A DNA stretch of 64,000 nt from Sulfurovum sp. (lineage in GTDB: Bacteria > Campylobacterota > Campylobacteria > Campylobacterales > Sulfurovaceae). The DNA lies in NCBI GenBank assembly GCA_027049035.1, contig JALTVI010000018.1, positions 62,001 through 126,000 of the forward strand. The letters are read 5' to 3'. The first letter of the stretch is position 1. Each line of letters begins with the position of its first letter. Shown piece by piece: positions 1 to 64,000 of the stretch. The position numbers and the translations under genes were made by a program. The notes below the pieces were generated by a model that was not told the DNA's origin, did not search any database, and was given only the letters and a program-made list of their open reading frames with translations.

Positions 1-327
1 GCCGTACGCGACAATATCGACACGTTCGATCTGGAGCAGGCACGCAGACTGCGCGAAAAGTACGATGCCAATGTCAATATCTGCCGACTTGAGGGGGAGG
101 ATACGATGTATGTGCGTACCTATGAAAGAGGTGTCGAGGATGAGACGCTGGCGTGCGGGACGGGGATGGTCGCCTGCTTCATCCGCAACCACAAAGAGGG
201 CAGGGTGGCAGACCAGGTGAAGGTCCACCCCAAAAGCGGTGATGAGCTCTACGTCAGCTATGAAGAGGGTGTCTACCGATTTGGCGGGAAAGTGACCAAA
301 ACGTTCATTGCCGAAACACTCATTTAG
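1..327 (+). CDS. dapF: Diaminopimelate epimerase, C-terminal part
   Basis: This is the 3' end of a gene whose start lies before the window; the reading frame is open from base 1. It carries the family motif ETLACGTG, whose Cys is one of the two catalytic cysteines that interconvert LL- and meso-diaminopimelate for lysine and peptidoglycan synthesis in the cytoplasm. The tail (VHPKSGDELYV, then VTKTFIAETLI) ends where DapF proteins usually end. The Sel1 gene starts 11 bases later, so the two may be cotranscribed. The first catalytic Cys and the N-terminal lobe are outside the window. Confidence 0.93.
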   Translation, partial: AVRDNIDTFDLEQARRLREKYDANVNICRLEGEDTMYVRTYERGVEDETLACGTGMVACFIRNHKEGRVADQVKVHPKSGDELYVSYEEGVYRFGGKVTKTFIAETLI

Positions 328-338
328 AGAGGAAAAAT

Positions 339-977
339 ATGAAAAAACTGTTATATACCGCTATGCTCATTGGCAGTCTGTTTGCCGGAGAGTTCGACGA
401 TGCGATGCAAGCCTACAAAGCAGGCAACTACATTCAGGCCCTCAACGGCTTCTATGTGCTGGCAAAGAACGGCGATCCGCAGGCACAGTACAATGTGGGA
501 TTGATGTACGCCCTTGGCAAAGGGACGCAGCCCGATACCAAAAAGGCGATGGAGTGGTATGAAAAGGCGGCCAAGCAGGGTATGGCACAGGCGCAGTTCA
601 ATCTCGGGGAAATCTACCACAACCTCGGCGGTGTGGAGGAGCACGGCTACGAGAAGGCAAAATACTGGTACGAAAAGGCTTCGGCACAGGATGTTGCACA
701 GGCATACAACAACCTGGGATCACTCTATCTTGAAGGCAAGGGAGTGAAGAGAGATATTGAAAAAGCACTGACATACTTTGGCAAGGCTGCTGAACTGGGT
801 GATGCCAATGCAGACCTGAATCTCGGTATTCTCTACGCCTGGGGAGAGGGTGTCCCCAATGACAAGATGAAGGCGTACGAGTACTTCAAAAAGGCGCTGA
901 GTGCCGGGAAACGGCAGGCGGGTAACTATCTGGAAAAGCTCTGCAAAGAGAGCAGTTGGGTCTGTGAGAAGAAATAG
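339..977 (+). CDS. Secreted Sel1-repeat protein
   Basis: The 212-residue protein has a signal peptide (MKKLLYTAMLIGSLFAG) followed by about five Sel1/TPR-like repeats, recognisable by recurring A-x-x-x-LG-x-x-Y-x-x-G and A-x-x-W-Y-x-K-A patterns (residues about 40-200). Sel1 repeats form alpha-solenoids that bind partners; in this phylum they are common in small periplasmic or secreted proteins such as the Hcp cysteine-rich family. The C-terminus has a Cys pair (LCKESSWVCEKK). The start follows a GAGAGGAAAA ribosome-binding region. The partner is unknown. Confidence 0.85.
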   Translation: MKKLLYTAMLIGSLFAGEFDDAMQAYKAGNYIQALNGFYVLAKNGDPQAQYNVGLMYALGKGTQPDTKKAMEWYEKAAKQGMAQAQFNLGEIYHNLGGVEEHGYEKAKYWYEKASAQDVAQAYNNLGSLYLEGKGVKRDIEKALTYFGKAAELGDANADLNLGILYAWGEGVPNDKMKAYEYFKKALSAGKRQAGNYLEKLCKESSWVCEKK

Positions 978-992
978 CTCTCTTCTCTTTTT
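966..992 (+). terminator. Hairpin terminator at the Sel1 gene stop
   Basis: GAGAAGA (966-972) pairs with TCTTCTC (981-987) and is followed by a run of T. The stem overlaps the stop codon. This is a candidate intrinsic terminator separating the Sel1 gene from tRNA-Val. Confidence 0.5.
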
Positions 993-1049
993 CTGCTTTA
1001 CGGGAAAATTAAGCTTTATTTCTATATAATTCCCACCTACAAAATTTGT

Positions 1050-1125
1050 GGTCGCGTAGCTCAGTTGGTAGAGCACTACCTTGACATGGTAGTGGTCGTT
1101 GGTTCAAGTCCAATCGTGGCCACCA
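1050..1125 (+). tRNA. tRNA-Val (anticodon GAC)
   Basis: A complete cloverleaf can be folded by hand: acceptor GGTCGCG with CGTGGCC (two G-U pairs), a D-arm beginning GTAGCTCAGTTGG, anticodon stem CTACC/GGTAG with loop TTGACAT (anticodon GAC, reading GUC/GUU valine), T-arm GTTGG-TTCAAGT-CCAAT, discriminator A and an encoded CCA. Its length is 76 nt. The AT-rich sequence TATATAAT about 25 bases upstream is a plausible -10 element. Confidence 0.95.
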
Positions 1126-1203
1126 TATATCTTCTTCGATACAATTCATTTTTTCAAAAATCATAGTATAATACTCCCATTACGTTTACGAAAGAGAGAA
1201 GTT

Positions 1204-1617
1204 ATGGATAAATCGATGATGGTATTCATTGCCGTGGGTATAGGCTTCTTCTATCTGGTGACCACCTATGTGGGAGACATACAGAAAGAGGATGACCGTC
1301 TGCAGAATACGGGGTATGAACAGGAACACAAGTTCGACCAGTACTATACCGAGGACAGTATGGGAGACAAGATACTCGATGTGACGCTTGCTGATCCGCA
1401 GACGCAGGTGGCGGCCTGGAACAAGAGCCCGCTCAAAGAGGAGTATCTTGACCTCTTTCCTGACTTCGATACAATGCGTACGTTCGTCAAGAACCGTGTA
1501 AGAGGCAAGGAACTTATCGACAAACTTAACAGGCAGATACAGGAAACCGAAGACAAGTTTTTCTCCGGAGCACTCGATGCAGAAGGCGCCAAGAGGGCGC
1601 TGAAACAGCTTAAATAG
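1204..1617 (+). CDS. Membrane-anchored protein of unknown function
   Basis: This 137-residue protein has one N-terminal membrane segment (about residues 5-23, MVFIAVGIGFFYLVTTYVG) and a charged soluble part that ends in a predicted helical region (RQIQETEDKFFSGALDAEGAKRAL). The ATG at 1204 is preferred over upstream in-frame starts because GAGAGAAG lies just upstream. I do not recognise a family. It converges on the OmpA-like lipoprotein gene with only three bases between the stops. Confidence 0.75.
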   Translation: MDKSMMVFIAVGIGFFYLVTTYVGDIQKEDDRLQNTGYEQEHKFDQYYTEDSMGDKILDVTLADPQTQVAAWNKSPLKEEYLDLFPDFDTMRTFVKNRVRGKELIDKLNRQIQETEDKFFSGALDAEGAKRALKQLK

Positions 1618-1620
1618 CCT

Positions 1621-2337
1621 TTATCTGCAAGGGTCTGTCATCCGGTTGCTGTTGGCATAGAGATAAACTTCGACACGCCGGTTGAGTGCTTTGTTGCGTG
1701 CCGAGGTATTCGGTGCGATCGGTTTTTGCCATGAACATCCCTTTATAAGAGGGCGGCCATTCATTGTCAGGAGGTTGGCAACGCTTCTGGCGCGTCTCTC
1801 TGAGAGAGCCAGGTTATAATTGTAACTTCCGGTATTATCTGTAAATCCGGCGACACCGACAATAGTTTGTGGGTAACTGGCAAGTACCCGTCCTACCTTT
1901 TGTACTTTTATCTTTGCGCTTGGCTGCAGCCTGTCAGAATTGGTTTTGAACATCATTTTGTCACGGAACATAATCTTGACATAGTCGGGGTGTTTGGAGA
2001 CGATAATGTCATGATTCGGATCAAGTGCGGCAAGCGGGTCGTTGTTGACCCCTGTGCCGAGTGCACGCGCTACGGCATTAGCCTGTTCATCCAGACTGTA
2101 GCCTACGGCACCGCCGAGGGCAGCACCGAGCAGCGCACCTATTGCTGCACGTTCCCCTTTGTGATGTCCTTTGGTATTGTAGCCTATGGCAGCACCTGCC
2201 AATGCCCCGGCAAGTGCACCGGTTTTGGTACGGTCGTAGCTTGTATCCTCTACCAGACCAGGGTCACTGTAGCAGCCTGTAAGCAGAAATAGTGCAGCTG
2301 TTGCAGCCAGTATGGTTTTTTTCGTTTTGATCATCAT
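1621..2337 (-). CDS. Glycine-zipper / OmpA-domain lipoprotein
   Basis: The 238-residue protein has a lipoprotein signal (LFLLTGC, Cys about 22). A Gly/Ala-rich zipper follows (GALAGALAGAAIG, then GALLGAALGGAVG). The C-terminus is an OmpA-type peptidoglycan-binding domain (residues about 120-235) with the VAGFTDNTGSYNYNLALSERRA motif, containing the D and R that contact diaminopimelate, and the NRRVEV ending. It probably tethers the outer membrane to the wall. It lies ten bases after a smaller glycine-zipper lipoprotein gene on the same strand, so the two probably form an operon. Confidence 0.9.
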   Translation of the reverse strand: MMIKTKKTILAATAALFLLTGCYSDPGLVEDTSYDRTKTGALAGALAGAAIGYNTKGHHKGERAAIGALLGAALGGAVGYSLDEQANAVARALGTGVNNDPLAALDPNHDIIVSKHPDYVKIMFRDKMMFKTNSDRLQPSAKIKVQKVGRVLASYPQTIVGVAGFTDNTGSYNYNLALSERRARSVANLLTMNGRPLIKGCSWQKPIAPNTSARNKALNRRVEVYLYANSNRMTDPCR

Positions 2338-2346
2338 ATCTCCTTT

Positions 2347-2616
2347 TTATTCGTGCCATCCGCCCGTCTCTACGGGTTCGGGATTGCTCTCGTCTACTGC
2401 ATTGCCTACAAGACCGCCTACGGCAGCACCGGCCAGTGCGCCAAGTGCGGCATTGGTACCTCTGTGGTGTCCACTGTTATAGCCTATAACCGATCCTGCG
2501 ATGGCTCCGGTAGCAATACCTGTCTGTGTTGCGTTGGCAGGTACTGCTTCATTGCCGGTACATCCGGAAAGCAGAAGGATTACAGTGGCAGAAAGTAGAT
2601 AGACTGTATGTCTCAT
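2347..2616 (-). CDS. Small glycine-zipper lipoprotein
   Basis: This 89-residue protein has a lipobox (LLSGC) and a glycine-zipper segment (GAIAGSVIGYNSGHHRGTNA followed by ALGALAGAAVGGLVG) nearly identical in layout to the zipper of the following OmpA-type gene (GYNTKGHHKGERAAIGALLG). The pair appears to derive from duplication of the zipper module. Proteins of this type sit in the outer membrane; the exact role is unknown. It is the first gene of the pair. Confidence 0.82.
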   Translation of the reverse strand: MRHTVYLLSATVILLLSGCTGNEAVPANATQTGIATGAIAGSVIGYNSGHHRGTNAALGALAGAAVGGLVGNAVDESNPEPVETGGWHE

Positions 2617-2682
2617 TCTGTCCTCCTTGTTTTGGCTTCAAATTAAATTATAGCATATCAAAGTGACAAAATTGCGGTTTTT

Positions 2683-3879
2683 TTAGTGCGATGAAATATT
2701 TTTTTGTATGATTTTCTGGTACCACTCCCAAAGTGTTTTTTCAAAACCGACCTTTCGTGTTTCATAAAAGCGGAGGGGCGCAGTTGCATAGGATTGTTTG
2801 ACCCAACCACCGAAATCATGAGGATAACGGTACGCTTTAGCATGTGTTTTAATGTGGTCTGGAACAGGGTAGATATTGCCTTCTCTGATCGCTTTCTGTG
2901 CCCGGTTAATCGCCATATAGGCGCTGTTGGACTTGGGAGAGGAGGCAAGGTAGATTGTCAACTGTGCAAGTGAAATACGAGCTTCCGGGTAGCCGATATG
3001 CCTGACAATATTAAGCGTGGAAGCGGCAAGATTGAGGGCATTGGGGTTGGCATTGCCGATATCTTCGCTGGCAAGGATGGCAAGTCGCCTTGCGATGAAC
3101 TCAGCAGGCTCTCCGCCTTCGATGAGACGGGCGAGGTAGTAGAGTGCGGCATCGATGTCCGATCCCCGCACACTCTTGATCATTGCCGAAGTGAGTTCGT
3201 AGTGGCTTTCGCTCTCACTGCTGCCCGCCTGCATGGCGTGGGGGCGGATAGACTTGAGTATTTCAAGCGTAACTGGATTGGCTACGGCCGCAGCACTCTC
3301 AAGGAGATTAAGCATCGCACGCAGGTCCCCACCGCTGGAGAATACGAGGTACTCCCTGGCATCCTCCTCTGCTTCAATGTGCTCCTTTTCAAGCACATTG
3401 TCCAAAAAAGCGTGCATCGCTTCATTGCCGATGGCATTCAGTTCGAAGAGGTGGGCGCGGGAGCGCATCGCGGCTGTCAGGGAGTAGTAGGGGTTTTCTG
3501 TCGAAGCGCCGATGATAAGCGCGTCATTGTTCTCCATAAAGGGCAGCAGCACCTCCTGCTGGTTCTTGCTGAGCCGGTGCACTTCGTCGATGAAAATGAG
3601 CGGTTTCTGCAGCGCATTGGCGTAGGTTTTGAAGATTTTTCGCAACTCTTCTATCTTGAGGGAGGTGGCGTTCATTTCATAGAATGGTCGACCCAGGGTC
3701 TGCGCGATGACACGCGCAAGGGTGGTCTTCCCGCATCCGGGAGGGCCGTAGAGAAAGGTGTGCTCCAGTTTACCGCTCTCAATGAGTTTGCGAAGCACCC
3801 CCTCTTGGCCAAGCAGCCGCTCCTGCCCAATTATTTCGTCAAGGATGGCCGGACGGTATTTGAGTGCGAGGGTGCTCAT
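2683..3879 (-). CDS. rarA: Replication-associated recombination protein A (RarA/MgsA AAA+ ATPase)
   Basis: The 398-residue protein has Walker A GPPGCGKTT (about residues 45-53), Walker B FIDEVHRL, a sensor-1 segment (IIGASTENPYY) and the C-terminal RarA tetramerisation region (SPKSNSAYMAINRA). RarA acts at stalled forks with the replisome. The C-terminal motif HDFGGWVKQSYAP-type ending is typical of the family. Its start overlaps the end of the upstream pseudouridine synthase by four bases, indicating translational coupling. Confidence 0.95.
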   Translation of the reverse strand: MSTLALKYRPAILDEIIGQERLLGQEGVLRKLIESGKLEHTFLYGPPGCGKTTLARVIAQTLGRPFYEMNATSLKIEELRKIFKTYANALQKPLIFIDEVHRLSKNQQEVLLPFMENNDALIIGASTENPYYSLTAAMRSRAHLFELNAIGNEAMHAFLDNVLEKEHIEAEEDAREYLVFSSGGDLRAMLNLLESAAAVANPVTLEILKSIRPHAMQAGSSESESHYELTSAMIKSVRGSDIDAALYYLARLIEGGEPAEFIARRLAILASEDIGNANPNALNLAASTLNIVRHIGYPEARISLAQLTIYLASSPKSNSAYMAINRAQKAIREGNIYPVPDHIKTHAKAYRYPHDFGGWVKQSYATAPLRFYETRKVGFEKTLWEWYQKIIQKNISSH

Positions 3880-4685
3880 TGTTCCCGCTCGTCCTCAGTG
3901 GCTCTCTTTTTGGCCTTTTTCTGCTCTTTTTTGCGTGCTTTGAGAAAGGCGTGCAGGTCGTCATATTCGCGTTTGGTGAAAAAACGTGTCTTGTTGGTAG
4001 GCAGGTTGTTCAGTTCGATGCCTCCGAATGCGACACGTTTGAGATCGAGTACTTTTGCGTCGAAGTGTGCGAAGAAGCGGCGCAGTTCTCGGTTCTTGCC
4101 TTCGTTGATGGTCACACGCAGTTTGGTGTAGTTCTTCCCCTCGCTGCGAAGTTCGAAGCCGACAAAGGGAGCGAACGCCATACTGCGTATCTTGCTCTTT
4201 TCGTGTGCACCGGCAGTGGCATCGTCAAGCACCAGCCCCTCGCGCATCGCATCGACCATCTCCTGCGTGAGCGGTTTGTCTATCTTGATGTTGTAGGTAC
4301 GGTCAAGAGAGCTCTCCATAAGCGCCGTAGCGACCTCTACATTGTCCGTCAGCAGCAAAAGTCCCTCAGAGGCATAGTCGAGCCTGCCTACAGGGATAAA
4401 GTGCCTGAATTTGCCCGGAAGCTTGTGGTAGATGGTGGTACGCCCTCGGTCATCCTTTTTGGTTACCAGCACCCCTTTGGGCTTGTTGTAGACGATAACG
4501 GTCACCTCGTTGCCCTTCTCCTTGACCATCCGCCCCTTGACGAAGATGCGGTCGCCGGGCTGAACCTCGTAGCCAAACTCCTTGATGGGGCGTTTGTTGA
4601 GGGTCACCTCTCCCGCTTCTATAAGCTTGTCCGCTTCTCTTCTGGAGTATTTGGTATTGTGGGCGATATATTTGTTGAGTCTCAA
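3876..4685 (-). CDS. RsuA/RluB-family pseudouridine synthase
   Basis: The 269-residue protein has an N-terminal S4 RNA-binding domain (MRLNKYIAHNTKYSRREADKL region) and the catalytic motif GRLDYASEGLLLLT, whose Asp is the nucleophile. The GKNRELRRFF motif is characteristic of the RluB/RsuA branch. The C-terminal tail is Lys/Arg-rich. It would isomerise a uridine in rRNA, probably 23S position 2605 if RluB-like, but the substrate cannot be told from sequence. It lies between kdsD (nine bases apart) and rarA (overlapping). Confidence 0.92.
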   Translation of the reverse strand: MRLNKYIAHNTKYSRREADKLIEAGEVTLNKRPIKEFGYEVQPGDRIFVKGRMVKEKGNEVTVIVYNKPKGVLVTKKDDRGRTTIYHKLPGKFRHFIPVGRLDYASEGLLLLTDNVEVATALMESSLDRTYNIKIDKPLTQEMVDAMREGLVLDDATAGAHEKSKIRSMAFAPFVGFELRSEGKNYTKLRVTINEGKNRELRRFFAHFDAKVLDLKRVAFGGIELNNLPTNKTRFFTKREYDDLHAFLKARKKEQKKAKKRATEDEREQ

Positions 4686-4694
4686 GGTGTTGCC

Positions 4695-5663
4695 TTACTT
4701 GCTTTTGATACCTGCGTTTACCAGGTCGTGAATGTGCAGCACGCCGACGATTCTGCCATCACTGTCAGTGATGGGCAGCAGCTGTATGCGTGCATTCTCT
4801 ATGATTTCGAGCGCTTCGCTTGCTAGAAGATTTGTATTCTGGTAGCTTTTAGGTGCCTTAGTTGCGTAGGTGTAGGCGCTCTCATCCATGCTAAACCCCT
4901 CCTGCATCAGTGCGCGTCTGAGATCACCGTCGCTTAGGATGGCGCTGAGCCTTCCGTTCTCATCGACAATCAGTACGTTGCCAAGCTTCCCTTCACTCAT
5001 CGTGACGATGGCCTCTTTGAGCGGTGTGGTCTGCGTGATGACAGGCAGATTCTCCGTGCGCATCAGGTCCTTTATCTTGACAAAGAGCTTCTTGCCCAGC
5101 GAGCCTCCGGGGTGGAAAGAGGCGAAATCCTCTTTCTTGAAACCTCTCTGCTTCATCAGGGCCACCGCTAGCGCATCACCGAGTGCCATTGTAAGCGTTG
5201 TCGATGCAGTAGGCGCGGTGTTGAGAGGACAGGCCTCTTTTGCAACGGATATATCGATCCAAACATCGGCATAGCGCCCCAGTGAAGAGTCGGGATTGCC
5301 CGTCATCCCTATCAGCGGAATCTCGAAGCGTTTGATATGCGGCAGGATCTTCGTCAGCTCTTCACTCTCGCCGCTGCTGCTGATGGCAAGCAGGGCATCC
5401 TCTTTGCCGATCATTCCCAGGTCACCGTGCAGTGCTTCGGTAGGGTGCAGAAAGAAACTCGATGTCCCTGTAGAGGCGAATGTGGCTGCCATTTTGGCAC
5501 CCACAAGTCCCGATTTCCCCACACCGGTGATGATCAGTTTCCCCTTGGTCTGCAAAATGAGTCTGACGGCTTTGGTGAAGTTCTCATCGAGTCTGTTGGC
5601 TGCTTTTTGCAGCGCATCCGCTTCGATTCGCAGGGTCTCTTTGGCACTCTCTATCAGGTTCAT
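4695..5663 (-). CDS. kdsD: Arabinose-5-phosphate isomerase, KpsF/GutQ type
   Basis: The 322-residue protein has an N-terminal SIS domain (TGVGKSGLVGAKMAATFASTG, about residues 47-67, and SSSGESEE) and two C-terminal CBS domains (about 200-320). KdsD converts ribulose-5-phosphate to arabinose-5-phosphate, the first step of Kdo synthesis for lipopolysaccharide core. The CPLNTAPTAST motif and full length match the family. It begins a likely operon with the pseudouridine synthase and rarA. A TATAAT sequence lies about 40 bases upstream of the start. Confidence 0.93.
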   Translation of the reverse strand: MNLIESAKETLRIEADALQKAANRLDENFTKAVRLILQTKGKLIITGVGKSGLVGAKMAATFASTGTSSFFLHPTEALHGDLGMIGKEDALLAISSSGESEELTKILPHIKRFEIPLIGMTGNPDSSLGRYADVWIDISVAKEACPLNTAPTASTTLTMALGDALAVALMKQRGFKKEDFASFHPGGSLGKKLFVKIKDLMRTENLPVITQTTPLKEAIVTMSEGKLGNVLIVDENGRLSAILSDGDLRRALMQEGFSMDESAYTYATKAPKSYQNTNLLASEALEIIENARIQLLPITDSDGRIVGVLHIHDLVNAGIKSK

Positions 5664-5750
5664 GGTTTCGCTCGTTGTGAATGGATTGTCAGGGTATGAT
5701 TATAACACAGATATGTGCAGGGCAGGGCGGAGGGCCCTGTACCACAGGTC

Positions 5751-7853
5751 TTAGACGACAAAGACGGTAGGGATGATGAGCGGATAGCGTTTTTTGGTGC
5801 GTACGATGTGCTTGCGTACCGCCGCTCTGATCTCGGTTTCGATGACAGTGTGTTCAGGGATCCCTTTGGCTTTCATGTTCAGCAGCATCGTCTCGAGCAG
5901 CTGCTCGATCTCTTTGGCGAACTTCTTGTCTTCCTTGTCGGGAACCAGTCCGTGGGTATAGACGACAGGTTTGCCTACCAGTCTGCCCTCGCTCTGTGAA
6001 ACCTGCGCGACGATGGTTACGATACCGTCTTCTGCAAGCTTCTGTCTGTCAAGCACGACATCGTTCTCGATGGTCATGTTGTTCTGGTTGTCGATATAGG
6101 TTTTGCCAGACTTGACCGTCTTGACCTTCTTGAGGTACTTCGGTGTGATCTCTACCTGGTCGCCGTCGCTCATCAGCAGGATGTTGCGCTCGTCCACGCC
6201 GCACTCTACCGCCGTACGTGCATGCTTGGCGATGTGGTTGTACTCTCCGTGAACAGGAAGGAAGAACTTAGGCTGTACCAGTCTGAGGATGAGCTTCTGC
6301 TCCTCCTGTGCTGCGTGTCCTGAGACATGAATGTCACTGAACTCTTTGTAGCGTACGGTAACGCCTGCTTTCATCAGCAGGTTCATCAGCTTCGAAACAC
6401 TCGCTTCGTTGCCTGGAATGGCCGAAGCGGAGATGATAACCGTGTCGCTTGGCTTGAGTTTGATATGGCGGTGTTCATCTGTCGCCATACGGTTGAGGGC
6501 TGCCATCGTTTCACCCTGCGAACCGGTAGTGACGATGAGAATCTCATGGTCGGCATACTTCGGGACTTCATGCACTTCGATGAAGTGTCTGTCGTCGATA
6601 TCCACAAAGCCCAGCGCACGGTTGGTTTCGACGTTACGCTCCATGGAGCGGCCGATGACACAGATCTTTCTGCCGTGCTTGACCCCGCGCTGCATCGCCT
6701 GGAAGATACGGTGCACGTTGGAGGAGAAAGTAGACATGATTACTCGCCCCTTCGCCATCTCGAAGAGCTGGTCGAAAGTTTTCCCCACAACGGTCTCACT
6801 TTTGGTAAAGCCGGGGTTGTGCGAGTTGGTAGAATCGGAGAAGAGGCAGAGCACGCCCTTTTCGCCATAGTATGCGTAGCGTCTGAGGTCCATCGTGTAG
6901 CCGTCTACCGGTGTATGGTCGATCTTGAAGTCCGCTGTGTGCATCAAAATACCCGCAGGCGTCTCGATGGCAAGTGAACAGGCATCGATGATGGAGTGGG
7001 TGTTGTGGATCCATTCGATCTTCAGATCACCAATTTCGTACTGCTTTCTTTTGGTAACGAAACGGAAGTACTTCGCATCACCCTTGAGACCGTGCTCGTT
7101 GAACTTGTTCTCGATCATCGCCAGTGCCAGCGGTGTACCGTAGATAGGGAACTTCAGCTCTTTGAAGAGGTAGGGAACCGCACCGATGTGGTCTTCGTGG
7201 CCGTGTGTGATGACGATGGCCTTGATCTTGTCCTTGATGGTATGCAGGTAGCTGAAGTCGGGAACGAGAATGTCCACGCCGTGCATCGTCTCATCGGGGA
7301 AGCTCATACCCACATCGATGACGATGGCGGTGGTTTCCGTTTCGAGTACGGCCATGTTCCCGCCGATCTCTCCGAGGCCTCCAAGCGGTGTGAAGCGCAC
7401 CTTCCCTTTGGAGTTGAGGTCTATCTGCTTCCACGGCGCCATTCTGGCTTCCTGAACGCGCTTGTTCTCCTCGATGGAGGCGCGCATCTCATCGTTTACC
7501 GTGGTAACGTTCTTGCGCTTGTTCCCGCCGCGCCCCTTGTTTCCTCCGCCGTTGCGGTTGGCGTTGTTGCCGGGCTTGCGGTTGGCGTTGTTGCCCTGCT
7601 TCTGGCCCTGGTTGCCCTGGCCTTCCTGGCGCGGCTGTCCGCCCTGACGGTTGGGGTTTGGTTTTCTGTTACGGTTACGGTTGCGATTGCGGTTTTCGTT
7701 ACGGTTCTCACCGCCTTCGCCGCCGCTGTTTTGGCCTTGGTTGTTGTTCTGTCTGTGCGGGTTGGGTCTTCTGTTGCGCTGAGGCTTATTGCCCTCTTGC
7801 GTTTTTTGCCCTTGATTTTGACTGTTTTCGTTGGTTGGTTTGCTGTTTTCCAT
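5751..7853 (-). CDS. rnj: Ribonuclease J with long basic N-terminal tail
   Basis: The 700-residue protein starts with about 115 residues rich in Asn, Gln, Arg and Gly (tandem RN/NR dipeptides), then a metallo-beta-lactamase/beta-CASP core. The metal-binding motif HGHEDH lies at residues 217-222, and further motifs are HTADFKID, FSDSTNS and SGHAAQEE. RNase J is an endo/5'-exonuclease central to RNA decay in this phylum; Helicobacter RNase J also has an extended N-terminus. The start ATG lies inside rsmA, with AAAGGA nine bases upstream, giving a 68-base overlap. Confidence 0.95.
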   Translation of the reverse strand: MENSKPTNENSQNQGQKTQEGNKPQRNRRPNPHRQNNNQGQNSGGEGGENRNENRNRNRNRNRKPNPNRQGGQPRQEGQGNQGQKQGNNANRKPGNNANRNGGGNKGRGGNKRKNVTTVNDEMRASIEENKRVQEARMAPWKQIDLNSKGKVRFTPLGGLGEIGGNMAVLETETTAIVIDVGMSFPDETMHGVDILVPDFSYLHTIKDKIKAIVITHGHEDHIGAVPYLFKELKFPIYGTPLALAMIENKFNEHGLKGDAKYFRFVTKRKQYEIGDLKIEWIHNTHSIIDACSLAIETPAGILMHTADFKIDHTPVDGYTMDLRRYAYYGEKGVLCLFSDSTNSHNPGFTKSETVVGKTFDQLFEMAKGRVIMSTFSSNVHRIFQAMQRGVKHGRKICVIGRSMERNVETNRALGFVDIDDRHFIEVHEVPKYADHEILIVTTGSQGETMAALNRMATDEHRHIKLKPSDTVIISASAIPGNEASVSKLMNLLMKAGVTVRYKEFSDIHVSGHAAQEEQKLILRLVQPKFFLPVHGEYNHIAKHARTAVECGVDERNILLMSDGDQVEITPKYLKKVKTVKSGKTYIDNQNNMTIENDVVLDRQKLAEDGIVTIVAQVSQSEGRLVGKPVVYTHGLVPDKEDKKFAKEIEQLLETMLLNMKAKGIPEHTVIETEIRAAVRKHIVRTKKRYPLIIPTVFVV

Positions 7854-8646
7854 CTAACATATCCTTTAATTCATTATATAGCAGATGATATATCGATGTC
7901 CCAGCTTCATGAGGACGCAAATTCGGATCGAGGTCCAGTTTTGCGAAGGTTTCTGCAACCCTATCTTTGGAAAAGGCTGCAGTGAGGTTTTTAAAAAGCT
8001 TTTTGCGCGGCTGCGCGAAAGCGATCCTGAGGAACGCTTCAAACTTTTCGTCATCCAGACTGCGCTCTTTCTCTATCAAAAGCACGGCGGAGGTCACCTT
8101 GGGGGGCGGAATGAACGCTTCGGGTTCTACCTCGAAACAGAGCGTGGCCTTCCCGACGCTCGAAGCCAGTACGGAGAGAGCGGAAAATGCCTTCTCTCCG
8201 GGTTTGGCAGCGAACTTGACGGCAACTTCCTTCTGAACCATGACCAGTATGGACCGGCACTGTTCATCCTTGAAAGCTTTCAATATGATATTGGTTGCAA
8301 TATAGTAGGGGAGGTTCGCTACCAGATGATAAGGCTCATCCAGCAGAGCGCCTTCCCCCCAACGCTCAAGCACATCTCCGCAGCGCAGTTCGAAACGACC
8401 CTGTGAGATGGGGGCTTCGAACTCCGTAGCAAGATGCTCGCATAGTCTTTTATCAACCTCAAATGCTGTGACATTTCGAGCTTTTACAAGCTCTTTGGTT
8501 AAATCACCTAAGCCAGGCCCGATCTCGGCGACCTTCAGGTCGTCTTCGGGCATCGCTTGGATGATTTTCTGCAGGTAGAGACTGTTTTTCAGAAAATTCT
8601 GGCCGAATTTTTTCGATGCAAACTCCGCCAAATTGTCGGTTATCAT
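7786..8646 (-). CDS. rsmA: 16S rRNA dimethyladenosine transferase
   Basis: The 286-residue protein has FGQNFLKN near the N-terminus, the SAM-binding motif EIGPGLGDLT and the catalytic NLPYYIAT motif. It dimethylates two adenosines in helix 45 of 16S rRNA. Its last ~22 codons, a Gln/Lys/Arg-rich tail, overlap the start of rnj in another frame. The gene is divergent from hisF, and the intervening 100 bases carry AT-rich promoter-like sequence (TATAAT) for both sides. Confidence 0.95.
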   Translation of the reverse strand: MITDNLAEFASKKFGQNFLKNSLYLQKIIQAMPEDDLKVAEIGPGLGDLTKELVKARNVTAFEVDKRLCEHLATEFEAPISQGRFELRCGDVLERWGEGALLDEPYHLVANLPYYIATNIILKAFKDEQCRSILVMVQKEVAVKFAAKPGEKAFSALSVLASSVGKATLCFEVEPEAFIPPPKVTSAVLLIEKERSLDDEKFEAFLRIAFAQPRKKLFKNLTAAFSKDRVAETFAKLDLDPNLRPHEAGTSIYHLLYNELKDMLDGKQQTNQRKQSKSRAKNARGQ

Positions 8647-8750
8647 ACTATAATCTACCTTTATAGCCGATGGCTAAACCCCTATTTGGGATAATTTTTG
8701 TATAATCTTACCATAAATTTGCCCAAAATGGCGGCAGAAACGGAGAATTG

Positions 8751-9515
8751 ATGGACTATTTTGCAAAACGCATCATTCCCTGTCTGGATGTAGACGGCGG
8801 ACGTGTGGTAAAAGGGGTCAACTTTGTCGGCCTGCGAGATGCGGGAGACCCGGTCGAAGTGGCACGCCGCTACAATGAGGAGGGGGCGGATGAGCTGACC
8901 TTCCTTGATATCGGGGCAAGCCATGAGGGGCGCGACACCATCGTCGATGTGGTCAAAAAGGTCGCCCAGGAGGTATTCATCCCTCTGACAGTAGGCGGGG
9001 GCATCCGCAAACTGGAAGATATCTACGCTCTGCTCAACGTCGGTTGCGACAAGGTGAGCATCAACTCTGCAGCCATCAAACGACCCGCATTCATCGAAGA
9101 GGGTGCGAAGCGTTTCGGTTCGCAGTGTATCGTCGTGGCCATCGACGCCAAGCGTGTCGGAGAGAACGAGTGGCACATCTTTACCCACGGCGGCCGTAAC
9201 GATACGGGTATCGATGCAGTAGAGTGGGCCAAGGAGGCGTACGAGAGGGGTGCGGGCGAGCTTCTGGTAACCTCTATGGACGCCGACGGCACCAAGGCGG
9301 GATTTGACAATGCACTCAACCGTGCTATCGGTGAAGTGGTCAATATCCCGGTCATCGCCAGCGGCGGCGCGGGAACGATGGAGCATATGAAAGAGGCATT
9401 CACCGAGGGTAATGCCGATGCCGCCCTTGCCGCTTCTATCTTCCACTTTAGAGAGATAGACATTATGGATCTCAAGCGCTACCTCAAGGCAGAAAACATT
9501 CCGGTGAGGCTCTGA
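8751..9515 (+). CDS. hisF: Imidazole glycerol phosphate synthase, cyclase subunit
   Basis: The 254-residue (beta/alpha)8 protein starts [15 protein letters not shown], with catalytic Asp in [13 protein letters not shown] and the second in VVAIDAKRV; phosphate-binding loops are VGGGIR and ASGGAGT. HisF closes the imidazole ring in histidine synthesis using ammonia from HisH. I place the start at the ATG at 8751, with GGAGAA upstream, rather than the adjacent TTG. Its stop overlaps the start of the next gene by one base; hisH is not adjacent. Confidence 0.96.
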
Positions 9516-10084
9516 TGATCGTCTGCGCGGGCCGTATCGAACAGTTCGATTTCGCCCAGCCAGTGGGTATAGGAATGGTCGAAGCGGCTGTCACACTGAC
9601 ACAGCTGTGTGAAAAAGAGAAGCCTGAAAACATTCTCTTTGTAGGGACGGCAGGCTCCTACGGCAGACACGGGATATTCGATATCGTTGCATCCCATACG
9701 GCGGCCAACATCGAGCAGAGCCTTTTGGAGGGGAAAGCTTACTCACCCATTGGGGAGGCACTGGGCGGCATCACCTGTGAAGGTGCAGAGGAGATATTTC
9801 CTGAGGTTTCACGTGAAACAAACGATGCCGTGATCGTCAACTCCTCAAACTACATCACGACCAACAGAGCGCTGTGGGACGCCTACACGTCGCGCGGCAT
9901 CGTGCTGGAGAATATGGAGTTTTTCGGAGTGGTGCAGGCAGCAAAGCAGTACGGCATCCCCGCTGCGGGACTCTTTATTGTCACCAACTATTGTGACGAG
10001 AATGCGCATCGTGATTTTTTGAAGCATCATAGTGAGGCGATGTCCAAGCTAACACAGTATGTCGGCAGGTATTTCAATGCATAA
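9515..10084 (+). CDS. Phosphorylase-superfamily (purine nucleoside phosphorylase-like) protein
   Basis: The 189-residue protein carries GTAGSYG near residue 45, similar to the phosphate-binding GTAG motif of the PNP/MTA-nucleosidase superfamily, and ENMEFFGVVQAAKQYGIP, which matches the nucleoside-binding E-x-M-E region. It is shorter than typical PNPs (about 235), so the exact substrate is uncertain. It is translationally coupled to hisF. A 15/16 match to parS is embedded in codons 97-102 (VSRET). Confidence 0.78.
   Translation: MIVCAGRIEQFDFAQPVGIGMVEAAVTLTQLCEKEKPENILFVGTAGSYGRHGIFDIVASHTAANIEQSLLEGKAYSPIGEALGGITCEGAEEIFPEVSRETNDAVIVNSSNYITTNRALWDAYTSRGIVLENMEFFGVVQAAKQYGIPAAGLFIVTNYCDENAHRDFLKHHSEAMSKLTQYVGRYFNA
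9805..9820. promoter_or_regulatory. parS-like ParB-binding site 1
   Basis: GGTTTCACGTGAAACA matches the parS consensus TGTTTCACGTGAAACA at 15 of 16 positions. The 14-base palindromic core GTTTCACGTGAAAC is perfect. It lies within the phosphorylase-like coding sequence. Confidence 0.75.
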
Positions 10085-10730
10085 AGTGCTAAAAGGAAGA
10101 GTGGTTACATGGAATTCGGAGAAAAGTTTTGGATTTATTCAGCCTGATAACGGTTCAAGCCAGATTTTTATTCATATTTCAGATTTTAAAGAACGAGGCG
10201 TTCCCCCTGCTGTAGGTGAAGTTGTTTTTTACACCGTTGCAACAGGTAAAGACGGCAAAAAAAGAGCTGTCAATGCCTATAGGAACAAAAAGCAATCACA
10301 CGAGAGAGAAAAAACAGAAAAAAAAGAATATGGAAAAAGAGGCGTTTTAAAAAAAAGATATATGCTTATTATAGCCATAGGTGTAATTGTTATGCTGGCA
10401 GGCCGTTTCAATAGTAAAGATTCAGCAACACCGGCCCCACAGCATACAGAATATACAGAAAAGCAGATATATACAAATGAAACTGAAGATATGGAAAAAT
10501 TCCATGAAGAAACAGAAGATTTTATTGCAAAGCATACACGCCAGATACATATCAACGTAAAGAAAGAAAAGCCCAAAAAAGCAGAGCAATATTGGTGTGA
10601 CGGCAGGCAGTATTGCAGTCAAATGCATTCATGTGAAGAGGCAACATATTTTTTAGAGCATTGTCCTGATACCAAAATGGATGGTGACAGGGACGGTATC
10701 CCCTGTGAAGGCCAATGGTGCGGCCATTAA
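10077..10730 (+). CDS. Cold-shock domain / membrane / Excalibur fusion protein
   Basis: From the ATG at 10077 (217 residues) the protein has an N-terminal cold-shock domain ([27 protein letters not shown]), a basic linker, one membrane segment ([17 protein letters not shown], about residues 100-116) and a C-terminal Excalibur-type Cys/Asp domain ([18 protein letters not shown], then [15 protein letters not shown]). The cold-shock fold would be cytosolic and the Asp-rich domain, which resembles Ca-binding Excalibur domains, outside. Its A-rich coding sequence differs from its neighbours, suggesting transfer. It overlaps the previous gene by eight bases. Confidence 0.82.
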
Positions 10731-10752
10731 TATTATTAAGAAAAGAAGCAAG

Positions 10753-11823
10753 ATGAAAACAATACTACAAGATTTAACCAAGGAAGAGTTGACAGAAGCT
10801 ATCAAGCCTGCATTTAGGGCCAAGCAGATCTACCAGTGGATCTACCACAAATATGCAACTTCATTCGAAGAGATGAAAAACCTGCCAAAGGCACTTCGTG
10901 AGGAGTTGGAAGAGAACTATACCTGTACGCCGCTCAAGACCGTTACGGTGCAGGACAGCATCGACGGCAGCCGAAAATATCTCTTTGAATTGCATGACGG
11001 ACATACCGTTGAAGCGGTTTTGCTGCTGATGCGCGACAAGGAGTATCATGAAGATGGCTCTGTGAAGCATCAGGAGCGTTATACAGTCTGTATCTCCTCC
11101 CAGGTAGGGTGCAAGGTAGGGTGTGCCTTTTGTTTGACCGCCAAGGGCGGTTTTATGCGAAATTTGACCCCCGGAGAGATCGTCGAGCAGCTGCGTCTGA
11201 TCAAAAAAGACAATGACATCGCTGCCAACCGCCGTGTCAACATCGTCTTTATGGGGATGGGAGAGCCGCTTGACAACCTCGATGCGGTTGCCAAATCGGT
11301 CAAAATCTTTGCAGATGAAGAGGGGATGGCCATTGCGCCGCACCGTCAGACCATCTCAACCTCCGGGCTCAGCAGCAAGATAGAGAAGCTTGGCAAGATG
11401 GAGCTTGGCATCAATCTTGCCATCTCACTGCACGCGGTCGATGACGAGCTGCGCCAGCAGCTGATGCCGATCAACAAAGCCTACAACATCGAGTCGATCA
11501 TCACTGCGGTCAAAAACTTTCCTGTCAACGACAGAAAGCGTGTGATGTTCGAGTACCTTGTCATCAAGGATGTCAACGATGATATCAGTGCGGCAAAGAA
11601 ACTGCTCAAACTCCTTGACGGCATCAAAGCGAAGGTCAATCTCATCTACTTCAACCCTTACGGCGGCACGGAGTTCAAGCGTCCGACCGAAGAGGATATG
11701 AAGAAGTTTCAGGAGTATTTAACCAAAAGAGGACTACATTGCACCATCCGCGAGTCCAAGGGGCTCGACATTTCCGCTGCCTGCGGCCAGTTGCGCGAGC
11801 AGGAAGCAAAAGGAGAGGTATAG
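10753..11823 (+). CDS. rlmN: 23S rRNA/tRNA adenine C2-methyltransferase RlmN
   Basis: The 356-residue radical-SAM enzyme has CKVGCAFC (C-x3-C-x2-C) for the 4Fe-4S cluster, the GMGEPLDN motif, and a C-terminal Cys (SAACGQL) that forms the methylated intermediate. RlmN methylates A2503 of 23S rRNA and A37 of some tRNAs. I chose the ATG at 10753 because MKTILQDLT matches the usual N-terminus and AGAAG lies just upstream. A tiny membrane-peptide gene follows by one base. Confidence 0.95.
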
Positions 11824-11824
11824 T

Positions 11825-11926
11825 ATGCCTGATGTACAGATAGCGTTGTTGGTATTCATTGTATTGGTCGTCGGTATCGGCGGCGGCTGGTTCGTCTATG
11901 AAGCGAACAGAAGCGATGAGGAATAG
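11825..11926 (+). CDS. 33-residue single-pass membrane peptide
   Basis: The ATG one base after the rlmN stop opens a 33-codon frame. It encodes a hydrophobic segment (residues about 5-25, IALLVFIVLVVGIGGGWFVY) and a short charged tail (EANRSDEE). AGGAGAGG lies upstream within rlmN, a strong ribosome-binding site at suitable spacing. The layout suggests a real small membrane protein coupled to rlmN. The function is unknown. Confidence 0.6.
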   Translation: MPDVQIALLVFIVLVVGIGGGWFVYEANRSDEE

Positions 11927-11931
11927 ATAGG

Positions 11932-12304
11932 TAGCAGGGAGTAGGTAGGAAGTAGGAGTGAGGAGTTTCCGTCATCCCGCACTTGATGCGGGATTTTGAC
12001 GTTCTTTGTGGAACAGTTATTGGTAACTGGTGTATTGGTTATTGGTGTTTCAGTCTCTTGCTGGAACCGAAAATTTAACGAAGTGTATACCTTTAAGTGC
12101 ATTTTCGGCCCCTCTGGCGAGGATTAATCCTCGCTTCCAAATTACTGTCATCCCGTACTTGATGCGGGATTTTGACGCAGTTCTGCAGGTAGACGCAAAG
12201 ACTCCTGCTTTTGCAGGATGACGAAGTTTTTAAGGTTGATTTCAATCAAACTGTGCAAAATTTCCTCAATCCTCAATCCTCAATCCTCAATCCTCAATCC
12301 TCAT
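11932..12304. repeat. Composite intergenic repeat, copy 1
   Basis: This noncoding block combines palindromes of the TCATCCCGNACTTGATNCGGGAT type (near 11972 and 12148), an ATTGGT-word array (about 12017-12050), a GGAACCGAAAATTTA...ATTTTCGG stem element, a TCCTGCTTTTGCAGGA hairpin, and a terminal tandem heptamer TCCTCAA (12263-12304: five copies plus a TCCTCAT). Related blocks occur near 24.2, 32.4 and, inverted and partial, 17.9 kb. The last heptamers supply the stop codon of the RluA-type gene. Confidence 0.85.
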
Positions 12305-13226
12305 TAAACTTCCTCTTCCCTTTCCCGCAAATCAACCCCTTCATCCCCGCAAAGTTCTCCTTGCTCTCAATAAAATAGGTCGCTCCATATGGAAACTTCA
12401 AGGTCTGTGCATGCAGCATCAGGCGTGTGGCGCCGGTCTGTTCGAAGCGCTCCTCCGGTGTCAGTGTATCGTCGAGGTAAGCGTTGGCGGTTTCGAATGT
12501 CGTACCGTATATGGGGTCACCGAGGATGGGGTGTTTCACGTGAAACAGATGTACGCGTATCTGGTGTGTACGGCCTGTGATTGGGTAACAGGCAAGCAGT
12601 GTGGCATCAAGGGTTTCATCGTAAAGAAGCGGTTTAAAATCGGTGTGGGCATGTTTGCCTGTGGGGTCGATGAAGACCTTGTGTTTGCACTCCGAGTAAT
12701 CGTCGTTGACCTTGATGGGCATATCTACCGAAAAAGGGTTCTCGACTTTGCCGTCGACCCATGCAAGGTAACTCTTCTGTATTGTTTTGCGTTCAAAGGA
12801 ACTCTTTAGAAAGTTTTCCGCCTTCTTGTGTTTGCTTGCAAGCAGCAGGCCCGAGGTCTCCATATCGATGCGGTGAACGGCATTGGCGTTCTCTCCGTGG
12901 AGTGTGCGTATCTCATCGAGCATCGAATAGGGGGTGGACATGGTGTTGGGGTGAACAAGAATACCGGAGGGTTTTTCGAAGACCATGAAATCCTTTGTCT
13001 GAAAGAGGGGTTTGCGTCCCTGCGACTGCGGTACGAAGTAGACCACTTCGACAACGCCAGGCTCCAGTTTCGTTCCAGGATTGTAGATGGACTCACCCTC
13101 TATCAGCAGCCGCCCTTTGCAGACAAGGCGCTGTGCCTGTGCCTGCGTAAAGTTAAATGTACGCATTACAAAGAGGAAGGCTGGCATGGTTTGTTTCACG
13201 TGAAACATCTCTTTGACGAACGGCAT
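12294..13226 (-). CDS. RluA-family pseudouridine synthase
   Basis: The 310-residue protein has an S4-like N-terminal part (AQRLVCKGRLLIEG) and the RluA-type catalytic motif HRIDMETSGLLL with its nucleophilic Asp, plus PITGRTHQIRVHL. It is likely an RluC/RluD-type enzyme; the target uridine is unknown. The start ATG (MPFVKEM) follows GAGGTG. Two perfect parS palindromes fall in the coding sequence, one at codons 7-11 (FHVKQ) and one at an internal FHVKH. The last codons and stop are formed by the TCCTCAA heptamer array. Confidence 0.9.
   Translation of the reverse strand: MPFVKEMFHVKQTMPAFLFVMRTFNFTQAQAQRLVCKGRLLIEGESIYNPGTKLEPGVVEVVYFVPQSQGRKPLFQTKDFMVFEKPSGILVHPNTMSTPYSMLDEIRTLHGENANAVHRIDMETSGLLLASKHKKAENFLKSSFERKTIQKSYLAWVDGKVENPFSVDMPIKVNDDYSECKHKVFIDPTGKHAHTDFKPLLYDETLDATLLACYPITGRTHQIRVHLFHVKHPILGDPIYGTTFETANAYLDDTLTPEERFEQTGATRLMLHAQTLKFPYGATYFIESKENFAGMKGLICGKGKRKFNED
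12532..12547. promoter_or_regulatory. parS-like ParB-binding site 2 (perfect)
   Basis: TGTTTCACGTGAAACA is an exact 16-base palindrome identical to the Bacillus-type parS consensus. It is encoded as LFHVKH inside the RluA-type gene. Confidence 0.88.
13192..13207. promoter_or_regulatory. parS-like ParB-binding site 3 (perfect)
   Basis: This is a second exact TGTTTCACGTGAAACA, 660 bases from site 2, encoded as MFHVKQ at the start of the RluA-type gene. Confidence 0.88.
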
Positions 13227-13331
13227 TTTCACCTCTTTGTTGTAATCAGAATTCGATAGATGTACTATTGAACAAGTTAATAGCTATTTGGGTAAAATAC
13301 TATCAAAATTTTACACACATAAGGGTTAGGT

Positions 13332-14660
13332 ATGGTAGAACGTTATTCGCGTAAAGAGATGGCCGACAACTGGACAATGCAGGCAAAGTATCAGGCGTGG
13401 CTCGATGTCGAACTGGCAGTGGTCAAGGCATGGAACAAGCTGGGGCTCATCCCCGATGAGGATGCAGAGAAGATCATCAAAAACGCTGGCTTCTCCGTCG
13501 AGCGTATCGATGAGATAGAGGCAGTCACCAAACACGACCTCATCGCATTTACCACCTCCGTCTCCGAGACACTGGGTGAAGAGAGCCGCTGGTTCCACTA
13601 CGGTATGACAAGTTCCGACACGGTCGATACGGCTGTAGCACTCCAAATGGTACGCTCACTGAAAATCATTATCGAAGATGTGAAGATGATGATGGAGTCC
13701 ATCAAGAAGCGCGCCTTTGAACACAAAAAGACACTGATGGTCGGACGCAGCCACGGTATTCACGGAGAGCCCATCACCTTCGGTCTGGTGCTTGCAGTCT
13801 GGTACGATGAGATGGCGCGTCACCTCAAGAACCTCGAAGAGACGATGGAGGTCATCAGGGTAGGACAGATCAGCGGCGCGATGGGGAACTTCGCACATGC
13901 GCCGCTCGAGCTTGAAGAGATCGCGATGGAGGAGCTTGGCCTTAAACCTGCTCCCGTCTCCAACCAGGTAATTCAGCGTGACCGCTATGCGCGTCTGGCA
14001 TCCGCACTGGCACTGCTTGCCTCCTCTGTAGAGAAGTTCGCCGTACAGGTACGCCACTGGCAGCGTACAGAGGTCTATGAAGTTGAGGAGTACTTTGCCA
14101 AAGGGCAGAAGGGCTCTTCCGCTATGCCGCACAAGCGTAACCCGATTCTCACAGAGAACATCACAGGCCTTGCGCGCATCATCCGTGCCTACGCCACACC
14201 GGCGATGGAGAATGTCGCACTCTGGCATGAGCGTGACATCTCCCACTCCTCCACCGAGCGATTCTGGCTGCCGGACTCCTTCATTACGACCGACTTCATG
14301 CTCCACCGTATGAACGGGGTCATTGCCAACATGACCGTCATGCCGGAGAACATGATGAAGAACCTCAACCTCACCGGCGGGCTTGTCTTCTCGCAGCGAG
14401 TACTGCTCGAACTGCCAAAAGCGGGTGTCAGCCGTGAAGATGCCTACAAGATCGTACAGCGCAACGCAATGAAGGTGTGGGAGGAGATCCAGCAGGGCAA
14501 ACCGACTGTCAACGAAAAAGGCGAGTCTCTCTACCTCCAGTACCTGCTTGAAGACAAGGAGCTTAGAGAGAAGCTGAGTGAGGAGCAGATTAGGGAGTGT
14601 TTCAACTACGACTACTATACCAAAAACGTAGACAAAATCTTCGATCGCGTCTTCAAATAG
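13332..14660 (+). CDS. purB: Adenylosuccinate lyase
   Basis: The 442-residue protein has the fumarase/aspartase-superfamily signature GSSAMPHKRNP, the HGIHGEP segment with catalytic His, and TSSDTVDTA. PurB acts twice in purine synthesis, splitting SAICAR and adenylosuccinate to release fumarate. Its length matches the family. AGGGTTAGGT precedes the ATG. The stop codon lies inside the left arm of a long stem that ends in a T-run, followed by a five-copy tandem repeat. Confidence 0.96.
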   Translation: MVERYSRKEMADNWTMQAKYQAWLDVELAVVKAWNKLGLIPDEDAEKIIKNAGFSVERIDEIEAVTKHDLIAFTTSVSETLGEESRWFHYGMTSSDTVDTAVALQMVRSLKIIIEDVKMMMESIKKRAFEHKKTLMVGRSHGIHGEPITFGLVLAVWYDEMARHLKNLEETMEVIRVGQISGAMGNFAHAPLELEEIAMEELGLKPAPVSNQVIQRDRYARLASALALLASSVEKFAVQVRHWQRTEVYEVEEYFAKGQKGSSAMPHKRNPILTENITGLARIIRAYATPAMENVALWHERDISHSSTERFWLPDSFITTDFMLHRMNGVIANMTVMPENMMKNLNLTGGLVFSQRVLLELPKAGVSREDAYKIVQRNAMKVWEEIQQGKPTVNEKGESLYLQYLLEDKELREKLSEEQIRECFNYDYYTKNVDKIFDRVFK

Positions 14661-14768
14661 GCGGATTGCACCGCATCTTCGAGGGAGTGCTCTCGGTCAC
14701 TTACTTGTAGTAAGCTCCCTCGGCACAACCCTCAAACCTGCAGCACACTCCGCCTATTTGGTTTTTTT
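14654..14768 (+). terminator. Long-loop stem and T-run after purB
   Basis: CAAATAGGCGG (14654-14664, spanning the purB stop) is the exact complement of CCGCCTATTTG (14750-14760), followed by G and seven T. Between them are nested stems GGGAG/CTCCC and CTTAC/GTAAG. It resembles a large intrinsic terminator. The right arm is repeated in the tandem copies downstream. Confidence 0.5.
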
Positions 14769-15189
14769 AAGCATCTTTGAGGGAGTACCTTAGTCACTTG
14801 CTCGTAGCAAGCTCCTGCGGTACAGCCCTCCTTGTGCTTGCACTCTCTGTGAGAAACCTACAGCACACTCCACCTATTTGATTTTGGTACATGATTGCAC
14901 CGTACCTTTGGAGGAGTGCGCTCAGTCACTGGAGAACCGTCAGGCGATCCGTATATGCCGCAGGCATAGGAGACGACAGGAAAAAGCAAGCTCCTTCGGC
15001 ACAACCCCTCCCCAAATCTGCAGCACACTTCACCTATTTGGGTTTGAGAGATAATGGCACCACTCAATCCTCAACTCTTAACCCTAAAACCCCTCCATCA
15101 CACTCCACCTATTTGTGTTCATTAGTGGATTGCACCACTTAATCCTCAATCCTTAACCCTAAAACCTCCATCACACTCCGCCTATTTAG
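14661..15189 (+). repeat. Five-copy degenerate tandem repeat between purB and nrdA
   Basis: Five units end near 14760, 14880, 15040, 15115 and 15189, each with the 3' signature CACTYCRCCTATTTR. Units are about 100, 120, 160, 75 and 74 bases. Units 1 and 2 hold an internal hairpin whose stem changes from CTTAC/GTAAG to CTTGC/GCAAG, a compensatory change. Unit 3 has an insertion with TATGCC-GCA-GGCATA in its place. Units 4 and 5 replace the hairpin with ATCCTCAA/TTAACCCTAAAA words of the heptamer type. No convincing gene is present. Confidence 0.8.
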
Positions 15190-15191
15190 GT

Positions 15192-15209
15192 GTTGACACT
15201 TTTGTCAAC
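15192..15209 (+). promoter_or_regulatory. Dyad upstream of nrdA
   Basis: GTTGACA-CTTT-TGTCAAC is a perfect 7-bp inverted repeat about 190 bases before the nrdA start. It has no T-run, so it could be a protein-binding site or a short hairpin. The rest of 15210-15395 is AT-rich leader with a possible -10 (GTAAAAT) near 15309. Confidence 0.35.
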
Positions 15210-15395
15210 TCTATCCACTTTACAAACCCCTTTTTTAATTACCTGCCCTTATAACAATATTGCCCAAAAATGATACAGAATTTCAAACGCAATTAACCAT
15301 AATTTGAGTAAAATCGGGTAATCTTTTTACCCCAAACGAGGGGGTATCAAAATGTCACAGGCATGTTATTCTATGCCGATAATTCAGGAGTATGT

Positions 15396-17765
15396 ATGAT
15401 TCGTGTTGTAAAGAGGAACGGTAGGGTAGAAACACTGGATGTCAGCAAGATCCAGAAGTATACATCGGCAGCGGTTGAGGGGCTTTCAGGGGTAAGCCAG
15501 AGCGAGCTTGAGGTCGATGCCAAGCTGCAGTTCCGTGACATGATCACTTCCGAAGAGATCCAGACAACACTCATCAAAACTGCAGTCGACAAGATCGATA
15601 TCGACCGTCCCAACTGGACCTTTGTCGCCGCACGTCTTTTCCTCTATGACCTCTACCATAAAGTCACCGGATTTACCGGTTACAACCACCTGCGTGAATA
15701 TTTCGAAAAAGGGGAGAAGGAGGGGCGTATCGTCCTCGGGCTCAAAGAGAAGTACGACCTTGACGACCTCAATGACTATATCAAGCCGGAGCGTGACCTG
15801 CAGTTTACCTATCTTGGTATCAGAACACTTTATGACCGATACCTGATCAAAGACAGAAAGGGCAACCCCATTGAGCTTCCTCAGCAGCTCTTTATGGCCG
15901 TGGCGATGTTCCTTGCACAGAATGAGTTCGACTGCCAGACCTGGGCGAAGAAGTTTTACGATATCCTGAGCAAGTTCGAAGTAATGGCAGCGACACCGAC
16001 CCTCTCCAACGCCCGTACACCGCGCCATCAGCTCAGCTCCTGCTACATCGGGTCAACCCCTGATAACATCGAGGGGATCTTCGACGGTTATAAGGAGATG
16101 GCACTGCTCTCCAAGTTTGGCGGCGGTATCGGCTGGGACTGGATGCAGGTGCGCGGTATGGGCTCCTATATCGACGGACACAAGCATGCGGCAGGCGGTA
16201 TTGTGCCGTTCCTGAAAATCGCCAACGATGTCGCCATCGCGGTCGACCAACTTGGTACACGAAAAGGGGCGATTGCCGTCTACATCGAGCCGTGGCATGT
16301 CGATGTCAAAGATTTCCTGGACCTCAAGAAGAACTCCGGAGAGGAGCGTCGCCGTGCGCATGACCTCTTCCCGGCACTCTGGCTCAACGACCTCTTCATG
16401 GAGCGTGTGGCGAACGACGAGATGTGGACCCTCTTCGATCCATTTGAAGTCAAGGAGCTGACCGAGCTCTATGGCGAGGCGTTCGAGAAGCGCTATGTCG
16501 AGCTTGAGAACAGTGATGATGATATTACCCGGGAGCGCATCTCCGCCAAGGGGCTTTGGAAAGAGATTCTGCGCTCCTACTTCGAAACAGGCAACCCTTT
16601 CCTCACCTTCAAAGACACAGCCAATCGTGCCAACCCCAACAAGCATGCGGGTATTATCCGCAGTACCAACCTCTGTACGGAGATCTTCCAGAACACCAAG
16701 CCAAACTACTACAAGACGCGCTTCAGATTCGTTGACGGTACGGTTGAGTCGTACGATGAGAACGAGATGTTGACAGTTGACAGCGGTGTGACAAAGCCTG
16801 CCAAGAAGGTAACCGCACTTGACAGCCTCAACGGCAAGCAGATCTGGATCGTTGACAAGGAGTGTATCGACGGCGATACGGCTGTCTGTAACCTTGCCTC
16901 TGTTAACCTCTCCAAGATCAATACCCGAGAGGATTTCGAGCGTGTTGTACCGATTGCGGTAAGAATGCTCGACAACGTCATCGACCTCAACTTCTACCCG
17001 CTGGCGAAGGTCAAGCGCACCAACGAGAAGTCGCGCTCCATCGGACTCGGTGTCATGGGTGAAGCGCAGATGCTTGCCGAGCACAAGATAGAATGGGGAA
17101 GTCCGGAGCATCTTGAAAAGATCGATGAGGTGATGGAGTCCTTCTCCTACTACACCATCGAGGCTTCCAGCAACCTTGCCATCGAAAAGGGTACCTACCC
17201 CAACTTCGAGGGCTCCGACTGGTCCAAGGGGATCTTCCCTATCGACAAGGCTAACGAGAATGCCTGCAAACTGGTCGACAGGGGCGGACTCTTCGGTTAT
17301 ACGCACGACTGGCAGAGACTGAGAGAGAAAGTCAAGCAGGACGGTATGCGCAACGGCTACCTGATGGCCATCGCACCGACAAGCTCCATCTCCATCCTCA
17401 CGGGTACTACACAGGCGATCGAGCCGGTCTACAAGCGCAAGTGGTTCGAAGAGAACCTCTCCGGGCTCATTCCTGTCGTCGTGCCGAACCTCTCGCCGGA
17501 TACATGGCAGTACTACACCCCGGCGTACGACCTCGACCAGAACCTGCTCATCAAAGCCGGTGCCATCCGCCAGAAGTGGCTCGACCAGGGACAGTCTCTG
17601 AACATTTTCATCACGCTCGACAAGGCAAGCGGGAAGTATCTCAACGAAATTTACATGAATGCATGGAAGTTCGGGCTCAAATCCACTTACTATCTGCGTT
17701 CACAGTCTCCGGAGAGTACAAACGATGTAGAAGATAGAAGCCAGGAGTGCGTGGGCTGTCAGTAG
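15396..17765 (+). CDS. nrdA: Ribonucleoside-diphosphate reductase, alpha subunit
   Basis: The 789-residue class I reductase starts with an ATP-cone (VVKRNGRVETLDVSKIQKYT, residues 4-23). It then has the substrate-site Cys in LSSCYIG, the conserved NLCTEI motif (FNLCxE/NxCxE type) and the C-terminal redox pair region ECVGCQ. It reduces ribonucleotides to deoxyribonucleotides with NrdB, which is not in the window. AGGAG sits six bases before the ATG at 15396, which fixes the start. Confidence 0.95.
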   Translation: MIRVVKRNGRVETLDVSKIQKYTSAAVEGLSGVSQSELEVDAKLQFRDMITSEEIQTTLIKTAVDKIDIDRPNWTFVAARLFLYDLYHKVTGFTGYNHLREYFEKGEKEGRIVLGLKEKYDLDDLNDYIKPERDLQFTYLGIRTLYDRYLIKDRKGNPIELPQQLFMAVAMFLAQNEFDCQTWAKKFYDILSKFEVMAATPTLSNARTPRHQLSSCYIGSTPDNIEGIFDGYKEMALLSKFGGGIGWDWMQVRGMGSYIDGHKHAAGGIVPFLKIANDVAIAVDQLGTRKGAIAVYIEPWHVDVKDFLDLKKNSGEERRRAHDLFPALWLNDLFMERVANDEMWTLFDPFEVKELTELYGEAFEKRYVELENSDDDITRERISAKGLWKEILRSYFETGNPFLTFKDTANRANPNKHAGIIRSTNLCTEIFQNTKPNYYKTRFRFVDGTVESYDENEMLTVDSGVTKPAKKVTALDSLNGKQIWIVDKECIDGDTAVCNLASVNLSKINTREDFERVVPIAVRMLDNVIDLNFYPLAKVKRTNEKSRSIGLGVMGEAQMLAEHKIEWGSPEHLEKIDEVMESFSYYTIEASSNLAIEKGTYPNFEGSDWSKGIFPIDKANENACKLVDRGGLFGYTHDWQRLREKVKQDGMRNGYLMAIAPTSSISILTGTTQAIEPVYKRKWFEENLSGLIPVVVPNLSPDTWQYYTPAYDLDQNLLIKAGAIRQKWLDQGQSLNIFITLDKASGKYLNEIYMNAWKFGLKSTYYLRSQSPESTNDVEDRSQECVGCQ

Positions 17766-17845
17766 GTTCCAAATGAAAGCGAACCTCCAATAACCAATAG
17801 CTGTTCAATTGTCGTTGCAAGATATAGCATTAAGTGAGGGTAATA

Positions 17846-17935
17846 GAACAATGGAAGCGCGAATTCATTCGCGCCAGGGGCCGGAAGTGCACCTAAAGGT
17901 ATACACTGCATTAAATTTCCGGTTCCATAATCCTT
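17846..17935. repeat. Composite intergenic repeat, partial inverted copy
   Basis: Read on the minus strand, this matches the central part of the 12.1-kb repeat: GGAACCGGAAATTTAATGCA, then GTGTATACCTTTAGGTGCAC, then the hairpin GGCGCGAATGAATTCGCGC. It lies between nrdA and gltA. The flanks 17766-17845 and 17936-18060 contain no convincing gene. Confidence 0.75.
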
Positions 17936-18060
17936 CTATTTCTGGAATATGGACCTCTATGGCTATAGCAGCCAAAATAAGCTGTTTCCACCCTTTTCCC
18001 AGCTTCCGGTATGAAAAAAATAAAAAAAGCGCTTATTTTGGCTTCTGTTTTTGGTGCACC

Positions 18061-18161
18061 GTAGGGTGTTGTCCCATGACAACGCCGTATGTCTGTTTCG
18101 ACGAATTTACGTATTGCTGCCAACATATATATTTCGGTGTTGTGAGGGCACAACACCCTAC
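18061..18161. repeat. 101-bp inverted-repeat element
   Basis: GTAGGGTGTTGT (18061-18072) is the exact complement of ACAACACCCTAC (18150-18161). Each arm contains its own small palindrome (GTTGTC-CCAT-GACAAC and GTTGTG-AGGG-CACAAC). It has the form of a small palindromic intergenic element or MITE remnant. It lies between nrdA and gltA, which converge. Confidence 0.7.
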
Positions 18162-18183
18162 AGGGATATAGATCTGCATGGTA

Positions 18184-19467
18184 TTAATCTCCTATATACC
18201 GCTGTCTCGGTCTTGCAATCTTCGATTCAGGATCTTTTTTAAACTCTATCCACTGTGTGATCCATCCCACTGTTCTGCCAATCACAAAAATCGGCGTGAA
18301 CATATTTTTTGGAATTTTCAGTGCGGTGAGGATGATGCCGGTATAGAAATCGATGTTGGGGTAGAGATGTCGTGAAACGAAATAGTCGTCGTTCAAGGCT
18401 ATCTCCTCTATTTTTGCAGCGATCTCCATCAGGCGAGAGTTGAGACCCAGTTCCTCTTTGAGTTCATCCTGAAGTGTTTTGAGTACCTGTGCGCGCGGGT
18501 CGAAGTTTTTGTAGACGCGATGTCCGAATCCCATCAGCCTGAAGTCGTCATCAGGATCTTTGGCGCGTTTGATGAACGCATCGACATTTTCGACAGAGCC
18601 TATCATCTCAAGCTGCGCGATGACCGACTCGTTCGCGCCGCCGTGTGCACGTCCCCAGAGTGCGGCAATGCCGGATGCGATGGCAACGTAGGGGTGTGCT
18701 CCGGTGGAGGCGACGTTGCGTACGACGGTGGTGGAGGCATTCTGTTCATGGTCGGCATGGAGGGTGAAGATGGTATCGAGCGCGCGCACCTCCACTTCGC
18801 GTATGGTCTCGTGCCCATGTGGTCCAAGATGCATCTTGCCTCCCGGATAGGCGCGTATCATGGTCAGGAAATTTTCGGTAAAACTCAGGTCGATATCGGG
18901 CTGGATGCAGGGGATGCCAAGCGAATGGCGGTAGGCAAAGGCAGCAATGGTCGGCATCTTGGCGATGATACGGTGCGCCATTTCGTGGTACTCCGCTTTG
19001 TTGTTCATATCGAGATGCTCCTGGTAAAAGGAAGCCAGCGCCGTGACGGCTGCAGAGAGGGTCGCCATCGGGTGGGCATTGTCCGGAAAAGCGGCAAAAA
19101 GGCTGCGCAACCCCTCGTGCAGAAAAGCGCGGTGGCGCAGTTCTAGGTCGAAGTTTTGCAGTTCGTCGGCATTTGGCAGGCGTTCGTTCAGCAGCAGAAA
19201 GCAGGTTTCAAGATAGCTGTGCTCTTTTGCAAGCGTCTCGATGGGTATGCCTCTGTAGCGCAGTTCCCCTTTGGCTCCGTCGATGAATGTGATAGCGGAG
19301 CTGCAGCTTGCCGTGGAAGTGTAGCCCGGATCGTAGGCAAAAAGGCCGGTATCTTTGAAGAGTGTGCGAAAATCAACGACATCCGGACCGCGTGTCGCTT
19401 CGAGAACGGGATATGTGTAGGTGTTGCCGTTTCGGTTGTCTGTGAGTGTAATGCTCTTCTTCTGCAT
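18184..19467 (-). CDS. gltA: Citrate synthase
   Basis: The 427-residue protein is a type II citrate synthase: RYRGIPIETLA, the catalytic His in MGFGHRVYKN and the substrate-binding HADHEQNAST motif are visible. It condenses oxaloacetate with acetyl-CoA. In autotrophic members of this phylum it coexists with reductive TCA enzymes, none of which is in this window. The start ATG follows GGAGGT (read on the minus strand). Confidence 0.95.
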   Translation of the reverse strand: MQKKSITLTDNRNGNTYTYPVLEATRGPDVVDFRTLFKDTGLFAYDPGYTSTASCSSAITFIDGAKGELRYRGIPIETLAKEHSYLETCFLLLNERLPNADELQNFDLELRHRAFLHEGLRSLFAAFPDNAHPMATLSAAVTALASFYQEHLDMNNKAEYHEMAHRIIAKMPTIAAFAYRHSLGIPCIQPDIDLSFTENFLTMIRAYPGGKMHLGPHGHETIREVEVRALDTIFTLHADHEQNASTTVVRNVASTGAHPYVAIASGIAALWGRAHGGANESVIAQLEMIGSVENVDAFIKRAKDPDDDFRLMGFGHRVYKNFDPRAQVLKTLQDELKEELGLNSRLMEIAAKIEEIALNDDYFVSRHLYPNIDFYTGIILTALKIPKNMFTPIFVIGRTVGWITQWIEFKKDPESKIARPRQRYIGD

Positions 19468-19604
19468 GATGTACCTCCGTTTGGAACGTTACTTCAGTAT
19501 ACTGTATGCAATGTAGAACGTATGTGTAGTAATGTCTTAAAGAGAAATATCTGTGAAGAAAGGGGAGAAGAGCGATATCAGACCCGAAGGTCCGAAAGCA
19601 AGTA

Positions 19605-20207
19605 TTAGAACTTGTAGGTTACACCGAAGTTCCAGGTGTCAATTTGGAGATCTTCACCACTGTTTGTGTCATCGTAGAGATTGACATAGTCTACGAATAC
19701 AGCAACGTTGGAAGTGATGTCATATGATGCACCAAGACCCCACTGGAAGCCGTCTGTATCATAGCCAGGCCCCTGCCCGCCAATTTCTGGGTTTGTATCA
19801 CCGTATCCGAGCAGCGCATAGACATCGAATGCATCGGTCACAGGGTACATCGGTTTGATGTAGATTCCCCAGCTGTCAGTATCGAAGCTTGGTGTCGGTG
19901 TAGTTCCGTCTGCCCAGTCACCGCTGCCGACAAACCAGTATCTTGCTTCTACCGCAATGTATGGGTTGATTTTGTATCCAGCCTGGAGCATGAACGAGTC
20001 AAAGTTCTCATCATGTGCATAGTTAAGGGCAGAATCTGAAACATCCATTTTGCCATATCCATATGCACCACCGATGTAGAATCCCGCATCAGACGGAACG
20101 ACTACCGGTGTGTCAACTACCGGCTCAACCGGAGCGATGTCGCCGCCGGCAACTGCAAATGTACCCATTGCTGCAAGTGCAGCGAGTGAAAGTGTTAATT
20201 TTTTCAT
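19605..20207 (-). CDS. Outer-membrane beta-barrel protein (OmpA/opacity-like)
   Basis: The 200-residue protein has a signal peptide (MKKLTLSLAALAAMGTFAVA) and alternating strands typical of an eight-stranded barrel (GFYIGGAYGYG, YKINPYIAVEARYW, ASYDITSNVAVFVDY). It ends FGVTYKF with the terminal Phe of an outer-membrane sorting signal. It is probably a small porin-like or structural protein. A perfect-hexamer sigma-70 promoter lies 36-65 bases upstream, suggesting high expression. Confidence 0.87.
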   Translation of the reverse strand: MKKLTLSLAALAAMGTFAVAGGDIAPVEPVVDTPVVVPSDAGFYIGGAYGYGKMDVSDSALNYAHDENFDSFMLQAGYKINPYIAVEARYWFVGSGDWADGTTPTPSFDTDSWGIYIKPMYPVTDAFDVYALLGYGDTNPEIGGQGPGYDTDGFQWGLGASYDITSNVAVFVDYVNLYDDTNSGEDLQIDTWNFGVTYKF

Positions 20208-20242
20208 AACATATCCTTTTGTTATTGTGTTATTACTCCTTC

Positions 20243-20272
20243 ATTATAGTATGATTGTTAACCAAATGTCAA
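20243..20272 (-). promoter_or_regulatory. Consensus sigma-70 promoter of the outer-membrane protein gene
   Basis: On the minus strand TTGACA (20272-20267) and TATAAT (20248-20243) are separated by 18 bases, with the ATG about 36 bases downstream of the -10. Both hexamers are perfect. Confidence 0.8.
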
Positions 20273-20390
20273 GGGACTGTTTGTTTTCTGTTATTCATTT
20301 GTTAAAGATATGAGCCGGTTTGGGGTTATCCTGTGTGTGAAGGCGGAGACTCCACAAAGAGTACACACTTCTGTGTTACGATGACACCAT

Positions 20391-20545
20391 GAAGGCAGGC
20401 ATTACCTCTCTCCTCCTCCCTTGAAACAGTCAGGTATGCCCCTTCTGGATGACTTTTCGAAAAAGCGTTATACAGCGCGTGTATCCTCCTCCCCTTGAAC
20501 ACGTCTATTCTCCTTGTTTTGAATTTGAAAAGTCATCCTCCCCTC
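20391..20545. other. Noncoding stretch with paired motifs before the GGDEF gene
   Basis: GGATGACTTTTC (about 20449) is complementary to GAAAAGTCATCC (about 20527), and CTCCTCCCCTTGAA-like words occur on both sides. The arrangement resembles a decayed palindromic element. I see no gene between 20280 and 20590. Confidence 0.4.
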
Positions 20546-20593
20546 TAAGAGAAAAGAGTGTAAGATATCTCTACACTTTTGCAAGGAGCGACC

Positions 20594-21676
20594 ATGCTTT
20601 CGCAGACTATCTATTACCAGCAGGAGCGCAAGTATGCCACAGACCGGTTTGTCGGACTGGCGGTGCTGATGCTCGCTGCCTTTGTCATTTCGGGGGTTAC
20701 ACAAGGCCCCGTTGCGGAAAATGCACTGCTTTCGGGGTTCACCCTGCTCGTGGTGGTACTCTTCTCCGTAGCGCACTTTTATTATATTTCCACCCATCCC
20801 GGAAAACTGGTAGAGGCTCGTAAAACAGTGCTGTTGCTGGTCGATATCGGACTGCTGACCTTTTTTATCGCGCTCTTTGACCAGGACAGCCTCTATCTTC
20901 TGCCGCTCTATCTGCTGATCATCATACGCAGCGGTTTGAGTTTCGGATCCCTCTTTTTCAATATCAGTGTCTTCCTCTCGGCGGTTGCATGGTTCGTGCT
21001 CTATACCTATTCGGAGTACTGGAAGAGCCACTATGAGATCTTGATTATGTATGCCATTACAACCATGCTGGTCGTGATCTTCTTTCAGCGGTTCATCCTC
21101 AGTCTCGACCGTGAAAACATGATGCTTACCGAAACCCTCAACGAGGTGGTCATCGATGCTTCCAGTGACGAGCTGACCGGCGTTGCCAACCGAAAAGAGT
21201 ACAAAGATACAATGATGGAGATGATACACGAAAACGAGCCTTTCGCGCTTCTTTTCATTGATCTCAATAAGTTTAAGGCCATTAACGATACCCACGGCCA
21301 TCATGTCGGTGATGAGGTGCTTAAAGAGGTGGCAAGAAGATTGGTGGAAAATTGCGATGAAGAGGATTTCGTGGCACGTCTTGGCGGTGACGAGTTCGCC
21401 ATCATCACCAGGCGAAAAAAGGTCTATATGGACAAGTTCATCGCCAAGCTCGAACGCAATGTCATCGGGCGCCACAAGGTTGGCAGCATTATCGTGCCTA
21501 TCGAGCTGAGCATCGGTATCGCCTTCTTCCCTGACGATACCAAAACAGCGATGATGCTCGGAAAGTATGCCGACGAAGCGATGTATGCAGCCAAGAAAGA
21601 TGCCGGCCGCTACCACTACTTCTACCATGAACTTACCGCCGAGCAGAAGGCACAAAGCCTGCAGGCAAAAAAATAA
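20594..21676 (+). CDS. Membrane diguanylate cyclase (GGDEF)
   Basis: The 360-residue protein has five or six membrane segments in the first ~170 residues and a cytoplasmic GGDEF domain at about residues 190-345 (DELTGVANRKEY, DLNKFKAINDTHGHHVGD, ARLGGDEFAII). The intact GGDEF motif predicts c-di-GMP synthesis. The position of the inhibitory RxxD I-site reads DEED, so product inhibition is probably absent. The start ATG at 20594 follows AAGGAG. The membrane part is not a sensor domain I can name. Confidence 0.92.
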   Translation: MLSQTIYYQQERKYATDRFVGLAVLMLAAFVISGVTQGPVAENALLSGFTLLVVVLFSVAHFYYISTHPGKLVEARKTVLLLVDIGLLTFFIALFDQDSLYLLPLYLLIIIRSGLSFGSLFFNISVFLSAVAWFVLYTYSEYWKSHYEILIMYAITTMLVVIFFQRFILSLDRENMMLTETLNEVVIDASSDELTGVANRKEYKDTMMEMIHENEPFALLFIDLNKFKAINDTHGHHVGDEVLKEVARRLVENCDEEDFVARLGGDEFAIITRRKKVYMDKFIAKLERNVIGRHKVGSIIVPIELSIGIAFFPDDTKTAMMLGKYADEAMYAAKKDAGRYHYFYHELTAEQKAQSLQAKK

Positions 21677-21795
21677 AAACACCTCCTTCCCGTCTCTGTT
21701 CGAGGCGGTGCGCACTTCCCTAAAAGTAGATTTTGGCTATAATAGCGCCATTTCAAGGCACACAAGTGTGCAACTTTCACAGCAAAAGGGTTATT

Positions 21796-23610
21796 TTGAG
21801 CGAAAATCTGATTGGCTATCTGGATGACCAGGGCAATATTATCGACACACAGAGTGCGGGAGAGGGCTGCAGTGCTGCTCCCATCGAGTATGACAACAGC
21901 GAAGAGGCGCTTGAGATCATCCGCCACTCCACGGCACATTTGATGGCACAGGCGATCAAGGAGCTGTACCCCGATGCACAGTTCTTCGTAGGTCCTGTCG
22001 TTGACGAAGGGTTCTACTACGACTTCCGTGTCAGCGAGAAGATCGGCGAGGAGGATCTCAAAAAGATCGAAAAGAAGATGAAGGAACTCATCAAGAAGAA
22101 GTACAAGATCGAAAAGTACGAAATCTCCAAAGCCGAAGCGCTCGAGAAGTTTGCCAACGACGATCTCAAGCAGGCGGTACTCAAGAACATTCCCGACGAG
22201 AAGGTTTCCATCTACAGGCAGGGTGACTTCGAAGATCTCTGCCGCGGACCGCACGTACCGGCACTGCGCTTTCTGAACAACTTCAAGCTTACCCGTGTGG
22301 CGGGGGCCTACCTGGGCGGTGACGAGAATGCGGAGATGCTCACCCGTATCTACGGGGTGGCCTTTGCGACCAAAGAGGCGCTCAAAGCGTACATGACGAT
22401 GCTCGAAGAGGCGAAGAAGCGCGACCACCGCAAGATCGGTACCGAGATGGAGCTCTTTATGTTCAACGAAGAGTCCGGAGCCGGACTGCCCTTCTGGATG
22501 CCGCAGGGCGCGAAGCTTCGCCACAAGCTTGAGCAGATTCTCCACAAAGCGCACCTTACGCGTGGCTATGAGCCGGTGCGCGGTCCTGAGATCCTCAAGG
22601 CAGACATGTGGCGTACCTCGGGGCACTACGCCTGTTACGGGGAGAATATGTACCTGACCGAGATCGACGGGCAGGAGTACGGCATCAAACCGATGAACTG
22701 TATCGGTCATATTCAGATCTTCAAGCAGACACAGAAGTCCTACCGTGACCTGCCGCTGCGCTACTACGAGTATGGTGTGGTACATCGCCACGAGAAGTCG
22801 GGCGTACTGCACGGACTGCTGCGTGTAAGAGAGTTTACCCAGGATGATGCGCATATCTTCTGTACCCCTGAGCAGATTGCCTCCGAAGTCCTCGATGTTG
22901 TAGGCTTTGTCGATGCGGTTATGAAGCTCTTCGGATTTGAATATACAATGGAGATCGCTACCAAACCGGAGAAGGCCATTGGTGAAGACGCTGTCTGGGA
23001 GATGGCGACAGCGGGGCTCAAAGAGGCGCTTGAGGGCAACAATCTGCCATACAGTATCGACGAGGGGGGCGGAGCCTTCTACGGGCCGAAGATCGACATC
23101 AAAATCACCGATGCGATCGGCCGTAAGTGGCAGTGCGGCACCATACAAGTCGACTTCAACCTGCCTGAACGCTTCGAGGTGGAGTATGTTGCCGAAGACA
23201 ACAGCCGCAAGCGTCCGGTAATGATACACCGCGCTATCCTGGGAAGCTTCGAGCGCTTCATCGGCATTCTGACCGAACACTATGCCGGAGAGTTCCCCTT
23301 CTTCCTTGCTCCCACACAGGTGATCTTCGTGCCAATTTCTGATGCGCATGCCGATTATGCCTTTGCGCTTAAGAAGAAGCTGCGTATGGAGGGGATCGAT
23401 TCGGAAGTGTACGACAAGAACGATTCGCTCAACAAGCGCATCAGAACGGCGGAGAAGAAGCGTGTGCCGTACGTCGTGATCGTCGGAGACGAAGAGGTAG
23501 CCAACAACACCGTTGCCATCCGTAACCGAAGAACGCGCGAGCAGTATAATCTTACACAAGACGAATTTATGGTAGAATTAACCAAACAACTTACTGAAGG
23601 AACAATTTGA
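21796..23610 (+). CDS. thrS: Threonyl-tRNA synthetase without TGS domain
   Basis: The 604-residue enzyme starts at the editing domain ([11 protein letters not shown], an HxxxH motif), followed by the class II catalytic core and C-terminal anticodon-binding domain ([11 protein letters not shown]). I place the start at TTG 21796, because AAAAGGG lies five bases upstream and the first residues ([13 protein letters not shown]) match the short N-terminus usual in Campylobacterota ThrS. The catalytic core contains the zinc ligands Cys (MNCIGH), His and His. infC overlaps the end. Confidence 0.93.
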
Positions 23611-24158
23611 GTAGACATAACGATAGAAACAACAGGGGAAGAAAGAAGCCTGACAGCACCATTATGAATGATGCGATCAGAGCGAGTGAACTAAGGGTAC
23701 TTGGAGATGACGGCGAGCAGTTCGGCATCATTTCAAGAGACGAAGCCCTGAAGATCGCAGAAGAGAAAGGGTTGGATCTGGTGCTTGTATCACCCGATGC
23801 CAAACCCCCTGTTGCCAAGATCATGGACTACGGCAAGCATAAATATCAGCTTGAGAAGAAAAAGAAAGAGGCAAGAAAGAACCAGAAGAAGATCGAAGTC
23901 AAAGAGGTCAAATTCTCCTGTAAAATTGCCGATAACGACATTGCCTACAAGGTAAAACATGCGCGCGAATTCCTCGAGCAGGGCAAGCACGTCAAACTCC
24001 GCGTCTTCCTCCGAGGCCGTGAAATGGCCAACCCGGAGTGGGGTGTAGAAGTCCTCAACCGCGTCTGGCCGATGCTTGAAGATATCGGACAGCTCGAGTC
24101 CCCACCAAAGCAGGAAGGGCGTTACATCAACATGTACGTCACACCGCTGAAAAAATAA
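23607..24158 (+). CDS. infC: Translation initiation factor IF-3
   Basis: The 183-residue protein has the IF-3 N-domain ([20 protein letters not shown]) and C-domain ([32 protein letters not shown]). IF-3 binds the 30S subunit and polices start-codon choice. The start is a TTG that overlaps the thrS stop (TTGA), with AAGGA upstream; a non-AUG start is common for infC and allows autocontrol. Unlike many bacteria, rpmI and rplT do not follow directly, because mutS lies between. Confidence 0.94.
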
Positions 24159-24177
24159 CGCGCTTTTCTCCCACTTT

Positions 24178-24581
24178 TACTTTTGTCATCCCGCATCACA
24201 TGCGGGGTCTTTATATATCTGTTATTGGTAATTGGTGTATTGGTTATTAGGAGTAGGATCTTCTGTTGGAACCGAAAATTTAGCACTGTGTATTCCCTTG
24301 TGGGATAGTCCCGCTAAACGTTATGTAATCAATCAACGTTAAGGCGAAGCTAAAGCTGTCGCTTCCTTTTCTTTGTCATCCCGGACTTGATCCAGGATCT
24401 TGACACTGTTTTACAATTGATGCAAAGATTCCTGCTTTCGCAGGAGTGATGGCATTTTTAAGGTTGACTTCAAACAACCCATGCAAAATTTCCTCATTCC
24501 TCATTCCTCATTCCTCATTCCTCATTCCTCATTCCTCATTCCTCATTCCTCATTCCTCATTCCTCATTCCTCATTCCTCAT
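24178..24581. repeat. Composite intergenic repeat, copy 2, with 13 tandem heptamers
   Basis: This block has the same order of parts as copy 1: a TCATCCCGCATCACATGCGGG palindrome-like part, ATTGGT-word array, GGAACCGAAAATTTAGC, TCATCCCGGACTTGATCC, CCTGCTTTCGCAGG, and then thirteen exact TCCTCAT heptamers at 24491-24581. The array overlaps the 3' end of the mutS gene and provides its stop. No gene is seen in 24159-24570. Confidence 0.88.
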
Positions 24582-27507
24582 TCACATTGTAGTGCAGCTT
24601 TAACCCTTCGCTCGTCATCATAAACCCTGAAATGACAATTTTGCCTTCATGCACCATTTGGTGGTGTTTCTTGCACAGCGGGATGAGATTGTACTTGTGG
24701 TTTTTATGGAAATGATCGATGTGTCCGGTGTCACTTGCCTGCTGCTGCTCGGCGATGTGGTGGACATCTTCGACATTCTCGTCGCACAGTGCGCATTTGG
24801 TCAGGTAGAGCTCCTTGTTGTACTTGCTGCTTCTGCGTTTGCGAAGCTTTTTAATCTCGCTGCCGTGATTGCCCAGACTCTCGCGTATCTCCTGTGCCAT
24901 CTTGAGAAATTCTCCGTCCATATGGAGCGATCGCGCGAACTCCAGTCCGTAGAGGCTGTCGCCGCGTCCAAGCTGCAGTACGCGGTTGTAGATGAGGGTA
25001 TCGCTGCTCTCGTCATACCGGATGCCAAGGTGCAGAAAGATGAGGTGTTTTGCCTTCTGCAGCTGCGGTATGGTGCCAAGCTGGTGCAGGTGGGTAGCGA
25101 AGATGAAGGTAGAGCGCAGCGAGAGGAGTTTGAGGATGGCTGCAGAGACGATGGCAAGCGCCGACTCCGTCTCCGTTCCCTGTGAAATCTCATCACCCAG
25201 CACCAGCGAGCGCGCATCGGCGCGGTTGAAGATGTTCTTGAGCTCCTGCATCTCGACTGAAAAAGTACTGAGCCCCTTGTAGAGGTTATCCTTGCTGACG
25301 ATGCGGGTGAAGAGTTTGTCGTAGAGTCCGAAGCGGAGTTCTGCTGCAGGCACGAAGAAGCCCGCCTGTGCAAGGACGACAGAGAGGCCGATGCTCTTCA
25401 TCAGCGACGATTTTCCCGAGGAGTTGATACCGTAGAGCAGCACACCCAGCACATCCTCCCCGTCGCTTGCGTTGAGGGTAATGTGGTTGTGCGCCGTACC
25501 GTTGTTCTCACCCAGAAAGATGTCGTTTGGCACATAGATGCCTCGTTCGTCGTTGGCTTCGATGATGGGGTGGCGCAGCCCGACCGCTTCGTAGAAGTTC
25601 CCCTCTTCGATGATGGGGCGGGTGAGGTTCATCGTGCGCGCGCATTTGGCCGTTGAGATCGCCACATCGATGTTGGCGATGAAGCCGATGAGTTTGTCAA
25701 GCAGCAGCGAAAAGCGCTTTTCGAGCAGGTCGAGGCTCTCTACATAACGCTGCTTGACCAGGGAAACCAGCTGTACCTGCGCCGTTTCGTAGGAGCGTGT
25801 GATCTCCTCAAAGAGTGGTGCCTGCACCTTGACGGCGTTTTTGAGGTGTTTGTAGCGGAAATTCTTGAAAAAGTGGTGCTGGTTGTCTATGGTGACAAAG
25901 GACTCCTTGAGCTGCTTTTCAATGAGCGAGAAGCGGTTTTTGGTCAGGTTGATGTAGTATCCCTCGCTCTCGAGGTACCCGACTGTGGTGTAGCGGGTGT
26001 TCGAAGCGGAGAAGAGCTTGTCCTTTTCAAAGAGAGACTCGACATGCTCTGCCACCTGTTCCATCTTCTCCACTTCGTGCTGCTGCGTGGCGACGATGGT
26101 ATCGATGGCAGGGTAGACACCGCTTTTGAAAATGTTGTCGTTGATCTGCTCGATGCGGAAGCGTGCGCAGACATCGAGTTCGAAGGTCTCCTCGAGCACC
26201 GTCAGCATTTCACGCGCTTCATCTTTGAGGTTTTCATCGAATGCCACACCGTTTGCTTCGGCATCGTCGAGCAGCTTCAGTACCGATTCGAGGCTCATAG
26301 CGATGTAGGTCAGCTCCACGGGGTGGAGTTTGTGCAGTTTGATACGCCGTGCGATCCGCTCGAGGTCGTAGATCTGCTTCAGGTGTGTCTCGAAGCGGTC
26401 GGTGTTTGGCAGCAGCTTCTCTACCAGGTCGTAGCGTGCCTCAAGCAGCGCTCTGTCACAGACGGGGTTGAGCAGGCGCTCTTTGAGCAGCCGTTTGCCA
26501 AAGGCGGTGGAGGTTTTGTCCACAAGGTCGAGCAGTGTCATATCTGCAGGGTCGCGGCTGATGACGGAGAGCTGCTCCATCGCGTTGTTGCCGATGTACA
26601 TGTAGCGGCTGTTGCCCAGAAAGTGCGGGCGGTTCATCTTCTCTATGATACTCTCGTCGTGCTCGATGATGAAGTCTATCAGCACCGCCAGCGCCTCAGT
26701 GGTGTAGGGGTGGCGTTCGAGGTCGAGGTATTCGATGGGGCTTAAAAAGGAGTTGATTTCGAAGATACGCTTGAAGAGTTCGTTCTGGTAGCCTATCTTG
26801 AAGCGTTTGTCGTTGAGCGAGTAGTGGGTCGCGGCAAGCTCGAGGTAGTGTATCAGCCACTCCGCATCGATGGCTTTGCTCTCGAGTGTGAGTATCACCT
26901 CCGAGGTGCTGTAGGTCTGCAGCAGGTTGAAGGCTTCATCGAGTGCATAGGTCTTGTCGTCGCGGCTGGAGTGGATCTCGTTGCAGATGGTCTTTCCGGT
27001 CGTGACATCGATGGCGGCGTAGCCCACCGAGTAGATACCGGCATTTTCGTCGATTAGCAGAGAAACGATGTTGTTCTCTGTCGGTTCGCTGAGGTACTCG
27101 AAGTTGGTCCCCGGGCTGATGATATTGGCCACATAGCGCTTGACATTGGGCATTTCGCCTTTCTGCTTGACGACGATGATGGTGTATTTTTTGGTAGCGA
27201 TGAGGCGGGAGAGATAGCGGTCGAGTGAAACGGCGGGAACGCCCGCAAGCAGCGGGTTGCTTACCGAATTTTCCAGTACTGCCTTGCTCTTTCGTGTCAG
27301 TTGGATGTTGAGCAGTTCGGCGATCTCTTTGGCCTTGCCGATCTTCCGTTCGTCGTTGTTGACTTCGTAGACTTCAAAGAAGGTGCCGATCTCCATCAGC
27401 ACCAGCGCATCCTTGCCGTACTTCTCCTCGAAGTGCTCCTGCAGCTCGAAGTAGATCTCGGTCAGAAGTTTCTTTTTCTGTGAAAGTATCTTGGCTGCTT
27501 TGTCCAC
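24571..27507 (-). CDS. MutS7-type mismatch protein with C-terminal HNH nuclease domain
   Basis: The 978-residue protein has an N-terminal mismatch-recognition domain with the F-x-E motif (GTFFEVYE, about residue 42), connector, lever and clamp regions. The ATPase has Walker [10 protein letters not shown] (about 688-696) and a DEISQGTE Walker B. A C-terminal HNH module follows ([19 protein letters not shown], about 904-950). This MutS+HNH layout is the MutS7 subfamily known from some epsilonproteobacteria, octocoral mitochondria and giant viruses. The start is GTG after GAGGG. The last residues (NEE) and stop come from the TCCTCAT array. Confidence 0.9.
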
Positions 27508-27666
27508 GAAACGCCCTCTTTTTTAGTAGGCTAAATTCTATCATAAAGGGGGTTAGAGTAGGGTGGTTTTTCCCTTTTATAAAACTTTCAAATAATCTCG
27601 GTATAATACCGTCCCATTTTATGCCGACCGTAAGACGGTATGAAAAATTCAACAGGGAGTAAGCAT

Positions 27667-27858
27667 ATGCCAAAGATGAAGAGCGTAAAAGGCGCTGTCA
27701 AGCGTTTCAAGATCAAAAAGAGCGGCAAGATCAAAAGAGGAACGGCGTACAGAAGCCACATTCTCACCAAGGTCGACGGTAAACACCACAGACAGATGAG
27801 ACATCCAAAACACGTCGATCCGGTTGACGCAAAAAATGTAAAAGAGATGATCGTATAA
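27667..27858 (+). CDS. rpmI: 50S ribosomal protein L35
   Basis: The 63-residue basic protein has the L35 pattern MPKMKSVKGAVKRFKIKKSG and KRGTAYRSHIL. AGGGAG precedes the ATG at 27667; an upstream in-frame ATG would add nine residues not usual for the family. rplT follows 95 bases later and both are probably cotranscribed. Confidence 0.95.
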   Translation: MPKMKSVKGAVKRFKIKKSGKIKRGTAYRSHILTKVDGKHHRQMRHPKHVDPVDAKNVKEMIV

Positions 27859-27953
27859 GACGATCCAACTGAAGTAAGGTTCCCCCAAAACACGGGGCAA
27901 GTCCGACAGAGTCGGCACCTATTTCTAAACACAGAAAACGGTAAAGGAAAACC

Positions 27954-28310
27954 ATGAGAGTAAAAACTGGTACAGTCAGACACAGACGTCACAAAAAACT
28001 GCTGAAGCAGGCAAGAGGGTTCTACAGCGGTAGAAGAAAACACTTCAGAAAAGCGAAAGAGCAGCTCGAGCGTTCACTGGTATATGCTTACAGAGACAGA
28101 AGACAGAAGAAAAGAGATTTCAGAAAACTCTGGATCATCCGTATCAATGCGGCAGCGAGACTCAATGATCTTAACTATTCAAGATTCATGCACGGTCTCA
28201 AGCTTGCAAATATCGAACTTGACAGAAAAGTACTTGCCGACATGGCAATGAACAACCCTGAAGCGTTCACAAAAGTAGCCGAAGCGTCCAAAGCGGCACT
28301 GGCGAAGTAA
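27954..28310 (+). CDS. rplT: 50S ribosomal protein L20
   Basis: The 118-residue protein has the typical L20 sequence ([45 protein letters not shown]). L20 binds 23S rRNA early in assembly and in other bacteria represses its own operon. AAAGGAAAACC precedes the ATG. A GC-rich hairpin follows the stop. Confidence 0.96.
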
Positions 28311-28325
28311 GACGCGCTGTCTTCA

Positions 28326-28354
28326 GAGAGGCTTCCCGGCCTCTCATCCCCTTT
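28326..28354 (+). terminator. Hairpin terminator after rplT
   Basis: GAGAGGC (28326-28332) pairs with GCCTCTC (28339-28345) around a six-base loop, followed by ATCCCCTTTT. The T-run is short and interrupted, so strength is uncertain. Confidence 0.55.
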
Positions 28355-28379
28355 TCCCCAACATTAACTTTTCAGAACA

Positions 28380-28892
28380 CTACTGCCCTGAAGCAGAGCT
28401 GTTGATATCTCCGTCTATTGTGTTGGAGAGCTTCTCCATATCTTTGACGAACCCCTGCATCTTTTTCGCCCACTTCTCCATAAAAGTCTGTGTTTTGTTC
28501 AGGTCTATGACGATTTTGCTCTCATTCACCTCTATGCCTGCCTCTTTCTCTTCAATGGCACCCTGCTGCATCTCTTTGGCAAGTTCATCCGCTTTGGCCT
28601 TCATGCGTTTGGCAAGCTGTTCCAGATAACTTTTGGTTCTGTTGGTGTCGATGATGATCTTTCCGTCAGGTGTGGCGGTGACACCAAGGTGTTCAAGTTT
28701 GGCTGGAGGTTCACTTTCCGAAGCCGTCTTCTTTTTCGGCTGCTCTTTTTCTTTGAGCTCTTTGAGCAGCGCTTCACGTGCCTGCTGTGCCACTTTGGCA
28801 TCATGTGCGGCCTGTGTCTCCTGTTTTTCCTGTTTCTGTTCGCAGCCTGTAAGCAGCGCAGCGGCAAGAAGTATGGGAAGAATATATTTCAT
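28380..28892 (-). CDS. Lipoprotein with two internal repeats
   Basis: The 170-residue protein has a lipobox (AALLTGC) and a charged Gln/Glu/Lys linker. Two similar units follow (residues about 70-110 and 115-155): each has KIIIDTNRTKSYLEQLAKRM- or KIVIDLNKTQTFMEKWAKKM-like sequence, predicted amphipathic helices. I do not recognise the family. It converges with rplT. Confidence 0.75.
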   Translation of the reverse strand: MKYILPILLAAALLTGCEQKQEKQETQAAHDAKVAQQAREALLKELKEKEQPKKKTASESEPPAKLEHLGVTATPDGKIIIDTNRTKSYLEQLAKRMKAKADELAKEMQQGAIEEKEAGIEVNESKIVIDLNKTQTFMEKWAKKMQGFVKDMEKLSNTIDGDINSSASGQ

Positions 28893-29000
28893 AGGTCACC
28901 TTTGTGTATAGATAGTGCTATTATACACGCTTTTGTGAAGAAAATGTGGGAGTGTGGAGAGTGAATCCCCGGGAAGCCCCGGAGAAGAGGAGAGACAGCT

Positions 29001-29249
29001 CTATTTGCCGCCGCACTTGCCCTGACCGCATTTGCCTTTTTCCATCGCTTTTTTGGCTTTCTCTTTGGCTTTGTCGCCGTTGCATTTGCCCATGCCTTTC
29101 TCTTTCGCTTTTCCGGCACCGCATTTGCCCGCCTGGCACTTCATTGTTTTGGGTGCCTCTTTGCCGCCTGCACATTTGGCGTTAGCCGCTGTCATGGTAA
29201 AGGCTGCCGCCCCTGCGAGAATGAGTCCCAGTTTAATCATCTGTTTCAT
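29001..29249 (-). CDS. HvfA-like Cys/Lys/Gly-rich secreted peptide (possible copper-binding RiPP precursor)
   Basis: The 82-residue protein has a signal peptide (MIKLGLILAGAAAFTMTAANA) and a low-complexity tail with repeated GKC motifs (AGKCGAGKAKEKG, GKCNG, EKGKCGQGKCGG). HvfA/bufferin precursors carry repeated EGKCG motifs whose cysteines are converted to thio-oxazoles by an MNIO (DUF692) enzyme with a DUF2063 partner. Here the DoxX gene just upstream matches the HvfX partner, but neither DUF692 nor DUF2063 is adjacent. Assignment rests on motif and neighbour only. Confidence 0.65.
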   Translation of the reverse strand: MKQMIKLGLILAGAAAFTMTAANAKCAGGKEAPKTMKCQAGKCGAGKAKEKGMGKCNGDKAKEKAKKAMEKGKCGQGKCGGK

Positions 29250-29269
29250 ACTGTTTTCCTTGTGTTGTG

Positions 29270-29707
29270 TTACTGCTCGTCACCGAAGAGAAGGTGATCA
29301 AGGCTGAATTTTCCGGCTCCAAACGAAGCGAAGATGGCCAAAAACAACATATAGTAAAGCGGTATCTCAAAGCCGTTGTTGCCTGCGCCGAAACCGTTGG
29401 GCAGGTGTACGGTGAGAATGGCAACGACCATCACCACCATCAGCGGAATCGAGATAAGCCGCGTAAAGAGTCCCAGTGTCAGCAGTACCACCCCCGTAAT
29501 CTCCGTTGACGCTGCCATATAGGCATTGAGTGTCGGAAGGGGGTAGCCCATGCTTTCAAACCATACCGAAACGGCATGGATGTCCGACCACTTCTGCATC
29601 GCCGGTTCGTAAAAACCGTAGGCGACGGCAAGGCGCGCAAAGAGCAGTGCGGCATCCTGGCCGTGGCTGAGCAGGTCTCTGGCGAAAGTATAGAAACGGT
29701 GAAACAT
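29270..29707 (-). CDS. DoxX-family membrane protein (HvfX-like)
   Basis: From the ATG at 29707, preceded by AAGGAG, the 145-residue protein has four membrane helices typical of DoxX (LLFARLAVAYGFYEPAMQKW, TEITGVVLLTLGLF, IPLMVVMVVAILTVHL, YYMLFLAIFASFGAG). DoxX relatives accompany HvfA RiPP precursors in Cu/Au-stress operons. The Cys-rich peptide gene follows after 20 bases on the same strand, so the two form an operon. Sixteen bases upstream begins an inverted-repeat element. Confidence 0.82.
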   Translation of the reverse strand: MFHRFYTFARDLLSHGQDAALLFARLAVAYGFYEPAMQKWSDIHAVSVWFESMGYPLPTLNAYMAASTEITGVVLLTLGLFTRLISIPLMVVMVVAILTVHLPNGFGAGNNGFEIPLYYMLFLAIFASFGAGKFSLDHLLFGDEQ

Positions 29708-29723
29708 GGGAACTCCTTTTATT

Positions 29724-29994
29724 ATTACCGCACCAGCCAAATACCTCAATCTTTGATGCTGCAATTTCGTTCACAGACAAGGCAGATTTTTGCAGGACTA
29801 GCCGGAGGCTAATTCAAGAAAATCTAACGCCGTATGTGGGCGAAAGTGCAGCACCCTTCGGGGAGAACGATACGAGACAACCTGCACGCAAAAAAATCTT
29901 TGAATTACCGACGGGTAGTCCTACAGATTTTTTCACGCACACTTTGCCTCATCTCGTTCTCTCAAAGTTTGAGGTATTTGGCTGGTGCGGTAAT
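29724..29994. mobile_element. MITE-like element with 26-bp inverted ends
   Basis: A 26-base sequence beginning ATTACCGCACCAGCC at 29724-29749 is repeated exactly in inverted form at 29969-29994. Inside, a second imperfect inverted pair (AGGACTAGCCGGAGG... against AGGACTACCCGTCGG...) extends the symmetry. CTTTGATGC-type words also lie at both ends (29751 and 30013, inverted). No transposase is present; 29765-30120 contains no credible gene. Confidence 0.7.
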
Positions 29995-30151
29995 GAGATA
30001 TGCTGCATCAAAGTGACTTGATACAACGGCAGTATAGCGCGATGATTGTGCACTCTGTGTGTAGCTTTAAAGCCGGAATTGAGTATGGACGTGCACTCTG
30101 GCTACACAGAAAGAGGGTAGTATAATGTCACCAATAGAAAAAAGGATATCG

Positions 30152-30664
30152 ATGAGAGTAGAGAGAAGAGCCTTTTTATCAGCTGCGGGAATGGTTGGTG
30201 CGGCACTCTGCCTGCCACAGCGCAGTGATGCAGCCGCTAAACCCGACAAAGCGCTTGAAGAGGCTGTGACGGTCATCGCTGCGGTACAGCGCCATATGTT
30301 CCCCAAAGGTGGCAGGCTTCCCGATGCTGAAACGATGCGTATGACCCGCTTTTTGACAGAGACGGTATCGCATCCGACCTACGACAGGGATATCCGTGTC
30401 TTTGTCATAGAGGGGGCCAAAGAGCTGATGCTGCGAGAGAAGGGAAAACTGCTTGGGTATGACCGTGACGCAATGGAGAAGGCGCTGCGGCGCTATGAAA
30501 CGACTGATTACGGCAGCAACTGGCTTTCGCGCATTATGATCCTTTCGCTTGAAGCGATGCTTGGCGATCCGGTCTACGGCAGCAATGTGGGTGAAGCGGG
30601 CTGGAGAGCAGTACATAGCTTTGGCGGGCAGCCGCGTCCCAAAACGAGGTATATCCAACTATGA
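30152..30664 (+). CDS. Gluconate 2-dehydrogenase subunit 3-family protein
   Basis: The 170-residue protein has a twin-arginine signal (VERRAFLSAAGMVG) and resembles the small subunit that exports GMC-type sugar-acid dehydrogenases through Tat (VIAAVQRHMFPKG, YDRDIRVFVIEGAKEL). The ATG at 30152 follows AAAAGGAT; an upstream ATG at 30125 would add nine residues. Its stop overlaps the start of the GMC oxidoreductase by four bases, so the two are coupled. Confidence 0.85.
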   Translation: MRVERRAFLSAAGMVGAALCLPQRSDAAAKPDKALEEAVTVIAAVQRHMFPKGGRLPDAETMRMTRFLTETVSHPTYDRDIRVFVIEGAKELMLREKGKLLGYDRDAMEKALRRYETTDYGSNWLSRIMILSLEAMLGDPVYGSNVGEAGWRAVHSFGGQPRPKTRYIQL

Positions 30665-32352
30665 AAGATGTAGAGTTTGATGCGGTCGTCATCGGTTCGG
30701 GTGCCAGCGGCGGGGCCGTTGCCTATACGCTCTGCAAAGCAGGCTACAAGGTGGCTGTCCTCGAAAAGGGAAGGCTTATCAGACGTGAAGCGTTCAGCAA
30801 AGATGAGATTGCCTACTGCCGCCGTGATATCGTCACTCCCAATCTCTTCGAGGAGTACCATGTCATTGAGGAGAGGGTGGACGGAAAATGGGAAGCCACC
30901 CCCAGCTACGAGAGCGGATGGAGTTTCTGGAACGGCAATATTGTCGGCGGTTCGTCGAACTTCATGAGCGGCATGTTCCACCGCATGCATCCTGACGATT
31001 TTCGTCTCAAAAGCAAGTATGGTCCCATAGAGGGTGCCAATGTCGTCGACTGGCCCATCAGCTACGGTGACCTGGAGCCCTACTACGCCAAAGTCGAAAC
31101 GCTGGTGGGTATCTCCGGACGTTTTCAGGCGCACCCTTTCGAACCGCCGCGCAGTACGCCGGACTTCCCACAGCCGCCGACAAAAGAGAATGCAGTTGTC
31201 AAGCTGCTTGACAAGAGCTGTCAAGCGCTGGGCATCACCCCGCTGGTAACGCCCAGAGGGGTACTCTCCCAGGACAAGGGGCACCGTAACGCCTGCTACT
31301 ACTCCAACTTCTGCGGCAGTTACGGCTGCAGCTCCGGGGCAAAGAGCAGTGCCAGGGAGTCGCTTCTGATCCCCGCACTGGCGACAGGAAACCTGACACT
31401 GATGAGCAATACCCATGTCAAGCAGCTGCATAGCGACAGCAAAACGCATGTCAGCCATGCGGTAGCCGTGGACACGGTGACAGGCAAAGAACGCACCATC
31501 CGTGCACGCCTCTTTGTCGTTGCCGCACAGGCGCACGAGAGTGCCAGACTGCTGCTCAACTCCGCCAACCGATTCCACCCCGACGGCCTTGCCAACAGCA
31601 GCGGTGAGGTGGGAAAGAATCTCATTTTCTCCGGCGGCGGGTCGGGACAGGGGGAGCTGCATGAAGATTCACTCAGGGAGATCAGCTTCAAGGAGCTGAT
31701 GCAGACAGGCTACTTTGTCAACCGCTCCATCCTCGACTGGTACTTCATCGATGACTGGTGGGAGGGAAAGTTCAAGGGCGGTTCGGTGGAGTTCATGTTC
31801 GAGCACCAGAACATCATCTCCCGGGCGGTCAAGAGCCGCTACGGCAAAGAGCGGCTGCTTTGGGGCGATGCGCTTGCCGACAGGTTGACAGAGCGCTTTA
31901 CAAAACAGAAAACCGTCCGGTTTGAAATTTTCAACGACTGGCTGCCCAACGACAACTGTTTCGTTTCGCTCGATCCCACACACAAAGACAGGTACGGCAT
32001 GCCGGTGGGCAGACTGCGTATCGAGGGACATCCGCAGGATGTCAAGGTGGGCAGCTACATTGCCAAAAAGTGCGAAAAGGTGCTTGAGAAGATGGGGGCG
32101 AAGCATATCTACTCTTCCGTCTCCGCCACACCGCCGCAGAACCTCGTTGCCGGAGGCTGCCGTTTCGGCAACGATCCCAAAACCTCGGTGCTTGACAAAC
32201 AGTGTCGTGCGCACGATGTTGACAACCTCTACGTCGCCGATGCCAGCTTCATGCCTACCGGCGGATCGGTTGCCTACACCTGGACCATCTACGCCAACGC
32301 CTTGCGCGTTGCCGACCATATTGTGGAGGTGTTGAAAAAGGGGGAGGTGTAA
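30661..32352 (+). CDS. GMC-family oxidoreductase (flavoprotein subunit)
   Basis: The 563-residue protein has an N-terminal FAD-binding motif VVIGSGASGGAVAYTL (about residues 8-23), GMC segments (NIVGGSSNFMSG) and the C-terminal VADASFMPTGGS motif near the active site. With the Tat-exported small subunit it resembles gluconate/2-ketogluconate dehydrogenases, which oxidise sugars or alcohols in the periplasm. The usual third subunit, a multihaem cytochrome c, is not next to it. Substrate unknown. Confidence 0.9.
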   Translation: MKDVEFDAVVIGSGASGGAVAYTLCKAGYKVAVLEKGRLIRREAFSKDEIAYCRRDIVTPNLFEEYHVIEERVDGKWEATPSYESGWSFWNGNIVGGSSNFMSGMFHRMHPDDFRLKSKYGPIEGANVVDWPISYGDLEPYYAKVETLVGISGRFQAHPFEPPRSTPDFPQPPTKENAVVKLLDKSCQALGITPLVTPRGVLSQDKGHRNACYYSNFCGSYGCSSGAKSSARESLLIPALATGNLTLMSNTHVKQLHSDSKTHVSHAVAVDTVTGKERTIRARLFVVAAQAHESARLLLNSANRFHPDGLANSSGEVGKNLIFSGGGSGQGELHEDSLREISFKELMQTGYFVNRSILDWYFIDDWWEGKFKGGSVEFMFEHQNIISRAVKSRYGKERLLWGDALADRLTERFTKQKTVRFEIFNDWLPNDNCFVSLDPTHKDRYGMPVGRLRIEGHPQDVKVGSYIAKKCEKVLEKMGAKHIYSSVSATPPQNLVAGGCRFGNDPKTSVLDKQCRAHDVDNLYVADASFMPTGGSVAYTWTIYANALRVADHIVEVLKKGEV

Positions 32353-32354
32353 AT

Positions 32355-32746
32355 AATCGTTATTGGTTACTGGTGTATTGGTTATTTGTGGGGAGTGGAG
32401 TGTCATCCCGGACTTGATCCGGGGTCTTTATAGATTAGTTATTGGTAATTGGTTATTGGTTATTAGGATTAGGATTAGGATCTTCTGTTGGAACCGAAAA
32501 TTTAGCACTGTGTATCCCCCCTCTGTGGGATATTTTCGGCCCGGGTGGCGATGCACCAAAAGGGGATAGACTTCGTTAAATCATCGCTTCCAAATTACTG
32601 TCATCCCGGCCTCCGAGCCGGGATCTTGACATATGGATATAACGCGCTTCTTTTGCTTACAGTCAAGATTCCTGGTCAAGCCAGGAATGACAGTGTTTTA
32701 AGCTTCACTTCAACGAAGGTCTGCAAAACTTCCTCATTCCTCATTA
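32355..32746. repeat. Composite intergenic repeat, copy 3
   Basis: The same mosaic as copies 1 and 2 is present: ATTGGTTACTGG-type array, TCATCCCGGACTTGATCCGG, a second ATTGGTTATTAGGATTAGG array, GGAACCGAAAATTTAGC, ATTTTCGGCCC, TCATCCCGGCCTCCGAGCC, ATTCCTGGTCAAGCCAGGAATGAC and a short TCCTCATTCCTCATT end next to the minus-strand gene. No gene is seen. Confidence 0.85.
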
Positions 32747-32749
32747 ATA

Positions 32750-33541
32750 TTAGTCTCTTCCATCCGCCACATCGATGAGGTAGTACCCCTTCTTCCAGTA
32801 TTTTCTGATGGTCTCTCTGAAATCTTCTATGTCCTCGTTGTTGGCAAAGGCTTCTTCTCTCGGTTTTGGCAGTTCTGCGAAGATGATGAACCATTCAGAC
32901 ATTGCGAACTCGATATTGACGATGCGGTAGCCGTCGCGCCACTTGGCTTTGATTTCGTCACTGACATCTTCCCAGTCATGGATAATGGTGTATGCCTGGC
33001 TCTTGAAACCGGTGTTCTTGGCGAAGATGCCTGTCCAGTACCCTTCGGCCGCTTCGGCGTCGACGAGCATGTATCCGTCTCTCCAGTGTTCGATGATGCT
33101 CTTTTCAAAGTCGTCACGGTAGCGTTTGTAGACGAACTCTACCTCATTCCACTTGCTGCCTGTGGCCAAGACCCCGATCCACTCGCCGGCACCATACTCG
33201 ACATTGATGAGTTCAAAGCCCTTTTTGCGGTAGGTGCCAATGGCTTCCTGGAATGTTTTGAGGTCACGACGGTGCAGCAGGGCTTGTCGGCTGTAGCCGG
33301 TTCCTTTGGCATAGAGTGCCATCCAGACATCATGGCCGTAGTTGATGTCGATAAGGGTGTAGCCTTTGTTCCATTCGTTCTCTATCTTTGTCTGCAGGCG
33401 GGAAAGGGTCTTGCTGGTGGTGTAGGACTGGTCGGTGTACCCCGTATCTTTGGCGAATACGCCGACCCAGAAGTCATCGGCGATGGAGAGTGCAGGTACC
33501 AGCAGCAGTGCGGTCAGTGTATGTCTAAGTAGTGTTTTCAT
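32750..33541 (-). CDS. Secreted repeat protein (DUF7477-like), paralogue 1
   Basis: The 263-residue protein has a signal peptide (MKTLLRHTLTALLLVPALSIA) and five to six repeats of about 47 residues, each with W-x-x-GY-x-x-x-x-x-x-Y-G-x-x-x-W-x-x-x-x-A-K-x-TGY. The pattern resembles the repeat called DUF7477 in other proteins; function unknown. The ATG at 33541 follows GAGGAGG. A related gene lies 100 bases upstream on the same strand. Confidence 0.75.
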   Translation of the reverse strand: MKTLLRHTLTALLLVPALSIADDFWVGVFAKDTGYTDQSYTTSKTLSRLQTKIENEWNKGYTLIDINYGHDVWMALYAKGTGYSRQALLHRRDLKTFQEAIGTYRKKGFELINVEYGAGEWIGVLATGSKWNEVEFVYKRYRDDFEKSIIEHWRDGYMLVDAEAAEGYWTGIFAKNTGFKSQAYTIIHDWEDVSDEIKAKWRDGYRIVNIEFAMSEWFIIFAELPKPREEAFANNEDIEDFRETIRKYWKKGYYLIDVADGRD

Positions 33542-33642
33542 CGTTGTCCTCCTCAATATGTTCTATAAATTTTATGGTTTTACATAAGTTTTGTTGAATT
33601 ATATTGTAACACACTTCACTTTAGACGTTCTGAAAGGGGGCG

Positions 33643-34425
33643 TTATCTTCTTCCCTCGGCGAGGTCTGTCAGCCGAAGCCCCTTCTGCCACCCCTTGCGT
33701 ACGCTGCTGCGGAACTTCTTGAAATCTTTGTTGCGGATGTACGATTCGGTGCGCAGTACGGGGTAGCGTACGAAGAGGAGGTTCCAGGCATCGTCGCCAT
33801 ACTCCATCTCCAGGATGTTCCACTTCTCCTGCCACGCTTTGGCAACGGCGTGTTCAACTTCGTTCCAGTCGGCTGCCTGCACGTAGCGGGCCTCTTCAAA
33901 TGGTGTCTTTTTGGCAAAGAGTACCACCTGGTACCCCTCCGCCTCTTCGATGTCGATGGGCCGGTATCCCTGCTTCATTTTGGCGGTAACGGCATCACGC
34001 ATCTTCTCTCTGTCGCGTGTCTGCACAAATGTGGTTTCACGGTAGGGCCCTCCCTTTTGCAGCACAGCCATCCACTCGCCCACACCGTTCTCGACCTCTA
34101 CAACCTCAAATCCCATCTTCAGATAGCGGCGGAGGTCGCGGGTGAAGTCGTCCATCACTCTGCGCCGCATCGTCACCTGTTCGGTAACGGTGGTGCCTTT
34201 GCTGAGTACGGCGTTCCATTTGTGGGGTGCATGGGAGAGGTCTGTGACGGCATACCCCTCCTGCCACCCCGCTTTGATACTGCGTTCCAGTCTGGTAAGC
34301 TTGGCCCGTGAGAGCAGCATCTGTTCGCTGTAGCCGGCGGGTTTCTGCATCACGCCGGCAAAGAAAAAGTCTCCCCACACCACTGCCGGCAGGAAGAGGG
34401 TAAGCAGCATACGGTTTTGTTTCAT
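33643..34425 (-). CDS. Secreted repeat protein (DUF7477-like), paralogue 2
   Basis: From the ATG at 34425 (AAGGAGAAGCG upstream) the 260-residue protein has a signal peptide (MLLTLFLPAVVWG) and the same repeat architecture as the next gene: W-x-x-GY-x-x-x-x-x... W-x-x-V-L-x-K-G units (GWQEGYAVTDLSHAPHKWNA, KMGFEVVEVENGVGEWMAV). The two proteins are clearly paralogous but divergent. Probably periplasmic or surface-bound; no catalytic motif is visible. Confidence 0.75.
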   Translation of the reverse strand: MKQNRMLLTLFLPAVVWGDFFFAGVMQKPAGYSEQMLLSRAKLTRLERSIKAGWQEGYAVTDLSHAPHKWNAVLSKGTTVTEQVTMRRRVMDDFTRDLRRYLKMGFEVVEVENGVGEWMAVLQKGGPYRETTFVQTRDREKMRDAVTAKMKQGYRPIDIEEAEGYQVVLFAKKTPFEEARYVQAADWNEVEHAVAKAWQEKWNILEMEYGDDAWNLLFVRYPVLRTESYIRNKDFKKFRSSVRKGWQKGLRLTDLAEGRR

Positions 34426-34592
34426 CGCTTCTCCTTGTTTGGTCATAGAGCAATCATAGCATAAAAAGAGCGAATCTTTTCCTATTTGGTATTGATATGC
34501 ACCGGGTACCCGGTTCGCTTTTGTATTGCAAGGCAAGGCAATTTAGTGTATACTAGTCGCCTGAAAAATATTGAAGAAACAAGGGTACAACC

Positions 34593-35042
34593 ATGAAACC
34601 GATCTCACTTTTGGCACTGCTCTTTTCGCTGCTGCTCTTTACGGCCTGCGAGGGGCCTTCACTGGGCGGCGGCAAGGTGAAGAAGGAGTACTTTACCAAC
34701 GGCCAGCTGCGTTCGGAGTTCATTATGACTGACAATACCGGGCAGAACGGCCTTAAAAAGATGTATGGTCCCGAGGGGGAACTCACCTCTACGGTGCCCA
34801 TCCGAAACGGTGTGAAGCACGGGGTTGAGAAGCTGTACGACGAAGAGGGGCACATCCTTAAAACCACTCCCTATGTGATGGGACGGAAAGATGGTGACGA
34901 GAAGGGGTACTTCCCCAACGGGACGGTCTGGTTTATTCTTCCCTACAGAAAGGGTGTACTCAACGGAAAGGCATATATCTACCGGCAGGATGGCACCGTG
35001 GTGCGTAAAGGGGTTTATCGAAACGGTCACCTGATCAACTAG
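34593..35042 (+). CDS. MORN-type (YwqK-like) lipoprotein
   Basis: The 149-residue protein has a lipobox (LLFTAC) and repeats of the form Y-x-x-NG-x-L-R-x-E and Y-x-E-x-G-x-I (YFTNGQLRSEF, YDEEGHILKTT, YFPNGTVWFILPYRKG), matching the toxin-antitoxin-like YwqK/MORN variant family. These form beta-hairpin ladders. Function is unknown; probably anchored in the outer membrane facing the periplasm. Confidence 0.8.
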   Translation: MKPISLLALLFSLLLFTACEGPSLGGGKVKKEYFTNGQLRSEFIMTDNTGQNGLKKMYGPEGELTSTVPIRNGVKHGVEKLYDEEGHILKTTPYVMGRKDGDEKGYFPNGTVWFILPYRKGVLNGKAYIYRQDGTVVRKGVYRNGHLIN

Positions 35043-35051
35043 GTCAGGATC

Positions 35052-35729
35052 ATGGAGAGTCTCTTCCCCCGCTATACCCATATTGTCAACCGCCGCCTGA
35101 AAAACACCTATCTCACTTTTGACGACGACGGAGAGCTTGTCATCAAGTCCCCTGAAGTCTCCCAGCGCTACATCGAACAGCTGCTCATCAAAAAGGCTGC
35201 ATGGATCGCCGATGCCCAGAAGCGGGTAAAGGCGAAGAAGGGAAAACTCCCCGGATACGAACCCGATGCGCACTGCTACTACTTTGGTGACCATCTGCCG
35301 ATTCAGTTTATTGTCGCGCCCAAAAAGCGTGTGAAAACAGGCAAGGGGATGGAGCATCTGGAACTCTATGCCCCGTCGTTCAGCGACGATTCGGTACGGG
35401 CACAGTTGGAGGGGTTCTACAGGGAAGAGGCCAACCGTTTTATTACCGGCTCTGTAGCGTTCTGGAGCGAAAAGATGGGTGTCACCTACGGCAACGTGAA
35501 GTTCAGAAAAGCCAAACGGCAGTGGGGGAGCTGTTCGGCGAAGAACGATCTCAGCTTCAATCCGATGCTGATGAAGCTGCCGGCGGAGACCATCTGGTAT
35601 GTGGTGGTGCACGAACTGTCCCATACCCGTCACAAACACCACCAGAAGGCATTCTGGGCGTTTGTGGAAGAACATATGCCAAACTACCGCGAGCACGAAG
35701 CGGTACTTAAAACCTACAGCCCTTCATAA
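35052..35729 (+). CDS. YgjP-family zinc metallopeptidase
   Basis: The 225-residue protein has the zinc motif HELSHTRHKHH (HExxH-like: HELSH, third ligand in HKHH) and the upstream KRQWGSCS motif that defines the YgjP/DUF45 (WLM-related) family. Members resemble SprT-type proteases; cellular substrates are mostly unknown. It lies nine bases after the YwqK-like gene and just before a small zinc-ribbon gene, so the three may be cotranscribed. Confidence 0.88.
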   Translation: MESLFPRYTHIVNRRLKNTYLTFDDDGELVIKSPEVSQRYIEQLLIKKAAWIADAQKRVKAKKGKLPGYEPDAHCYYFGDHLPIQFIVAPKKRVKTGKGMEHLELYAPSFSDDSVRAQLEGFYREEANRFITGSVAFWSEKMGVTYGNVKFRKAKRQWGSCSAKNDLSFNPMLMKLPAETIWYVVVHELSHTRHKHHQKAFWAFVEEHMPNYREHEAVLKTYSPS

Positions 35730-35739
35730 GGAGAATCCC

Positions 35740-36012
35740 ATCGATATCTATCTGCTGCTTTTCCTGCTCATTGTTCTCATCGGTTCGGTCACGGTCTACA
35801 TCTACTACCTCAAAGAGAAAAAGGAGCAGCTCGATGCCATCAACCGCGGCTTCTGCCCCAAATGCAAGCAGAAGAGCATCATACTGACCGACCAGCGTTC
35901 CGGAGGCTGCGGCGGGCCGAAGATCGTTTCGTTCGAGTGTGAATCGTGCGGCTACCACAACAGCTTCTCCATCGACACCGGCAGCGGGTGCGGCGGCAGC
36001 TGCGGCCATTGA
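35740..36012 (+). CDS. Small membrane protein with zinc ribbon, possible ATC start
   Basis: The reading frame starting IDIYLLLFLLIVL has one membrane segment, then CPKC and CESC pairs (a zinc ribbon) and a Gly/Cys-rich tail (GSGCGGSCGH). It is 90 residues from ATC 35740. No ATG, GTG or TTG lies nearby in frame, yet AAGGAG is six bases before this ATC, so I place the start here. The alternative is a far upstream ATG inside the peptidase gene, which would add an implausible N-terminus. Function unknown. Confidence 0.55.
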   Translation: MDIYLLLFLLIVLIGSVTVYIYYLKEKKEQLDAINRGFCPKCKQKSIILTDQRSGGCGGPKIVSFECESCGYHNSFSIDTGSGCGGSCGH

Positions 36013-36058
36013 CACAAACGGTATTTCCTGCTATAACCGTAGAAAAAAAGGTATTGTT

Positions 36059-36517
36059 ATGCAGTTTTCAAGAGTCGACTTCTCCATCACGCCCTATGTC
36101 GAAGGGGTAACACTTCCCGTTACCAAACCCAATCCGCAGTTTCTTGCCGAGATCGGGGAGGAGGGGATACGCGATCTGCTCGACCGCTTCTACATGAAGC
36201 TCTACGAGAGCCCCATCGCCCATCTTTTCCCGAAAGAGAAAGAGGAGATGCAGATTGCGGCCCAGCACTCCGCGGATTTCTTCATTCAGATCTGCGGTGG
36301 GCCTGCCTACTTCAACCAGAACCGCGGCGCCCCGCAGATGCGAAAACGCCACGCTCCTTTTGCCATCACTCCTGAAGCGAGACTTCACTGGCTGGTCCTC
36401 TTCGAAGAGGCACTGATGCCGCTGCTTGAGGCAAACCGGTGCAGCGAAGCGAACCTCCAGAGCTTCTGGCGCTACCTCGACACTTTCTCCCAGTGGATGG
36501 TCAACAGCCGCGCCTGA
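36059..36517 (+). CDS. Truncated haemoglobin
   Basis: The 152-residue protein has a 2-over-2 globin pattern: FYMKLYESPIAHLFP, then FFIQICGGPAYFNQNRGAP and the RKRHAPFAI motif with the haem-binding proximal His, plus aromatic residues near the C-terminus (FWRYLDTFSQWM). The RH-A-PF and W motifs suggest group II. Such globins bind oxygen or NO. The ATG at 36059 gives a family-like length. Confidence 0.88.
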   Translation: MQFSRVDFSITPYVEGVTLPVTKPNPQFLAEIGEEGIRDLLDRFYMKLYESPIAHLFPKEKEEMQIAAQHSADFFIQICGGPAYFNQNRGAPQMRKRHAPFAITPEARLHWLVLFEEALMPLLEANRCSEANLQSFWRYLDTFSQWMVNSRA

Positions 36518-36549
36518 CATGAAAAATTAAATTATGATATAATCGTCAT

Positions 36550-36795
36550 ATGAAATTTAAATTGAGTCAACACGCTAAAGATGTGATGGTATCTAGAAAT
36601 ATTTCAGAAGATTGGATCAGGTCAACGATTGAAAATCCATCTGCTCAAGTCAAAATAGATGAAGAGGAAATACATTATTTCAGTACTATTCACGAACATG
36701 GTGATCGTTGCTTAAAAGTTGTAGTCAATCCTACCAATTATTTGATTGTAACTACATATTTCGATAGAAAAAAGAAGAAGGAAGGTTACAAATGA
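36550..36795 (+). CDS. DUF4258-type protein (probable toxin)
   Basis: The 81-residue protein starts MKFKLSQHAKDVMVSRNIS and has the central LKVVVNPTNYLIVTTYF segment typical of DUF4258, a RelE-like fold found with DUF2283 partners. The DUF2283 gene overlaps its end by four bases. Such pairs are proposed toxin-antitoxin modules. A TATAAT sequence lies about 14 bases upstream. Confidence 0.8.
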   Translation: MKFKLSQHAKDVMVSRNISEDWIRSTIENPSAQVKIDEEEIHYFSTIHEHGDRCLKVVVNPTNYLIVTTYFDRKKKKEGYK

Positions 36796-36989
36796 AAATC
36801 AAATATGATAACGAAACAGATGCGATATATGTCATTTTATCCGATGACAAGATCATAGAGAGCGAAGAAACAGCAAAAGATGTTATTGTTGACTATAATG
36901 AGAGAGATGAAGTTGTCGCTATAGAAATTTTAAATGTAAAATCAAACGAACACACCATCGAGCTCCCTTTCGTATTAAAAAGTGCATAA
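36792..36989 (+). CDS. DUF2283 protein (probable antitoxin partner)
   Basis: The 65-residue protein has the DUF2283 signature: MKIKYDNETDAIYVILSDDKI and DVIVDYNERDEVVAIEIL. It is translationally coupled to the DUF4258 gene. The pair sits at the edge of the polysaccharide cluster, where toxin-antitoxin genes recur. Its AT-rich sequence differs from the preceding genes. Confidence 0.82.
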   Translation: MKIKYDNETDAIYVILSDDKIIESEETAKDVIVDYNERDEVVAIEILNVKSNEHTIELPFVLKSA

Positions 36990-37047
36990 CACGTCATACC
37001 TTACTGCACACCTCTATAACGTTAGCACCCAAATACTATAATACCCC

Positions 37048-38499
37048 ATGCCAAATAAGCAATTTAAAATTCAAAATTCAAAATTAAAAACTAAAACGTC
37101 CCTCTCCCCCGAGTTACGTTTTCTCATCGCCTGCTGCCAAAGTGAACCGGATCTCAAAGAGATTGGCAAACAACTCCAACCAATCACCAATCACCAATCA
37201 CCAATCACTGCCGCTTCACGGCACGGCGTTCTTCCGTTGGTTTATAAAACCCTAAAACATCTTAGTGAAGATGGGAGAATGGGAGAATTGGAAAATGGGG
37301 AAGAGAGGGAACAGGACGATAGCACAACACCCAACAGCCAACACCTTTCAACTGACTCTTCTCGTAACACGCAACACGTAGCACGTAGCACTGAATCACA
37401 GAGTGATTCTCCTCACTCATCCACCCATTCACTCTCCGATCACGCAACACGTAACACTGCATCACAAAGTGACTTCCCCCGCTCTTCCCAATCACCAATT
37501 ACCAATCACCAATCACTCGAGTATTTGCTCACAGACTTAAAGTCTGCGTACTTGCAAATTGCTCGCAAAAATATGCTTATGTCCGCCGAACTCATTCGCA
37601 TCATGAAGCTGCTTGAAGAGAGCGGCATCGAAGCTCTCTCCTTCAAAGGCCCCGCCCTGGCGCAGATGGCCTATGGCGACATCACGCTGCGGCAGTTTGG
37701 TGATCTGGATGTTCTGGTGGATGAAAAAGATGCCTACCGGGCAGGAAAACTGATGTCCGAGAACGGACATACAGCTGTGCTTCCCCTGAAGATACTGAGC
37801 AACGCAACCTGCCTTCATACAGCAAAAGATTTCTCTCTCATGAGCAAAGGCGGTGTACACACAGAACTGCACTGGAGGCTTTTTGAAAAGAAGTACGCTA
37901 TCTCCATTATGTCCTGTGCCGCAGAGAAGAAGTGCCAGTCGGTTGCCATCAACGGAAAGACGCTCAAAACACTGCAAAATGAGCTTCTGCTGGTCTATCT
38001 CTGCCTGCACGGGGCAAAGCATGCCTTCGAGCGCATAGAGTGGATCTGCGATATCGACAGGCTTGTCCGCAGCACGGAAGTCCACTGGGACGAAGCCATT
38101 GCCATAGCGGAACAGTCCCATTCAAAACGCTCTTTCTATCTGGGGCTTTCCCTTGCGCAGTCACTTTTCCATACGTCTCTGCCCCAGAGTGTACAAAGCG
38201 ACCTCTCTTCGGAAACGATTCTGCAGCTTCAACGTATGACACTGGAACAGATGTCTGAAAAAAAAGAGGGAAGAAGCGATTTTGAGAAGAACAGAAAGAC
38301 GTTTTTCTACCAGTCCCAACTTTTCGATAAAAAGAGCGATATGCTGCACTTCTATCTTGCGACTTTTTTCAAGATCTCAACAACCGACTGTCAGACTTTC
38401 ACACTTCCTGAGAATCTGAAGTTTCTCTATGTCGTCCTGCGCCCGCTGCGGCTGGCCTGGAGCTATGGACAGAAGATTATTGCGAGTCATAATTCGTGA
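37048..38499 (+). CDS. Nucleotidyltransferase-family protein (NTP_transf_5) with repeat-coded insertions
   Basis: The 483-residue protein has the PF14907 motif KGPALAQMAYGD then LRQFGDLDVLVD (metal-binding Asp pair) and the usual helical C-terminus. The family is found in polysaccharide clusters; its reaction is unknown. Three parts are encoded by short DNA repeats: residues ~5-17 (AATTCAAA words), ~44-53 (four CCAATCA heptamers giving TNHQSPI) and ~91-157 (CGTAACA, GTAGCAC and CCAATCA words, Ser/Thr/His/Gln-rich). Catalytic motifs are untouched. Confidence 0.8.
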   Translation: MPNKQFKIQNSKLKTKTSLSPELRFLIACCQSEPDLKEIGKQLQPITNHQSPITAASRHGVLPLVYKTLKHLSEDGRMGELENGEEREQDDSTTPNSQHLSTDSSRNTQHVARSTESQSDSPHSSTHSLSDHATRNTASQSDFPRSSQSPITNHQSLEYLLTDLKSAYLQIARKNMLMSAELIRIMKLLEESGIEALSFKGPALAQMAYGDITLRQFGDLDVLVDEKDAYRAGKLMSENGHTAVLPLKILSNATCLHTAKDFSLMSKGGVHTELHWRLFEKKYAISIMSCAAEKKCQSVAINGKTLKTLQNELLLVYLCLHGAKHAFERIEWICDIDRLVRSTEVHWDEAIAIAEQSHSKRSFYLGLSLAQSLFHTSLPQSVQSDLSSETILQLQRMTLEQMSEKKEGRSDFEKNRKTFFYQSQLFDKKSDMLHFYLATFFKISTTDCQTFTLPENLKFLYVVLRPLRLAWSYGQKIIASHNS

Positions 38500-38669
38500 T
38501 TGGGAAGATGGGTGGATGGGTGGATGGGGGGGAATGGAAACGCGAATTCATTCGCGTCAAAAAGAAGCCCCGGTGTTTCGACAATGTCCTGGGCGGGAAT
38601 GAATTCCCGCTTCCTGAACCCTGAACCCTGAATCCCGAAGCCTGAGCACTTAACACATAGCACGTAGCA
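38500..38669. repeat. Heptamer and palindrome block after the nucleotidyltransferase gene
   Basis: Parts in order are GATGGGTG words, a GGAAACGCGAATTCATTCGCG hairpin resembling that at 17.85 kb, a CGGGAATGAATTCCCG palindrome, three CCTGAAC-type heptamers and GTAGCAC words. No gene is visible. Confidence 0.75.
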
Positions 38670-39425
38670 CTATTTTTTCGCTTTACGAAAAAACTGCGGC
38701 ACTTTCGAAGCATTCTTCATAAAGAGACTTCCCACATGTCCCACGCCGTTGTTTTTCATCGCACGCAGGTCTTCCCTGCTTTTCTGCACAAGGTTTTTCA
38801 GGCTTTTGTTGCTTGCGCCGCCCACGCGCATCTTGACCAGCACTTCAGGGATGTAGTGGGTGCTTATCTTCTCTCTTCCCAGAAAACGCAGAACAGTGTC
38901 GTAATCGGCTGCTATCTTGAAACCGGTATCGAATGCCCCGTACTTTTCATATACTTCCCGTTTCACGTAAAAAGTCGGATGCGGCGGCATCCATCCGCGT
39001 TTGAGTTTGCCCGGTGTAAAGGCACCGCTTTTCCAGAAGCGCACCACATTGCCGGTATCCTCTTTACTCACATAGGTCAGGTCACCGTAGATGCTGTCGA
39101 CATGCCTCTTTTTAAAGGCATCGGCTATTTTGGCAATGACATGTTCATCTTCAAACAGATCATCCGAATGCAAAAATCCCACAACATCACCTGTCGCCAG
39201 TGCCACCCCTTTGTTCAATCCGTCATAAATGCCTTTGTCGGGCTCGGAGACGAACGTGTCAATTCTGTCCGCATACCGCTGTATGACTTCTACCGTCCCG
39301 TCCGTCGAAGCGCCGTCGACGACGATGTACTCTATATTCTCATACGTTTGAGACAGGACAGATTCTATCGCTTCGGCAATGGTCTCTTTGTTATTGTATA
39401 CGGAGGTGATGATCGATATTTTCAT
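38670..39425 (-). CDS. Glycosyltransferase family 2
   Basis: The 251-residue protein has a GT-A fold start (MKISIITSVYNNKETIAEAI), VDGASTDGT and the LHSDD metal-binding segment. It is close in style to WcaE-like enzymes that add a sugar to a lipid-linked glycan. It is the last cluster gene on the minus strand before the nucleotidyltransferase gene. CCAATCAC words lie between it and the neighbouring acetyltransferase gene. Confidence 0.88.
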   Translation of the reverse strand: MKISIITSVYNNKETIAEAIESVLSQTYENIEYIVVDGASTDGTVEVIQRYADRIDTFVSEPDKGIYDGLNKGVALATGDVVGFLHSDDLFEDEHVIAKIADAFKKRHVDSIYGDLTYVSKEDTGNVVRFWKSGAFTPGKLKRGWMPPHPTFYVKREVYEKYGAFDTGFKIAADYDTVLRFLGREKISTHYIPEVLVKMRVGGASNKSLKNLVQKSREDLRAMKNNGVGHVGSLFMKNASKVPQFFRKAKK

Positions 39426-39465
39426 TTGCTGTATTTTTTCCTAATCACGAATTACCAATCACCAA

Positions 39466-40017
39466 TCACGACTCAAAAGATCGTTCTCTTTTGAGTGTTG
39501 CCGGATTCCCCTGATAGATGCCGTAGGCATCAAGATCTTGCGTAGCGACAGAGCCGACGGCAAGCACAGAATGGCTGTGACAGGTCACACCCGGACAGAC
39601 AGTAGCTTTCGCCCCTATCCATACACCATCTTCCAGTACAATTTTCCCAAGCACAAGATCAAAAGATTCTTTTTTGTAATCATGGCTGCCGGTAAGCAGG
39701 TAAGCTCCCTGGGAGAGGACAACATTGCTGCCAAGAGTCACTTCTGCCAGGTTGTCTATCCAAACCCCTTCGCCTAGCCAGCAGTCATCTCCGATCTCAA
39801 GGAACCAGGGGTATTTGATATTCACGTTTGGCTTTATCACTACCCCACGACCTGCCTTCGCACCAAAAAGTATCAACAGCTTTGTTTTGAAAGAAGAGGG
39901 AAACGGCAGCATGGTTTTAAAGAAAAACATATTGGTAAAGTACCAAAGTGTTTTTTTCATGGTACTTCCAGGTTTATACCAATTATTGTTATAGTAATTG
40001 AGCTTGACTTCCTTCAT
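39466..40017 (-). CDS. WcaF-like O-acetyltransferase
   Basis: The 183-residue protein has a left-handed beta-helix built of hexapeptides (VVIKPNVNIKYPWFLEIGDD, CWLGEGVWIDNLAEVTLGSN, VWIGAKATVCPGVT) and matches the colanic-acid WcaF type. It probably acetylates a glycan or sugar precursor with acetyl-CoA. The last codon and stop (TCG TGA) run into a GATTGGTGATTGGT array. Confidence 0.85.
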   Translation of the reverse strand: MKEVKLNYYNNNWYKPGSTMKKTLWYFTNMFFFKTMLPFPSSFKTKLLILFGAKAGRGVVIKPNVNIKYPWFLEIGDDCWLGEGVWIDNLAEVTLGSNVVLSQGAYLLTGSHDYKKESFDLVLGKIVLEDGVWIGAKATVCPGVTCHSHSVLAVGSVATQDLDAYGIYQGNPATLKRERSFES

Positions 40018-40020
40018 GAC

Positions 40021-40176
40021 TTATTTGTTTTTCTGTCTTTTTGGAAGTGTCGTATGAAGCCAGTCAATGTGTTCCTGCAAATCTTCGCGAATGGGATGGT
40101 TCATTGCATCGAGGACAAAATTGATACCCTCTCGTCTCAAATAAAAATCGCCATCGACTAATATTGCTGTTTTCAT
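40021..40176 (-). pseudogene. Truncated NYN/LabA-type nuclease gene
   Basis: The 51 residues begin MKTAILVDGDFYLRR, the usual start of NYN-domain (PIN-like) ribonucleases with the first catalytic Asp. The remaining ~150 residues of such proteins are missing and the frame ends KRQKNK*. GGAG lies seven bases upstream of the ATG. Its leader is the structured RNA described next. It may be a remnant, or a retained small peptide. Confidence 0.6.
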
Positions 40177-40186
40177 AAAAAACTCC

Positions 40187-40252
40187 AAAAAAAAAGCCCA
40201 TGGGCTCGGCTTCACCTGCATTTCCTAGTGAGCGTACTGCCATGGGCGTTAT
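40187..40252 (-). ncRNA. Candidate structured small RNA with intrinsic terminator
   Basis: On the minus strand a consensus promoter leads into about 66 nt. The RNA begins near ACGCCCATGGCAG and ends GAGCCCATGGGC followed by nine U. GCCCATGG (40247-40240) pairs with CCATGGGC (40203-40196) around a 36-nt internal region; GCTCAC and GTGA-GC inside can pair further. It could be a free small RNA or an attenuator for the NYN gene. Confidence 0.6.
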
Positions 40253-40258
40253 AAAATT

Positions 40259-40287
40259 ATTATAATAGTTTTTTTGTAAAATGTCAA
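40259..40287 (-). promoter_or_regulatory. Perfect sigma-70 promoter
   Basis: On the minus strand TTGACA (40287-40282), 17 bases and TATAAT (40264-40259) are present. Both hexamers and the spacing are ideal. Transcription would start near 40252. Confidence 0.85.
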
Positions 40288-40309
40288 ATTTTATTACACA
40301 GATTCAACA

Positions 40310-40409
40310 TTGACCAACGGGAATTCCCTTGGGTGCAACATTCAACATTTAACATTAAGCATTAAAACTCTTGCTCTTCAATTCAACATTAAGCATTCAA
40401 AATTTAACA
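40310..40409. repeat. AT-rich heptamer-type array beside a glycosyltransferase gene
   Basis: Words such as TTCAACA, TTAACAT, TAAGCAT and TTCAAAA recur in a 7-base rhythm up to the glycosyltransferase stop codon. No gene is seen in 40253-40409 besides the promoter and RNA described. Confidence 0.7.
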
Positions 40410-41351
40410 TTAAAACTCTATCCCATATTCATTTCTCAATATCTCTTCGATCGCTTTTTTCTTCTGCTCCTTCGTAACACTTAACCCGTAACCCGTAGCA
40501 CGATCTACCTTGTAGTAGATCTCATTGATCTTCGCATCGACAAGGAACCTGTACCATCCCCCTTGAAGGAAATGCCAGACAAGGCCGGGTTTGCCGTCGA
40601 GGAAGCCGAGTTTGAAGAAGTAGCGCCAGGTGAAGTAGAGAACGGGGCGGAGAAATAGCGGCAGAGACGCATAGCGTATCTTCAGCCAGCGTTTCCGCTG
40701 TTCCTGTGTTCCCCAGAGGTTTGGTTCTACTTCGTCGTACTTTTTAAAACCGTAAATGATGTTGAGTATGTCCACCGCTTCGCGCGTGGCATAGTTGTTG
40801 TGCTTCTGCGTCCACCATGTGAGGTTGTTCTTGTTGTCATCGACGATGTCGTTTTCAAACTGCACGGTTGTTCCGGAACTGAGCTTTATGTGTTCATCCA
40901 TCCAGCGTTGTTCCATCTGTCCTTTGTCGTACTTCCATATGCGTAAAAGCCAAGTCGGGTAATACCCACCATGTTTTATCCATCTATCCATAAAGTGAAC
41001 ACGACGTTTTATGTAAACTCCCGATACATCATCACCAAGCGTTTCCATCTTGGTATTAATCTCCTCGGCCAGTTCAGGAAGTACGTACTCGTCAGCATCC
41101 ATTTTCATAACCCATTCTGTCTCAATGGAGCAGTTGTCCAATCCCCATTGAAACTGTATAGCATGATTACCCGGCCATTTATTTTGATAGACCTTCGCAC
41201 CTAAAGACTCTGCTATCTCTGCTGTTTTGTCTGTTGAATAACTATCGACAATGAAGATCTCTTTTGTAAAAGTGAGTAAAGACTTTATACATCTTTCGAT
41301 GTGTAGTTCTTCGTTGTAAGTTAGTATGAGGACTGATATGTTTTTTTTCAT
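40410..41351 (-). CDS. Glycosyltransferase family 2 with repeat-coded insertion
   Basis: The 313-residue protein has VLILTYNEELHIERCI, VDSYSTDKT and MDADEYV motifs of GT2 enzymes, and a C-terminal region rich in aromatic and basic residues. Residues ~280-290 (RATGYGLSVT) are encoded by GTAACCCGTAGCAC-type words. The stop (TTT TAA) merges with the downstream array. It overlaps the upstream GT4 gene by one base. Confidence 0.87.
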   Translation of the reverse strand: MKKNISVLILTYNEELHIERCIKSLLTFTKEIFIVDSYSTDKTAEIAESLGAKVYQNKWPGNHAIQFQWGLDNCSIETEWVMKMDADEYVLPELAEEINTKMETLGDDVSGVYIKRRVHFMDRWIKHGGYYPTWLLRIWKYDKGQMEQRWMDEHIKLSSGTTVQFENDIVDDNKNNLTWWTQKHNNYATREAVDILNIIYGFKKYDEVEPNLWGTQEQRKRWLKIRYASLPLFLRPVLYFTWRYFFKLGFLDGKPGLVWHFLQGGWYRFLVDAKINEIYYKVDRATGYGLSVTKEQKKKAIEEILRNEYGIEF

Positions 41352-42514
41352 TATTCTTTAACCATCCCTTCAAAAATTTCTTTAAACTGCAAAGCTATAT
41401 TTTTCCAGTCATATTTTTTAGCCAATGCTTTAGCATTCACCCGCATCTCTTCACGATCTTCTTTGAGCATCTCCAAGATGGATTCTGCTGTCTTTTGAAC
41501 ACTGTTTTCAACCCATTTACCACATTTTGCACGCTCAACCTCTTGCCATGGCGTATTTGTGCTGGCGACTATAGGTGTACCTGCTGCTAGACTTTCGGCA
41601 TAGACAATCCCGAAGTTTTCAGTATGTGACGGTAGTACAAACAGATCGGCATTTGCCAGAAAGTCTCTTTTCTCCTTGCCGTAAAGGGCACCTGTAAAAA
41701 CGACACGGCTTTCAATCTCAAGTTCCCGTACCCATCTTTCCAAATTCTCTTTCTCCCCGTCATCTTCTCCAGCCAGAAAAAGCATGGCATCAGGATACTC
41801 CTGCAGGACCTTGCAAAAAGCGTTCAGCAAGATGTCGAAGCCTTTTACCTTGTGAAGCCGCCCCATGGAGACTATGATTTTTTGAGGAACTGAATCGGAT
41901 GTGCCAAATACTTCCATGAAAGTAGCGGGTGTCAGTTTGTTCGGATTGTCAAACTCTTTGCAGTTGACACCGTCAGGAACAAGCACAACATCGGATGTTT
42001 CAAACACCGTTTTTATATCGGTCATCTCCTGTGCAGATGTTGCATGCCACAGTACCTTTGATGCAAATGGAGCAATCAAGAAGCGCAGCCAGTTTTTTTT
42101 AAATCTCTGTTTTTCGTTCAGGCACCATTTGCACAGGCTGCCGCGCGGGGACAACAAAACCTTTTTCCCAAATAGCCTGGCATAGACAAGGGCCATAGGT
42201 GTCGGTATGGAAAATACAGATTGAACATGCACGACATCAGCCTCTTTGATATCTTTCCAGAGCCCCAATAGCATAGAAAGAGAGAAGCGGTTGATGATGG
42301 TTTCATCATAGTATTTTATGTGCAAACCATTTTGATGGGTTAGAAACGTACCGCTTTCTACATCGAGCTTTGTACTTCCGTTGGCATTCGTACTTGAGAC
42401 ATAGACATCGATTCCTTCACGGCTCAATGCTTCAGTCGCATGCAGTGTCGCAAAAATGGGTCCGCCGTACACCACCGCCGGATAAAAGGAGGGAACGACC
42501 AAACTAATGCGCAT
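41351..42514 (-). CDS. Glycosyltransferase family 4
   Basis: The 387-residue GT-B enzyme has an N-terminal glycine-rich loop (VYGGPIFATLH) and C-terminal donor-binding features (GRLHKVKGFDIL, SHTENFGIVYAESLAAGTPIVAS). It would add a sugar from a nucleotide donor to the growing glycan. It overlaps its neighbours, consistent with one operon. Confidence 0.9.
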   Translation of the reverse strand: MRISLVVPSFYPAVVYGGPIFATLHATEALSREGIDVYVSSTNANGSTKLDVESGTFLTHQNGLHIKYYDETIINRFSLSMLLGLWKDIKEADVVHVQSVFSIPTPMALVYARLFGKKVLLSPRGSLCKWCLNEKQRFKKNWLRFLIAPFASKVLWHATSAQEMTDIKTVFETSDVVLVPDGVNCKEFDNPNKLTPATFMEVFGTSDSVPQKIIVSMGRLHKVKGFDILLNAFCKVLQEYPDAMLFLAGEDDGEKENLERWVRELEIESRVVFTGALYGKEKRDFLANADLFVLPSHTENFGIVYAESLAAGTPIVASTNTPWQEVERAKCGKWVENSVQKTAESILEMLKEDREEMRVNAKALAKKYDWKNIALQFKEIFEGMVKE

Positions 42515-43244
42515 AGGTATTCCTGAAGTGCTGTTTCAGGTATCGTTTATAAAACAGTTCCCCGGCACCATACAGGTGATACCTGAACTCTTCCGGTGTC
42601 GCATGTTGTACAAAGTTGCGCCTCAATACCCCCTCTGCAAAGGGTTTGCTGTAGCTGCCCGGCAAACAGGAGTATTGTGTGGTGTAGCCATGCTCTCTGC
42701 ACAGCTGTATGATGCGTCTGTTGAACCTCCCCCTGGGGTAGCATATCTCATCAATGTTTGCGTCGAATTTCCTTTCAAGAAACGCTTTGGCGTTTTTTAG
42801 CTCCAGATGAACCTCATCTTCATCCAGCTCATCCAGGTTTCTGTGGCTCATAGTATGGGAGCCTATGCGCAGCAGGCCTGTTGCCAGCATCTCTGACACC
42901 TCTTTTTCATTCACATAGTTCGGTCCGCCCATATAGTCGGGAATAAGAAAGAGTGTGACAGGAATTTTGTTGTCTATAAAAAAGTCAAAGTTCTCGTAAA
43001 GACCTCTAAACCCGTCATCAAAGGTGATCTCTATCTCCTTTTTGGGATTCTGTATCTTGTCGACGACGGTATACCCCTCCTCCCATATGATCTCAAGATG
43101 TTTTCTGAAAAGGTCTATGGAGGTGGACATGTCGGTATAGCTCTGTTTCGAATGTACATCGTGATAATAGATAACCTTGCTATCTCTGTTTTTGTAAATG
43201 TATGACGAGAGTCTGAGCAGAAGCAGTTTAACCCTGTGTTTCAT
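42504..43244 (-). CDS. Polysaccharide deacetylase-family protein
   Basis: The 246-residue NodB-type protein has ITFDDGF (metal-binding Asp pair), GSHTMSHRNLDEL (His ligands) and the CYPRGRFN segment. It would remove N-acetyl groups from a glycan; secretion is unclear because the start has only a weak hydrophobic part. It sits between two GT4 genes. Confidence 0.88.
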   Translation of the reverse strand: MKHRVKLLLLRLSSYIYKNRDSKVIYYHDVHSKQSYTDMSTSIDLFRKHLEIIWEEGYTVVDKIQNPKKEIEITFDDGFRGLYENFDFFIDNKIPVTLFLIPDYMGGPNYVNEKEVSEMLATGLLRIGSHTMSHRNLDELDEDEVHLELKNAKAFLERKFDANIDEICYPRGRFNRRIIQLCREHGYTTQYSCLPGSYSKPFAEGVLRRNFVQHATPEEFRYHLYGAGELFYKRYLKQHFRNTYAH

Positions 43245-44391
43245 GATCGATATCCTTGTGTGTCCATTTGTCTACGGCAGAGAGAAAGCGCACGACATTC
43301 TTCTCCGGTGTAAACCCGTTTCTGTACAGTGTTTCCGATCTTTCTCCATGTCGAACAATATCTTCGGGATGGTCAACGTAGTGCTGCATGGCTTTTGTCA
43401 GTGCGGCAACGCTTCCTGCTTTGATGCGAAAACCGTTTTTATTGTGTTCAATAAGGTGAAAAGCGGCGCCACACTGGTCTGTTGCAATGATGGCACGCCC
43501 CAAAGCTGCAGCTTCGTTCAGTACGGCTCCCCATCCGTCATATAATGATGGTAGAATAAAAATATCGGCTGAGCCTATATATTGCGATATTTCATTTATT
43601 GACTTTACTCCTGTAAATATTGTTTGCTTATGAATTCCAAGATTTTTAGACATATCTGTATATTTTCCATTAGAAATATCATTTCCAACTAACACTAAAA
43701 GCCAGTTTTGACTATGGGTTAGTTTTGCAAAAGCACTTAATAGTTGTTGTATCCCTTTTCCGTCATATAAAGAACCTGCATACATAAAAATCTTCTTTCC
43801 TTTATATTTTCTGAGGCCTTCAGGTAGGGTTTTGGGTTTTTTCATATGGCCGATAGTATAAAAAAGATGTTCTATTTTCGTTTTCTTAACTCCCCATTTC
43901 ATGAAATCTTTTTTAGCCAAATCTCCTTGTGCAAAAGCACCCAAGGCAAATGTGTTAATTTGCTGTGCATAATCTCGTTTAGCTATTTTTGAGACAAGTG
44001 GTTGCAGCATGGTGAACAGCCGGACATTGTAGTGAAGCTTTTTGGCCAAACCAATACCGCTTCTTTCGCTCCAGTGGGCCCACTGGACATTCTTTTCTAT
44101 CAGATGGTCCAACAGCTTCTGTGTAAAGGCATAGGAGATGCCGGGAATAATATGGAGCCTCTCTTCCCAGTCCTCCATAGAGCGCAGCGCTTGTGTGATA
44201 TCTTGGGGAACATACTGTTCATTGTCAGGCAGGACACTGTTGTCACTCCAGCCAAGTTTTTTCCGTTCGTCATGGAACGCCTCAAAGTAGCGTACCTGAA
44301 GATCGACCCGGGGATGCTCGCTTAAGGCTTTAAAAAAGAAACTTTGGTGAGGGGAAACAATGTTCTCCCAAATACATACTTTATGCACCAT
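43228..44391 (-). CDS. Glycosyltransferase family 4
   Basis: The 387-residue protein has a divergent N-terminus (MVHKVCIWENIVSPHQSFFF) and a typical GT4 C-domain (FMYAGSLYDGKGIQQLLSAF, LPSLYDGWGAVLNEAAALGRAIIAT). The HxxF/SPHQ start is common to sugar-adding enzymes of O-antigen clusters. It overlaps the upstream polymerase gene by 11 bases. Confidence 0.87.
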   Translation of the reverse strand: MVHKVCIWENIVSPHQSFFFKALSEHPRVDLQVRYFEAFHDERKKLGWSDNSVLPDNEQYVPQDITQALRSMEDWEERLHIIPGISYAFTQKLLDHLIEKNVQWAHWSERSGIGLAKKLHYNVRLFTMLQPLVSKIAKRDYAQQINTFALGAFAQGDLAKKDFMKWGVKKTKIEHLFYTIGHMKKPKTLPEGLRKYKGKKIFMYAGSLYDGKGIQQLLSAFAKLTHSQNWLLVLVGNDISNGKYTDMSKNLGIHKQTIFTGVKSINEISQYIGSADIFILPSLYDGWGAVLNEAAALGRAIIATDQCGAAFHLIEHNKNGFRIKAGSVAALTKAMQHYVDHPEDIVRHGERSETLYRNGFTPEKNVVRFLSAVDKWTHKDIDHETQG

Positions 44392-45757
44392 GCATACCTC
44401 CTGCCTTTTGTTTCTGTTGCAATGCCATCAAATAGAGGGCAGCGATGAAGAGCATTTGAAAGTTTCCGGGACCGGAGGGAGAAAAGAGTGAAGCCTCTCC
44501 ATTAAAATTGATCATCATTGCAAAAAATGGAGTCCAAACAAACGGCAATCCGGACCGGTAGAGCATCCAAAAAAGCGAAAACAGAAGATAGAGGAAGAAT
44601 ATTCCCGCAACTATGCCGTTTTCCTCAAAAACACTTGTATAGAGGTTCCCTTTCTCCAAAGGTCTGCTGTACATAATGTCGGTTTCAGGGATATATTTTA
44701 TCAAACGTTCAAGATTCAGGCGGACCAGAGGGTCCTGATAGTAAGTTTGTACATTAAAGCCAACACCAGTAAGTGGATGTTCTTTGATATTGTTTTTTGC
44801 AACCTCAACAAGATATAGACGTCCGGCTACAGAGTCCTCATAGGTGGTTACTCCACCTGTATTTTCGTACTTCATGAAAAATGAGTCTATTCTTTGTTGA
44901 ACTTTTTCTGGATTCGCCGCAACGAAAAGGATGAGACCGGCCAACAGAAAGAGCATGGAGATGAGTGACTTCTTCTTCACTTTTGTACTTTTTTGCAGAA
45001 TGAAGTAGAGTATAAGCGTCATGACAACGGCACCTACGGCACCTCTAGATGCACTGAGTATCAACTCTATCGATCCGATCCCTAGTACTGTCATATGAAA
45101 TAAAGAGTTTTGGATTTTATGACTTAATATGGCTGTGAGATATAGCATAAAAAGTGGCAAGAGAATCAAGGCAAAATCCTGGGAGTGGTTGATGGCCCCT
45201 TTAAAGAACCCGACACACATATAGCCCGCTCCGGTAAAGATCAGTGGTAATGAGACAAACACCAGCAGCGCAGTAACCCTGAGCATAAACTGTATCAGGT
45301 CAAATTTGCCCAAACGCCGGATGCTCTGAAAGACAACAAACGTAAATATCCACACAATTGCTATGCGGATGAGTGAAAATGTGGGGTAGAGACTCCCTGC
45401 CATACTTGCAAGCGCAAAAAGCAAAAAGAGTAGATAAAATTTTTTTTCAAGAGAAAAAAGACGCATCTTTGATGACGTCAGTGTCTCTATCAGAAATATT
45501 ACAAACAGGATTATGACAAATAGAAGAAAAAGGTTGGTAGAGGGCGGGTGAAATATAGGGTTGAGATGTTTCAGGAGTGCAAAATAGACGAGGCTTTTAA
45601 AATACCACTCCCCTTTCTTGGTAAAAGCCATAAACATCAGGTGCAATGCCGCGAGAGTTCCTATGCCGGGTACTGCAGCCATGGCGGCAAGATAGGCAAA
45701 GATAACCACCGTTTCCCTGTTTCCAAAAAAGCGGGCAAAGGTTTTGTGTATGTTCAT
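44381..45757 (-). CDS. O-antigen polymerase/ligase-family membrane protein
   Basis: The 458-residue protein has about 11 membrane segments and a large hydrophilic loop (about residues 290-370) containing HPLTGVGFNVQTYY, the G-x-G-x-x-x motif of the O-antigen ligase/Wzy family (PF04932). It would polymerise or transfer lipid-linked repeat units at the periplasmic face. It cannot be assigned to Wzy or WaaL by sequence alone. Confidence 0.83.
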   Translation of the reverse strand: MNIHKTFARFFGNRETVVIFAYLAAMAAVPGIGTLAALHLMFMAFTKKGEWYFKSLVYFALLKHLNPIFHPPSTNLFLLFVIILFVIFLIETLTSSKMRLFSLEKKFYLLFLLFALASMAGSLYPTFSLIRIAIVWIFTFVVFQSIRRLGKFDLIQFMLRVTALLVFVSLPLIFTGAGYMCVGFFKGAINHSQDFALILLPLFMLYLTAILSHKIQNSLFHMTVLGIGSIELILSASRGAVGAVVMTLILYFILQKSTKVKKKSLISMLFLLAGLILFVAANPEKVQQRIDSFFMKYENTGGVTTYEDSVAGRLYLVEVAKNNIKEHPLTGVGFNVQTYYQDPLVRLNLERLIKYIPETDIMYSRPLEKGNLYTSVFEENGIVAGIFFLYLLFSLFWMLYRSGLPFVWTPFFAMMINFNGEASLFSPSGPGNFQMLFIAALYLMALQQKQKAGGMHGA

Positions 45758-45760
45758 GGG

Positions 45761-46915
45761 CTATATTTTACCGATTTTCTGTAAGAAAGGCTCTATAAAC
45801 CTGTCTATATTTAAGTCATAGTCGACTGGTCTGGGATTATACAGATGAGCATCTATCAGCGATGCAAGGTGGGCATGGTCATGTTTTGCTATCAGGGCGT
45901 TTTCTCTCTCCTCTTTTCTGATGAGCTCTTCAATGCCCTGTCCTTTTACTGCAATAATGGGAACTCCTACCTGTAGAGCTTCAGTATAAACACATCCCAA
46001 CGCCTCATAGTATGAGGGTAATACAAACAGGTCTAATGTGTTATAAAAATCATTAAGTTCTGTATGATCTATCTCCGTAAGAAATTCTACATATTCTTGT
46101 AAATTGTTTTCTTTAACATAATCCAAACATGCCTGCAAGGTAGGACCGGAGCCTATGAATTTCACCTTCAAATTTTTGCCTTCACTTACAAGCACATTCA
46201 GTGCTTTCAAGAGTGTGATCTGGTCTTTCAATGGCCAAAAGTTTCCTATGCACCCTATAGTGAATGTTGCCGGCTTTTTTATGCTCCTGTCTCTGTAAAA
46301 CTTAGTCGTGTCTACGCCATTGTAAAGCACATACGTGTTTGGGTTTGAAAAACCTTTTATCTTTTCAAGTTCATCTATGACCTTTTGGCTTACGCCAATA
46401 TTGAGGTCTGTATGGTTAACCGTTTGAAGGAATTTCTTTTGCATATATCTATTGTTTAACGCTTTTAACTTGCCTTTTAACAACCTGCCGTTCCCCAACT
46501 GCATCACATCAAGCCCATGGTGCTGCACGAAGTTTCTAATACCGAACTCTTTTCCCAAAGCTACTCCCAAAGCGCCGGCCGGATAAGTAACATGAGAATG
46601 AATGACTTTGACATTAGTCATGTCAATTTTAGCAATATTTTTTATGAACCGCTTGAGTCTATGGAGGTTATAGGTGTGAAACAGTCCGGGGAGTACAGAT
46701 GAAGGGAGGTCCAGAACTTTAAAGTTATAGACCTTGATTCCCTGATACGTATATTGCTCAGGCATGGGTTTTTCATAGAAAGACCCCATTTTTATCACGA
46801 CAACTTCATAGTCACTGTTTTCTTCTATGGCTTTGACCTGATCAAAAACATAAGGACCGCGAAAGCTCTCTTCTGTTGGGAAAAACGGAGTAATTTCCAA
46901 ATATATTTTTTTCAT
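45761..46915 (-). CDS. Glycosyltransferase family 4
   Basis: The 384-residue protein has GT4 features: HSHVTYPAGALGVALGKE in the acceptor half, IGCIGNFWPLKDQITLLKAL and LPSYYEALGCVYTEALQVGVP in the donor half (E-x7-E motif). The single-base overlap with the flippase gene suggests coupling. Confidence 0.88.
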   Translation of the reverse strand: MKKIYLEITPFFPTEESFRGPYVFDQVKAIEENSDYEVVVIKMGSFYEKPMPEQYTYQGIKVYNFKVLDLPSSVLPGLFHTYNLHRLKRFIKNIAKIDMTNVKVIHSHVTYPAGALGVALGKEFGIRNFVQHHGLDVMQLGNGRLLKGKLKALNNRYMQKKFLQTVNHTDLNIGVSQKVIDELEKIKGFSNPNTYVLYNGVDTTKFYRDRSIKKPATFTIGCIGNFWPLKDQITLLKALNVLVSEGKNLKVKFIGSGPTLQACLDYVKENNLQEYVEFLTEIDHTELNDFYNTLDLFVLPSYYEALGCVYTEALQVGVPIIAVKGQGIEELIRKEERENALIAKHDHAHLASLIDAHLYNPRPVDYDLNIDRFIEPFLQKIGKI

Positions 46916-48378
46916 CAGTGATCTTTATTTTGTATCAATTGTTTAATGGTAATAAGTTTTTTATGGAATACAGTAAAAAATATTGCATAAACTGATATAG
47001 GCAATAAAATATATTCTAGTAAAGAAAATTGTGTCTTATGTAATGTATAAGAGACATAAAGCAGAGTGAAAAAGGAAAGTATTAGAAAGTAACTACTTTT
47101 GTCCCATGGCCAGATAGAAAACTTTTTACGAATAAAATATATTTCCATTTGATTAATAAAAAACATATTTAACAACCGTATTAAAACAGCTGCCATTAAA
47201 CCATATATCGGTAGAAATACAATAGAGACTATTATTGTTATGATTACTTGCATTACCTGTAAATAGAGTTGTTCTTTTTCAAGTCCGCCCATTACCATCA
47301 TCATACCAGAACTGCCAACCATTAAAGAAAAATAGTTGGCGAGAAAAAGAACGGTAAGTTCCAGAGTATATCCTGAAAATTCTTCACCATATAACATCAA
47401 AATATCTTTAGAAAATAAAACAACAATCAAAATAAATGGAATTGTAATGATATTGAGCAGGAAAGTTGACTCTCTATAAAGCATAGAAAGCTGCGTATAG
47501 TCTTTTTTTGATACTAATGATGAGATGATAGGGGCAAATACACGGTTAATATTTGCTTGTAAAAAGTTCGTCAAACCTGCTAAGGTCATTAAGATTGCAA
47601 ATACTCCTATACTTGAAGCCGGAAGCGTTATGCTCATGATAAACATCAATGTATATCCACTTGCGAACCCCAAAACAGAGTTTGCGTACATGGTTTTTGC
47701 ATACAAATAAATCTCTTTGGCCTCTAAAAGATTTTCTTTTGCATATTCCCAACTATATAATTTTAATTTGTTATTTTGGAACTTATAGGTTAATAAAGTT
47801 ATAGACAAAAGCATAGAGATCAGTTCGATCCATAAAAAATATATAATATTACTTGAAAAACTGTATACGGCAAAAGTCAAAACAGCTCGGAACGTTACCA
47901 TATAAATGGTTCCATACATAATAATTTCTTTGATTTTCAATAAGGAGCGATATACTGATGTAATATACGCAGAATATAGCGACAAAGGAATATATAAAGC
48001 AGAAATCATGATGATCAGACTTAAGTCACTGTTTTTAAAGATATATGTGGCAACCAACGAGCTTAACAACATGGTTCCCATACAACTTATAATGCCAACA
48101 AAGAGCAACAGTGTCAATGATTTGGAGGTGAGTATATTTGCCTTTGTAATCTCTTCATGAGTCAAATATTTTGGTAAAAACTTTAAAATAACTGCCGGAA
48201 TGCCAAGTGCTACCATTGTAGAAACAGCGCTTTGTAAAGATTGGCCGATAGTGTATAGACCAAAATCACTGGCACCAACTTTGTTGACCAGAAACATCTT
48301 GACAAAAAAACCGACAACAAAGCCAAAAACCGTACCTAAGAGGCTCCAACTCGTTTGTGTAAAAAGTGTTTTTAGCAT
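46915..48378 (-). CDS. Oligosaccharide flippase (Wzx-like, MOP superfamily)
   Basis: The 487-residue protein has 12-14 predicted membrane helices and the polysaccharide-synthesis N-terminus (LLGTVFGFVVGFFVKMFLVNKVG). It would flip lipid-linked oligosaccharide across the inner membrane. The gene is notably AT-rich, as usual for wzx. It precedes the sulfotransferase gene in translation order overlap. Confidence 0.88.
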   Translation of the reverse strand: MLKTLFTQTSWSLLGTVFGFVVGFFVKMFLVNKVGASDFGLYTIGQSLQSAVSTMVALGIPAVILKFLPKYLTHEEITKANILTSKSLTLLLFVGIISCMGTMLLSSLVATYIFKNSDLSLIIMISALYIPLSLYSAYITSVYRSLLKIKEIIMYGTIYMVTFRAVLTFAVYSFSSNIIYFLWIELISMLLSITLLTYKFQNNKLKLYSWEYAKENLLEAKEIYLYAKTMYANSVLGFASGYTLMFIMSITLPASSIGVFAILMTLAGLTNFLQANINRVFAPIISSLVSKKDYTQLSMLYRESTFLLNIITIPFILIVVLFSKDILMLYGEEFSGYTLELTVLFLANYFSLMVGSSGMMMVMGGLEKEQLYLQVMQVIITIIVSIVFLPIYGLMAAVLIRLLNMFFINQMEIYFIRKKFSIWPWDKSSYFLILSFFTLLYVSYTLHKTQFSLLEYILLPISVYAIFFTVFHKKLITIKQLIQNKDH

Positions 48379-49085
48379 TAAAATGCATACCCAAATAGTT
48401 CAATATCGATTTTGTAGACCTTGGCTACCTTTTCAGCCATTTCCGGGGTATAGGCATCTCTGTAGCTTTTCGCTTTCTTATCCCCTGTTTTATTGAGGTG
48501 CTTGAGAGGGGTACCTGTTTTAAGGATGCTCCGCACCTTTTCAAAATCTTTGTTGAAATTCTCGAACCGACCTACAAAGTCGACAACTAAATTCATATCG
48601 GCATCATACACATAATGATACTGAGGTATAAAATGTACCCAGCTCTCTACATTTTCTTCGTCGACCCATTCCATGACAAACTTCTCAAAGGTGCCATAGT
48701 CAGAAAGAACTTCGTTACAGAACTGCTGATCCATATGGTTCATACCGCCTTTTTTCAAAAAACTGTACGCGGAGAGCAGCCTCTCCCATGGGTTGCGTAC
48801 AAAAGTGAATTTGAAGTAGGTATTAAAATGCTTTTCCCCGTACAGTCGCAAAAATCTTTCATAGGTCGGATGCCCAAATCCACCGGCTTCTTCACCATAA
48901 AGGCTCTTGATCGTCGAAATACCGCCGGCCTTCGGTATGTGTATGAAGATGCTCTGTGTTTCATCGAAACGGCGATAGACATGACCAGGTATCTTTCGTA
49001 GCTTTTCATACTCTCCGTAAGTTTCACGCTCTTTTATCTTCTGACGTATTCGTTTCGGTATAATCGTCTTATATAACTTTTTCAT
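48378..49085 (-). CDS. Sulfotransferase-family protein
   Basis: The 235-residue protein has the PAPS 5'-phosphosulfate loop FIHIPKAGGIST and the 3'-phosphate loop FVRNPWERLLSAY, both diagnostic of carbohydrate sulfotransferases (Sulfotransfer_2 type). It would place sulfate on a glycan, an uncommon decoration for this phylum. It overlaps the acyltransferase by four bases. Confidence 0.87.
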   Translation of the reverse strand: MKKLYKTIIPKRIRQKIKERETYGEYEKLRKIPGHVYRRFDETQSIFIHIPKAGGISTIKSLYGEEAGGFGHPTYERFLRLYGEKHFNTYFKFTFVRNPWERLLSAYSFLKKGGMNHMDQQFCNEVLSDYGTFEKFVMEWVDEENVESWVHFIPQYHYVYDADMNLVVDFVGRFENFNKDFEKVRSILKTGTPLKHLNKTGDKKAKSYRDAYTPEMAEKVAKVYKIDIELFGYAF

Positions 49086-49621
49086 TTGCTTCCGTTACTA
49101 TTTTTACTCATATCTGTATCAATTTTTTTAATCATTTTGGCAGGTACCCCCCCCACTAAACAATAACTTGGAACATCTTTTGTCACAACAGATCCAGCCG
49201 CGACTACTGCTCCCTCACCGATAGCGACACCTAACAATATAGTAGAACCGGCACCTATCCACACTTTATCTTCAATGACAATATCTTTATAGATACTCCC
49301 TCTCCCTTTTTCTTCTTGATAAACCAGTCCGTGACTTGTAGTTTCAAAAGAAACTCTTGGACCAACGCCAACATCATCACCGATGACAACTTTGGCGCCG
49401 GGACATCCAAATCTTATTTCTGTATTAAAAAAGCATCTCTTACCAATGAAAATATTTTTTGTTCCATTTAAAGGACGTATAGTCAAAGGTCCAAAAACTG
49501 TATTGGGGCCTTTTATATTCATGCCAGCAAGCCTTAAGAGCTTCCAACGATTTCTATCTATACTTCCAAATGCTGGTAATTTATTTGCCAACGATAAAAA
49601 TAACCACTCTTTTAATTGCAT
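49082..49621 (-). CDS. Hexapeptide-repeat acyltransferase
   Basis: The 179-residue protein has left-handed beta-helix repeats (VVIGDDVGVGPRVSFETTSH, VWIGAGSTILLGVAIGEGAV, VVTKDVPSYCLVGGVPAKMI). It probably O-acetylates a sugar in the glycan. The VGGVPAK ending is typical of CoA-dependent sugar acetyltransferases. Confidence 0.87.
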   Translation of the reverse strand: MQLKEWLFLSLANKLPAFGSIDRNRWKLLRLAGMNIKGPNTVFGPLTIRPLNGTKNIFIGKRCFFNTEIRFGCPGAKVVIGDDVGVGPRVSFETTSHGLVYQEEKGRGSIYKDIVIEDKVWIGAGSTILLGVAIGEGAVVAAGSVVTKDVPSYCLVGGVPAKMIKKIDTDMSKNSNGSK

Positions 49622-49622
49622 T

Positions 49623-50693
49623 TTAGTTCTCCTCTTCTACCAGGGCTATAATTTCTTCTTCCCACTCTTTCACCAAAACTTTCCAGTCAAACTGTTTTGC
49701 CATTGCTATCGCATTTTTCGAAGTTTCCTGAAGTGATTTTGGATCATCTATCAATTCCTGAATGGTCTCTTTCATCTCATCGAGAGTGTCGACTACAAAC
49801 CCGTTATTGTGGTCGGTGATCCACTCACTTGCCCCATAATCAGAATAGACCACAGACGGCACTCCTGCTGCTGCTGTTTCTAAGGTCACTTTTGGAAAAC
49901 CTTCTGAACGTGAAGGAAAAAGGTGTAAATCCATAGTTTTCAACAGCTCTGATAATTCCGTATGACTCAGACGACCATATAGTTTAATATTCAAAAGCTT
50001 TTCGCGTTCTATTAGCAGTTCAAAAATTTTTCCTTCACTGCCTTCCCCTACGATATGAAAATTTAAGTTTGGAAACTTTTTTGCCACTTCCACTAAGTCA
50101 TAGATACCTTTTCTTTTAAAAAGCCTCCCAATATAAATAATGTTTGTTAATACATTTGGTGACTTGTTTAGATTCATAAATATTTCTACGTCAGATCCAA
50201 GATATAATATTTTGCTTTCTGATTTGATCTTGTGATGTTTTAAATTATATTCTTTCAAATATTGTGTTATGGAGTAAACCTTGTCAAAGTATGCAAAGGA
50301 GTCTATAAATTTTTTATAACTTCCTTTATGATCGATCGCGGATGCAAGGTTTTTGTCATCATAGATGCCTTCTACCGTTTTAAAACTTTTTTTCCGAAAC
50401 AGTTTCAACCAAAACTTATTCCAACTATCCAATTCTCCTTTAGGCAAATAGGCGACATCACATTTCCATATACCCCAAAGGTAAGCTATATATTTTGAGA
50501 GTTTATGTGGATAAAAGCAACGAAAAACACTTACTCCCTCTATGGATTCATTTTGAAGATTGCCGGAATATAACTCTAACGCATAGAGATCAAACATATT
50601 TTTATCTAAATATTTCGCAAGCGCGAGACAATTGATGTTTTGGGCATTGGTACTGTTGATGTATGCGCCTAAAAACAGTTTAATTTTTTTCAT
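49623..50693 (-). CDS. Glycosyltransferase family 4
   Basis: The 356-residue protein has GT4 motifs IIYIGRLFKRKGIYDLVEVA and LFPSRSEGFPKVTLETAAAG (E-x7-E). The N-terminal half is divergent, as usual for acceptor-binding domains. One base separates it from the acyltransferase gene, and it overlaps the upstream gene by four. Confidence 0.87.
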   Translation of the reverse strand: MKKIKLFLGAYINSTNAQNINCLALAKYLDKNMFDLYALELYSGNLQNESIEGVSVFRCFYPHKLSKYIAYLWGIWKCDVAYLPKGELDSWNKFWLKLFRKKSFKTVEGIYDDKNLASAIDHKGSYKKFIDSFAYFDKVYSITQYLKEYNLKHHKIKSESKILYLGSDVEIFMNLNKSPNVLTNIIYIGRLFKRKGIYDLVEVAKKFPNLNFHIVGEGSEGKIFELLIEREKLLNIKLYGRLSHTELSELLKTMDLHLFPSRSEGFPKVTLETAAAGVPSVVYSDYGASEWITDHNNGFVVDTLDEMKETIQELIDDPKSLQETSKNAIAMAKQFDWKVLVKEWEEEIIALVEEEN

Positions 50694-51871
50694 TTCGTTC
50701 CTTTCATTAACTCAACAAAAAGTTTTTCATCTATCTCAGAGTAAAAACGCCCATACCACTCAAAAACTTTTTTAGCTGAGTTAAGATAGTCTACTTCATC
50801 GTCTATATATTTCTGTATATGCTCAACGATCTCCGACTCATCCATAATGCCTAATGGATAGTTGTAGTCATCGACAAAAAACTGGGGATCCAATAAATCA
50901 TTTTTCATCAATAAAGTTGGTATTCCCCTTGAAGCGGCTTCAAAGGTTGTGGTAGAATGAAATGTCATATGCAAAAAACTTTCAGACAGTCCGTCAAAAA
51001 GATTCCCTTCATAAAGTTTTGTGAATGCAAAGGCATACAGGGGAGACGGATCGATATCGTACTGAAAACGTGGATGGTGCTTTAGTAAAATAGTAATATT
51101 ATTTAAAATAAAGAAATCGCTATACACTTCAAAAAAATCTATTATTTTTTTTAACTTTAGCGGATTATCTTTTTTCTTTGGATCGGCAAATTGTAGTGAA
51201 AATAATATTGTCCGTTTTATGTAATGGTTTTCAAATTCCCCATTTATATTCTGTCCTATAGAATAAACGTGAGAATTGTAATATTTATCAGATACTGTGG
51301 TAGATAAAACATCTTCAAAGCCTTTCCCATAAACCAGAACGTTTGCTTCGTTGCGCTTTATGTGTTCTGCTGCGTGCATCTCGGCATCAATATATCCTCT
51401 ATGTTGCGAAGTGATGACGCCATGCTGATAATCAAACAGCTTCGCATCCTTATTTAATCCTCGAAAAAAACCCATCATACTGTTGGATAAAACGATATAG
51501 TTTTGAAAGAAAAATTTTCGAAAGAATATGGGTTTAAGTATCCCTGCGATCAACCACTCTCTATGTTGAAAGGAGGCAAAACGTTTTAATGGAATGATTT
51601 TGCGTAAAACCAAAATGGCAATGAGCATAAAGTCAAAAGGTACCGCTTTGGCATTTCTCTTTGTCTTTTTAAAAAGTTCCGGTTCTTCGATAACCAAATA
51701 GCTGATATTGTGTTTTCTGCATATGCCATAGAGCGGTTCAAAAAAAGGATTGATATCCCCCTCTCCTCTGTTAAAGTGTGCTGGGTAGTAAAAGAGTACA
51801 TCATATTCTCTTTTTTTAAAGAAAGAAGACAGAAAGAAGAAGAATGATTTTAAAAAATGTCTTAATGTCAT
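50690..51871 (-). CDS. Probable GT-B-like surface-glycan protein of unknown specificity
   Basis: The 393-residue protein shows no clear motif, but the pattern of the C-terminal half (LLKHHPRFQYD, then FHSTTTFEAASRGIPTLLM) resembles capsule synthesis enzymes of the KpsC/CDP-glycerol type, with the conserved S-x-x-T-x-x-E-A-x-x-x-G-x-P segment. It lies between LegF and a GT4 gene, so a glycosyltransfer role, possibly with CMP-legionaminate, is plausible but unproven. Confidence 0.6.
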   Translation of the reverse strand: MTLRHFLKSFFFFLSSFFKKREYDVLFYYPAHFNRGEGDINPFFEPLYGICRKHNISYLVIEEPELFKKTKRNAKAVPFDFMLIAILVLRKIIPLKRFASFQHREWLIAGILKPIFFRKFFFQNYIVLSNSMMGFFRGLNKDAKLFDYQHGVITSQHRGYIDAEMHAAEHIKRNEANVLVYGKGFEDVLSTTVSDKYYNSHVYSIGQNINGEFENHYIKRTILFSLQFADPKKKDNPLKLKKIIDFFEVYSDFFILNNITILLKHHPRFQYDIDPSPLYAFAFTKLYEGNLFDGLSESFLHMTFHSTTTFEAASRGIPTLLMKNDLLDPQFFVDDYNYPLGIMDESEIVEHIQKYIDDEVDYLNSAKKVFEWYGRFYSEIDEKLFVELMKGTK

Positions 51872-51873
51872 CT

Positions 51874-52560
51874 TTATTTATCTTTCATGAAATATTCTGC
51901 AATTCGAAAATCAATCTCTTCATCAATATCAACCGAACTTTTTCTATCCATTCTGTATGCAAAAATATTATCTTTAAGAAAAAAACTCTCTTCTTTCAGT
52001 AGTCTATCTGTTTTGGCAATATAAATCGCACCATTTAATCTATAATATGTTTCCAGATCTTGACTACGTTTACTTTTCACCTCATCTCTTAAAAAATCAT
52101 TCATACTCCCATCTGCTGGAAGTGTGTTACTCCAAAGAAGACTATGATCCATTTCACATACACTTACAAGTGCATCAGCCTGTTTAGTTTCCAATAGCTC
52201 TATAGCCTCATCGATATGTTTTTCATCTCTCAATGGACTTGTTGGTTGCAAGAGTATGATGTAGTCATACTTTTTACTATTGTCAATCGTATGTTTGATG
52301 GCATCAAAAGATGTTGCTGTATCGCTGGCTAAAGCATCTGGTCGTTTTATTGTCTCGCTGCCAAAGTCCTTGGCAATACTTAAAATCTCATCATCATCAC
52401 TGCTTACGATCACTTTGTCGATATGTTTACTTTGAAGTCCTGCCTCAATACTCCATGCAATCAACGGCTTTCCGGCTAACTCCAGGATATTTTTACGAGG
52501 AAGCCGTTTACTCCCACCACGAGCAGGAATGATAGCTAAAAAGGTTTTTCCATTATGCAT
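51874..52560 (-). CDS. legF: CMP-legionaminic/CMP-neuraminic acid synthetase
   Basis: The 228-residue protein has the acylneuraminate cytidylyltransferase start AIIPARGGSKRLPRKN and LQPTSPLR. With the adjoining leg genes it is best read as LegF, which makes CMP-legionaminic acid from CTP; CMP-Neu5Ac is an alternative. It shares one base with the PtmE-like gene. Confidence 0.88.
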   Translation of the reverse strand: MHNGKTFLAIIPARGGSKRLPRKNILELAGKPLIAWSIEAGLQSKHIDKVIVSSDDDEILSIAKDFGSETIKRPDALASDTATSFDAIKHTIDNSKKYDYIILLQPTSPLRDEKHIDEAIELLETKQADALVSVCEMDHSLLWSNTLPADGSMNDFLRDEVKSKRSQDLETYYRLNGAIYIAKTDRLLKEESFFLKDNIFAYRMDRKSSVDIDEEIDFRIAEYFMKDK

Positions 52561-53606
52561 TACTTGAACACCCCATGATACTCTGCATTTGCACGGTGAA
52601 AGTCACTCATCTGACCTATATCCAGCCAATATTCATGTATAGGGAAAGAGATGGCCTTTCTCTTCTCTTTTATAAGTCTTTCAAAAAGTGTTGGCATATC
52701 ATAATAGGCATCAGGTATGGTCACTAAAACTTCCGGAGATAAAACATACACCCCTCCACTCACAAAGAAATTGTGTACAGGTTTTTCATCTATACCCAGT
52801 ATTTGGTGACCGTCAACGTTGACTACTCCGTAAGGTACTTGGAAGTCATACTCACGGACACCCATGGTTGCGACCGCATCATGAGACAGATGATACTCCA
52901 ACATATGTGCAAAGTTAATGTTGGTCAGCAAATCCCCATTCATGACAAAAAATGGCTCATCAAGTTTCTCTCGCATAAGACTCAACGCACCAGCAGTTCC
53001 CATTCGCTTTTCTTCATGAACATACTCGATATTTACACCGAGTTCACTCCCGTCTTTAAAATGCTCTTCAATCATTTCAGATTTGTAGTTTACACTAAGT
53101 ATTATATTCGTAAACCCATACCTTTTAAAGTTTAGGATGATCGTTTCAAGTATAGGTTTATCACCGACTTTAAGCATAGGCTTTGGTGTATGTTCTGTTA
53201 ATGGTCGAAGTCTTGTCCCAAGTCCTCCAGCCATCAAAACAACCTTATTTGGTTTTTTTGTTGGTTTAAGTAGTTCATTGATCTCTTCTACTCCAACCAA
53301 TTTCCCATCTCTATCAACTATAGGTACTTGATACAACTTTTTTGCTGTGGCAACTTCTAAAATCTTCTCTTTTGTCTCTTCTATGCTACAAACTGTTGGG
53401 TTTTTATATATGATACTTTCGATACTATCGTCCAAAGATAGCCCATTCAACAAACCTCGACGAATATCACCGTCTGTCAGTGTTCCGATCAATTTTTCAG
53501 CGTCATCTACAACCAGAGCTATTTTCATTGCTCCACTGTCTATAACCTGCAAAGCTTCTTTGATGATTGAGTTTGGTTTGAGTAAAACTTTATTATAGTT
53601 TTTCAT
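52560..53606 (-). CDS. ptmE: GDP-sugar pyrophosphorylase with CBS domains (PtmE-like)
   Basis: The ~348-residue protein has two CBS domains (residues ~1-115) then a nucleotidyltransferase core (VVLMAGGLGTRLRPLTEHTP). In Campylobacter PtmE makes GDP-glucosamine that feeds legionaminic acid synthesis. The start is taken at one of two adjacent ATGs (53609 or 53606) after TTGGAG. It overlaps the end of legG. Confidence 0.87.
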   Translation of the reverse strand: MKNYNKVLLKPNSIIKEALQVIDSGAMKIALVVDDAEKLIGTLTDGDIRRGLLNGLSLDDSIESIIYKNPTVCSIEETKEKILEVATAKKLYQVPIVDRDGKLVGVEEINELLKPTKKPNKVVLMAGGLGTRLRPLTEHTPKPMLKVGDKPILETIILNFKRYGFTNIILSVNYKSEMIEEHFKDGSELGVNIEYVHEEKRMGTAGALSLMREKLDEPFFVMNGDLLTNINFAHMLEYHLSHDAVATMGVREYDFQVPYGVVNVDGHQILGIDEKPVHNFFVSGGVYVLSPEVLVTIPDAYYDMPTLFERLIKEKRKAISFPIHEYWLDIGQMSDFHRANAEYHGVFK

Positions 53607-54771
53607 CATGTACTCCAAGGTCGTAAAAAGATTTTTTTAAAATTCCATCCAAAGAGATATCTTTAAGTACCTCTTTAATCTTTACTGCCGCACCACCATC
53701 TCCATATGGATTTTTTACATTTTTTAAAAGATTTTGAAATGCATTGCTATGCAGCTTATCCAGCGCCTTTTGGATGTCCTCTTTTTGTGGTTTACAGTCG
53801 ACGACACTTTTTGCCTTTATTCTACCTTTTTGTCTATCACCGATATTGATAGTCCCTATCTTGAATGTCGGTGCTTCAAGTAATCCGCTCGAACTATTAC
53901 CCACTACTGCATCAACATACTGTAAGGCACTTAAATAGCGTAGTTGCCCCATAGAAGTAAAGCTAATCGCTTTATCTCGGTTTTTTTCAACATATTTATC
54001 TATCATTTGATTTATAATTCTGCCATTGGTATCACTATTTGCTTTTGTAAATATTATATGTGTGTCTTCTAATTCATCGATAGCTTCAAGCAGTTCTGTA
54101 AATTGTTCCTGTGCCGTTGCATTTTCTAAAGTTACTGGGTGGAATGTAACTAGTATATTCTTTTTATTTAGTTTAAAATCTATAGATTTTTCAAACTCTT
54201 TCTTGTTCAATAGATCTAATCGCTTAATATTATCAATACCTAATCCACCAACATTAAAAACTCTATCAGGGTGTTCACCCAACTGAATTACTCTATTTCT
54301 ATACTCCTCCGTCGCAGTAAAATGCAAATGACTCATTTTTGTAATGCTATGTCGTATGGACTCATCAAAAGCCCCTTCTGTTGTTTCCCCGCCATGAAGA
54401 TGTGCTATAGGAATCCTTGCTATCATCGCAGCGCTAGCAGCTGAAAAAGTTTCATATCTATCGCCTAAAACAACCACCATTTCAGGCTTTAACTCTTCAT
54501 AGGCTTCTGCAAAGGATATTTGAGCAAGTCCCATCGATTTGGAGATACCTATAGGTGTATCGGACGATAAAAGCATCTCTATCTTCTTATCAATCGTAAA
54601 CTCTTTTTCTATCTCTTTATATGTTAACCCAAATTCAGGGCTCAAATGCATACCAGTAGCGATAATCTGCAATTCCAAATCTTCATCAGTTTCTATCTCT
54701 TTCATTAACCAGTAGAACAATCCGAATTCTGATCTTGTTCCGGTAACTACACATACTTTGCGTTTACTCAT
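53593..54771 (-). CDS. legG: Hydrolysing 2-epimerase of legionaminic acid synthesis (NeuC/LegG type)
   Basis: The 392-residue GT-B-like protein has VVTGTRSEFGLFYWLMKEI and HLHGGETTEGAFDESIRHSI, the NeuC/LegG motifs. LegG removes the nucleotide and epimerises to the 2-epi sugar used by LegI. The gene order legB-C-H-I-G-ptmE-F supports this over a sialic acid role. Confidence 0.9.
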   Translation of the reverse strand: MSKRKVCVVTGTRSEFGLFYWLMKEIETDEDLELQIIATGMHLSPEFGLTYKEIEKEFTIDKKIEMLLSSDTPIGISKSMGLAQISFAEAYEELKPEMVVVLGDRYETFSAASAAMIARIPIAHLHGGETTEGAFDESIRHSITKMSHLHFTATEEYRNRVIQLGEHPDRVFNVGGLGIDNIKRLDLLNKKEFEKSIDFKLNKKNILVTFHPVTLENATAQEQFTELLEAIDELEDTHIIFTKANSDTNGRIINQMIDKYVEKNRDKAISFTSMGQLRYLSALQYVDAVVGNSSSGLLEAPTFKIGTINIGDRQKGRIKAKSVVDCKPQKEDIQKALDKLHSNAFQNLLKNVKNPYGDGGAAVKIKEVLKDISLDGILKKSFYDLGVHDEKL

Positions 54772-55763
54772 ATTAACTCATCCATTTCATAATCTTTTTG
54801 AGAAATGCGTCCTAGAACTTCATCCCATTTCATAGGACTGATGCCATTACCAGGCCTTTTGATAGCCAAATTTCCTTCATTTAAAATCTCACCTTTTTTG
54901 ATACTGCGACTTGCTACAATGGACTTTCTGGCTATAGCCATATTTGGTTTTTCGCTGTTGCTTGGCTTTTTGATGCCATTTCCAAGAGCTTGTTCTATGT
55001 TTCGTATAGCTTTTACCATCGCCTTGAGTTCATCAGGCTCCAATGAAGCCTTATGGTCAGGACCTTCCATAGTTTTATCGAGCGTAAAATGCTTTTCTAT
55101 CACAGTCGCACCCATAGCAACTGCCGCTATGGGCACTTCTATACCTAATGTATGATCGCTATAACCTACTTTTACACCAAATGTACAAGCAATCGTTTGC
55201 ATCGCTTTAAGATTGACATCTTCCATAGGTGTCGGGTACATCGTATTTGCATGCAAAACGGTAATATTGTCCTTTTTTGTTCCTGCTGCAACCAACACAT
55301 CCAAAGCATCTTCTATCTCACCTATATCCGCCATACCTGTTGACAGTATCACCTGTTTACCTAGTTTTCCTATATGCTTCAAATATGGAAGATTGGTAAT
55401 CTCACCACTTGGAATCTTGAAAATCTCAAGCCCCAGTGCATCTAAAAGCTCTATACTGTCATGGTCAAACGGCGTAGAAAGAAACATTATATCTTTTTGT
55501 TTACAGTAAGCCATAAGCTCTTTATGTGTATTAACATCGAGTTCAAGTTTTTTGATCATATCAAATTGTGACTCATTTTTATCTGTAGTCTTTTTTTGAT
55601 ACTCCGCTTTTTGGGCGTTTTTACTGACCAAGTTTTCCGCTTTAAAAGTTTGAAACTTTACAGCATCAACACCAGCTTCACTTGCTACATCTATAAGTTT
55701 TTTGGCAAGTTCTATTGATCCATTATGGTTTACACCTGCCTCAGCTATGATAAAAACGCTCAT
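54768..55763 (-). CDS. legI: Legionaminic acid synthase (NeuB family)
   Basis: The 331-residue protein has a NeuB TIM barrel (FIIAEAGVNHNGSIELAKKL, STPFDHDSIELL, YSDHTLGIEVPIAAVAMGA) and a C-terminal SAF antifreeze-like domain (ARKSIVASRSIKKGEIL). It condenses the 2-epi sugar with phosphoenolpyruvate. It overlaps legG by four bases. Confidence 0.93.
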   Translation of the reverse strand: MSVFIIAEAGVNHNGSIELAKKLIDVASEAGVDAVKFQTFKAENLVSKNAQKAEYQKKTTDKNESQFDMIKKLELDVNTHKELMAYCKQKDIMFLSTPFDHDSIELLDALGLEIFKIPSGEITNLPYLKHIGKLGKQVILSTGMADIGEIEDALDVLVAAGTKKDNITVLHANTMYPTPMEDVNLKAMQTIACTFGVKVGYSDHTLGIEVPIAAVAMGATVIEKHFTLDKTMEGPDHKASLEPDELKAMVKAIRNIEQALGNGIKKPSNSEKPNMAIARKSIVASRSIKKGEILNEGNLAIKRPGNGISPMKWDEVLGRISQKDYEMDELI

Positions 55764-56338
55764 TTTGCTAAACTCCCAGCTTTTATAAAACCATTAACTT
55801 CAACAACCTCTTTGGAAACAGCGTTGCTTCCAAAAAAGGTATTTCTTTTAATTTTCGTCCCACCATTCACGACAGAAGCGGTGGAGATATGACAATGATC
55901 TTCTACTGTTACATCATGCTCCAAAAGAGCTTTTGTATTAATGATACAGTTTTTTCCTATTTTTACATTTGTATTTATCAAAGCTTGGTGCATTACAACC
56001 GTACCTTCATCAATCGTGGCATACTTAGAAACATACGCTAGGGGTGATATGATTACTGGCAATTTGTAGCCTGTCTTTTTTAATTTGTTAAAAAGTTTTA
56101 CTCTTACATCATTGGATCTAATTTGCCCAACCGTAATAACAGCATATTGATATTTTTTAAATAAAATTTCCAAGTCATCATCACTACCTATAACTTCATA
56201 GTTTAATACTTTTGTACCTTTTGGCATATCATTGACAACTATTCCGGCTATTGTAAACTTACCCTCTTGTTCAATTACATCTATAACACTATGACAATGT
56301 CCGCCGCCACCTATTAAAATGATATCTTCTTTCTTCAC
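55760..56338 (-). CDS. legH: Sugar N-acetyltransferase (PglD/NeuD type, probable LegH)
   Basis: The 192-residue protein has an N-terminal nucleotide-sugar binding part (IILIGGGGHCHSVIDVI) and a C-terminal hexapeptide helix (GTVVMHQALINTNVKIGKNC, TIDEGT) as in PglD and NeuD. In the leg pathway LegH acetylates the 4-amino group made by LegC. It overlaps both neighbours by four bases. Confidence 0.85.
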   Translation of the reverse strand: MKKEDIILIGGGGHCHSVIDVIEQEGKFTIAGIVVNDMPKGTKVLNYEVIGSDDDLEILFKKYQYAVITVGQIRSNDVRVKLFNKLKKTGYKLPVIISPLAYVSKYATIDEGTVVMHQALINTNVKIGKNCIINTKALLEHDVTVEDHCHISTASVVNGGTKIKRNTFFGSNAVSKEVVEVNGFIKAGSLAK

Positions 56339-57498
56339 AAAGTGACCCCGCTTGGAATATTGACAACTCTTTCTTCGAGATATTTCGCGTTATCCAAACC
56401 AGAACATTGAGTATCTTTAAACATCTCAAGTTCATTCATCAGCTTCCATATTGGTCTTGTCATAATGCCACTTTTATTAGTATATTCAAGAAACTTGTTT
56501 CGGGTTTCCAAGTTTTCTAAGACAACTGCCTGAAGCCAATAGTTTGAAGTAGCATTTTGTGGTTCTTTTACAAACTCTATATCATCATACTCTTTGAATA
56601 ACTCTTCATATTTCAGAGTTAGTTCTCTTTTATTTTGCAAAAACTTATCAAGCTGCTCTAATTGTGCGACTAAAAGAGCGGCATTGAGGTTTGGCATACG
56701 ATAGTTATACCCTACTTCGTCATGCACATACTCATATGGGTGGGGTACTTTTGCCGTAGTTGTTAAGTGCTTGGCTCTTTTTGCAAGCTCTTCATCATCT
56801 GTGACTATGGCACCACCACCACCGCTTGTTATGATCTTGTTGCCGTTGAAACTAAATGCTCCTAATTTTCCAAAAGTGCCTGTATGCTTGTTTTTATAAC
56901 GACTTCCAAGACTCTCCGCTGCATCTTCTATAAGTGTAATATGCCACTCGGCACATACCTTTTGAATCTCATCAATTTTGCAGGGATGTCCAAAAGTGTG
57001 CATAGGTACACAAGCTTTGATGGTAGCATTTGTGGTTTTGTTTATACATTTTTCATCTACAACTTCACAATTTTCTTCTAAAAACTTTTTGAGTGACTCA
57101 GGTGACAATCCCATAGTATCTCTATCCACATCGACAAACACCGGTTTGGCACCACAGTAGCTTATGGCATTACAAGTTGCGATAAATGTCAATGGTTGAG
57201 TAATCACCTCGTCACCACTTTCTACACCAGCCAATAGGAGCGAGATATGTAATGCAGATGTACCATTTACAGTTGCCACAGCATACTTGCTACCGACATA
57301 CTCTGCAAACTCTTTCTCAAATCTATCTACATATTTTCCGACACTTGAGACAAAGGTGGAGTCTATACAGTCATTGAGATATTTTTTTTCATTGCCTATA
57401 AAGACTGGTTCATGCAATGGAATTGTAGGGTTTAGGATTTGGGAGTTAGGATTTAGGTAAAGTTTTTTTATAAAATTTACAATATCTTCGTATCTCAT
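56335..57498 (-). CDS. legC: Sugar aminotransferase LegC with repeat-coded N-terminal loop
   Basis: The 387-residue PLP enzyme of the DegT family has FSFNGNKIITSGGGG, whose Lys binds PLP, and FVDVDRDTMGL. It adds the 4-amino group to the LegB product. Residues ~14-25 (NPNSQILNPT) are encoded by a heptamer array (57426-57457). Typical LegC proteins go directly from the N-terminal helix to IPLHEP. This array is the left boundary of the adjacent four-helix-bundle cassette. Confidence 0.9.
   Translation of the reverse strand: MRYEDIVNFIKKLYLNPNSQILNPTIPLHEPVFIGNEKKYLNDCIDSTFVSSVGKYVDRFEKEFAEYVGSKYAVATVNGTSALHISLLLAGVESGDEVITQPLTFIATCNAISYCGAKPVFVDVDRDTMGLSPESLKKFLEENCEVVDEKCINKTTNATIKACVPMHTFGHPCKIDEIQKVCAEWHITLIEDAAESLGSRYKNKHTGTFGKLGAFSFNGNKIITSGGGGAIVTDDEELAKRAKHLTTTAKVPHPYEYVHDEVGYNYRMPNLNAALLVAQLEQLDKFLQNKRELTLKYEELFKEYDDIEFVKEPQNATSNYWLQAVVLENLETRNKFLEYTNKSGIMTRPIWKLMNELEMFKDTQCSGLDNAKYLEERVVNIPSGVTL
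57426..57457. repeat. Heptamer array, left flank of four-helix-bundle gene 1
   Basis: In register: TAGGGTT TAGGATT TGGGAGT TAGGATT TAGG. The word TAGGATT is the reverse complement (rotated) of CTAAATC in the right array at 57852. The array lies in frame within the legC coding sequence. Confidence 0.85.
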
Positions 57499-57848
57499 AC
57501 TATTTTCTTTTTAAGTGAGTTGATTAAAGAGTTTAACATTTTTATAATTTCAACAAGACTATCTGTCAGCTTCTGAAACTCTAAATCTCCGATATAATTT
57601 AGATCTCTGCTTAATAACAAGAAATACTTTATCTCAAAAGCACTTCCTCTTGCGTTATATAAAAAACTCATATAATCCTTTGTCGTATTTCTATGCTGTC
57701 CTTCTGTAATATTTGAAGGTATAGAGTAACTTGCTCTAATAAGCTGATCAACCAACCTATACTTTTCTTCGGAAGGGAAATCGGCTGTGACTTTATAAAT
57801 TTCCAAAGTAAATTCATGTGCTTTTTTGAAAACAGTCAGTTCCTTCAT
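57495..57848 (-). CDS. Four-helix-bundle protein 1 (S23/bAvd-like)
   Basis: The 117-residue protein has the pattern of the 23S-rRNA intervening-sequence protein family (TIGR02436): FKKAHEFTLEIYKVTADFP, EKYRLVDQLIRASYSIPSNI and EGQHRNTTKDYMSFLYNARG. The family includes rRNA intervening-sequence proteins and is related to Avd of retroelements; function unknown. It overlaps the start of legC by four bases. Inverted arrays of the same heptamer flank it. Confidence 0.9.
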   Translation of the reverse strand: MKELTVFKKAHEFTLEIYKVTADFPSEEKYRLVDQLIRASYSIPSNITEGQHRNTTKDYMSFLYNARGSAFEIKYFLLLSRDLNYIGDLEFQKLTDSLVEIIKMLNSLINSLKKKIV

Positions 57849-57851
57849 TTT

Positions 57852-57886
57852 CTAAATCCTAAAACCTTCATCCCAAATCCCAACTT
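57852..57886. repeat. Heptamer array, right flank of four-helix-bundle gene 1
   Basis: In register: CTAAATC CTAAAAC CTTCATC CCAAATC CCAACTT. It lies between the legB stop and the four-helix-bundle start. It is inverted with respect to the left array. Confidence 0.85.
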
Positions 57887-59075
57887 ACATTTTCTCATCA
57901 AGGTATTTGCCTGTCTCTTTATGCGCAAAGTCAGGCAAAAGTTTAAAAAATTCTCTGACAATATCCTCTTTTGTCCAGGAGAGACTATGCAGATAGTTTT
58001 TGATCGTTTTTTCAAAATTTTCAAGTTTATCAGCATCAAACTCAAGCTCATTTTTTATGATTCCGAGATTTTCAAAACGATCCATGTCTAAGACCTCTTT
58101 ATCGGTAAAAAATTCTTCGAAGTCCTTCTCACCTGTTGTATCGCTTTTTGTAAAAAGACATGGCCATTTCCCTTCATCAGGTAAAGTTTTTGCCAATTCT
58201 CTCGCCTCATCTTCATCTTTGCAGAGATATGGCTCATATCCTAAGTTTTCAAGATATTTCACCGCAATATCTGCAAAAGAGATGAGATTGAGACTCTCAC
58301 TAAGTTTTGGAAAAAAGATATCACGATTTTCTCCATAGATGCAGCTCATAAGACATAGTTCACCGCTCTCTTGTGGTGTTACAAAATATCTTTTAATGTC
58401 GTTTGGCGCCACGATTGGCTGTCGTTTTTGGATGCGTTGATTGAACCCATGCAGAAGTGAACCGTCACTAAAAGCGACATTAGCAAATCGTGCCATAGAA
58501 ACTTCAATCTCCTGAGAATTTCTATGCACAAACATCTCCATAATCCGCTTACTTGCTCCCATCATATTGACAGGGTTTGCCGCTTTGTCTGTAGAAACAC
58601 AAAAATACTTTTTTGTTCCGTTTTTTATAGACTGCTTTATGGTTTTATCAGTATTAAATATATTGGTCTCTATCATACGCATCAAAGTAAAAGGGTCTTT
58701 TTCGCTTCGGACATGCTTTAACGCAGAAAGATTAAGCACATAATCATACTTACCGTCATTTTTGATAAATGCATCATATTCTAACGAACCAATATCAATC
58801 GCAAAAGTTTTGAACTCCCCATCGATATATCCAAATGAACTACGAATATCCCGAACAAGCTCCACAAGGTTGTTTTCGCTAATATCTACCACATGCAGTT
58901 TTTTAGGATTCCGTTTAAATATCTCTTTTGTAACAGCCTGTCCTATGGATCCTGCTCCGCCAATAACCAAAAAGGATGATGAGCTGATTACTTTTTTTAA
59001 TTCTTCATTATTGTTGGCTATGTCTTCGATAAAAAGTTCTTTAGTTCTGCCGATTAAATTTAAAATATTATTCAT
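57885..59075 (-). CDS. legB: UDP-sugar 4,6-dehydratase LegB-like
   Basis: The 396-residue short-chain dehydrogenase has SSSFLVIGGAGSIGQAV, ALKHVRSEKDPF and the catalytic region VSTDKAANPVNMMGASKRIM, in which S-x24-YxxxK is replaced by the M-x-x-x-K form seen in FlaA1/PglF enzymes. LegB makes the 4-keto-6-deoxy sugar from a GDP- or UDP-GlcNAc substrate. It is the first leg gene in this transcript. Confidence 0.9.
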   Translation of the reverse strand: MNNILNLIGRTKELFIEDIANNNEELKKVISSSSFLVIGGAGSIGQAVTKEIFKRNPKKLHVVDISENNLVELVRDIRSSFGYIDGEFKTFAIDIGSLEYDAFIKNDGKYDYVLNLSALKHVRSEKDPFTLMRMIETNIFNTDKTIKQSIKNGTKKYFCVSTDKAANPVNMMGASKRIMEMFVHRNSQEIEVSMARFANVAFSDGSLLHGFNQRIQKRQPIVAPNDIKRYFVTPQESGELCLMSCIYGENRDIFFPKLSESLNLISFADIAVKYLENLGYEPYLCKDEDEARELAKTLPDEGKWPCLFTKSDTTGEKDFEEFFTDKEVLDMDRFENLGIIKNELEFDADKLENFEKTIKNYLHSLSWTKEDIVREFFKLLPDFAHKETGKYLDEKM

Positions 59076-59124
59076 ATCATTCCTATTTTACTAAAAACCA
59101 AGGATTAAGAAGATTCTTTTTGGG

Positions 59125-59283
59125 TCAAGACAATTTAAGAGGCTCTTTTCTGAAGATTTTCAACAGCAATTTGTATAAATCTTCACCTCTGTGATTGAAC
59201 CTGAACTCGCACTCTTTCAAATGCAAATTAAAGTTCTTTTTGTCAATCCCTCTGAATTTAACTAATCTTATTTTAGCATAACT
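59125..59283 (-). mobile_element. IS1595-type transposase, 3' fragment
   Basis: About 50 codons encode IESFWSYAKIRLVKFRGI and HLKECEFRFNHRGEDLYKLL, typical of the C-terminal end of IS1595-family transposases (the catalytic Glu region). The 5' two thirds are missing, and no inverted repeat is seen. It is fused to the 3' end of a truncated DUF1016 gene. Confidence 0.75.
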
Positions 59284-59833
59284 CCAGAAAGATTCTATTT
59301 GCTTGATCTTTATACTTCTGAGGAACAGTCTCTTCAAAATTGGTCTGGTTGAGCAAGAATTTTTCATAAGACTTGTTTTCTATGTGGTTGATCAGCACAC
59401 GATACGTCCAGCCATAACGCTTAGTCATCTGGATGTAAAATTCTCGTTCCAAATTATCTTTGCACTTCTGAACAATTGCCATGTTATGTGACCATGCAAT
59501 TTCTCTAGACAGTGTCTGGAGTTTTGAATCATCTTTGTATTCAAGGTAAAAAAGTCGCATATTCCAGAGATTTTGAGCAGAAAAACCCTTGATACCCACA
59601 AACTCTTTTTGAAGATCTTCTGCCAAGTTTTTAACAACAGATTTGCCCCAACCAAATTCATCCTGCTTCTCGACAATACTTTTCCCAATATCCCAATAGA
59701 GTGCTATAAGCTCTTTGTTGACAGCTTTTAGTGCTTCATATTGCGACTTTAGGATTCTCTCTTTTATGGAAACAACAAAATCTGCATAAGAGGCAGTATC
59801 TGACGACAAATCGACAATATCAGACTTTTTCAT
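59273..59833 (-). pseudogene. DUF1016 (YhcG-like) nuclease gene, N-terminal part
   Basis: About 186 residues cover the DUF1016 N-terminal helical domain (ALKAVNKELIALYWDIGKSI, GFSAQNLWNMRLFYLEY). Full YhcG proteins are about 340 residues and end in a PDDEXK nuclease domain, which is absent here. The frame stops inside the transposase fragment (KDQA then NRIFLELC), so IS insertion and deletion removed the nuclease half. GAGGGAG precedes the ATG. Confidence 0.72.
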
Positions 59834-59929
59834 TTTCTCCCTCATCTACACATCTCCCCATTCTCTCATCCACTCACATTATTTTATTATAGCAAAAAGG
59901 GCTTCACTTTAATGAGTGCTACGTGCTAC

Positions 59930-60000
59930 GAGTTAAGTATTAAGGAGAGGACTTTGCACAATGGTAAATTTGGTGATTGGTGATTAGGATGTGAGAAGCT
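59930..60000. repeat. Heptamer words left of the ParE-like module
   Basis: GTGCTAC GTGCTAC GAGTTAA words and GGTGATTGGTGATTAGG lie in 59846-60013, which has no gene. The same families occur right of the module at 60650-60775 in the same orientation. Confidence 0.65.
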
Positions 60001-60013
60001 GGTGACGCAAATG

Positions 60014-60322
60014 TTATAGATCGATACCCTGATTAAATTTATCTATATAATTTACAGAACTATGCAAAACTCTCTTAATTTGTATATTATTTTCTTTGAT
60101 TGTATAAAATACCAAATAGTCTTCAAATATTAAAATTCTACAGTCTTGATTGATTTTTTTTGTTTTACATGCCACACCAATATTGGGAGCATGTACCAAT
60201 AATTCCATTTTAGACTTCATTTTATCTATGTATCGTAAAGCTCTGACTTTACTATCTTTGGCAATATACTCAATGATATTATCTAAATCAACAATAGATT
60301 GCTCACTATATTCAAGATGCAT
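60014..60322 (-). CDS. ParE/RelE-family toxin
   Basis: The 102-residue protein starts MHLEYSEQSIVDLDNIIEYI and has the typical ParE core RALRYIDKMKSKMELLVHAP, ILIFEDYLVFYTI and the IKRVLHSS ending. It is coupled to the upstream antitoxin gene by an 11-base overlap. ParE toxins poison gyrase; the specific target here is unknown. Confidence 0.87.
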   Translation of the reverse strand: MHLEYSEQSIVDLDNIIEYIAKDSKVRALRYIDKMKSKMELLVHAPNIGVACKTKKINQDCRILIFEDYLVFYTIKENNIQIKRVLHSSVNYIDKFNQGIDL

Positions 60323-60533
60323 ATTTTCTTTTTAATGCCTCAAAAATCTCTTCATGTGTTTTTGAACTCATTGGTGATTTCATCCCCTTCTCTATTTCAG
60401 ATTCTAAATGAGACCAATCATCAGCTATGGTTTTCTCCTCTACTATCTCAACCTCATTTGAAGGAAGATTATTTAAGAAGTAAATCACTTTATCAAATAC
60501 ACTATCTTGTATATTTAGTTTTATCGTATGCAT
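60312..60533 (-). CDS. Antitoxin partner of the ParE-like toxin
   Basis: The 73-residue protein starts MHTIKLNIQDSVFDKVIYFL and ends in acidic and basic parts (DWSHLESEIEKG, HEEIFEALKRKYAS), as usual for small antitoxins encoded before ParE. It overlaps the toxin gene. Confidence 0.8.
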   Translation of the reverse strand: MHTIKLNIQDSVFDKVIYFLNNLPSNEVEIVEEKTIADDWSHLESEIEKGMKSPMSSKTHEEIFEALKRKYAS

Positions 60534-60649
60534 TTTTACACCTTTTCAAGTTTATATTATAGTCTGCAAGAGGATAAAACCCATGAATTGTGGCCCTCTC
60601 ACATCTTTAGATAGAGTTATTATAGCAAAAATACTGCGTATTGTATTTT

Positions 60650-60775
60650 GTAATTCGTGATTGGTGATTGGTGATTGGTGATTGGTGATTTGAGTGATGA
60701 GCGTTGAGTGCTAAGGGTTAAGATAGGAGAGTGTTACGGGTTACGCGTTACGTTAAGTGATTTGTAATTGGTTGT
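60650..60775. repeat. Heptamer array between toxin-antitoxin loci
   Basis: Four exact GATTGGT heptamers (60659-60686) are followed by degenerate GAGTGAT, GAGTGCT, AAGGGTT and GTTACGG words. The region 60534-60823 holds no convincing gene. Confidence 0.8.
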
Positions 60776-60823
60776 TATAGTTCCTGACAGTTGAAGTAAC
60801 TGCAGAAGTGTTGGTGGATTTTT

Positions 60824-61108
60824 TTATAGACTGCAGGTTTGACCGTTCCATATCTCATCTTCGCTTTCGTCTTTCCAGTCATCAATGAGATTTGCCGAGT
60901 GATCCGAAAAGGCTCTCGTTTCAGCCTGGTCCGCGGTTTTGGCATCGGGGAGTTTGATGTCAAAAGGCATCCCGCCTTCCAAACGAACCTTGTTTAAAAA
61001 AATATTGATGGCATCCGAAAGTGTCAGGTTGTACTCTTTAAAGATCTCCCGTGCCGATTCCCATGCCTGGGGATCTACTTTGATAGAGGTCTGTTTTCGT
61101 ACAATCAT
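60824..61108 (-). CDS. RelB/DinJ-type antitoxin, toxin not visible
   Basis: The 94-residue protein has a ribbon-helix-helix start (MIVRKQTSIKVDPQAWESAR) and the DinJ-like middle NLTLSDAINIFLNKVRLEGG. The end (NLIDDWKDESEDEIWNGQ) is typical. In intact modules the toxin gene overlaps this end. Here the downstream sequence has no toxin, and a repeat array begins about 50 bases on, suggesting the toxin was lost. Confidence 0.8.
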   Translation of the reverse strand: MIVRKQTSIKVDPQAWESAREIFKEYNLTLSDAINIFLNKVRLEGGMPFDIKLPDAKTADQAETRAFSDHSANLIDDWKDESEDEIWNGQTCSL

Positions 61109-61182
61109 AAAATATCCTTTTTTGTTCCTCTATTATACTTCAAAAGAATTATGTTGTCAATGTTGTAAGCCGTGATTCGTAA

Positions 61183-62481
61183 TCAGCGTTTGTTTTTGTA
61201 CCAGTCGTACATTTTTTTAATGCCTTCATTAAGTTCTACTTTGTGATGCCAACCTAATGAATGTAATTTTGACGGATCGGTCAGTTTTTTCATCGTACCG
61301 TCGGGTTTGTCGGTATTGAAGTAGAAGTTCCCTTTGAATCCGACAATCTTTTTGATGGTCTCGGCGAGTTCCCGTATGGAGATGTCGACGCCGGTGCCGA
61401 TGTTGATGTGGGTGTTTCGGATTTCGTGATTCGTGATTGGTGATTGGTGATTGGTAACGGATTCGCAGGTTTTGCCATCGGTAGATGGCTGTGTTGGGTG
61501 CTGGGTGTTGGATGTTGGGTTGACAATGTCTTTGAAGTCTCGGTTCTCCATGAGGAAGACGCAGGCGTCGGCCATGTCTTCGCTCCATAGGAATTCACGC
61601 ATGGGTTTTCCGGAGCCCCAGATTTCGATGGCAACCTTTGGTTGTGTTGACTGGTTACTGGTTACTGGTGTATTGGTATATTTGATGCCATAATGTTCCA
61701 GTACCTCAAAAAGTGCTTTGTCGCCGCTTTCTTCACCAATAACCAATAACGAATCACCAATAACAGCCCGCGTACCGAGCAAGTCCTCTTTTACAGCTTC
61801 AAGATCGCCGGACTCCAGCAGTTTTCCGATATGTATCTTTCGTATCAATGCGGGCAGGACGTGGGACTTTTCCAGGTCGAAGTTGTCGTTGGGGCCGTAG
61901 AGGTTGGTGGGCATGACAGAGATGTAGTTGGTGCCGTACTGGAGGTTGTAGCTTTCACACATCTTGATGCCGGCGATCTTGGCGATGGCGTAGGGTTCGT
62001 TGGTGTACTCCAGTTCGGAGGTGAGCAGGTACTCCTCTTTCATAGGCTGTGGGCAGTTTTTGGGGTAGATGCACGTCGAGCCCAGGAACATCAGCTTCTT
62101 GACACTGTGTTTGAAGCTCTGGTGGATGATGTTGTTCTGTATCTGCAGGTTCTCGTAGATGAAGTCCGCACGGTAGGTGTTGTTGGCGACAATGCCGCCT
62201 ACCTTGGCTGCAGCTAGGAAAACAAATTCGGGTTGATGGCGTTCGAAGAAGTCTGCAACTGCCTGAGTATCCAGGAGATCGAGATTTTCCCAGTCTATTG
62301 GTGTATTGGTGTATTGGTTATTGGTTACTGGGGGACGGGTGTGGTAATTGGCTATGATGTTGGTGTAACCCTTTTCCAGCAGGTTTTTAATGATGGCTGA
62401 GCCTACAAGACCTGTGCCGCCGGCTACAAAAATTTTACTCTTTTTGGTTATTGGTGTATTGGTATATTGGTTATTGGACAT
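61183..62481 (-). CDS. fcl: GDP-L-fucose synthase with several repeat-coded insertions
   Basis: The 432-residue protein is about 110 longer than typical Fcl (~320). Catalytic parts are intact: [27 protein letters not shown] and the [11 protein letters not shown] segment. Extra segments at residues ~3-12 ([10 protein letters not shown]), ~50-62, ~237-279 and ~319-353 (e.g. [11 protein letters not shown]) are encoded by ATTGGT/ACCAAT, TTGGGTG and similar heptamer words, all in frame and in surface-loop positions. Fcl turns the Gmd product into GDP-L-fucose. Confidence 0.9.
62444..62478. repeat. Heptamer array, left flank of four-helix-bundle gene 2
   Basis: TTGGTTA TTGGTGT, then ATTGGTA TATTGGT and TATTGG words. 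They supply the fcl N-terminal codons (minus strand) and the stop of the four-helix-bundle gene. The word is the reverse complement of ACCAATA in the right array. Confidence 0.82.
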
Positions 62482-62839
62482 TTGTAGTTTTCCTTTTGAT
62501 ACTTTCTATAAAACTGTTAAGCTTTTTGCCTAATGTATTGATATAGTTCATCATCTCTTCGAAGAGTGCTTTGTCAATTAGACTACGCTTGTAAAGCAGA
62601 TAGATCCAATGTTTTGACTCCCATAGGGAACCTCTGGCATTGTAGTAGAACTTCATACTGTCTCTATAGTGAAACCTGCCATAACCTTCTGCGATATTTG
62701 CACCGATTGAATCGATGGAACGTAAAGTTTGATCACCAATATTGTATTTTAGATTGTTTGGCATGGCCTGATAAATGTTCCATATCTTTTCACTCAGTTT
62801 CAATGACAGTTGATAAATTTCCAGATTACCAAGTTCCAA
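62471..62839 (-). CDS. Four-helix-bundle protein 2 (S23/bAvd-like)
   Basis: The 122-residue protein has the family pattern [40 protein letters not shown] and [16 protein letters not shown]. It starts with TTG after AAGGAG and overlaps the fcl start by 11 bases. It is distinct in sequence from protein 1. Inverted arrays of the ACCAATA word flank it. Confidence 0.9.
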
Positions 62840-62854
62840 TGCACACTCCTTGTC

Positions 62855-62882
62855 ACCAATAACCAGTAACTAGTAACCAATG
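62855..62882. repeat. Heptamer array, right flank of four-helix-bundle gene 2
   Basis: Four heptamers in register: ACCAATA ACCAGTA ACTAGTA ACCAATG. It lies between the gmd stop and the four-helix-bundle gene. It is inverted with respect to the array at 62444. Confidence 0.85.
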
Positions 62883-62885
62883 GCA

Positions 62886-62918
62886 CGATCATGAATTACT
62901 CAAAGTAATTCATGATCG
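62886..62918 (-). other. Perfect 15-bp hairpin overlapping the gmd stop
   Basis: CGATCATGAATTACT, loop CAA, and AGTAATTCATGATCG form a perfect inverted repeat. The right arm (minus-strand upstream part) encodes the last residues (IMNYF) and the stop is inside. No U-run follows on the minus strand, so it is not a classical terminator. It may be an mRNA 3'-end barrier or the scar of an insertion next to the heptamer array. Confidence 0.6.
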
Positions 62919-64000
62919 TATATCCGCCTTCTTTCAGATACTGGTCCTTGGTCATCAGGTGCAGGTCCGATTTCATCATATCGTTGACGAGCTCTTCGAG
63001 TTTATATTCGCGTTTCCATCCCAGTTTCTGTTCGGCTTTGGTCGGGTCACCGATGAGCAGGTCGACCTCTGTCGGACGGAAGTAGCGCGGGTCGACGGCG
63101 ACGACCGTCGTTCCGACTAAATCTTGAATGTTGAATGTTGAATTTTGAATGACAGCGTTTGCTCTTTCTACGTCAACAGATTTGACGATACCGACTTCAT
63201 CGATGCCTTCACCTTTGAACTCCAGTTCGATGCCGACATAGGCGAAGGCCATGCGTACAAAGTCTCTGACCGCGGTGGTGACGCCTGTGGCGATGACCCA
63301 GTCTTCGGGTTCGTCCGCCTGGAGGATCATCCACATCATTTTGACGTAGTCCTTCGCATGTCCCCAGTCACGCTTGGCATCGAGGTTGCCCAGGTAGAGT
63401 TTGTCCTGAAGTCCCAGCGCGATTTTGGATGCTGCACGGGTGATCTTTCTGGTAACGAATGTCTCTCCGCGTACGGGAGACTCATGGTTGAAGAGAATGC
63501 CGTTACAGGCGAACATGTCGTACGCCTCCCGGTAGTTGACGGTGATCCAGTAGGCGTACATCTTGGCGACCGCATAGGGGGAACGCGGGTAGAAAGGGGT
63601 GGTCTCGCTCTGCGGCACCTCCTGCACCTTTCCGAAGAGTTCCGAGGTGGATGCCTGGTAGATGCGTGTCTTCTTCTCGAGGCCGAGCAGACGGACCGCT
63701 TCGAGGATACGCAGTGTCCCCGTCCCGTCTGCATTGGCGACATACTCGGGTGTTTCGAAAGAGACGGCAACATGGCTCATGGCAGCCAGATTGTAGATCT
63801 CGTCGGGCTGTACCTCCTGGATGATCCGTGTCAGGTTCATGGAGTCGGTCATCTCTCCGTAGTGCAGGATGAAGTTCCTGTTCTCGACATGCGGATCCTG
63901 GTAGAGATGGTCGATACGGTCGGTGTTGAAGAGGGACGCCCTTCGTTTAATACCGTGGACGATGTATCCTTTTTTCAGAAGGAATTCTGCTAAGTAAGAG
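62896..64000 (-). CDS. gmd: GDP-mannose 4,6-dehydratase, partial
   Basis: The open frame continues to the window edge, so the N-terminal NAD-binding motif is outside. Visible are [35 protein letters not shown], the catalytic [10 protein letters not shown] (YxxxK) and [14 protein letters not shown]. Four TTGAATG-type heptamers (63124-63151) encode QNSTFNIQD in the variable loop before VDPRYF. The enzyme makes GDP-4-keto-6-deoxymannose for Fcl. Confidence 0.93.

Follow-up and report, generated by a model that had tools for sequence, protein, structure and literature searches.

A full set of expression signals precedes a truncated NYN gene

Why does a gene of only 51 codons stand behind transcription signals that are better than almost any others around it? 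An earlier note on the 64-kb stretch of Sulfurovum DNA analysed here (the window) raised this question, describing a promoter, a hairpin RNA, nine U, a ribosome-binding site and an NYN-like start in series. All of these elements are present, on the minus strand. The sigma-70 promoter TTGACA-17-TATAAT (40259..40287) matches the consensus at 12/12 positions, with the -35 box TTGACA at 40287-40282 and the -10 box TATAAT at 40264-40259, separated by a 17-nt spacer. If transcription starts ~7 nt past the -10 box, the predicted small RNA extends from about 40252 to 40187, its ends being deduced from these signals, and this agrees with the length of ~66 nt given in the note. The RNA contains the motif recognized by our covariance model R1 (40196..40247, minus strand), which we call the NYN-associated RNA motif and which consists of the 8-bp stem P1, the internal loop CAGUAC/CGAGC, the stem P2 and an apical loop. 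The 5' arm of P1, GCCCAUGG (40247-40240), pairs with the 3' arm CCAUGGGC (40203-40196), and together with the following nine-U tract (40187..40195) P1 forms an intrinsic terminator; a T-rich 3' side is general in the relatives. Next come the ribosome-binding site GGAG (40183..40186) and the NYN gene remnant of 51 codons (40021..40176), with its ATG at 40176 and its stop codon at 40023-40021. The element is flanked by genes for a glycosyltransferase (41351-40410) and an acetyltransferase (40017-39466), both on the minus strand.

The window contains 3 perfect sigma-70 promoters, compared with 0.05 expected from shuffled sequences, and hence the promoter of the RNA is not a chance match, though it is not unique; the high rank that the note gave to these signals is borne out. 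The other two perfect TTGACA-N-TATAAT promoters are at 20243-20272 and 61132-61160, both on the minus strand. Upstream of the promoter, the region 40300-40420 is AT-rich with repeated ATTCAACATT/CATTAAGCATT words, and similar word repeats are found near 38600-38680 and 39440-39480.

When folded as a single sequence, the window RNA was weakly better than its shuffles (z -1.55). It matched R1 with 55.3 bits (E=1.6e-13), as the sole match in the window and in the whole genome, and 15/15 P1/P2 pairs are intact. The main proof of the predicted structure is thus comparative and lies in the match to R1, not in the single-sequence fold. Rfam 15, searched at the gathering score, had no family for the window element or for the element in 12 relatives; the note, too, had been unable to assign a known RNA family. 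At relaxed thresholds an RprA-like terminator match appeared below the cut-off, which we judged to be due to chance. Elsewhere in the window, the Rfam family HPnc0260 (antisense RNA) matched at 1087-1220 (minus strand) with 71 bits, overlapping tRNA-Val at 1050-1122 on the opposite (plus) strand.

The RNA belongs to a family with covarying stems and a conserved internal loop

We fetched 80 full-length NYN loci from public genomes and compared their upstream regions, which have a ~50-nt hairpin in common. Alignment A2 comprises 34 sequences, and R1 was used for the searches. P1 is paired in 98-99% of cells (99.3% in A2). Changes on both sides occur in A2 at 9/11 P1 pairs, the remaining two pairs never varying, and at 7/7 P2 pairs. 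Double-change cells numbered 108 in A2, whereas shuffles had 35 and slid controls no more than 53; the wider set had 199, compared with 64 in shuffles. The covariance search suggested in the earlier note hence returned many homologues with compensatory changes, ahead of NYN genes, where the note would have counted their absence against its reading. Several unpaired bases are nearly invariant: the 5' strand of the internal loop has GUA, its 3' strand (C)GA, and the apical loop AU. The internal loop may mimic the bulged-G motif (AGUA/GAA) of the ribosomal sarcin-ricin loop, which we take as a lead only.

In the HMP-PP (thiS) riboswitch, too, a conserved RNA forms part of the terminator upstream of a gene (PMC6478431), and the NYN-associated RNA shares with it a compact conserved loop within the terminator. 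A riboswitch of this kind, which would put the NYN gene under the control of a small molecule, is nevertheless very improbable here. The nine top covarying column pairs are all within P1/P2, and the tenth (columns 9-124) is non-canonical and lies next to P1; in the family alignment covariation was confined to P1 and P2 and no alternative fold was conserved. The lack of a conserved alternative fold and the control of just one gene, a nuclease and not a pathway, disfavour a riboswitch, and orphan copies of the RNA (see below) have no gene to regulate.

At least five T follow P1 within ten bases in 78/80 members of the family. A 12/12 promoter match lies within 70 nt upstream of the RNA in 7/80 members, and the mean best match of all 80 is 9.2/12, compared with 8.0/12 in shuffles. 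The T tracts and the promoter scores above those of shuffles indicate that the order promoter, RNA, terminator and gene is general. In Lachnospiraceae loci, including L054, L065, L066, L067 and L073, an inverted repeat GTGTAAC-N-GTTACAC is found ~15-35 nt upstream of P1, between the -10 box and the RNA, and is possibly an operator or a 5' hairpin. Two loci (L032 and L045) have RNA versions with an extra hairpin inside P2, of ~104 nt overall.

The RNA is coupled to NYN genes in at least eight phyla

R1 identified the RNA in the right place and on the right strand upstream of 67/80 full-length NYN genes. As 32 of the 80 loci supplied seeds, the independent figure is 35 of the 48 non-seed loci. 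Of the NYN loci of phages, 57/79 have the RNA. We also searched with the RNA first. In genomes chosen for their NYN genes, the RNA was present in 33/34 (E<=0.001), as a single copy except for one extra orphan duplicate. Among 299 genomes of one Firmicutes family, all 11 RNA sites were followed by an NYN gene or a broken one, the damaged genes being truncated (L332), interrupted by a stop codon (L339) or broken up (L333).

The RNA family is present in at least eight phyla, and in addition in prophages and plasmids. Judged by record titles, many of which denote metagenome bins, strong R1 matches come from Campylobacterota, gamma-, beta- and alphaproteobacteria, Geobacteraceae, Acidobacteria, Planctomycetes, Verrucomicrobia, Synergistaceae and Firmicutes. 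With strict filters, the canonical form was detected among 200 genomes of the window's phylum in the window's genome only, and it is hence rare in this phylum. Campylobacter and Helicobacter have divergent forms of the RNA; several NYN relatives there and in lambda-like phages have terminator hairpins without the GUA/CGA core or with an altered one. For at least one NYN locus (L064) we saw no RNA. In three Campylobacterota relatives (L115-L117) the RNA ahead of the NYN gene is longer and branched and its core is different; 2/3 of these NYN genes contain stop codons.

The encoded protein appears to be a nuclease of the NYN type. Full-length homologues (L033, L034 and L032) scored above the curated cut-off for Pfam NYN (PF01936), and full-length proteins match PHROG 5783. 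The AlphaFold model (pLDDT 92) gave no confident match in a plain Foldseek search against the PDB, and VIA-align placed the NYN RNase domain of MARF1 (Z 16.4) and VPA0982 (Z 16.3) well above all others. Asp 8, 57, 148, 154, 173 and 175 are invariant across 42 sequences. Profile, predicted fold and acidic site all point to an NYN domain in the full-length homologues. PADLOC returned a weak match of the C-terminal part only to a generic LabA-like NYN profile (E about 5e-6).

The strict coupling and the conserved internal loop would also suit a cofactor, and an NYN gene is seldom found without some hairpin RNA. The RNA could therefore be a structural or guide part of an active RNA-NYN ribonucleoprotein, required for activity or targeting and not for inhibition. 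We consider this improbable: there is no guide-length variable region, with the short P2 loop as the exception, the terminator should make the RNA exceed the protein, and the persistence of orphan RNAs is harder to account for.

The NYN gene was lost repeatedly while the RNA was retained

Alignment with the full-length NYN gene of locus L033 (221 aa), which comes from a different genus in the same family, confirmed that the gene behind the window RNA is a truncated NYN gene of 51 codons, as the note had proposed. The first ~15 codons are fused to the last ~37 at an AGACG direct repeat (40128..40137, minus strand), and codons ~16-184 are gone. The remnant retains ~51/221 residues, reaches no Pfam cut-off and has only the first (Asp 8) of the six invariant Asp residues. 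The same RNA stands ahead of the L033 gene and shows a compensatory change in its P1 (GCCCAAGG/CCUUGGGC, compared with GCCCAUGG/CCAUGGGC in the window).

A nucleotide search of 100 relatives yielded one true relative, the sister copy L009 in genome G002; the other listed matches look like AT-rich chance matches. The L009 gene stops short after ~7 codons, and at a further locus (L029) the ends of the deletion are at a GTGATTT repeat. Because the breakpoints in the window, L029 and L009 differ, the NYN gene must have been broken at least three times near the window lineage with the RNA kept. More widely, the NYN gene was lost and the RNA retained in the window, L029, L332, L200 and L273, with different breakpoints where these were mapped. 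The RNA of L009 is decaying, with 2 P1 and 2 P2 pairs broken, which suggests that it has no lasting use there in the absence of the gene.

Phages carry the RNA with and without an NYN gene

We searched viral contigs by two pattern searches and the covariance model and counted matches of at least 40 bits (n=20). Ten RNA copies were accompanied by an NYN gene, two by an NYN remnant (L200 and L273) and six by neither; the remaining two were clipped by a contig or locus edge. NYN is thus absent at 6/18 decidable copies (L179, L152, L211, L194, L272 and L280). In L211 (3146-3528) the orphan RNA lies between capsid/protease and portal/terminase genes, and the gene directly behind it encodes a phage protein that contains the C-terminal domain of RNA polymerase alpha. 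The orphan RNA of L179 has a gene for a superinfection-exclusion lipoprotein on one side and an integrase gene on the other. In L152 (9219-10178) the neighbours of the orphan RNA are a Cro/CI-type regulator and, in the place of NYN, a RelA/SpoT-domain gene, a possible swap of partners.

Phage modules lie downstream of Cro/CI-type regulators and are followed by integrases or recombinases. The NYN gene of the lambda-like phage ev099 comes directly after the repressor gene, behind a terminator hairpin of different sequence, and most of this stretch is present in 73 E. coli genomes. The module is also carried by conjugative plasmids of Campylobacter and Aeromonas and by the Moraxella phage Mcat4; the RNA copies of these three scored 21-41 bits with R1. 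Like phage-defence genes, the modules are located on plasmids and in the lysogeny regions of temperate phages; the position in lysogeny regions fits defence and also other functions in the lysogen.

The orphan copies bear on the main rival explanation, a cis-only attenuator, in which the RNA is no more than a 5' leader and read-through into the NYN gene is set by binding or cleavage of the hairpin, either by the NYN protein itself (autoregulation) or by another factor. P1 is indeed the terminator, and in the window it begins no more than ~5 nt from where the transcript is predicted to start. The RNA almost always stands in cis to NYN, and it decayed in L009 after loss of the gene. On the other hand, structurally intact RNA units persist in several phages without any NYN gene, and the near-invariant unpaired bases and strong promoters exceed what a terminator needs. 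Overall, we regard attenuation in cis alone as unlikely. The earlier note had left open a small RNA or an attenuator with a truncated gene. An unannotated structured RNA and a truncated NYN gene are both there, and an RNA that acts in trans as the partner of the protein suits the data better than a plain attenuator, because the RNA also exists without the gene. What the note missed is that the RNA travels together with the NYN gene as a single mobile module, across many phyla and in phages.

Discussion

An RNA-neutralised nuclease is the simplest explanation for the intact active site, the coupling to the RNA, the mobile carriers, the loss of the gene with survival of the RNA and the orphan copies in phages. 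On balance, we favour a mobile RNA-nuclease module similar to type III toxin-antitoxin systems, in which the RNA neutralises the NYN nuclease. Transcription from the strong promoter would stop at the P1 hairpin, the RNA's own terminator, to give a ~60-nt RNA, and now and then read-through past P1 would yield the mRNA for the NYN-domain ribonuclease. Being made ahead of the terminator, the RNA is presumably in excess over the nuclease. It would bind the nuclease via the internal loop (GUA/CGA) and the apical AU and keep it inactive, as ToxI does with ToxN; phage infection would stop RNA synthesis and free the nuclease. Binding, inhibition, toxicity and the role in defence are what we infer in this reading. 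Phage orphan RNAs without NYN are to be expected if the antitoxin acts in trans. Counting against an antitoxin are the presence of a single RNA unit where tandem repeats would be typical of type III systems, the decaying RNA of L009, the hairpins whose core is missing or altered and the L064 locus with NYN and no RNA.

For the window itself, the best explanation is a relic of the module that has lost its toxin, with RNA, promoter and terminator intact. It is rather doubtful, though compatible with the module, that the RNA is kept here because it is useful in itself, for instance in protecting the cell from incoming NYN modules (anti-addiction), or that the promoter serves the downstream polysaccharide genes. 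The 15 intact P1/P2 pairs and the neighbouring genes on the same strand would be in line with this, but the sister copy is decaying and a recent deletion accounts equally well for an intact RNA.

VapC and other PIN-domain toxins belong to a related nuclease fold class and have conserved acidic residues. VapC is neutralised by a protein, whereas we propose an RNA for the NYN module. Type III toxin-antitoxin systems (ToxIN, CptIN, TenpIN) have one promoter, an antitoxin RNA, an intrinsic terminator and then an endoribonuclease gene (PMC5086642), and were found on plasmids, chromosomes and a prophage (PMC5086642, PMC3475682). The NYN module shares this order. However, it has one motif copy per locus instead of a tandem-repeat antitoxin, an NYN/PIN-like nuclease instead of a toxin of the ToxN, CptN or TenpN families, and a terminator stem that belongs to the conserved RNA itself, as one hairpin with an internal loop. 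Lacking tandem repeats and a ToxN-type toxin, it is not classed as type III. The stand-alone RNAs of phages recall the pseudo-ToxI of phage PhiTE, an antitoxin-like RNA carried by the phage (PMC3475682). The same layout ahead of a protein gene is seen in AbiF/RCd22, a prophage-borne toxic protein that is encoded behind its own promoter, small RNA and terminator and is neutralised by the RNA (PMC12373285). AbiF/RCd22 differs from the NYN module in having an Abi_2/AbiD/F protein and two abiF RNA motifs with a separate terminator hairpin.

The RNA family is apparently undescribed and is not in Rfam. A literature search among open-access journal papers found nothing that links NYN proteins to RNA antitoxins, to RNA motifs or to type III systems; one hit (PMC12557735) was unrelated, 'NYN' there being a codon pattern. 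We consider it conceivable, at slightly less than even confidence, that the modules represent a bacteria-wide, undescribed class of RNA-neutralised NYN ribonucleases apart from ToxIN- and AbiF-like systems, in which one hairpin with a loop-E-like internal loop serves as both antitoxin and terminator and the stand-alone RNAs of phages act in counter-defence.

These nucleases are currently annotated just as 'NYN domain-containing protein' or hypothetical, and the partner RNA provides a handle on their function and is itself a new RNA family, with members in at least eight phyla. The orphan copies in phages make counter-defence by RNA mimicry directly testable beyond ToxIN. If the proposed neutralisation is true, RNA-based control of nucleases would extend to the PIN/NYN fold.
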